In this document: one piece after another, positions 1-23,281 of the stretch
Numbering within the stretch: the stretch's first letter is position 1
Layout: each line of letters begins with the position of its first letter
Virus record (IMG/VR): IMGVR_UViG_3300042863_000590
Coordinates: 1 to 23,281 of that record
DNA: 23,281 bases
Reading direction: 5' to 3' (one strand)
Source: a virus
Notes under the pieces: generated by a model
Database searches by the model: none
What the model was told of the DNA's origin: nothing
What the model saw: only the letters and a program-made list of their open reading frames with translations
Position numbers and translations under genes: made by a program

Positions 1-2293
1 CATTAGCAGCAATAGTAAAATCAGTACCAGCGCCAACAATAGGTGTTTTGTTAAGCTCACGATAAACATTTCCTACAAGTGTGCCTTGGTTTACACTACC
101 ATTAAGGTAGTAACTAACACTAGAGCCACCACCGCTACTAGTTGGGAAGTCTGCTAATTGACCATCGCCACGAATGTATTGTGAAGCAGTACCAGCGCCA
201 CCAATAGCAATTGTTCCACTAGTTGTGATTGGCGAACCCGTAACGGTAAATGCAGATGGTGCGGTAAGAGCAACGCTAGTTACTGTTCCTCCACTTGATG
301 GAGACGTATTGGTAATTGTAAAGTTTGGATAGGTTCCACTTACAGAGATACCAGTTCCAGGAGACAGAGCGACGACTTGGTCAGGTGCGCTGTTAGTTAC
401 CGTGAGTGAATCTGTTGTATCGTTCGTAGCCAGAGATATACCAGTACCAGCTACAAAGCTTAGCGTATCGTTATTACTGTCGGCTACAATAGTGTTCTGA
501 CCAGCAACAGCTATATTCTTAAATATATTCTGAGAAGAACCAGGGTCTGTGTTGGATATGGTTATATCATTACCGAGTGTTATGGCAGATATTCCACTAC
601 CAGGCTTGACAGTAAACGTATCGTTGTTTGTTGACGCTACTATAGTAGTCTGTCCAGGTACTGCAATGTTCTTAAAGATGTTCTGTGAAGAACCTCTATC
701 GTTATTCGTTACTGTAATAGAACCACTACTAGTGATTGGTCCTCCCGCTACAGTGATTCCAGTTCCTGCTGTGAGGTTAACAGAAGTTACAGTCCCTACA
801 TATTGGTCGTTAGACGTTACAGTAAAGTTGGGATACGTTCCAGTTACTACAGAAGTCCCGGCTCCAGTAATAGAGACAACCTGGTCTGGAGCACTATTGG
901 TAATCGTAAAATTAGGATACGTGCCAGATGTTGATATTCCAGTGCCAGCATTTAATACAACTACCTGGTCAGGCGCAGTATTAGTAACAGTAATGGATCC
1001 ACTAGTTGTAATAGGGCCTCCACTCACGCTGATTCCAGTACTAGCAGTCAAGTTTACTGACGTAACCGTACCGCTGTATTGGTCGGTAGCCGCAATAGTA
1101 AAGCTTGGATATGTGCCAGTGATTGTTACGTTAGAACCTGCAGTCAGTGAGACAACCTGGTCTGGAGCACTGTTGGTAATAGTCAGCGTATCTGTAGTAG
1201 CATTGGTAGTTAATGAAATACCAGTACCAGAAGCAATGTTAAGAGTGTCCTGATTTGTTTCTGCTACAATGCTTGGCTGTCCAGTTACAGCAATTGTACT
1301 AAATGCTAACGTAGAAGCAATAGTGGAAATGGGCACGTTCTGCCATCTTCCATTTGCAGACACATACGTAAGAACATCGTTATTAACTAATGTACCAAAC
1401 TGAACTTGATTATTCTCTGATAGAGTAGAACCAGTAGTTACCCTTATTGCTAACATCCCTACAGCGTTAGCGTGTACGACGAACGCAATTGGGAGCTTTA
1501 AGTTTGGAGCAGCTGGTTCAGTAGCGGTTAATGTACCTGGAGTTGTCGGGTTACACCATAATACTTGCCCAGCCGTATATGCAGATGTGTTAAACTGTCT
1601 AAGGTTTCCCTTTGCTAGAACATATCCATCAGCATCATCAGCTATCTCTTCTGACGTTATACCGAGTAAGTATTTCGCTGCGACAGACCCGTTAGCAACC
1701 ATAGGAGAAACAAGTATTCTTCCAGATGCTCCAACAGTGCCAACAGCCATAACAGCAGTGCCTCTTGGTATAGCAGAACCACTTTCGTTTCTGACATACC
1801 ACATATCATCCTGACCTACTTTCAAGACGACATTATTGTTCAATCCTAAATCCGATGTTGAGTTGTCTAAATTCCAAGAGAATCTTCCAACTTCAGTAGC
1901 GCCAGTATAAGAAGTATAAAGGTCTACCCAAGGAGTTAATACACCACCTACAGATATAGTGTTTACCGTCGTGTTACCACGTGTAGTCACCATATCCAGA
2001 GTGTCCTCTGATATTGGGTTTAGGTCCTGAAAGCTGAATGATATTTCGGAACCATCTCTTCTTGTTAGCGTAATTGTCTTTGTTTCGTATCCTGTTACGG
2101 CACCTGATATAATTGTTTCTCTATAAGCCTCATCCCATTGGACAGCATTACCTGACGTGCTAGTGATGTTTAAGTCACCACGAATCTTTGCTAATAGCGT
2201 ATAGTAGGTTATCTCCTGAGTTTTCTTCAGAGAAGGGCTAAATACTGAGAATTGGTCAGCAGGATTAATTCTATATACGTCTATCAGTCCCAT
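1..2293 (-). CDS. Repeat-rich tail fibre / receptor-binding protein (partial, C-terminus off the left edge)
   Basis: An open frame runs leftward from ATG at 2293 with no stop before base 1, giving at least 764 residues. The N-terminal ~300 residues (MGLIDVYRINPADQF...) are non-repetitive. From about residue 340 the protein is built of imperfect Thr/Ser/Gly/Val-rich blocks carrying recurring phrases such as SAPDQVV, GTGISxSGTYPNFTITN, GTVTSVNLTAxTGI, GGPITTSGSITVTN and SSQNIFKNIAVxGQ. Such blocks are typical of trimeric beta-structured phage fibres. I infer a fibre involved in host binding. Its ATG overlaps the stop of the spanin-like gene (TAATG), so translation is probably coupled. The distal tip, which would carry receptor specificity, is outside the window. 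A structural (baseplate or appendage) role rather than direct receptor binding is possible. Confidence 0.8.
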   Translation of the reverse strand, partial: MGLIDVYRINPADQFSVFSPSLKKTQEITYYTLLAKIRGDLNITSTSGNAVQWDEAYRETIISGAVTGYETKTITLTRRDGSEISFSFQDLNPISEDTLDMVTTRGNTTVNTISVGGVLTPWVDLYTSYTGATEVGRFSWNLDNSTSDLGLNNNVVLKVGQDDMWYVRNESGSAIPRGTAVMAVGTVGASGRILVSPMVANGSVAAKYLLGITSEEIADDADGYVLAKGNLRQFNTSAYTAGQVLWCNPTTPGTLTATEPAAPNLKLPIAFVVHANAVGMLAIRVTTGSTLSENNQVQFGTLVNNDVLTYVSANGRWQNVPISTIASTLAFSTIAVTGQPSIVAETNQDTLNIASGTGISLTTNATTDTLTITNSAPDQVVSLTAGSNVTITGTYPSFTIAATDQYSGTVTSVNLTASTGISVSGGPITTSGSITVTNTAPDQVVVLNAGTGISTSGTYPNFTITNSAPDQVVSITGAGTSVVTGTYPNFTVTSNDQYVGTVTSVNLTAGTGITVAGGPITSSGSITVTNNDRGSSQNIFKNIAVPGQTTIVASTNNDTFTVKPGSGISAITLGNDITISNTDPGSSQNIFKNIAVAGQNTIVADSNNDTLSFVAGTGISLATNDTTDSLTVTNSAPDQVVALSPGTGISVSGTYPNFTITNTSPSSGGTVTSVALTAPSAFTVTGSPITTSGTIAIGGAGTASQYIRGDGQLADFPTSSGGGSSVSYYLNGSVNQGTLVGNVYRELNKTPIVGAGTDFTIAAN
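340..1260 (-). repeat. Imperfect protein-level repeats inside the tail fibre
   Basis: Translated on the minus strand, this stretch alternates two module types. One carries GTVTSVNLTA / GGPIT(T/S)SGSITVTN, the other carries (S/T)APDQVV / TGTYPNFTI. A third phrase, SSQNIFKNIAV followed by GQ.(T)IVA..NNDT, appears twice near 500 and 690. The DNA copies have diverged, so this is old protein-level repetition rather than a recent tandem duplication. Confidence 0.75.
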
Positions 2294-2709
2294 TACTTAA
2301 TAGTTTTGTCAATGACTTTAGAAGCACCAATAACTAGAACTAATGCAAGAACAATCTGCCAGAACAGGCTATTGAATCTACTCTTATCTGACCTTATGAT
2401 GGTCCTATACTGTGTAATCTTCCTATAGATACGATACGGCTTTACTTCAGCATCAACTCTCAATTTATTTTTTGCTATTTTGGTTAGCTTGATTGTAATC
2501 GTATCGTTAGTGATTACAATGCTGTCTTTGAAGTCTATATTAACAGAATCACGTAGGCGCACAGAGTTAGTCCACAGCGTATCAAACTTGTAGACGATAC
2601 GTGTGTCGATAATATCTGGATCCTTCTGAATGGCTTTTCGCATATGCCACTCAGCAGAACAGCTACTGATTAGCCCAATCAGAATAAGGGATGTAATAAG
2701 TCTTACCAT
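2293..2709 (-). CDS. Single-chain (unimolecular) spanin candidate: OM lipoprotein with C-terminal membrane anchor
   Basis: The 138-residue product starts with a lipoprotein signal: a positively charged start, a hydrophobic core at residues 4-14, and a lipobox ending ISSC with the lipidated Cys at 17. Residues 115-129 (FWQIVLALVLVIGAS) form one transmembrane helix near the C-terminus, followed by KVIDKTIK. An outer-membrane lipid at one end and an inner-membrane helix at the other is the architecture of u-spanins such as T1 gp11, which disrupt the outer membrane in the last step of lysis. The middle is rich in alternating hydrophobic beta-like segments. The residues after Cys (SAEWH) lack the acidic surface-export signal of Bacteroidetes lipoproteins, consistent with facing the periplasm. 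The first 47 bases overlap the endolysin gene in another frame, as in many lysis cassettes. The function is inferred from architecture and neighbours. Confidence 0.72.
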   Translation of the reverse strand: MVRLITSLILIGLISSCSAEWHMRKAIQKDPDIIDTRIVYKFDTLWTNSVRLRDSVNIDFKDSIVITNDTITIKLTKIAKNKLRVDAEVKPYRIYRKITQYRTIIRSDKSRFNSLFWQIVLALVLVIGASKVIDKTIK

Positions 2710-3145
2710 TGGAGTTTCTTTTTGCTACTAGTATTTCTTTTTCATCTTCCCTACCACGCACAATTCCAACGTGAACCCAAGCTGGATTTCCGTGTTTATC
2801 TGGGTGTTCAAGAATCAACTCAGTAAATGGTAAGTTGTCCTTAATGTAGTGAAAGATGTCTCTATTAGGAATCGAATTTCTTCCATCCATATCAACGTCA
2901 GCAGCCGCTGCCTTAACGTGAAATGAAGTAGGTGATCCTTTTATTGCCTTGTTAAGCTTAGGAGACCTATACCAAGAAGATATATATATAGCAGTATTGA
3001 ATCTCTCTCTAACTGGATCGAGTATCATTTTAGCAAGATACTCTGCATTGGCTTTTGCCTCAGCAGTCAACTTGTTGGAGATGCCCAGTCGTTTTGCGTC
3101 GTGAGAGTTCTCAACTTCTGATTGTTTAAAATACTTACTCTCCAT
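2663..3145 (-). CDS. M15-family peptidoglycan peptidase (endolysin)
   Basis: The 160-residue protein has the signature of M15A zinc D-Ala-D-Ala carboxypeptidases used as phage endolysins. An SSWYRSPKLN segment lies at residues 56-65, the zinc motif SxHx6D is at S74-H76-D83, a glutamate-containing stretch ELILEH spans 109-114, and the second zinc histidine is H125 in WVHVG. It has no signal peptide, so it would need a holin or similar for export; two small membrane-protein genes lie directly upstream. The start overlaps the end of the 69-residue membrane protein by 11 bases, and its 3' end overlaps the spanin candidate. The usual Gly in the HxxG position is Ala here, a tolerated variation. It should cleave peptide cross-links of the cell wall at the end of infection. 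Confidence 0.88.
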   Translation of the reverse strand: MESKYFKQSEVENSHDAKRLGISNKLTAEAKANAEYLAKMILDPVRERFNTAIYISSWYRSPKLNKAIKGSPTSFHVKAAAADVDMDGRNSIPNRDIFHYIKDNLPFTELILEHPDKHGNPAWVHVGIVRGREDEKEILVAKRNSNGKTYYIPYSDWANQ

Positions 3146-3344
3146 CGTACTTTCTGTTTTTTCTTACCCCACCATCTGCGGAATCACGAAGGAACAACAT
3201 AGTAAAACCACCAACGATAAAGACAGAGGCTTCTGTTAGTGATGCTCTCTCCATAAATACAAGTACAAAACAAGCTAATATCATAGCCAATCCAAGAACA
3301 GTTGTTTTCCAGTTCTTAAATATGCGCTCTATAAGCAAATTCAT
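3135..3344 (-). CDS. Small two-helix membrane protein, holin candidate
   Basis: This 69-residue protein has two hydrophobic segments (about residues 13-31, TTVLGLAMILACFVLVFME, and 38-52, ASVFIVGGFTMLFLR) and a charged tail (GGVRKNRKYDGE). Size, topology and position immediately before the M15 endolysin fit a small holin. Its ATG overlaps the stop of the preceding 53-residue gene (ATGA), and its end overlaps the endolysin start. No sequence family is recognised, so the holin role is inferred from context. Confidence 0.65.
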   Translation of the reverse strand: MNLLIERIFKNWKTTVLGLAMILACFVLVFMERASLTEASVFIVGGFTMLFLRDSADGGVRKNRKYDGE

Positions 3345-3502
3345 TTCTTCTGCTTAACGTCCCTGTGCCAACGCCACAGTGTATAGAAGAATGATATAGC
3401 CATAACAAACAAACCAGCAATCTGGTGAACCTGTGCCAATGTAAGTCCGCTAATTGTAAGTCCCCAGGAAGCGGCTATAGTTTCGGCGCTATCGTGTTTC
3501 AT
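3341..3502 (-). CDS. 53-residue membrane protein at the head of the lysis cassette
   Basis: The frame starts at ATG 3502 (MKHDSAETIAASWGLTISGL...) and ends with a TGA that overlaps the next ATG by four bases. It has a moderately hydrophobic segment at about 13-23 and a strong one at about 29-43 (AGLFVMAISFFYTLW), then a basic tail ending KQKK. It may act with the 69-residue neighbour as holin/antiholin or be the holin itself. Coupled overlap and membrane character support a real gene. A promoter-like TATATTTG lies 28 bases upstream. Confidence 0.68.
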   Translation of the reverse strand: MKHDSAETIAASWGLTISGLTLAQVHQIAGLFVMAISFFYTLWRWHRDVKQKK

Positions 3503-3529
3503 CGCTAGTCAGTTGTGTAGGTAATACTG

Positions 3530-3563
3530 CAAATATACATTATTCTCCTGTGAGAATCTTCAA
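3530..3563 (-). promoter_or_regulatory. Candidate Bacteroidetes-type promoter for the lysis cassette
   Basis: Reading the minus strand, TATATTTG (3537 to 3530) matches the TAnnTTTG -7 element. An upstream TTGA (3563-3560) is a weak -33 at 22-nt spacing. It lies at the portal stop codon, 28 bases before the ATG at 3502, so the lysis genes could be transcribed separately. Only the -7 match is strong. Confidence 0.45.
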
Positions 3564-5981
3564 GATGTCATCTTCTTGTTCCTCAGTAAGTTCGGGTCTT
3601 TTGCCCTGTCTCTGAGAAATAAGTTTAGACTGTTCTATAGCCTGCTTAGAGATACGCTCATCTTTTCGGTCCTCTTTCATCTGCTCAACCTGCTCAAGTT
3701 GCTGTGTTTTCTCCTGGTCTTGAATCTGTTGACCACCCATCTTAACTTGCTCTAACTGCATCTTTAGGTTGTACTCCATCTGCATCATCTGAGACTTAAT
3801 CTGAGCCTCCATCTGCATACGTTGCATCTCCAGCTGAGACTTAACCTGCTCCAATTGAGCCTCTCCCTGAGAAGTTGCCTGTGCTGTCTGAATGTTAGCC
3901 TGTGCCTGCATCTGTGAGTTCTGGGCAGAAATCTCTTGTCTCTGTTTGATTCTCTTCTTGCGACGAACCACTAACAGCTTCTCTGCCTGATCAACGTCAC
4001 GCAACTGGCGGATAGCAATAGCGTCCTCAAGGTCAATCTCACCAGTGCTAAGTGCTACCTGGATGTTCTGTTCCAAATACGCCTTGTCTTGGTCGTTCAT
4101 TTCCGTAACCACACGCACACCGAAGTTGTACATAGGCAAGTCTCTGAACGAACTTAGCACCTGCATATTCTCCTTACCAATGGCGTTTTCATACGACTTA
4201 TACAGCACGGAGTTTACAGGGATGATTTGAAGACATTTAACGATGTCTTCGCACACACGGCGGTAAAGTACCATAGAAGCATTAGTAATGTCGTAGATGG
4301 CGTTATTTGCAGCCTGCATAGCCTGCTGACGAACGCCCACCAACTGCTCTCCTTTTGGAGTAGATCCGTCCATTACTTCATTGATACCAGTAGCATCACG
4401 AATCATACGAAGAGCGTGGTTGTAGATACCAATCAATTCGTTGATATTTCTGATGCTGTTGTCCAGTGAGCGTACCGGAGGATTCTGAAAACTACCATCA
4501 ACATTCTTGGAGCGATAGTAGAAGATACCAGTCTGCTCGTAGATGTCCTGAATGTCTAGTGGCTGTAATTCACCACCACGTCCAATCTGTACGTTCTCCA
4601 GTCCTTCAATGTCGACAAGCAATCCGTCAGGCTTAGCCTTAGCAATCGACTGCTGAATCTTCAGGTGCGTAATTTGCAACTGGTCAGCAAAGCCAATGAC
4701 GCTAGACACCATAGACTTAGGAATCATTCTACGGATATTCGTAGCCACAACAGAATACGAGAAACGAGTTCTGCTCAAGTCGTGGATATTCTTTGGGATA
4801 TTTTTCTTTAAACCGTAGTCAAAGATGTATTCTGTACCTACAATGTATCTACCTCCGTACAGGGTGGAGTTATTCATAAATACAGGCTCACGCTCATACA
4901 CGCTCTGTGCAGGTGGTCTGTAGTTGTAGCCCTTGTAGTAGAATCCTTCGTTACCAAAGCGAGACTTCTTCTTCTCGAAGATAATTGGGTCTACGCTCAT
5001 AAACTCAAAGTCCATCACCTCGATGGTGTACTCGTCGTATCCGTAGTTGTATGATGTCAGCGATGGGTCAAAGTGCATATCCATCAAGCGGTCTGCATTG
5101 TTGCCTAATTTGTTGGCAACAGTTTGAGCCATATTCTTATACTGGTCTTCGGTAAACTGGTCTCCAGCAATACGCTTCAATTCTTGAATTGACATACGCT
5201 GGATGTGGCCCATATACACACAGTCTGTGAAGTTAGGGTCGTCAGTAAAACTGTGGATAAAAAACGCAGGGTCTACGTACTTCTCTGAGATTCCGTAGTT
5301 AGGATCGTTTTCACGTTTAGTGACAGCCATACCTAGCGTCACCAAGTCCTCTACATTCCGTCTGTAGATACGCTCGTTAAAGTCGTTCCAAGACAGAGTC
5401 AATCTTGTTGCAATCTGTGCGGCAATCTCTGCCGATGTTTTAATAGAAGATTCCAAGAAAATTTCTGCTTCCTCGGTAGTGTCTGGTATTGCATTCGGAT
5501 CAAATCCAACATCAAGCCCAGAGTCCTTAGCCTGCTGGAACATTTGTTTGTTCTCGATGCGAAACCTAATCTTCGCTTTTTCTTTATCTTTTTCAGTTTG
5601 GGAAATTGGGTCGATAGCATCTACGTTCGGGTATGGTTCCGTGGACAGAATCTTGTTTACAACAACCTTCACAAACTTTGGGACAATAGGTACCGGAGTC
5701 CAGTCCAAAGACATAAGAGCACCGTCTCCATTGTTAGGATCCAGAGACGTTAGAATCTGTTTGTAGATATTGGTATCTTGCGTACCATTTGCGTAGTCTC
5801 TATTGATCTGGAATTGCTTCCAGCGTCTGTTATATAGAGACCCAGTTGTTTCGGTACCTCCCCATTGAGCATATACGCCTTTCGCATATTTCAAGCCATA
5901 TTCTTTCGATACCTTTGTCGTATGTGCCGCCAAAGGGTCAGGAAAGCCCAGACCTGAACTCAACATTGCATCATCTGCCAT
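3540..5981 (-). CDS. Portal protein
   Basis: At 813 residues this has the size and composition of portal proteins of crAss-like and other Bacteroidetes podoviruses, and it lies directly downstream of the large terminase, the usual portal position. The N-terminal half (e.g. SLYNRRWKQFQINRDYANG near residue 48) and the central ATGINEVMDGSTPKGEQLVGVRQ segment are portal-like. The last ~130 residues are a Gln/Met/Glu-rich coiled coil (many MQMEAQIKSQ-type heptads) ending in an acidic tail (TEEQEDDILKILTGE). This could form a long C-terminal barrel or contact ejection proteins. The portal is the dodecameric DNA channel at one capsid vertex. The start at 5981 follows a promoter-like hairpin. Assignment rests on length, synteny and remembered family features. 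Confidence 0.82.
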   Translation of the reverse strand: MADDAMLSSGLGFPDPLAAHTTKVSKEYGLKYAKGVYAQWGGTETTGSLYNRRWKQFQINRDYANGTQDTNIYKQILTSLDPNNGDGALMSLDWTPVPIVPKFVKVVVNKILSTEPYPNVDAIDPISQTEKDKEKAKIRFRIENKQMFQQAKDSGLDVGFDPNAIPDTTEEAEIFLESSIKTSAEIAAQIATRLTLSWNDFNERIYRRNVEDLVTLGMAVTKRENDPNYGISEKYVDPAFFIHSFTDDPNFTDCVYMGHIQRMSIQELKRIAGDQFTEDQYKNMAQTVANKLGNNADRLMDMHFDPSLTSYNYGYDEYTIEVMDFEFMSVDPIIFEKKKSRFGNEGFYYKGYNYRPPAQSVYEREPVFMNNSTLYGGRYIVGTEYIFDYGLKKNIPKNIHDLSRTRFSYSVVATNIRRMIPKSMVSSVIGFADQLQITHLKIQQSIAKAKPDGLLVDIEGLENVQIGRGGELQPLDIQDIYEQTGIFYYRSKNVDGSFQNPPVRSLDNSIRNINELIGIYNHALRMIRDATGINEVMDGSTPKGEQLVGVRQQAMQAANNAIYDITNASMVLYRRVCEDIVKCLQIIPVNSVLYKSYENAIGKENMQVLSSFRDLPMYNFGVRVVTEMNDQDKAYLEQNIQVALSTGEIDLEDAIAIRQLRDVDQAEKLLVVRRKKRIKQRQEISAQNSQMQAQANIQTAQATSQGEAQLEQVKSQLEMQRMQMEAQIKSQMMQMEYNLKMQLEQVKMGGQQIQDQEKTQQLEQVEQMKEDRKDERISKQAIEQSKLISQRQGKRPELTEEQEDDILKILTGE
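3542..3557. other. Short perfect hairpin at the end of the portal gene
   Basis: ATTCTC-CTGT-GAGAAT is a 6-bp inverted repeat with a 4-base loop, overlapping the last portal codons and sitting between the candidate -33 and -7 elements. There is no U-run, so it is not a standard terminator. It may be chance. Confidence 0.3.
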
Positions 5982-6002
5982 AGAATGTTGTGTCTTAATA
6001 TA

Positions 6003-6018
6003 TCCTACAAATGTAGGA
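6003..6018. promoter_or_regulatory. Hairpin overlapping a -7-like element between terminase and portal
   Basis: TCCTAC-AAAT-GTAGGA is a perfect 6-bp inverted repeat in the 38-base gap between terL and the portal. On the minus strand it contains TACATTTG (6015-6008), a match to the TAnnTTTG -7 element, but no good -33 is visible. It could be an operator-covered promoter, an RNA hairpin controlling the portal, or a processing site. Confidence 0.4.
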
Positions 6019-6019
6019 A

Positions 6020-8164
6020 TTATCTACTTAGGTCCTTTCCTTTGCGGAAGAACACTTTATTTGAGAAATCTGCCTTCTTAACTTGCTTGACAACCTTCTG
6101 AGATCCTAGCAGCGCAAGACCTGCACTGATGGTCAAGTCATACTTGGTTCTGTCGTCAATCTTGAAATTAATCCAGTCCTCTAACGTCCTGTTAAAGTAC
6201 ATCTTACCGTATTCTCCGGTATCATTATTTATACCTACGTGCTCGTGGATATATGCCTCAATGGACTGTGCGTGTGCTTGGATTACGTCTTGAGAGTTTG
6301 AAGGAATACCCTTTGACTTTACCGTTACGTGGTTTGTAGAACCGCCGAGGTGTTCTGGCCTATCCATAACGTAACCATCATAACCTCTTGATTCAAAGTA
6401 TCTTACGATTCCGTATTTGTTGTTTTCTATCAGAAGTGGGAATCCGTAGAACGATGCAGCCATCAGCACATCCTCGTAGAAGATGCGAGCAAGTGGTGGG
6501 CGAGATGCGTACTCCGCAACGAACATATTGCTGGGGTACTTCATATTAAACTTCAAGTACATATGACACGCCCCCTTAGAGGACCGTCCATCCACAGTTG
6601 CGTCTAGGTCATAGGAGTCAACTCCTCCGCAGCCGTACATATGGTTTGGAGCAACACGCTTCCCGTTCTCTATCTTTGATATATTTCTGTCTTCAGGATT
6701 CGGCATCCAGGTAATTCTCCACCTTCCGTCTGCCTCCGGTTTGAATAGAACCTTTGTATCTGCTACGCCATTCTCCCAGTAGAAGTTCCCTTGTACAATC
6801 GGATTTGGGAATAGCTCGTCGTTGTACTGAATCTGTTCGTATATATTCCCGATGTTGAACAGACTAGCCTTGGTGGAATCTCGGAAGGCTTCATCCTCGG
6901 TAAATGGAAACTGGCGGATAACTTCGTTTAGTTCGTAGCTATCGCTTGTCAGCGCTTTTCTCTCGTTCTTCAAGAAAGTACGTGCACCTATATTTATGAC
7001 ATCTCCGTCAATACCAATGATTGGTTTCTCTGGATCTTCTACAATTGGGTTTCCGTACTTGTCAAAGAACCCTTCCAGAGCATCGTATGCGGGGATAAAG
7101 ATTCTGTATAGGCCAGACTTGGTCCGATCATTCTCGTTCCTGTCTGATGGGTCTGAGTTGTAGTATAAGTCTCTGTACTGACGACCACCCTGATCCAGTG
7201 GATTTACTGTAGAACCGACAAGAGCTTTTCCAATAATTTTACGACCAACAAGGAGACAGGTTCTATGGATACGCCAAGACTCACGAATGTCTGTGGGCTT
7301 GATCCATTTACCAGCCTCGTCAAGAAATAGAATGTGTGTCTTAGATCCATCATATGCGTTGTTTGTGGTGTTTTTCCAGTTAATGATAGTATCTAGTGCC
7401 TCGCCCCTACTGGATGTCTTATTTGCCTTCGTAATGCGTTTAGCGGGCTCTCTGAATGCTAACTCTACACGTGGGTTCGTGGTACCGTCCTGAATAGGTT
7501 TAAAGAAGAATGGATAAGAACGGAAGATAGGTATCACTTTCGACATAAAAACTGCCTCCTGTGCGTCGGTACCAGTCTTGCTCATAATACCCAACAGCTT
7601 ATCTTTCACACGGGTTCCCTCGTCTGCTATGATGCTGCTCGCCATATTTGTATATCCAGAACGACGACATTTCACGTAAACTTGCCCCATACTTCGTGGG
7701 TCTACCTTACACGCCTCGTAGTGTATGAACAGCCTACGCTGAAACTCAAGGTACATAGGGTATCCGATGTCAATCTTACTCCACTGCAAGAACATATAGT
7801 GGTGTCCAGTGATGTACGTAGGTACACCATTGTTCATAAACCATACTCCATTCTTTCTGCGTTCAAATTCAACTTCGATGTATGGGCGAAACTTGGACTG
7901 AAACTCACGTGGGGTCTCGTACCAGTCGTCCATAGACTTGATGGACATCAGCTCCTTTGGCAATTCTATATGTTGCCAGTGCTGGTCTTTTTTAGGCATT
8001 TTTGAGAACAGAATGTCCTCGCTCCTAGGCTGTTTAGGCAATTGGATTAAAAGTCCAGACAGTTCTATAACTTCTCCCTCGGTATTGTCGGGACATATCT
8101 TAATTACGGTATCTGTCTGCTGGGCACCATCAACCATTCTGGTGACTACGTCAAGGCCAGCCAT
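6020..8164 (-). CDS. terL: Terminase large subunit (ATPase-nuclease packaging motor)
   Basis: The 714-residue protein has both terminase domains. In the ATPase half, K165-CRRSGYT is a variant Walker A of the kind seen in Bacteroidetes-phage terminases, and HILFLDEAGKW (277-287) is the Walker B with D282/E283. In the C-terminal nuclease half, GCGGVDSYDLD places the first acidic residue at D516, LLIENN gives E580, and KYDLTISAGLAL gives D676, an RNase-H-like triad. The N-terminal block FMNNGVPTYITGHHYMFLQW (109-128) is characteristic of this terminase group. It would pump DNA through the portal and cut genome units. Its ATG overlaps the stop of the upstream coiled-coil gene (TAATG), suggesting coupled synthesis; that neighbour may be its small subunit. 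Confidence 0.92.
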   Translation of the reverse strand: MAGLDVVTRMVDGAQQTDTVIKICPDNTEGEVIELSGLLIQLPKQPRSEDILFSKMPKKDQHWQHIELPKELMSIKSMDDWYETPREFQSKFRPYIEVEFERRKNGVWFMNNGVPTYITGHHYMFLQWSKIDIGYPMYLEFQRRLFIHYEACKVDPRSMGQVYVKCRRSGYTNMASSIIADEGTRVKDKLLGIMSKTGTDAQEAVFMSKVIPIFRSYPFFFKPIQDGTTNPRVELAFREPAKRITKANKTSSRGEALDTIINWKNTTNNAYDGSKTHILFLDEAGKWIKPTDIRESWRIHRTCLLVGRKIIGKALVGSTVNPLDQGGRQYRDLYYNSDPSDRNENDRTKSGLYRIFIPAYDALEGFFDKYGNPIVEDPEKPIIGIDGDVINIGARTFLKNERKALTSDSYELNEVIRQFPFTEDEAFRDSTKASLFNIGNIYEQIQYNDELFPNPIVQGNFYWENGVADTKVLFKPEADGRWRITWMPNPEDRNISKIENGKRVAPNHMYGCGGVDSYDLDATVDGRSSKGACHMYLKFNMKYPSNMFVAEYASRPPLARIFYEDVLMAASFYGFPLLIENNKYGIVRYFESRGYDGYVMDRPEHLGGSTNHVTVKSKGIPSNSQDVIQAHAQSIEAYIHEHVGINNDTGEYGKMYFNRTLEDWINFKIDDRTKYDLTISAGLALLGSQKVVKQVKKADFSNKVFFRKGKDLSR

Positions 8165-8457
8165 TACTTAGCCATCTTTTCTGCAAACCCGCCACGGAAG
8201 TCACGCTCTTCAATCTGCTCCTCGTTTTCCGACAAGGAACGGATCAATTCCTCAAGCTTCTGACGCTCTTGGATAAGTTCACGTGCATCTATTACCGACT
8301 GCTTGATTGCAGACAATTCAGCTTTTCGTGCAGAGCCTGTCAACTCAGGGTCAACTGGTTTCTTGATTTCTTCAATGAGGCCATCAATAGCCTGTTCCAT
8401 AGATGTCAACAGCCTCTTCGCCGCATCAACGGTTGTATACTTCGAGGTAGTTTTCAT
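8164..8457 (-). CDS. Small coiled-coil protein before terL, possible small terminase
   Basis: I start at ATG 8457 (MKTTSKYTTVDAAKRLL), giving 97 residues; a TTG at 8466 is an alternative. The protein is almost all helical and highly charged, with coiled-coil-like stretches (IKQSVIDARELIQERQKLEELIRSL). It overlaps the upstream GroES-like gene by 32 bases and terL by one base. Position and oligomer-forming character suggest a small terminase subunit or terminase accessory factor, but no DNA-binding helix-turn-helix is evident, so this is inference. Confidence 0.6.
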   Translation of the reverse strand: MKTTSKYTTVDAAKRLLTSMEQAIDGLIEEIKKPVDPELTGSARKAELSAIKQSVIDARELIQERQKLEELIRSLSENEEQIEERDFRGGFAEKMAK

Positions 8458-9034
8458 CTGCAACAAAGATTAAATGTTCAAACATCATTCTCCAGACCTT
8501 CTTACCGTCTACGACCATTTCGTAGTCAGCGTTCTTCTCGAAGAATACAATGTCACCTTTCTTAACTCCACGCTCATTTAGGTAGGCTGAGTCGCACCAA
8601 ATCTTACCGAATCTGTTCAGTGGCTTCTCGGTCTCAATGAGTTCAATAATGTCACTCTTGAGCTTAGGCTGTTCGACTTCCTCAACGAATACCCAGTCGG
8701 TCATCATATGAATCTCTCCAGTTTCCTTGCTCTTGTATGCATAGCACTGCGTACCGAATCCTCCAGTCTCGCTGTAGCCAACCTTGTATAGGTGCTCTTT
8801 TGGATCTATACACTGAGCTCCGCCGTAATCCATTACGTGGTGATGAATAAACAAAAGGTCTCCAACCTTAGCACCAGTGTTATGCTTCAGTGGAATACCA
8901 GTAATCTCTGCATAGTGGATTCTATGTTCAAACTCGTTAAACTTCGAGTCTAAATAAAGTTCTTGTCCGCCAATGTTTACCGTGTCTTTTACACGCTTAG
9001 GCAGATACACGATGAAATCGTATAGTGGATTCAT
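8426..9034 (-). CDS. GroES-like (chaperonin-10 fold) phage protein
   Basis: In this 202-residue protein the C-terminal region (about 150-197: ERGVKKGDIVFFEKNADYEMVVDGKKVWRMMFEHLIFV) follows the GroES pattern of V.xGD.V.f...a....v.dg....l....i. The N-terminus (YDFIVYLPKRVKDT..GGQELYL) resembles the first GroES strand and mobile-loop region. A second VGDLLFIHHHV segment lies at about 57-67. A phage co-chaperonin could remodel host GroEL for capsid folding, as T4 Gp31 does, which fits its place in the packaging/head cluster. The insertion between the two halves (EHLYKVGYSETGGFGTQCYAYK) is unlike GroES. Fold assignment is by eye; a structural role is an alternative. Confidence 0.6.
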   Translation of the reverse strand: MNPLYDFIVYLPKRVKDTVNIGGQELYLDSKFNEFEHRIHYAEITGIPLKHNTGAKVGDLLFIHHHVMDYGGAQCIDPKEHLYKVGYSETGGFGTQCYAYKSKETGEIHMMTDWVFVEEVEQPKLKSDIIELIETEKPLNRFGKIWCDSAYLNERGVKKGDIVFFEKNADYEMVVDGKKVWRMMFEHLIFVADENYLEVYNR

Positions 9035-9058
9035 AATAAATTAAATTAGTGTTGTAAC

Positions 9059-9295
9059 TTAAAAGTTACAGTCGTTTTCAATAATTACAGGCATACCTTC
9101 TACACGCTTCCACAGTAGGTTTGACCCATCTTCGGATTCAATGTAGATTAAGTAGTTTTTCTCTGAGGTCTTGTGGTAATGTCTTTCGTCAAGTACAATT
9201 GCAGAGACGTTACCCATACCAGCTTTCTGTCCAACGAAGTAGGCCATAGCCTTCATAGGATCATTTCCAATTACAATTTTTCTAATAATTTCCAT
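9059..9295 (-). CDS. Unknown 78-residue protein
   Basis: It begins MEIIRKIVIGNDPMKAMAYFVG and ends VEGMPVIIENDCNF. It looks soluble and globular with alternating strands, without signal or membrane segments. It follows the 97-residue gene with only two intervening bases and lies in the late operon before the GroES-like gene. I recall similar small proteins in Bacteroidetes phages but know no function. Confidence 0.7.
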   Translation of the reverse strand: MEIIRKIVIGNDPMKAMAYFVGQKAGMGNVSAIVLDERHYHKTSEKNYLIYIESEDGSNLLWKRVEGMPVIIENDCNF

Positions 9296-9297
9296 AG

Positions 9298-9591
9298 TTA
9301 ATTAATTTCGTCATCGTTATTATTAATCATATCGATGAAGTTAGAATAGTCAGTATTGCGTTTTTCGTAGTTAAGCTTAAGCATTGAAAGTGCGAACTCA
9401 AGTTCATCTTCACCCTCGACAAAGAAGTTTGAGCCCTGTGAAACAGTATCCTCCTCATCGTTGAATACACATACTCCGCCAACTACAATTGTATCTCTTT
9501 CAAGTCCTAGTTCTTCAATCTTCTTATTTAATTCATCCATCTGTTCTCCGTAGAAAACTAGCAGTTCTGCTGTTTTTTCTTTTAATTTCAT
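9298..9591 (-). CDS. Unknown acidic 97-residue protein
   Basis: This is an acidic protein with an N-terminal helix (KEKTAELLVFYGEQMDELNKKIEELG), a central hydrophobic strand (DTIVVGGVCVF), and a second helix, ending in a poly-Asn/Asp tail (MINNNDDEIN). It starts nine bases after the fibre gene stop and is followed almost immediately by the 78-residue gene. No family is recognised. Confidence 0.68.
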   Translation of the reverse strand: MKLKEKTAELLVFYGEQMDELNKKIEELGLERDTIVVGGVCVFNDEEDTVSQGSNFFVEGEDELEFALSMLKLNYEKRNTDYSNFIDMINNNDDEIN

Positions 9592-9600
9592 ATTGGTGTA

Positions 9601-10836
9601 TTAAACGTATGAGCCAATTAACTTAACATCTGCTCTAAAGTTTGCGACCTCTCCAGATCCGTTGTTGATGGTAAATGTAAGTACACCAGCTCCAGTCGTA
9701 TACCACCTGAATGAAAACCCTCCAGCTCCTGATGACAGATTCCAACCAATCCCTTCGTAGTAGTATATATTCTCAGAACCAGGGAACCCAGTAAAACCTA
9801 CACTGTCAAAGAACGTAGCAACTCTTCCAGTTCTAAACTTTGAATGTGAGTTGTTATAGAGTGTGTACTCGATAATAGCACCTTTGTAGAACGCAGATCC
9901 ATTATTGATAGTAAGCATTGTCTGTGTACCTGCTCCAGTCGCAGACGTAAATGATAGAGCTAGATTCTGCACTTCCGCTTCTCCGCTAAAGTTCTGTGAT
10001 CCTGATGTCTTATAGATAGTCGCTGAGAAGGATGATGATTCTTTTACCACACTTATGATTCCAGAGAATCTCAATGTACGTGCTCCAGCATTCCCACTTA
10101 GTGACAAATCTGCACTACCCGCAAATGCTCCAGCGTTGTTAAACTGGATATTACCCTGTGATCCACCAGGATTATTTGCTACCTGTGTGCTGATGTAGTT
10201 AGTTAATGCAGAAGTACTATAGTATCCAAATTCAGCAGTTAGCTCATCGAACACTAGGATCAATGGGTTATCAGCTGGGTCTAACGCACCAGCGGGCCAC
10301 GTGTTACCTGGATCCAGAGAGAATGTTCCAGAGGCTGAGTCGTATGCGACAGGAGAAACAGCTGTAAACACAGGGTCTTCAGATAAGTATGCTCTCAGCG
10401 ACTCAATTGTAATACCCTTGTACTGCGTTGTAGAGGTATCGTAAATCAACAATCCATCGTTTGGTGAAATAGTGTCAGCAGTAAGCTGTACCAATACACC
10501 AGTTGACAGTAAACCAACTACGTTTGAGGTATAGTAAACAGGAGATGCTGCTGTGAAGATGGCATTGGACGAGAAGGCGTTAGCCCCAAGTTCTCTTCTT
10601 ACCAACTTATTAGTACCATCGATGAAGATACCAGTAAGTTCTGCGTTATCCTCAGATGGAGCAGTAGTGAAGTACTGGTCTCCGTTCACTTCAATGGAAG
10701 TGGTGCCCAGCTTAAGAGCAGAGTCGTTGCCAAGACCATCCTCAATAGTCTGTCGAGTAGATGATAAAGTAGATGTTTCGGTTTTCAGTAGTTGTGAATA
10801 CCCATCTTTAACCTTTACAGAAGTTAAACTTGCCAT
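9601..10836 (-). CDS. Virion appendage / fibre-like protein
   Basis: The 411-residue protein is Ser/Thr/Gly/Ala-rich with beta-fibre character. It has a short polar N-terminal segment likely to anchor in the virion (MASLTSVKVKDGYSQLLKTE). Repeated FTAASPVYY / FTAVSPVAY phrases lie near residues 93 and 156, GLLIYDTSTTQYKGIT occurs near 126, and a GSQGNIQFNNAGAFAGS motif common in phage fibre and capsid-decoration proteins occurs near 223. The C-terminal third looks like a jelly-roll-type carbohydrate-binding tip, though I cannot assign it. It is first in its transcription unit with its own promoter, well away from the other fibre at the left edge. A head fibre, or a second receptor-binding protein, is plausible. 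Confidence 0.72.
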   Translation of the reverse strand: MASLTSVKVKDGYSQLLKTETSTLSSTRQTIEDGLGNDSALKLGTTSIEVNGDQYFTTAPSEDNAELTGIFIDGTNKLVRRELGANAFSSNAIFTAASPVYYTSNVVGLLSTGVLVQLTADTISPNDGLLIYDTSTTQYKGITIESLRAYLSEDPVFTAVSPVAYDSASGTFSLDPGNTWPAGALDPADNPLILVFDELTAEFGYYSTSALTNYISTQVANNPGGSQGNIQFNNAGAFAGSADLSLSGNAGARTLRFSGIISVVKESSSFSATIYKTSGSQNFSGEAEVQNLALSFTSATGAGTQTMLTINNGSAFYKGAIIEYTLYNNSHSKFRTGRVATFFDSVGFTGFPGSENIYYYEGIGWNLSSGAGGFSFRWYTTGAGVLTFTINNGSGEVANFRADVKLIGSYV

Positions 10837-10843
10837 TATGTCT

Positions 10844-10861
10844 TATTTTTGTACAAATATA
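10844..10861. promoter_or_regulatory. Near-perfect 18-bp palindrome formed by two overlapping divergent -7 elements
   Basis: TATTTTTGTACAAATATA reads TAttTTTG on the plus strand and TAtaTTTG on the minus strand, sharing the central GTAC; only one of nine base pairs is mismatched. Polymerase cannot occupy both promoters at once. The palindrome could also serve as an operator for a dimeric protein, such as the adjacent winged-helix candidate. The plus-strand -33 is weak. Confidence 0.55.
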
Positions 10862-10885
10862 GCAATTAAGTATATGAAAAAGAAA
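10854..10885 (-). promoter_or_regulatory. Late promoter for the fibre-terminase-portal unit
   Basis: On the minus strand TATATTTG (10861-10854) is a full TAnnTTTG -7 element, with TTTC (10885-10882) at 20-nt spacing in the -33 position. It lies 17 bases before the ATG at 10836. It overlaps a plus-strand -7 element, see the palindrome at 10844-10861. Confidence 0.6.
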
Positions 10886-11365
10886 ACGAAGCGGCAACAC
10901 CCAAGCCGCAAGTACCGTGAGTTCTCCAAACACAAGGAGGAATTGGTAGGCGACAACTACGCCAAGAACGTCAGAAACGTACTCTTAGACTTCCGTGACG
11001 ACAGGAATATGTCTCCTGAGCTGACAATGTTCCTACTCTGGGCGTATGAATACGAGTTCTTCACGATGGATTACCTAGACAAGCGATGTGGCATAGCAAA
11101 GACAAGTTGGGCAACCACTATGCGACCCGTCTTATACAAGTATGGCCTGCTGATGACGATGTATAGCAAGCAGTCTGAAGGTGTCTCTATGGAAAAGATG
11201 ATGATGCGTAACGAAAGCGACCCATCCTACCGCAATAGGTATGCGCTAACTCAGAAGGCAAAGCTGTATGTACAGGAATTTTACCGCAAACTGGACGGTA
11301 GAGAGACTATCAAGCGCAAAAACTTCTGGGTTTCACGTGGTGCACTGATAGATCCACAGCGATAA
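10874..11365 (+). CDS. Winged-helix DNA-binding protein, probable late regulator
   Basis: The start chosen is ATG 10874, 22 bases downstream of a TATTTTTG -7 element; longer frames would overlap the fibre gene antisense. The 163-residue protein has a very basic N-terminus (MKKKTKRQHPSRKYREFSKHK). A helix-turn-helix-like region lies at about 47-92, with PELTMFLLWAYEYEFFTMDYL followed by KRCGIAKTSWATTMRPVLYKYGLL. A wing-like YALTQKAKLYVQEFYRKL lies at 123-140, the layout of MarR-like winged-helix proteins. It is the only plus-strand gene inside the minus-strand late block and diverges from the fibre promoter, so it may control late transcription or itself. The function is inferred from fold-like pattern and location. 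Confidence 0.68.
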   Translation: MKKKTKRQHPSRKYREFSKHKEELVGDNYAKNVRNVLLDFRDDRNMSPELTMFLLWAYEYEFFTMDYLDKRCGIAKTSWATTMRPVLYKYGLLMTMYSKQSEGVSMEKMMMRNESDPSYRNRYALTQKAKLYVQEFYRKLDGRETIKRKNFWVSRGALIDPQR

Positions 11366-11368
11366 AGA

Positions 11369-11401
11369 GCCTTATAGTGCACATATACGTGCGCTTATGG
11401 T
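11369..11401. other. Hairpin after the regulator gene, possible terminator
   Basis: The segment around GTGCAC-ATATAC-GTGCGC can pair GCAC/GTGC and extend through CCTTATAG / CTTATGG with a G-U pair and a bulge. It sits just after the stop at 11365 and is followed by TCCTTTTAAG, a weak U-run. It would be the first of three hairpins at the convergent junction. Confidence 0.4.
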
Positions 11402-11413
11402 CCTTTTAAGCCT

Positions 11414-11440
11414 CATTATGTACCCGGAAGGGTGTTAATG
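11414..11440. repeat. Twin hairpin copy 1 (GGAA tetraloop)
   Basis: CATTA / TACCC-GGAA-GGGTG / TAATG folds as two stacked 5-bp stems separated by a small internal loop and capped by the GNRA tetraloop GGAA. It is a direct repeat of the hairpin at 11455-11481. The differences preserve pairing: T-A becomes T-G at the inner stem base and the loop remains GNRA. Confidence 0.7.
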
Positions 11441-11454
11441 GAGGATATATGCAT

Positions 11455-11481
11455 CATTACATACCCGAAAGGGTATTAATG
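11455..11481. repeat. Twin hairpin copy 2 (GAAA tetraloop)
   Basis: CATTA / TACCC-GAAA-GGGTA / TAATG is the second copy of the hairpin at 11414-11440, 41 bases downstream. A GTGTTTTTAACC stretch follows on the plus strand. Placed between convergent genes, the pair may terminate transcription from one or both sides, but the tetraloop conservation also suits a protein- or RNA-binding role. Confidence 0.7.
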
Positions 11482-11492
11482 GTGTTTTTAAC

Positions 11493-12044
11493 CTACTTTT
11501 TAGCCTTTGCTTTTCTGTAATCGTCAAACATCTTTCTGTTCTCAGGCTTGTTAACCCAGGTGGTGAAGTCTTTGCGTGGCATAGCTCTATTCGTACCATC
11601 GAGGTCTAACAATACTGTTCCCTTCTGGGTATCGTACTTGATGTCTCTAATTGCGGATGGTAACTTTACAGTCTTCTGCACCTTTATGGATGGCTTTGGC
11701 ATAGTTAGCTCCTTCGGGGCAATGTTTACCTTTTCATTTTTTTTATACTCTACGTGCCGTACCGGTTTTTTAAAATGTCCAAAATAATTTAATTTTGTCT
11801 TTGGATCATACTCTACTAGATTAGGAACTAAACCAGTTTTTTCATCTTTCCAAAATATCTTTTCATCTAATGTTAAAGGTCTAGTTCTAGTTCCTGGTCT
11901 AAAAGTTTGGGGAAGTAATGTTCTTACATACGAGCTATCTTGATAAGCTTTTAGCCAAGAGTGATTAGGATCAGTTACATAGATAGTATCTCTTGCTGGA
12001 GTAGCTTTCTTAGGTGGATCTACTGGTTTCTTTATAGCCTTCAT
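11493..12044 (-). CDS. Unknown basic, proline-rich late protein (183 residues)
   Basis: The last gene of the right-hand late unit starts at ATG 12044, overlapping the previous gene's stop by four bases. It begins MKAIKKPVDPPKKATPARD, then DTIYVTDPNHSWLKAYQDS, a phrase I recall in structural-region proteins of Bacteroidetes phages. The rest is rich in Lys, Pro and aromatic residues and ends DDYRKAKAKK. The repeated basic/proline segments suggest a nucleic-acid- or virion-associated protein. No enzyme motif is visible. Transcription from here runs into the twin hairpins at 11414-11481. Confidence 0.7.
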   Translation of the reverse strand: MKAIKKPVDPPKKATPARDTIYVTDPNHSWLKAYQDSSYVRTLLPQTFRPGTRTRPLTLDEKIFWKDEKTGLVPNLVEYDPKTKLNYFGHFKKPVRHVEYKKNEKVNIAPKELTMPKPSIKVQKTVKLPSAIRDIKYDTQKGTVLLDLDGTNRAMPRKDFTTWVNKPENRKMFDDYRKAKAKK

Positions 12045-12289
12045 TTCTTTCCTCTGTTACGTGCTCTATTTCTGGAGGCGGCCTCCATTACTAACTTACC
12101 TGTCTTAGTATGTGAGGCATCTAGGCCATCACCATTCCCGTAGGTTCCCTTCTCTCTGTTAAACTTGTTCAGCAGTGAGCGATACTTCTTACGCTCCTCT
12201 GACTTGTTGTACTTACGCTGGTACTCTCTGCGCTTTTCAGCGGCTTCTGGGTTCTCCTCGTAGTACTTGGAGGTCTTACTTACTTTCAC
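12041..12289 (-). CDS. Small basic protein resembling HNH-derived phage virion-region proteins
   Basis: I start at GTG 12289 (VKVSKTSKYYEENPEAAEKRREYQ), which gives 82 residues and a short overlap with the 46-residue gene. The upstream ATG at 12376 would run out-of-frame through that gene. The helical basic N-terminus (RREYQRKYNKSEERKKYRSLLNKFNRE) is followed by YGNGDGLDASHT and NRARNRGKK. That pattern (GDxxDxxH ... SxNRARN) resembles a family of short phage proteins with HNH-like remnants found near packaging genes. Here the full HNH zinc or metal set is not seen, so catalysis is doubtful and a DNA-binding or structural role is more likely. The four-base ATGA overlap with the next gene supports its reality. 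Confidence 0.65.
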   Translation of the reverse strand: MKVSKTSKYYEENPEAAEKRREYQRKYNKSEERKKYRSLLNKFNREKGTYGNGDGLDASHTKTGKLVMEAASRNRARNRGKK

Positions 12290-12416
12290 GTTTAATCTTT
12301 TTTTCCTGTTCAAGCATCTGTTCAGTTGGCTTACGCCCAGAACCCTTGTTTGCACGGATATTGTCCCACAAGCCACGCTTGGAGTAGGAACCGTCTTTAC
12401 GTTTGATCAGTTTCAT
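12276..12416 (-). CDS. 46-residue conserved-looking peptide with GLWDNIRA motif
   Basis: ATG at 12416 overlaps the upstream stop by four bases (ATGA), and the frame ends at TAA 12276, inside the next gene. The product is MKLIKRKDGSYSKRGLWDNI followed by RANKGSGRKPTEQMLEQEKK and a basic tail. GLWxNIRA plus (S)GxKPT is a motif I recall in tiny proteins of many marine and gut phages. The role is unknown. It preserves the chain of four-base overlaps in this operon, which supports translation. Confidence 0.72.
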   Translation of the reverse strand: MKLIKRKDGSYSKRGLWDNIRANKGSGRKPTEQMLEQEKKIKRESK

Positions 12417-12619
12417 TCTTCCTCGTAGTAACAAGCCTTCACCTTAAAGTGAGTAGGCTGTTCAGCCTTTGCTTTGATGGCTGCCTGTACTTGCTTTACA
12501 GCTTCTTCCAAGGACATAGCCTTCACCTCTACCTCAGAGCCAGACTCCATCTCGCCTCCACCATTATACTTCTTGACCATCCCGCCACCGCCGTACATCT
12601 TTGTCTTCTTACACTTCAT
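12413..12619 (-). CDS. Unknown 68-residue late protein with Gly-rich start
   Basis: It begins MKCKKTKMYGGGGMVKKYNGGGEMESG, a Lys/Tyr/Gly-rich style found in small crAss-like phage proteins, and continues into a helical EEAVKQVQAAIKAKAEQ segment. It overlaps both neighbours by four bases. A virion-packaged or scaffolding role is possible but unsupported. Confidence 0.68.
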   Translation of the reverse strand: MKCKKTKMYGGGGMVKKYNGGGEMESGSEVEVKAMSLEEAVKQVQAAIKAKAEQPTHFKVKACYYEEE

Positions 12620-12897
12620 CGTTTTAGTTTTTTAACGAGCATTTTTGCCCTGTTCTTCATATCCTTAGATTTTTTCATATACGGATAGTCAGACAATCTT
12701 TCTGCAAATTTAACATATTCTGCTGCTTCAGGTTCTCCTGGCATAACTTTCCTGTAGATTTCTGAGTATCCAGCTTCTGGGATTACGTAATTATCAACCA
12801 TTCTCTTGAATCTGCTAACCTCAGCAGGAGTGGTACTCTTCTTTACAGTACCCTTTTCAGGCATAGGTGGATTCTTCAGTCCCTTATTGATCTTCAT
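12616..12897 (-). CDS. Unknown basic 93-residue late protein
   Basis: The lysine-rich, mostly helical protein starts MKINKGLKNPPMPEKGTVKK and ends SKDMKNRAKMLVKKLKR. It is linked to both neighbours by four-base ATGA overlaps. No family is recognised. Its composition suggests nucleic acid binding or packaging with DNA. Confidence 0.68.
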   Translation of the reverse strand: MKINKGLKNPPMPEKGTVKKSTTPAEVSRFKRMVDNYVIPEAGYSEIYRKVMPGEPEAAEYVKFAERLSDYPYMKKSKDMKNRAKMLVKKLKR

Positions 12898-13559
12898 CGT
12901 TTCTTAGCATTTAGTCTTTCCAGGCGCTTCATAGCATATCCGAATGCCTTCTGCGAATTTACTTCTTTTGCTGTTGCGTATGTTTCACGCTTACCGAATG
13001 TACGATCCTTTAGGGCCTGCTCACGTAGTGAAGCATTAGAGGCTGTTCCTCTACGCACATTACGGATGTCTTGGTTCAGTGCCTTCTTACTAGTCTTGTA
13101 GTTGTACTTCTCACCACCAGACTTGTAGGATATATCTGCCCCTTTCTTGCATTTAGGGTCTTCTCCGACCATACAAGTAGAGGTAGACTGATCTCCTGAG
13201 TTCTTTCTATCCTTGTATACAGCCTTCATTGACTGGCTAATATCAGCCTTCTTCTTTGAAGACTTGAGGTTACTCTCGTCAACCTTAGCAATGGTCTTCC
13301 TTAACTGAGACTCACGCTTAAGACGCTCACCACGGAACTTGTCGTATACCTGACCAGAGTAGATGTTGTCATTACCACCCATACGCAGGGTCGTGCTCTC
13401 CTTCTCGGTGGGTGCTACCTTACTCCAGTTCTTGTCTTGCTGTAAAGTCTCCCGAACAGCATCCATATTAGGAGTTGTAAGCTGTTGCTTAGCCTGCTTA
13501 CGTGTCATACCTTTCTTAGCGAGCAGGTAGGATATACCTTTTGTCTTTGGCTGACTCAT
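12894..13559 (-). CDS. Unknown basic late protein, paralogue of the preceding gene (221 residues)
   Basis: Its N-terminus (TKGISYLLAKKGMTRKQAKQQL) aligns with that of the 164-residue gene upstream (VSGLRYALAKKGVSRGEALDML). Both also share an internal VRRGTASNAS..E block (here near 168-180), so the two are tandem paralogues. A middle insert with CMVGEDPKCKKG holds two cysteines. The protein is highly basic, with no membrane segment or enzyme motif. The N-terminal AKKG(M/V)(T/S)R..A pattern resembles a short helix-turn-helix. Start and stop overlap neighbours by four bases. It could be a virion DNA-associated or ejected protein; this is inference. Confidence 0.7.
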   Translation of the reverse strand: MSQPKTKGISYLLAKKGMTRKQAKQQLTTPNMDAVRETLQQDKNWSKVAPTEKESTTLRMGGNDNIYSGQVYDKFRGERLKRESQLRKTIAKVDESNLKSSKKKADISQSMKAVYKDRKNSGDQSTSTCMVGEDPKCKKGADISYKSGGEKYNYKTSKKALNQDIRNVRRGTASNASLREQALKDRTFGKRETYATAKEVNSQKAFGYAMKRLERLNAKKR

Positions 13560-14050
13560 TTCTTCATACGGCTGTTATAGTCCCTACGTGTTCTATACTC
13601 GTAAGAAACTAAATCATTAAATGTTCTACGTGTGTTGAGTTGCTTTTTTCCTTCTACTGCTCTTTCTGCAAGGAACTTCTCTTGAGGAGATGCATTTGAA
13701 GCTGTTCCCCTACGTACTACCTTGATGTCCTTACGCTCTTGCTGACGTGCCTCCTTGGAACGCAACTTAGTTGGAGCCTCGTAGTGCAGGTACTTATTCC
13801 CACCAGGACCCTGTCTCCACTCCATAACCATAGGTTTACGAGCATTGATACGCTCCTCTTGGAATCCTTTAAAGTCTTTAATAGAACTGCCAGTAGGTCT
13901 CTCCACAGCAGTGCCACGCTTGGTCTTCATCTGTGCCAACTTAGCCTCGTCTGGAGCACGAAGCATATCCAGAGCCTCACCACGAGATACACCTTTCTTA
14001 GCAAGTGCGTACCTCAAGCCAGACACCTTGGGAGTCTTGATCGTCTTCAT
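13556..14050 (-). CDS. First gene of the late unit: basic protein, paralogue of the next gene (164 residues)
   Basis: The protein begins MKTIKTPKVSGLRYALAKKG and carries VVRRGTASNASPQEKFLAER near 112-131, both shared with the downstream 221-residue gene. It is rich in Arg/Lys. The ATG lies only four bases after a TATATTTG -7 element, so the mRNA may be leaderless. Alignment of the paralogues' N-termini supports this start over a later one. Function unknown. Confidence 0.72.
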   Translation of the reverse strand: MKTIKTPKVSGLRYALAKKGVSRGEALDMLRAPDEAKLAQMKTKRGTAVERPTGSSIKDFKGFQEERINARKPMVMEWRQGPGGNKYLHYEAPTKLRSKEARQQERKDIKVVRRGTASNASPQEKFLAERAVEGKKQLNTRRTFNDLVSYEYRTRRDYNSRMKK

Positions 14051-14054
14051 AGGA

Positions 14055-14085
14055 CAAATATACAGAATATAGAGTCATAGATAAA
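14055..14085 (-). promoter_or_regulatory. Promoter of the right-hand late unit, likely leaderless
   Basis: On the minus strand TTTA (14085-14082), a 19-nt spacer, and TATATTTG (14062-14055) match the Bacteroidetes -33/-7 promoter. The initiating ATG (14050) begins four bases after the -7 element, roughly where transcription should start, implying a leaderless transcript. Confidence 0.65.
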
Positions 14086-14120
14086 ATCTATAATACATAC
14101 CTACATTATAGAGATTAACA

Positions 14121-14152
14121 TTTGGAAATGTCATTTATTTCCTGTAACTTTG
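14121..14152 (+). promoter_or_regulatory. Consensus Bacteroidetes promoter firing rightward
   Basis: TTTG (14121-14124), 20 nt, then TAACTTTG (14145-14152) is the best match to TTTG/N19-20/TAnnTTTG in the window. It heads a structured leader region with two tiny ORFs rather than an ordinary gene. It diverges from the late promoter about 60 bases to the left. Confidence 0.75.
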
Positions 14153-14184
14153 CTTACACAAGTGAGCACGTAAGGAGGCAAACA

Positions 14185-14250
14185 GTGAACACGCTTCCCA
14201 ATTCTAACGCTTTAGTGCAGCGTAGGGCTTCACAAAAGCCCCTTAGCTAA
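14185..14250 (+). CDS. Possible 21-residue peptide with perfect SD (GTG start)
   Basis: AAGGAGG (14172-14178) lies six bases before GTG, followed by a frame encoding MNTLPNSNALVQRRASQKPL plus Ser and TAA. Strong SD sites are rare in this genome. The coding region coincides with the repeated stem-loop, so translation would unfold it, as in a leader peptide. The product is untested, and the site may act only as RNA. Confidence 0.35.
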   Translation: MNTLPNSNALVQRRASQKPLS

Positions 14251-14251
14251 A
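14211..14251 (+). repeat. Stem-loop element copy A (GCGTAGGGCT...AGCCCCTTAGC)
   Basis: TTTAG/CTAAA forms the outer stem, AGC/GCT and TA/TA the middle with bulges, and GGGCTT/AAGCCC the inner stem with loop CACAA. The same arrangement, with different loop and outer sequence but conserved GCGTAGGGCT and AGCCCC(C/T)TAGC arms, occurs at 21121-21149 just downstream of another promoter. Confidence 0.6.
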
Positions 14252-14298
14252 CGACACAACAAAAGATTTACTGCTCACACGCAAAGGAGGTCTTGGGG

Positions 14299-14394
14299 AT
14301 GCTGTACAATGACCCCAACAGGGCATATCAGCCATTTATCAACAGATTCATACACGTAATTCGGAAACATTCCGAGTTGCTTCCCAAAACTTGA
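14299..14394 (+). CDS. Possible 31-residue peptide with perfect SD
   Basis: AAAGGAGG (14283-14290) is eight bases before ATG 14299, ideal SD spacing. The frame reads MLYNDPNRAYQPFINRFIHV followed by IRKHSELLPKT and TGA: a small basic, partly helical peptide. It is the second SD-led mini-ORF of the control region. No homologue is known to me, and the short length leaves chance as a real alternative. Confidence 0.4.
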   Translation: MLYNDPNRAYQPFINRFIHVIRKHSELLPKT

Positions 14395-14429
14395 CAGATT
14401 CAATAAGGTACATTTTGTGGAACATATGA

Positions 14430-14439
14430 GGGGGGGGGG
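14430..14439. repeat. Homopolymer of ten G
   Basis: A G10 tract in non-coding DNA follows AACATATGA and precedes TATCTTTTG. It is unusual in this AT-leaning sequence. It could be a slippage-prone site, a genome-end or packaging mark, or an assembly artefact. Confidence 0.6.
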
Positions 14440-14707
14440 TATCTTTTGATTTGGGGAGTTAGAAAATAGTACCCAGGGGATAATATATATGTTTCTATAA
14501 CTACGCACCGATACCCGAAACGGATTCCTGAACCCAACCCCCCTGCGCACGTACGTTTTTCCTGCAGGATTTTGGCGTTTTTGACCGGGCTAGTGGAGAG
14601 GGCTGAACTAAGTAGTATGCGTGTGGGGAATTGAGGTAAAAAGGAAGGGGACAATCTCCTCCCATACCTTGCCCATACCTATACACATTACTTACCTACC
14701 TTGTTAA

Positions 14708-14721
14708 GCAAAGTACTTTGC
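14708..14721. other. Perfect 14-bp palindrome
   Basis: GCAAAGTACTTTGC is fully self-complementary, directly abutting the 21-bp tandem repeats, which themselves contain GCAAAG. It may be a protein-binding site associated with the repeats. Confidence 0.5.
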
Positions 14722-14774
14722 GGTGCCTGTATGGTGCCTGCAAAGGTCCTGATGGTGGCTGCAAAGGTCCTGAT
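14722..14774. repeat. Iteron-like tandem repeats, 21-bp unit
   Basis: Two consecutive 21-bp units (14733-14753 and 14754-14774) differ by one base and share CTGCAAAGGTCCTGAT. An 11-bp partial unit (GGTGCCTGTAT, 14722-14732) precedes them. The 21-bp period is two helical turns, placing sites on the same face, as for replication-initiator or repressor sites. Confidence 0.65.
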
Positions 14775-14863
14775 ATTGCCCTGCTGTAAACTTTTTTTGC
14801 ATCCGTAAACCCTTGATTTCATTGGGCTTTCCAAGTTATTTGCGATATTCCGTAAAAATAATT

Positions 14864-14894
14864 CTTGCTAATTCAGATTAGTGCCGTATGTTTG
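14864..14894 (+). promoter_or_regulatory. Early promoter
   Basis: CTTG (14864-14867), 19 nt, and TATGTTTG (14887-14894) match the Bacteroidetes -33/-7 pattern. It lies 39 bases upstream of the first early gene at 14934, whose leader is A/C-rich and lacks an SD. Confidence 0.65.
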
Positions 14895-14920
14895 CAATGT
14901 CAAACAACAACAACTAATCC

Positions 14921-14942
14921 AAACAACCACGTTATGAAACTA
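14921..14942 (+). repeat. Duplicated translation leader, copy 1
   Basis: A 22-base sequence beginning AAACAACCACGTT and running into ATGAAACTA is identical at 15233-15254. It covers the start region of both flanking genes, with no SD and A/C-rich composition. It points to duplication of the gene-plus-leader unit. Confidence 0.8.
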
Positions 14943-15176
14943 GTTACCACACGCAGCGAAGCAGGCCGTTACATCGTTTCCGCAGCCCACAATGGAGTCA
15001 TCCGCTTCTTTGAAATCTGCAAGGACTACAACACTGAAACAGGCGAGTACTTCGGCAAGTATTGGTACATCTACGAAACGACCAACGACCAATACGAATG
15101 GTGGGCAGGGCATTGGTGGACTAAGGCCGAGGCTGTCAAGTTCCTGAAGCGAGACCTGCAAACATACCAAGGTTAA
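14934..15176 (+). CDS. Unknown 80-residue early protein, upstream of the ribozyme
   Basis: ATG 14934 is chosen because it follows the promoter at a normal distance and the same leader precedes the next gene. A TTG-started extension (14865) would begin inside the promoter. The product (MKLVTTRSEAGRYIVSAAHN...) is aromatic-rich, with GKYWYIYETTNDQYEWWAGHWW in the middle and a C-terminal helix (WTKAEAVKFLKRDLQ). No family is recognised. Its final codons GGT TAA lie in stem I of the hammerhead ribozyme, so a terminating ribosome would sit on the ribozyme's 5' strand. Confidence 0.75.
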   Translation: MKLVTTRSEAGRYIVSAAHNGVIRFFEICKDYNTETGEYFGKYWYIYETTNDQYEWWAGHWWTKAEAVKFLKRDLQTYQG

Positions 15177-15222
15177 CTGATGAGGCTTAAGTAGCCGAAA
15201 CGGGCGAAAGCCCGTCTTAACC
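15171..15222 (+). ncRNA. Hammerhead ribozyme, type I, complete core
   Basis: Every conserved element is present. Stem I is GGTTAA (15171-15176) with TTAACC (15217-15222), 6 perfect pairs. The core CTGATGA spans 15177-15183. Stem II is GGCT/AGCC (15184-15187/15193-15196) with loop TAAGT, and GAA is at 15197-15199. Stem III has A15200-T15215 as the required 15.1-16.1 pair, C15201-G15214, then GGGC/GCCC capped by GAAA (15206-15209). The GTC cleavage triplet is 15214-15216, predicting a cut after 15216. Ends in stem I make it type I. Cleavage would separate the 80-residue mRNA from the next gene, leaving a 5'-OH leader of 29 bases. The upstream stop codon TAA is the 3' half of the stem I 5' strand. 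Confidence 0.93.
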
Positions 15223-15232
15223 AAGAAACCCT

Positions 15233-15254
15233 AAACAACCACGTTATGAAACTA
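15233..15254 (+). repeat. Duplicated translation leader, copy 2
   Basis: Identical over 22 bases to 14921-14942. Here it is reached by transcription through the ribozyme and lies 16 bases downstream of the predicted cleavage site. Confidence 0.8.
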
Positions 15255-15440
15255 ATCTTTGCACAGCACGACACTTGCTTCTACGTATCTGACAACAACG
15301 GCAAGCCGATGTACATCCGCCAAGGCGGTGATGACAGGGCGCACAACGGAGGGTTCACCACCTACGCTACCTTGGGCAATCTCATCAAGGCTGCACAGCG
15401 ATTTGAGCAGAAGGTAGGCTACGCTCCAACCAAAGGTTAA
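15246..15440 (+). CDS. Unknown 64-residue early protein, downstream of the ribozyme
   Basis: It begins MKLIFAQHDTCFYVSDNNGK and ends KVGYAPTKG. It shares with the preceding gene the 22-base leader, an MKL(V/I) start, an early Y.VS strand, a C-terminal helix (LGNLIKAAQRFEQ) and the terminal GGT TAA codons. The two may therefore be distant paralogues. It lacks membrane or enzyme motifs. Translation would occur on the 5'-OH mRNA made by ribozyme cleavage, or on the uncut polycistronic transcript. Confidence 0.72.
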   Translation: MKLIFAQHDTCFYVSDNNGKPMYIRQGGDDRAHNGGFTTYATLGNLIKAAQRFEQKVGYAPTKG

Positions 15441-15452
15441 CTAACTTAAACC
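15435..15452 (+). other. Possible degenerate ribozyme scar after the 64-residue gene
   Basis: GGTTAACT (15435-15442) repeats the start of the hammerhead, including the stop codon, and TTAAACC (15446-15452) resembles its stem I 3' strand TTAACC, with only three bases between. The catalytic core is absent. This fits deletion of a second ribozyme, or an ancestral stem, but the match is short. Confidence 0.4.
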
Positions 15453-15480
15453 AAAACTTTAACACTTAAACTCAAGCAAA

Positions 15481-15840
15481 ATGGAAAACTTAGCAGCAAC
15501 GATTCACCTAGTCACCTTGGAGCAAGGTGGTGGAACTTTTGACCAAGAAGGTAACGCACCTAAGACGGGCTGTATGGTAGGAATCGCAGGACAGGGAACC
15601 ACTATACCTGTGGAGTCCTTCAGTCCCGCCAACATTGAGGAATTTATCGGCACCTTCAAGTCAAAGTATGCAGGCCAGGCAGATATGCACCTCGGTACCT
15701 GGGTTGAGAACGGCATCGTTTACATTGACGTTGCAAAGTGGATGCCCGAACAGCATAAGGAGCAGGCCGTCCAGTTAGCACGTGAGACAGGAGAGAAAGC
15801 CATCTTCATTTTGTCAACCCTTGAAACCCTTTACGTGTAA
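15481..15840 (+). CDS. Unknown 119-residue early protein sharing a module with the gene at 18904
   Basis: The C-terminal ~55 residues (HLGTWVENGIVYIDVAKWM ... QAVQLARETGEKAIFIL) match the C-terminus of the 134-residue protein at 18904-19308 (YFGGFVRDGSVTIDVFEYF ... DALYVASITGAKYVLSI). The shared pattern is G.(W/F)V..G.V.IDV, then an Ala-rich helix, then a beta strand. I recall similar modules in phage proteins of unknown function. The N-terminus carries a Gly-rich stretch (EQGGGTFDQEGNAPKTG). Its stop overlaps the next ATG (TAATG). Soluble; function unknown. Confidence 0.75.
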   Translation: MENLAATIHLVTLEQGGGTFDQEGNAPKTGCMVGIAGQGTTIPVESFSPANIEEFIGTFKSKYAGQADMHLGTWVENGIVYIDVAKWMPEQHKEQAVQLARETGEKAIFILSTLETLYV

Positions 15841-16019
15841 TGAAAGCAAGTACCATCACGCACAACGGCAAGACCTTCTACTTTGCCTACGCACAATGGC
15901 CTGCACGTTTCCTAAAATCTTGGGCACTACTTGACAGCCCTGAACTAAATGTAAACGCAAGTACCAAATACTTCAGCAGCAAAAAATTACTCATCCAATT
16001 CATTCAAAATAATTTCTAA
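15840..16019 (+). CDS. Unknown 59-residue early protein
   Basis: The frame starts at an ATG overlapping the preceding stop by one base and runs to TAA 16019. The product begins MKASTITHNGKTFYFAYAQW, continues PARFLKSWALLDSPELNVNA, and ends KLLIQFIQNNF: basic and aromatic with a helical C-terminus. Translational coupling supports it. No family recognised. Confidence 0.65.
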   Translation: MKASTITHNGKTFYFAYAQWPARFLKSWALLDSPELNVNASTKYFSSKKLLIQFIQNNF

Positions 16020-16029
16020 TCTCAAACAA

Positions 16030-16251
16030 ATGGCGACAAAAACATTCAAGTCCGAGTACCACCGGAACGGATCAATCAAGGCAACAACCAATAAAAATAA
16101 AGTTACCTTTCTAATTTGTGACAACGACTATTCATTTGATACGACAAATAGCGAGCATTGGAAGAAAATGGACTGGCTTTTATTTGAAAACACGAGCAGT
16201 TACTATACGGAACAGATACTAAATTGGGTAAAGAGTAAAACAAACAATTAA
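16030..16251 (+). CDS. Unknown 73-residue early protein
   Basis: It starts MATKTFKSEYHRNGSIKATT after an A-rich leader with no SD (TCTCAAACAA before ATG). It is predicted beta-rich at first, then has an aromatic helix (HWKKMDWLLFENTSSYYTEQILNWVKS). Lies in a run of small early genes; function unknown. Confidence 0.65.
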   Translation: MATKTFKSEYHRNGSIKATTNKNKVTFLICDNDYSFDTTNSEHWKKMDWLLFENTSSYYTEQILNWVKSKTNN

Positions 16252-16268
16252 CTTAAAATTCAAACAAA

Positions 16269-16442
16269 ATGAAAAAGTCAACTCTAATCATCATCCTGCT
16301 GCAGATTGCAGTCCTTTGGGGAACAGCAGCAGCAGTACAGGCATCCAATTTCCCTGTAGGTATTGCCGGAATCGTAGCAATTATCTTCCTGCAACTCGTT
16401 CATCTTCAAGTAGATGAAATCAATTCTAAAAAAAGTTTGTGA
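16269..16442 (+). CDS. 57-residue small membrane protein
   Basis: ATG 16269 follows the A-rich leader TTCAAACAAA. Two hydrophobic segments are visible, residues 5-23 (TLIIILLQIAVLWGTAAAV) and 29-45 (PVGIAGIVAIIFLQLVH), then a charged tail ending INSKKSL. The topology suggests an inner-membrane protein that might modify the host envelope or block superinfection; this is speculation. Confidence 0.6.
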   Translation: MKKSTLIIILLQIAVLWGTAAAVQASNFPVGIAGIVAIIFLQLVHLQVDEINSKKSL

Positions 16443-16499
16443 AAACTTGCACAGGTCAGAATCAGTAACTAAATTTGAAATCTCAATCAAACACAAATT

Positions 16500-16703
16500 A
16501 TGAACAAGACAAACAACCACCAAAATTCATACGGAGTATTTTGTATGACCGACCGAATGTTAGCGAGAGGGTACAAGATTGACTGCCTAGATATATTTTG
16601 GGGCGATGCTCAGGTTGAGTACGAAAAATTCCTTAATAGTGAATTTAATGTAGACACCAAGAGCGAACTTGACTGCATTGATGACTATTTTTTTAACAAG
16701 TAA
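16500..16703 (+). CDS. Unknown acidic 67-residue early protein
   Basis: It starts MNKTNNHQNSYGVFCMTDRM and is acidic in its second half (FNVDTKSELDCIDDYFFNK). It is preceded by an A/C-rich leader and followed 12 bases later by another small gene. Three cysteines are spread without a zinc-binding pattern. No family recognised. Confidence 0.6.
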   Translation: MNKTNNHQNSYGVFCMTDRMLARGYKIDCLDIFWGDAQVEYEKFLNSEFNVDTKSELDCIDDYFFNK

Positions 16704-16715
16704 TTCACAAACAAA

Positions 16716-16853
16716 ATGAAACACATCCCCCAACAAATCATCGTACCTGTGTACTACTTTATTGATGAAGATAAAAAGGTACACTTTGACATTGAGCAAA
16801 TCACTGAATTTTTCCAAAACGAATTAACCGATATAATGTCCACTTACAAATAA
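16716..16853 (+). CDS. Unknown 45-residue early protein
   Basis: ATG 16716 follows the recurring leader CACAAACAAA. The product begins MKHIPQQIIVPVYYFIDEDK, then KVHFDIEQITEFFQNELTDI and MSTYK: a beta hairpin then an amphipathic helix. The leader shared with neighbours is the main support. Confidence 0.55.
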   Translation: MKHIPQQIIVPVYYFIDEDKKVHFDIEQITEFFQNELTDIMSTYK

Positions 16854-16886
16854 TTCAAAACAACTAACCAATAAAAAAACAAAACA

Positions 16887-17123
16887 ATGGAATTACTAAA
16901 AAAAGAAGAGGTAAATGTTATAGAGAATACCTATACCCTCCAAGATAAAACAAGTGTATTTTACTACAAAGAGTTTATTAACTCAAAAGGTAAGGTGGTG
17001 GATTCATTTCTAAGAGACAAAGATGGATTTGAAATAGACGATCCCAGTTTACTAGAAAATGTACAAGAGTTTATTGATAGCTTGGACTTGATAATTGGTA
17101 CTTTCACAATAAATAAAAAATAA
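16887..17123 (+). CDS. Unknown acidic 78-residue early protein
   Basis: It begins MELLKKEEVNVIENTYTLQD and has a central beta-like region with a C-terminal helix (LLENVQEFIDSLDLIIG). It is separated from the next gene by only five bases. The codon use is more AT-rich than in genes further right. No family recognised. Confidence 0.65.
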   Translation: MELLKKEEVNVIENTYTLQDKTSVFYYKEFINSKGKVVDSFLRDKDGFEIDDPSLLENVQEFIDSLDLIIGTFTINKK

Positions 17124-17128
17124 GAGCA

Positions 17129-17374
17129 ATGGAAAACACAAAAAAGTACGCAGACCTGTCTGTGTTAAAATGGTCAGCAGGAGATTTTGATTGTCACGTG
17201 GAGATGGCGTTTCACGACGATGAAATCAGCCCTGAAACTGCTCAGGAATTGATGGCGATGACAGAGCAAGAAAAGATTGAGTTCATTGAGGAGGCCATCG
17301 TCTACGGCATACAAGACCACTTGATGGAGGTTATCCACCAAGCAATCCGTGAAAAAGTAACTGAAATTTATTAA
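17129..17374 (+). CDS. Unknown acidic 81-residue early protein
   Basis: The protein starts MENTKKYADLSVLKWSAGDF and then becomes strongly acidic and helical (ETAQELMAMTEQEKIEFIEE). It is flanked by five- and four-base gaps, so it probably shares one transcript with the Api92-like gene. Compact acidic proteins like this often act as DNA mimics or inhibitors in early phage regions, but nothing specific shows it here. Confidence 0.68.
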   Translation: MENTKKYADLSVLKWSAGDFDCHVEMAFHDDEISPETAQELMAMTEQEKIEFIEEAIVYGIQDHLMEVIHQAIREKVTEIY

Positions 17375-17378
17375 CAAA

Positions 17379-17936
17379 ATGGCTAATAATTGTTGGAACC
17401 ACGTCTACATTAGTAGTAGTAAAGAAGTTATTGACAGCCTGTACGAGCAGTTCAATAACAGGGACAAATCAGAGTCCTTCGCAAAGTTCGCAGGTAAGTT
17501 TTTTCACGAGAAAGACATCCCCAAGAGCGAAGATTATGGCTCCAAGTGGTGGGAATTTTGGTTGGAGCGTAACGAAGATAACTCAATGATAGTCCTTGGC
17601 GATAGTGCTTGGTGCCCACCGCACAAGTTCCTTCAGATGCTTTCTGACCACTACCCTGTAAAGATAACCGCAGAGTACGAAGAGCAAGGTCAGGACTTCG
17701 CAGGAGTTACTGACTACGAGCAGGGAGTTATGACTGACGAGTGCTACACCTACCTTGAGTGGTTGTGGGTCTCCGGACAGGAAAGGTTTTGGGACGAGTT
17801 AGAATACTACGTTGAGCAATGCGAGAATTTTGCAGAGTTCAAGACGCAATACCTTGACAGGTTCTACACGAAATTGACCAAGGTGGAATTGAAAGAAATT
17901 AAAGAAGGCTATAACCTAGAATTAAACAACCAATGA
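17379..17936 (+). CDS. Api92/YubB-like ferredoxin-fold protein
   Basis: The 185-residue protein has the pattern of the Api92-like (YubB-type) family. It opens MANNCWNHVYISSSKEVIDSLY, has a mid-protein WCPPHKFLQMLSDHYPVKI segment (about 78-96), then AEYEEQGQDFAGVTDYEQGV, matching the family's SxxWxPPxxxL..S..yP...xxxxEpG..f.G. These proteins occur on phages and plasmids and have no settled biochemical role. The C-terminal half (YTYLEWLWVSGQERFWDELE) is helical and aromatic. The next gene's ATG overlaps its stop by four bases. Confidence 0.7.
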   Translation: MANNCWNHVYISSSKEVIDSLYEQFNNRDKSESFAKFAGKFFHEKDIPKSEDYGSKWWEFWLERNEDNSMIVLGDSAWCPPHKFLQMLSDHYPVKITAEYEEQGQDFAGVTDYEQGVMTDECYTYLEWLWVSGQERFWDELEYYVEQCENFAEFKTQYLDRFYTKLTKVELKEIKEGYNLELNNQ

Positions 17937-18196
17937 AAGCAAAACTTTACGGAAAGGTCTGCTCCATTACCGGACAACCTATGAACGAGGGATGGTACTG
18001 CCCCGACCTAGCAATGTACTTTAAGCACGAGCACCACGCAATTATGTTTGCTCAGGCTCACACATACATTGACCTGCAATGTGCAATTGATGATTGGTTC
18101 CTGCAGGAATACAAGGCACCGAAAGCACCTGAGTTACTAGGTGCAGCAGTTATCAACGGAATTACCTACGAAGTTTCAATATATAACAACAACTAA
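17933..18196 (+). CDS. Small protein with CxxTGxPMNEGW motif (87 residues)
   Basis: VCSITGQPMNEGWYCPDLAM near residues 9-28 recalls a recurring phage/Bacteroidetes motif (CxVTGxGMNEG) with paired cysteines that may bind zinc. HEHHAIMF adds histidines. The start overlaps the Api92-like stop (ATGA), indicating coupled translation. Function unknown. Confidence 0.65.
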   Translation: MKAKLYGKVCSITGQPMNEGWYCPDLAMYFKHEHHAIMFAQAHTYIDLQCAIDDWFLQEYKAPKAPELLGAAVINGITYEVSIYNNN

Positions 18197-18197
18197 A

Positions 18198-18575
18198 ATG
18201 GGACGTTCAGTAAATTACCTAACAAACGCAGAAGCAGTTTACTTCCACCAACTTGAAGAGGAAGAAATACAGGACTTTGACCTGCTAATTGAAGACATCC
18301 AAGAACACGTTATCTACCAATACTCTAAGTTTGAGGCTGTTGACGAGTGGGAAGACCGGGACGTTAATATCATCCTACGGAGTGACTTAGTTGATATTGC
18401 TCTGTCCGAGTACTGCGGAGTTATCAGCCTGTCAGTACGCACCTTGGAAGATGCTGACCAAGCCAAGGCATCAACTTGGATTGAGCATTTCTTCAAACGG
18501 GCAATCGCACCTTGGGCGAAGGCTCGGAAGATAGGTACATTCAGTAACGGAGAGTCCGTATACGAAGAAATCTAA
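18198..18575 (+). CDS. Conserved phage protein with MGRSVxY...SEYCG motif (125 residues)
   Basis: I start at ATG 18198 (MGRSVNYLTNAEAVYFHQLE); a longer frame from 18141 would overlap the previous gene. Internal DIALSEYCGVISLSV (about 75-89) and C-terminal ARKIGTFSNGESVYEEI match a pattern I recall from diverse tailed phages, MGRSVxxxxNA... SEYCGxxS ... GxFSNGExxYE. It is a soluble, acidic protein of unknown function, probably early. The next ATG overlaps its stop by one base. Confidence 0.72.
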   Translation: MGRSVNYLTNAEAVYFHQLEEEEIQDFDLLIEDIQEHVIYQYSKFEAVDEWEDRDVNIILRSDLVDIALSEYCGVISLSVRTLEDADQAKASTWIEHFFKRAIAPWAKARKIGTFSNGESVYEEI

Positions 18576-18730
18576 TGAAGGCAAACCACCTAATTCAGAA
18601 GGCACGATTGAAACTGCTGTTGGACGAGATGCACGTCTCCGATATACTTGACGTGCTCTCAGTCCACCCGCTAACCGAAGTGCTCTTAGAAACGCTTAAA
18701 ATACGCTTAAATGACACCAACGATAACTAA
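18575..18730 (+). CDS. Unknown 51-residue helical protein
   Basis: Starting at the ATG that overlaps the upstream stop (TAATG), it encodes MKANHLIQKARLKLLLDEMH, then VSDILDVLSVHPLTEVLLET and a basic end. It is almost wholly amphipathic helix and overlaps the next gene by 20 bases. Coupling supports expression. Confidence 0.6.
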   Translation: MKANHLIQKARLKLLLDEMHVSDILDVLSVHPLTEVLLETLKIRLNDTNDN

Positions 18731-18944
18731 GCAGGAGGCTGTCAACTTATATGACCAAACCTGCTCAATGCTTTCCCTCCGGAGGCAGATAGATGAAAAC
18801 ATAATGGAGGAGATGCTAGCAATACCGGAGGAAGTCAAGGTGCTAGTAGTTGAATCCTGCATTGACCGCTGTAAAATTACTTTAACCCACATCATTGAAA
18901 ATTATGTTTATGAGCGTCTTCTCACCACCGCCCACGCCCTATAG
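18711..18944 (+). CDS. Unknown 77-residue helical protein
   Basis: It begins MTPTITKQEAVNLYDQTCSM and is helical throughout (IDENIMEEMLAIPEEVKVLV). It overlaps its neighbours on both sides by tens of bases in other frames. No family recognised. Confidence 0.6.
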   Translation: MTPTITKQEAVNLYDQTCSMLSLRRQIDENIMEEMLAIPEEVKVLVVESCIDRCKITLTHIIENYVYERLLTTAHAL

Positions 18945-19308
18945 ACAGGGCAAACTTTCCGGAATCCGGAACGCATCAAAAATTCTAGCAAACCGCCTAG
19001 CATTACTGCACACTTCGTTCATTGACACCAACCTAAAGACACCACTTGAAGGCTATGCATTACCTACAGGTAAGCAGTTGTCAGCAAACGTTGGGAGGAT
19101 GACTCCTGACCGAATCCAGGAGTGGATGCAGGGTCAGTTTCCGATCGGACGTGGCTACTACTTCGGTGGTTTTGTCCGTGATGGAAGCGTAACGATTGAC
19201 GTTTTTGAATACTTTGACACCCTTGAAGATGCCCTATATGTAGCATCAATCACAGGAGCAAAGTACGTCCTGAGCATTCACGAAAATACTAAAATGGAAA
19301 TCCTATGA
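18904..19308 (+). CDS. Unknown 134-residue early protein sharing a module with the gene at 15481
   Basis: ATG 18904 is preferred over a TTG at 18895; ATG 18910 is also possible. The C-terminal half (GRGYYFGGFVRDGSVTIDVF, then an Ala-containing helix and KYVLSIHEN) matches the 119-residue protein at 15481. The N-terminal half (SPPPTPYRQGKLSGIRNASK) is basic, with a predicted helix. It overlaps the upstream gene by 41 bases and the downstream one by four. No function known. Confidence 0.65.
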   Translation: MFMSVFSPPPTPYRQGKLSGIRNASKILANRLALLHTSFIDTNLKTPLEGYALPTGKQLSANVGRMTPDRIQEWMQGQFPIGRGYYFGGFVRDGSVTIDVFEYFDTLEDALYVASITGAKYVLSIHENTKMEIL

Positions 19309-19490
19309 ACATCTACATCCTGCATTTCAAGCGCACCGAAAGGTTCGGTTCAGAAGGTACTAGGGAAATCTTCCACAAACACACCAATAAGTGGGAGTTA
19401 CATCTTGACTACCATAAACAGCGAGAGAATCCACGGAATCATTCATTTAAAGTTGAAGAATTATGTATCGCTACAACAAACAAACATTGA
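19305..19490 (+). CDS. Unknown basic 61-residue protein
   Basis: ATGA overlap with the preceding gene supports the start. The product (MNIYILHFKRTERFGSEGTR...) is rich in His, Lys and Arg, soluble, and overlaps the glucosaminidase start by 28 bases. Function unknown. Confidence 0.6.
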   Translation: MNIYILHFKRTERFGSEGTREIFHKHTNKWELHLDYHKQRENPRNHSFKVEELCIATTNKH

Positions 19491-20002
19491 CCTTTGAGAA
19501 AGTGAGTATGGCTAAGAAGAATCTCCTCTTCACAATCATAACTCTTTCTTCCGTCGGAATTGCGTTAACAGCGCACACGTCTGTACGTGCCTACGAAAAC
19601 ATTATGAACGTAGACGTAACGCATAATAATTTCACCGAGGAACGCCTGATTGACAAGTTAAAAGAACTTAACATCCGGTTCCCGCACATCGCACTTGCAC
19701 AGGCTAAAATTGAGTCAAGTGACTTCAGTTCTCCAATCTTTAAAGAGAATAATAATCTGTTCGGTATGAAGCAGGCTAGGGTCAGAATCAATACAGCAAT
19801 CGGGACGAACCGGAGCCACGCAGAGTACGCCACTTGGGAGGACAGCGTTATTGACTACGCCCTGTGGTGCGCCACCTACGCCAACAAGTGCAAGACCGAG
19901 GAGCAGTTCTACAACCTGCTGTCAGAGTACGCAGAGGCAGGACACTACGAGGAAGCCCTGAGAAACATCATTGAAAAACAAAACCTAAAAGACAAATTCT
20001 AA
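19463..20002 (+). CDS. Membrane-anchored glucosaminidase (GH73-like peptidoglycan hydrolase)
   Basis: The 179-residue protein has a short polar N-terminus (MYRYNKQTLTFEKVS), one hydrophobic segment at about 20-36 (NLLFTIITLSSVGIALT), and a glucosaminidase domain. In that domain AQAKIESSDFSS puts the catalytic Glu at 84, and NNNLFGMK (96-103) is the family's NxFG(M/I)K signature; YATWEDSVIDYALW (122-135) is typical of the C-terminal half. It would cut the glycan strand between N-acetylglucosamine and N-acetylmuramic acid. An internal ATG at 19508 would leave a classic signal peptide ending VRA. It lies in the early operon, far from the late lysis genes, so it may act in superinfection control, wall remodelling or delayed SAR-type lysis. 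The stop overlaps the next ATG. Confidence 0.8.
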   Translation: MYRYNKQTLTFEKVSMAKKNLLFTIITLSSVGIALTAHTSVRAYENIMNVDVTHNNFTEERLIDKLKELNIRFPHIALAQAKIESSDFSSPIFKENNNLFGMKQARVRINTAIGTNRSHAEYATWEDSVIDYALWCATYANKCKTEEQFYNLLSEYAEAGHYEEALRNIIEKQNLKDKF

Positions 20003-20229
20003 TGGACACACCAATTGAAAAGTTGATCAGAACCATCAACGAATACCCGCACATTACACGTGAGGAAATACTGCACGAAGCAAAGCAACTCAGGGGTATG
20101 CAACGTCAGTTGATAGAGGACGTATGGGACTACGGCAAAGAGCAAGTATGCCCACGCAGGAGAGGTGACCCACAACCCTGTGAATCAGGTGATGATTTCC
20201 ACTCAAATATATTTGTATATGACCTGTAA
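20002..20229 (+). CDS. Unknown 75-residue early protein
   Basis: Its ATG overlaps the glucosaminidase stop. The N-terminal ~50 residues (PIEKLIRTINEYPHITREEI...) look like a small helical bundle. The end contains CPRRRGDPQPC, a basic stretch between two cysteines. Coupling to the hydrolase may mean a functional link such as regulation; nothing in the sequence proves it. Confidence 0.62.
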   Translation: MDTPIEKLIRTINEYPHITREEILHEAKQLRGMQRQLIEDVWDYGKEQVCPRRRGDPQPCESGDDFHSNIFVYDL

Positions 20230-20231
20230 TG

Positions 20232-20263
20232 TTTGGTAATTCAGTAAGTTATTCGTATTTTTA
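20232..20263 (+). promoter_or_regulatory. Early promoter
   Basis: TTTG (20232-20235), 20 nt, TATTTTTA (20256-20263) matches the Bacteroidetes promoter except for the final base. It lies just upstream of the 102-residue gene at 20283. Confidence 0.6.
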
Positions 20264-20282
20264 CATCTCAAACTAATTCAAA

Positions 20283-20591
20283 ATGCCCAGAGAAACAAAA
20301 CGACGACGAATCCTCATTAACCTACGTGGGGACGTCAAAGAGCAGGAGGCTATAGAGGCTGTTGCTGAAGTGGTGCGCCAAGGTAAGCGGTGCATCGGAG
20401 CCAAGAACAAAGTACACTACAACTGGGTGACTGAGTTTAACAACGGAGTCATAGTTTATGTTAACCCAAAGTACTGGTCTAACTCAGATACCTTCTTGGT
20501 AGAGAAACCTAACGGAGATGACAAGAAAGAAGGATACCCGATTCTTTGGGATGACACCAAAGAAGAAGCAAGCGTTAGCAGCGTTAATTGA
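20283..20591 (+). CDS. Unknown basic 102-residue protein
   Basis: It begins MPRETKRRRILINLRGDVKE and has a helix (EQEAIEAVAEVVRQGKRC) followed by beta-rich sequence (HYNWVTEFNNGVIVYVNPKY). The Arg-rich N-terminus suggests nucleic-acid binding. First gene after a promoter; no family recognised. Confidence 0.68.
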   Translation: MPRETKRRRILINLRGDVKEQEAIEAVAEVVRQGKRCIGAKNKVHYNWVTEFNNGVIVYVNPKYWSNSDTFLVEKPNGDDKKEGYPILWDDTKEEASVSSVN

Positions 20592-20649
20592 CGTAGGTAG
20601 GCTGTTCCTATTCGTATGGATAACATTCAAACTAATTGGCCTGATATGA
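20551..20649 (+). CDS. Possible 32-residue overlapping membrane peptide
   Basis: An ATG at 20551 opens a frame bridging two genes, encoding MTPKKKQALAALIDVGRLFL then FVWITFKLIGLI. A basic start and one transmembrane helix are visible. It fully overlaps other genes' ends and has no visible SD, so it may be spurious. Confidence 0.28.
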   Translation: MTPKKKQALAALIDVGRLFLFVWITFKLIGLI

Positions 20650-20966
20650 TACTACTTAACCAAGCCGTAAACCAAGGTGTAGTCATCTTGATTGAGTTCT
20701 ACGCAGATGGACTACCATACGCAGTTACCTACAAGGTAGAGAGAACTGAAGATAGCGTTCACCTTGACTGCATAGGTACAGGTGACGAGTTGAATACCTA
20801 CTGGGTGGACATTTGCACTATGCGATTGCCGTTCATCACAGAGGTTGACGTCCTGATCCGATCAGAACAGGATAGTAAGATACTGGACAAGAGTTGGTTA
20901 GGTAACGTTAAGTTGAGCATCTCTCCAAGAAACCATCACATTGACGTACAAACATACGAGTTATGA
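20616..20966 (+). CDS. Unknown 116-residue early protein
   Basis: The protein (MDNIQTNWPDMILLNQAVNQ...) looks beta-rich and acidic, with NTYWVDICTMRLPFITEVDV in the centre. It lies 24 bases after the previous gene, and its stop overlaps the next ATG by four bases. No family recognised. Confidence 0.68.
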   Translation: MDNIQTNWPDMILLNQAVNQGVVILIEFYADGLPYAVTYKVERTEDSVHLDCIGTGDELNTYWVDICTMRLPFITEVDVLIRSEQDSKILDKSWLGNVKLSISPRNHHIDVQTYEL

Positions 20967-21043
20967 AGGTATTAGAGAAGTCCATTAAAGTATTTGTACT
21001 AATATGGATACTTACAAACACATTATCAATCTTTATCTTTTAA
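20963..21043 (+). CDS. 26-residue single-helix membrane peptide
   Basis: The ATG overlaps the upstream TGA (ATGA). The product is MKVLEKSIKVFVLIWILTNT plus LSIFIF: a short charged start and one hydrophobic helix. The coupling argues for translation despite the tiny size. It could be a regulator of host membrane proteins. Confidence 0.5.
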   Translation: MKVLEKSIKVFVLIWILTNTLSIFIF

Positions 21044-21064
21044 CAATTATTTAACATTAAAACC

Positions 21065-21095
21065 TTGATTATGTCCTCGTTGTCTTGTATCTTCG
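21065..21095 (+). promoter_or_regulatory. Promoter of the recombination cassette
   Basis: TTGA (21065-21068), 19 nt, TATCTTCG (21088-21095) is a one-mismatch fit to TAnnTTTG with a weak -33. It precedes the second stem-loop element and the ERF gene. Confidence 0.5.
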
Positions 21096-21120
21096 CAAAG
21101 TATTTGCACGTTTACAGCGT

Positions 21121-21149
21121 AGCGTAGGGCTCCCAAAGCCCCCTAGCGC
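21121..21149 (+). repeat. Stem-loop element copy B (GCGTAGGGCT...AGCCCCCTAGC)
   Basis: GGGCT/AGCCC closes a short CCCAA-region loop, with TA/TA and GCG/CGC below it and a conserved two-base C-rich bulge on the 3' side. It matches copy A at 14211-14251. It lies in the 5' leader of the ERF gene, about 25-50 bases after the promoter. Confidence 0.6.
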
Positions 21150-21215
21150 AGCAAAGAGTGGACGTAGCGCCAAGTATATTCTAAATTCATTCATTAACTT
21201 CAATTCATTTCAATT

Positions 21216-21818
21216 ATGGCTACAACCAAAGCCCCAGCACAGCCTGACAATCAGGCACTTGTGCACAGAATAATCGCAGTTCAAAGCGAACTGAAGGCTC
21301 CAAAAGGGCAGTACAACAGTTTCGGCAAGTACGCTTACCGCAATGCAGAAGACATCCTTGAGGCTGTCAAACCACTGCTGACAAAGAATGGCTTGTCTAT
21401 GAACATCTCGGACAGCGTACACGAAGTTGCTGGTATGATTTACGTTCAGGCAGAAGTTCGGGTGACTGACGGAATTGAGTCTGCTGTTGTTACTGCACAG
21501 GCAGGTATTGACCCATCTCGTAAGGGTATGGACATCGCACAATCTTTCGGTGCATCTTCATCTTATGCACGAAAATATGCCCTCAACGGGATGTTCTTGA
21601 TTGACGACACGAAAGATGCCGATGCTACAAACACGCACGGCAAGACTGAACAGCCTAAAGCAGCAGCGCCTGTTGGCGGATCAGACACGTTCCAACAGGC
21701 TGTTGACTACATCAAGGGGTCATCTGACAAGGCGAAGGCATACAGCGCCATCGTTGGTAAGTACGGAAGTCAGTTCAGCGAGAAGCAGATTGAGGCACTT
21801 AAGAAGTTTGTAGGGTAA
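21216..21818 (+). CDS. erf: ERF-family single-strand annealing recombinase
   Basis: The 200-residue protein has the ERF signature in residues 10-125: LVHRIIAVQSELKAPKGQYN near the start, FGKYAYRNAEDILEAVKPLL, SMNISDSVHEVAGMIYVQAE, and GMDIAQSFGASSSYARKYAL followed by NGMFLIDDT. Family members anneal complementary single strands in phage recombination and genome circularisation or repair. The C-terminal third is a low-complexity linker (GKTEQPKAAAPVGG) and a small helical tail (SEKQIEALKKFVG). It is the first gene of a cassette with the exonuclease (TAATG overlap), the classic annealase-exonuclease pair. The 5' leader contains stem-loop B. Confidence 0.9.
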   Translation: MATTKAPAQPDNQALVHRIIAVQSELKAPKGQYNSFGKYAYRNAEDILEAVKPLLTKNGLSMNISDSVHEVAGMIYVQAEVRVTDGIESAVVTAQAGIDPSRKGMDIAQSFGASSSYARKYALNGMFLIDDTKDADATNTHGKTEQPKAAAPVGGSDTFQQAVDYIKGSSDKAKAYSAIVGKYGSQFSEKQIEALKKFVG

Positions 21819-22579
21819 TGGATTTAGCGATCCGACTACAAGAGGTGACGGGTAAAGATTACTTTACCTACACCTCCCTCAAGTACGCTATGCAGGACGT
21901 GCGTCTGTTTGAGATGTACTGCCGAGGTCAACTGAGCAAGGACTCCGATGCGTTAACATTCGGAAGTCTGTACGACACGATGCTGTTTGAGAAAGATGCA
22001 GTCAATGAAAGATTTATTGTACTGGATGACGCAGAAATCGTTTCTAAGATCGGTGGTGCAAGCCCACGTGCTACCAAGGCTTACAAGGATTGGAAGCAGA
22101 TGTATGTTGCTAATTCAAGTAACAGGCGTATTGTGTCTGCCGATGATTTTGACAAGGCTGTTCAGATGATTAACAGATTAGAGGAGACAGGTATTGTAGA
22201 AGCCTATTTGAAGGGTGAATACCAGAAGGAACTTGCTGGATTTATTGGAGACGTTCCTGTGCGTGGTTTTCTTGACTGCCTAGGTAATGGATACGTCTCT
22301 GATTCCAAGTCAACACGAGCAATCTCCGGATTCCGTAGGGACATCTTCAGTTTCGGTTACGACATCCAAGCGTACATCTACTCAGAACTCGCAGGTATCC
22401 GTGAGTACTACTGGGTAGCGCAGGATACGAGTTATCCGTTCACGCCTAAGATCTTCAAGGCATCAGAGCGTACACTGGACGGTGGACGTACCAAGTTTGA
22501 GAAGGCTGTCAACAACGTGCAGGAGTTCTTATTCTCCGACAAGTCTGCTGATTTATTCTACGACATAGAAGAAGTTTAA
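21818..22579 (+). CDS. PD-(D/E)XK exonuclease (RecE/YqaJ-like partner of ERF)
   Basis: At 253 residues it carries a PD-(D/E)XK nuclease core. GFLDCLGNGYVSDSKST places D153 and D162-S-K164 as the metal-binding D...DxK, E138 is a candidate first acidic residue, and DIQAYIY gives the QxxxY motif (Q184, Y188) typical of lambda-exonuclease/RecB-type enzymes. TFGSLYDTMLFEKDA near 47-61 corresponds to the family's GxxxHxxxxE region, but with Tyr-Asp where His is usual. It would resect duplex ends to give single strands for the ERF protein. Start overlaps the ERF stop. Confidence 0.85.
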   Translation: MDLAIRLQEVTGKDYFTYTSLKYAMQDVRLFEMYCRGQLSKDSDALTFGSLYDTMLFEKDAVNERFIVLDDAEIVSKIGGASPRATKAYKDWKQMYVANSSNRRIVSADDFDKAVQMINRLEETGIVEAYLKGEYQKELAGFIGDVPVRGFLDCLGNGYVSDSKSTRAISGFRRDIFSFGYDIQAYIYSELAGIREYYWVAQDTSYPFTPKIFKASERTLDGGRTKFEKAVNNVQEFLFSDKSADLFYDIEEV

Positions 22580-22586
22580 CATTAAA

Positions 22587-22620
22587 TTAACATAGTAACC
22601 AATTCATTATCATAACTTTG
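22587..22620 (+). promoter_or_regulatory. Candidate promoter before the SSB-tail gene
   Basis: TAACTTTG (22613-22620) is a perfect -7 element, identical to that at 14145. The -33 is poor (TTAA at 22587, 22-nt spacing). It lies 20 bases upstream of the ATG. Confidence 0.5.
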
Positions 22621-22640
22621 AATCATTAACAACAACAATT

Positions 22641-22922
22641 ATGGAAAACAACAAAACCTACACGTCAGACATCATCGGATTCACCGAGCCTGGCAAATTT
22701 GGAGGATACCGAGTATCTTTCAAGATTGAGCAACTGGAAGAGTTGAAGAAGTACGCCAACGCAAAAGGCTACGTCAACTTGGACATCAAGGACACCAAGA
22801 GTGGTAAGTGTATCTGCACAGTGTACAACCCACGTGCTGCAGCAGCACAGCAGTCTGGTGGCGCACCTGTTCAATCTGCTCCTAAGCAGCCAACGTTAGT
22901 AGCAGACGATCTGCCGTTCTAA
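22641..22922 (+). CDS. Small protein with SSB-like acidic C-terminal tip (DDLPF)
   Basis: The 93-residue protein has a ~60-residue beta-rich head (SDIIGFTEPGKFGGYRVSFK, then VNLDIKDTKSGKCICTVYNP), an Ala/Gln/Pro/Ser linker (about 65-86), and ends VADDLPF. Head, disordered linker and DD(I/L)PF tip are the plan of bacterial SSB proteins, whose tip recruits repair and replication enzymes. The head is too short for a standard SSB OB fold and I cannot align it. It sits right after annealase and exonuclease genes, so a phage SSB or an SSB-tip mimic is the best inference. The next gene overlaps its stop (TAATG). Confidence 0.75.
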   Translation: MENNKTYTSDIIGFTEPGKFGGYRVSFKIEQLEELKKYANAKGYVNLDIKDTKSGKCICTVYNPRAAAAQQSGGAPVQSAPKQPTLVADDLPF

Positions 22923-23266
22923 TGTTTGAATCGCTGACAGCATTCCTGTCGCTTGAGTGGGGCTTGAGTATTGAAGGTACTCAGCCCCCTCACGTCAGGT
23001 TTAGAAGAATTGGAACTACGGATGTGTTCATACACGCAACGATGTACTCCGCAACCACACAAGGTGACAGACTAGTTTTTAAGAAGGCCCCAGAGATTGT
23101 GGGATTAGGACGTTACCCAATCGTTATGATCGTGAACAAGAGTGGAAGCAACGTGATTTTGTGCAAACCATCCCTGCTTGATAAGTTAGATACAGAGAAC
23201 TCAATTGCTCTGAAAGATGTAGCAGACTTTATAGTCTGGAAGGCGGAGGTAGAACTCCAGAAGTAA
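22922..23266 (+). CDS. Unknown 114-residue protein coupled to the SSB-tail gene
   Basis: It begins MFESLTAFLSLEWGLSIEGT and is beta-rich in the middle (TDVFIHATMYSATTQGDRLV), with a C-terminal helix (NSIALKDVADFIVWKAEVEL). The start overlaps the SSB-tail gene's stop by one base, suggesting a joint role in DNA metabolism. No family recognised. Confidence 0.68.
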   Translation: MFESLTAFLSLEWGLSIEGTQPPHVRFRRIGTTDVFIHATMYSATTQGDRLVFKKAPEIVGLGRYPIVMIVNKSGSNVILCKPSLLDKLDTENSIALKDVADFIVWKAEVELQK

Positions 23267-23281
23267 ATTCTATTGTTCTTT

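Follow-up and report, generated by a model that had tools for sequence, protein, structure and literature searches.

The window analysed here, a stretch of 23,281 nucleotides of viral DNA (positions 1 to 23,281 of IMG/VR record IMGVR_UViG_3300042863_000590), carries a complete type I hammerhead ribozyme at positions 15171-15222 of the plus strand, which can be read directly from the sequence. Judging from its anatomy and from comparison with other phages, we consider it probable that this element is a catalytically competent, minimal, phage-associated type I hammerhead that cuts an early polycistronic mRNA into gene-length pieces. The ribozyme fills the gap between two small genes, here termed genes A and B, and its structure, conservation, sense orientation and between-gene position are all apparent from the comparison of sequences.

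The full reading of the element is GGTTAA-CTGATGA-GGCT(TAAGT)AGCC-GAA-A-CGGGC(GAAA)GCCCG-T-C-TTAACC, and it bears out the preliminary description of a type I hammerhead, exact coordinates included. Stem I pairs the 5' strand GGTTAA (15171-15176) with the 3' strand UUAACC (15217-15222), the latter being the predicted first bases of the released mRNA. The catalytic core CUGAUGA from C3 to A9 (15177-15183), invariant except at position 7, is followed by stem II, which consists of GGCU/AGCC closed by the pentaloop UAAGU (15184-15196), and by the GAA of the second core segment (15197-15199); all of C3 U4 G5 A6 N7 G8 A9 and G12 A13 A14 are present. Stem III (15200-15215) comprises the A15.1-U16.1 pair (A15200-U15215) and the CGGGC/GCCCG helix capped by a GAAA tetraloop (15201-15214), and C17 (15216) completes the N-U-H triplet GUC (15214-15216). 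The three stems are 6, 4 and 6 bp long, respectively, with stem I open to the flanks. Cleavage is predicted from hammerhead anatomy between C17 (15216) and 15217, the site that had been proposed beforehand. Stem I of this ribozyme lacks the bulge or loop through which the classical tertiary contact is made. When 55 nt of RNA were folded without tertiary contacts, an alternative that retains stem I came out as the minimum-energy fold, at -21.3 kcal/mol vs -20.6 kcal/mol for the hammerhead, a difference of 0.7 kcal/mol. A search of both strands of the window, also with position 4 left free, found no second hammerhead.

In the window, the structural genes run leftward on the minus strand, and the rightward genes are small; further along, the latter include genes for an Erf-like annealing protein and an exonuclease. 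The first rightward gene, gene A (80 aa, plus strand), extends from the ATG at 14934 to the stop codon TAA at 15174-15176, and this stop codon lies inside the 5' strand of stem I, as previously noted. Gene B (64 aa), an open reading frame at 15246-15440 on the same strand, starts after a leader at 15223-15245. Thus, the between-gene location described earlier holds, as does the claim of an identical leader for the two genes: the same 22 bases, AAACAACCACGTTATGAAACTA, lead gene A at 14921-14942 and gene B at 15233-15254, the end of the gene B leader being part of this repeat. Gene A is preceded by a match to the Bacteroidota promoter consensus, TTG-N19-TATGTTTG, at 14865-14894 of the plus strand. 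Both promoter elements are unchanged in a sister contig of 34.5 kb (L004), and gene A is therefore probably the first gene of an early transcript; the putative assignment of genes A and B to the early class relies on this conserved upstream promoter and on the genome layout. In a PHROGs search, neither gene matched a known protein family, and a blastn search of the surroundings against sequenced phages returned no longer-range DNA homology. The terminase is 38-47% identical to those of Flavobacterium phages and of one uncultured relative, and Cellulophaga phages match as well; this agrees with the suggested Bacteroidota affinity of the phage, whose hosts are probably Bacteroidota bacteria. We also observed a single further occurrence in the window of the ribozyme's 5' end, AAGGTTAACT; located at 15433-15457, at the stop of gene B, and followed by AACTTAAACCAAAAC, it may be what remains of a lost hammerhead. 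Genes A and B thus have a 22-nt start as well as a 10-nt end in common and resemble exchangeable cassettes.

The possibility that the motif arose by chance was ruled out by three lines of evidence, namely shuffled sequences, reversed phage DNA and compensated base pairs in the sister contig. Across 300 Markov-shuffled versions of the window, a looser definition of the hammerhead was matched once, and 1.07 Mb of phage sequence contained 135 hammerheads when read forward and none when reversed. In L004, a ribozyme is located at 2322-2373 after the same gene, the relative of gene A being 81% identical, and the hammerhead is the predicted minimum-energy fold. The two ribozymes differ by nine substitutions. 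Eight of them make up four compensated pairs, which are divided equally between stems II and III; the other one affects the freely variable core position 7, and stem I and the remaining core are unchanged. Four compensated pairs together with an otherwise intact core point to selection on the structure.

A covariance model built from the phage set assigns the window ribozyme 77.5 bits (E 1e-17), a descriptive value, as the window copy is part of the training set. The preliminary description had suggested a covariance-model search with the Rfam type I hammerhead; such a search did not recover the element, since RF00163 (Hammerhead_1) scores 17.6 bits against a curated cut-off of 34, with an alignment that spans the full model. 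The RAGATH-1-hammerhead family, RF03152, gives 21.5 bits vs a cut-off of 56.3 and aligns over model positions 26-77 only. These two families are the best Rfam matches, yet the ribozyme stays below both cut-offs, and no Rfam family reaches its cut-off anywhere in the window. The same holds for each of the approximately 51 set members tested (the window and about 50 others in 16 loci), none of which reaches any Rfam cut-off. Annotation based on these cut-offs thus misses the phage set, and the element is likely missing from the annotation of many phages.

The pattern scanned for in IMG/VR comprised the core and stem II, with stems I and III outside it, and at least 119 stretches matched. Among the 130 viral-contig matches listed, 87 also have stem III, the U-H positions and a stem I that reaches 5 bp or more, with a length of exactly 6 bp in 84 of these 87; a stem I of 1-4 bp occurs in none of the 130 matches listed. 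Likewise, stem I is exactly 6 bp long in 126 of the 135 members of the 1.07 Mb phage set. Nearly all of the comparison sequences are environmental fragments. With the stricter pattern, at least 119 stretches in viral contigs stand against five stretches (four of them hammerheads) in 84,980 bacterial and archaeal genomes, so the element is essentially a phage feature. One of the five cellular stretches, a Bordetella match (L142), has neither stem III nor stem I and was set aside. Unannotated members were identified in cultured phages, namely the Flavobacterium phage elemoB (MT497068) and the Pelagibacter phages HTVC019P/HTVC131P, where they are located among small genes and reach E values of 1e-10 to 1e-11 with the same covariance model; the elemoB group has related terminases. 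In elemoB (L124), an unannotated ORF of 21 codons, MRAIIKFLEELAKNCPSETKW, at approximately 2432-2497 ends at stem I, and the next ORF begins with MRAKQVLEYIENTLNQTP, a similar start. In addition, many pattern matches that lack an open stem I look like type III hammerheads, in which stem III is open; examples of these (L016, L046, L050, and L114) end just before a ribosome-binding site and an ATG. Some single phage contigs also carry four to five consecutive hammerheads, each between small genes (L067, L075, L079, L089, and L117).

Several features recur across the set. In a 43-member alignment, compensatory changes occur in all three stems; 14 of the 16 pairs show changes in both partners, and pairing is retained in 99.9% of the cells, a value obtained with members pre-filtered for pairing. 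Stem I nearly always begins with G-C and has an A on each side, and loop II mostly follows U-N-A/G-N-U. TAA or TAG stop codons do not account for the A located 5' of stem I, as this A is present in every stop class. Because the flanking A residues are retained whatever the position of the stop codon, they appear to be structural; we infer from these patterns that they may make a tertiary contact with loop II.

The members also share a position relative to the adjacent genes. In 115 of 123 distinct members, the last base of the upstream stop codon falls within -20 to +18 relative to the start of the core (median -5), and an ATG is found 15-45 nt past the cut in 103 of the 123. Both features are combined in 96 of 123 members, as compared with 3.6% of random positions in the same contigs and none in antisense. 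The distance from the cut to the ATG has a median of 25 nt in the set and is 29 nt in the window. Only the place appears to be fixed: the genes flanking the ribozyme differ among terminase-related contigs that carry it, and those of the window and L004 differ as well (L004 has other small genes at the location of gene B), which ties the ribozyme to a place rather than to particular genes. Among 22 contigs with related terminases, five contain the ribozyme, once or twice each, close to the start of the rightward small-gene operon; this is a lower bound, since some contigs may lack the early region.

These observations are consistent with a role in transcript processing, for which we propose the following sequence of events. 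The early transcript would begin at the promoter at 14865-14894 and run through gene A and the ribozyme into gene B and the small genes that follow. As soon as the RNA is transcribed and free of ribosomes, stems I-III would fold and the RNA would cut itself after C15216. This would leave the gene A message with the stem III hairpin and a 2',3'-cyclic phosphate at its 3' end, and, as follows from hammerhead chemistry, the gene B message is predicted to start with a 5'-OH at UUAACC, 29 nt before its ATG. The ribozyme would thus serve as a self-contained processing site, and the messages on its two sides may differ in stability and translation; each of the two new ends may affect stability. Comparable tandem hammerheads of phages cleave in vitro, and one set of them in E. 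coli (PMC3088659); for the present element, we infer cleavage in the cell and an effect on expression. Several observations count against the processing reading: the better score of the alternative fold, the plain stem I without a bulge or loop for a tertiary contact, a patchy presence among related phages, where the ribozyme is not universal, and the existence of copies with a changed core. The latter carry U4>C (CCGANGA) in otherwise well-formed ribozymes and were observed in a second copy of L004 (2997-3051) and, on the minus strand, in L173 (1446-1500) and L176 (1476-1530); in L173 and L176, an ORF runs straight through the ribozyme. This change should impair cleavage, and the patchy presence together with the U4>C copies suggests that the phages can do without the ribozyme or that it turns over rapidly.

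The preliminary description had further proposed that cleavage may be coupled to translation, in that a terminating ribosome would cover stem I. On this reading, a ribosome ending gene A would keep the ribozyme unfolded, so that cutting would occur only upon poor translation of gene A or the departure of the ribosomes and would act as a sensor of translation. The geometry fits this proposal and makes it plausible, as the stop codon of gene A lies within stem I and the stop positions in 115 of 123 members mean that a terminating ribosome would overlap stem I in nearly all of them. However, an equal geometry is expected from compact phage genomes, and the ribozyme supplies stop codons of its own, with UAA in stem I, UGA in the core, and UAA or UGA in or near loop II. 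Moreover, stops are found at several places, mostly from -11 to +15, and not at a single tuned distance. Position alone is therefore no argument for coupling, since built-in stops and genome compactness give the same result, and we regard this explanation as unlikely.

Another group of explanations concerns the likeness of stem I within a contig. Among 56 pairs of consecutive hammerheads from the same contig, a hybrid stem I is possible in 29 (21 of them fully Watson-Crick), vs a mean of 3.8 and a maximum of 11 in 1000 permutations, and even between copies with dissimilar stems II and III, the stem I halves are compatible in one or both directions (85% vs 6%), although these sets include some related contigs and the counts are not fully independent. 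The likeness covers the released mRNA from the cut to approximately +11 and, on the upstream side, does not extend past the flanking A of the ribozyme; for example, GGTTAA/TTAACC is common to both copies of L004. Possible sources of this likeness are a common 5' tag, duplication of the ribozyme with its leader, or interchangeable halves that can be ligated. It might also reflect a coherent system of minimal hammerheads that give messages the same 5'-OH start of approximately 11 nt and interchangeable stem I halves, thereby tagging or circularising them, with the window representing a one-ribozyme form; to this broader scheme we assign a low probability, comparable to that of translation coupling. 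Still more doubtful is circularisation or re-joining as such, in which the 5' end freed by one cut would base-pair with the ribozyme that follows, and ligation would give circular or re-spliced messages. The excess of possible hybrids over the permutation mean and the similarity of the L004 copies would favour it; however, the window has a single hammerhead, the likeness up to about +11 is equally explained by a shared leader or by duplication of ribozyme and leader, and Perreault et al. sought spliced and circular products and found none in their cases (PMC3088659). That the ribozyme is a relic or selfish element, carried along by shuffled small-gene cassettes without any role in expression, would suit its persistence beside differing neighbour genes in the window and L004, its patchy presence and the core-damaged copies, but is very improbable given the structural selection indicated by four compensated pairs and an intact core vs L004 and the strict sense, between-gene placement over 123 members.

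Among known systems, processing by the ribozyme would be analogous in effect to that of the early genes of T7, where RNase III sites between the genes cut the polycistronic RNA. The two are unrelated, as the T7 sites depend on a host enzyme that leaves a 5'-phosphate and a 3'-OH. Hammerheads flanking small genes of phages and prophages, together with the processing hypothesis, were published in 2011 (Perreault et al., PMC3088659), and single members of the present set may already be contained in those data sets. The window ribozyme resembles the bacterial and prophage type I hammerheads (PMC3088659, PMC6155905) in its core, three stems, open stem I, A15.1-U16.1 pair and GUC triplet; the known elements also often occur several per phage and flank small genes of unknown function (PMC3088659). 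In the literature searched, which included few subscription journals, we found no report of a 6-bp, A-flanked form missed by Rfam, of the stop/start rule or of the within-phage likeness of stem I. In contrast to the elements of PMC3088659, the phage form described here has a 6-bp stem I without an internal loop, A residues on both flanks and a U-N-A/G-N-U loop II, and it scores about half of the Rfam cut-off. What hammerheads do in bacteria and phages was still considered an open question in a 2017 review (PMC6155905). The set offers a sharp geometric rule, in which the stop codon lies at stem I and the cut precedes the next start by approximately 25 nt, and the cultured phages that carry members, elemoB and HTVC019P/HTVC131P, whose hammerheads differ from that of the window in a longer stem III, provide test systems for this rule.
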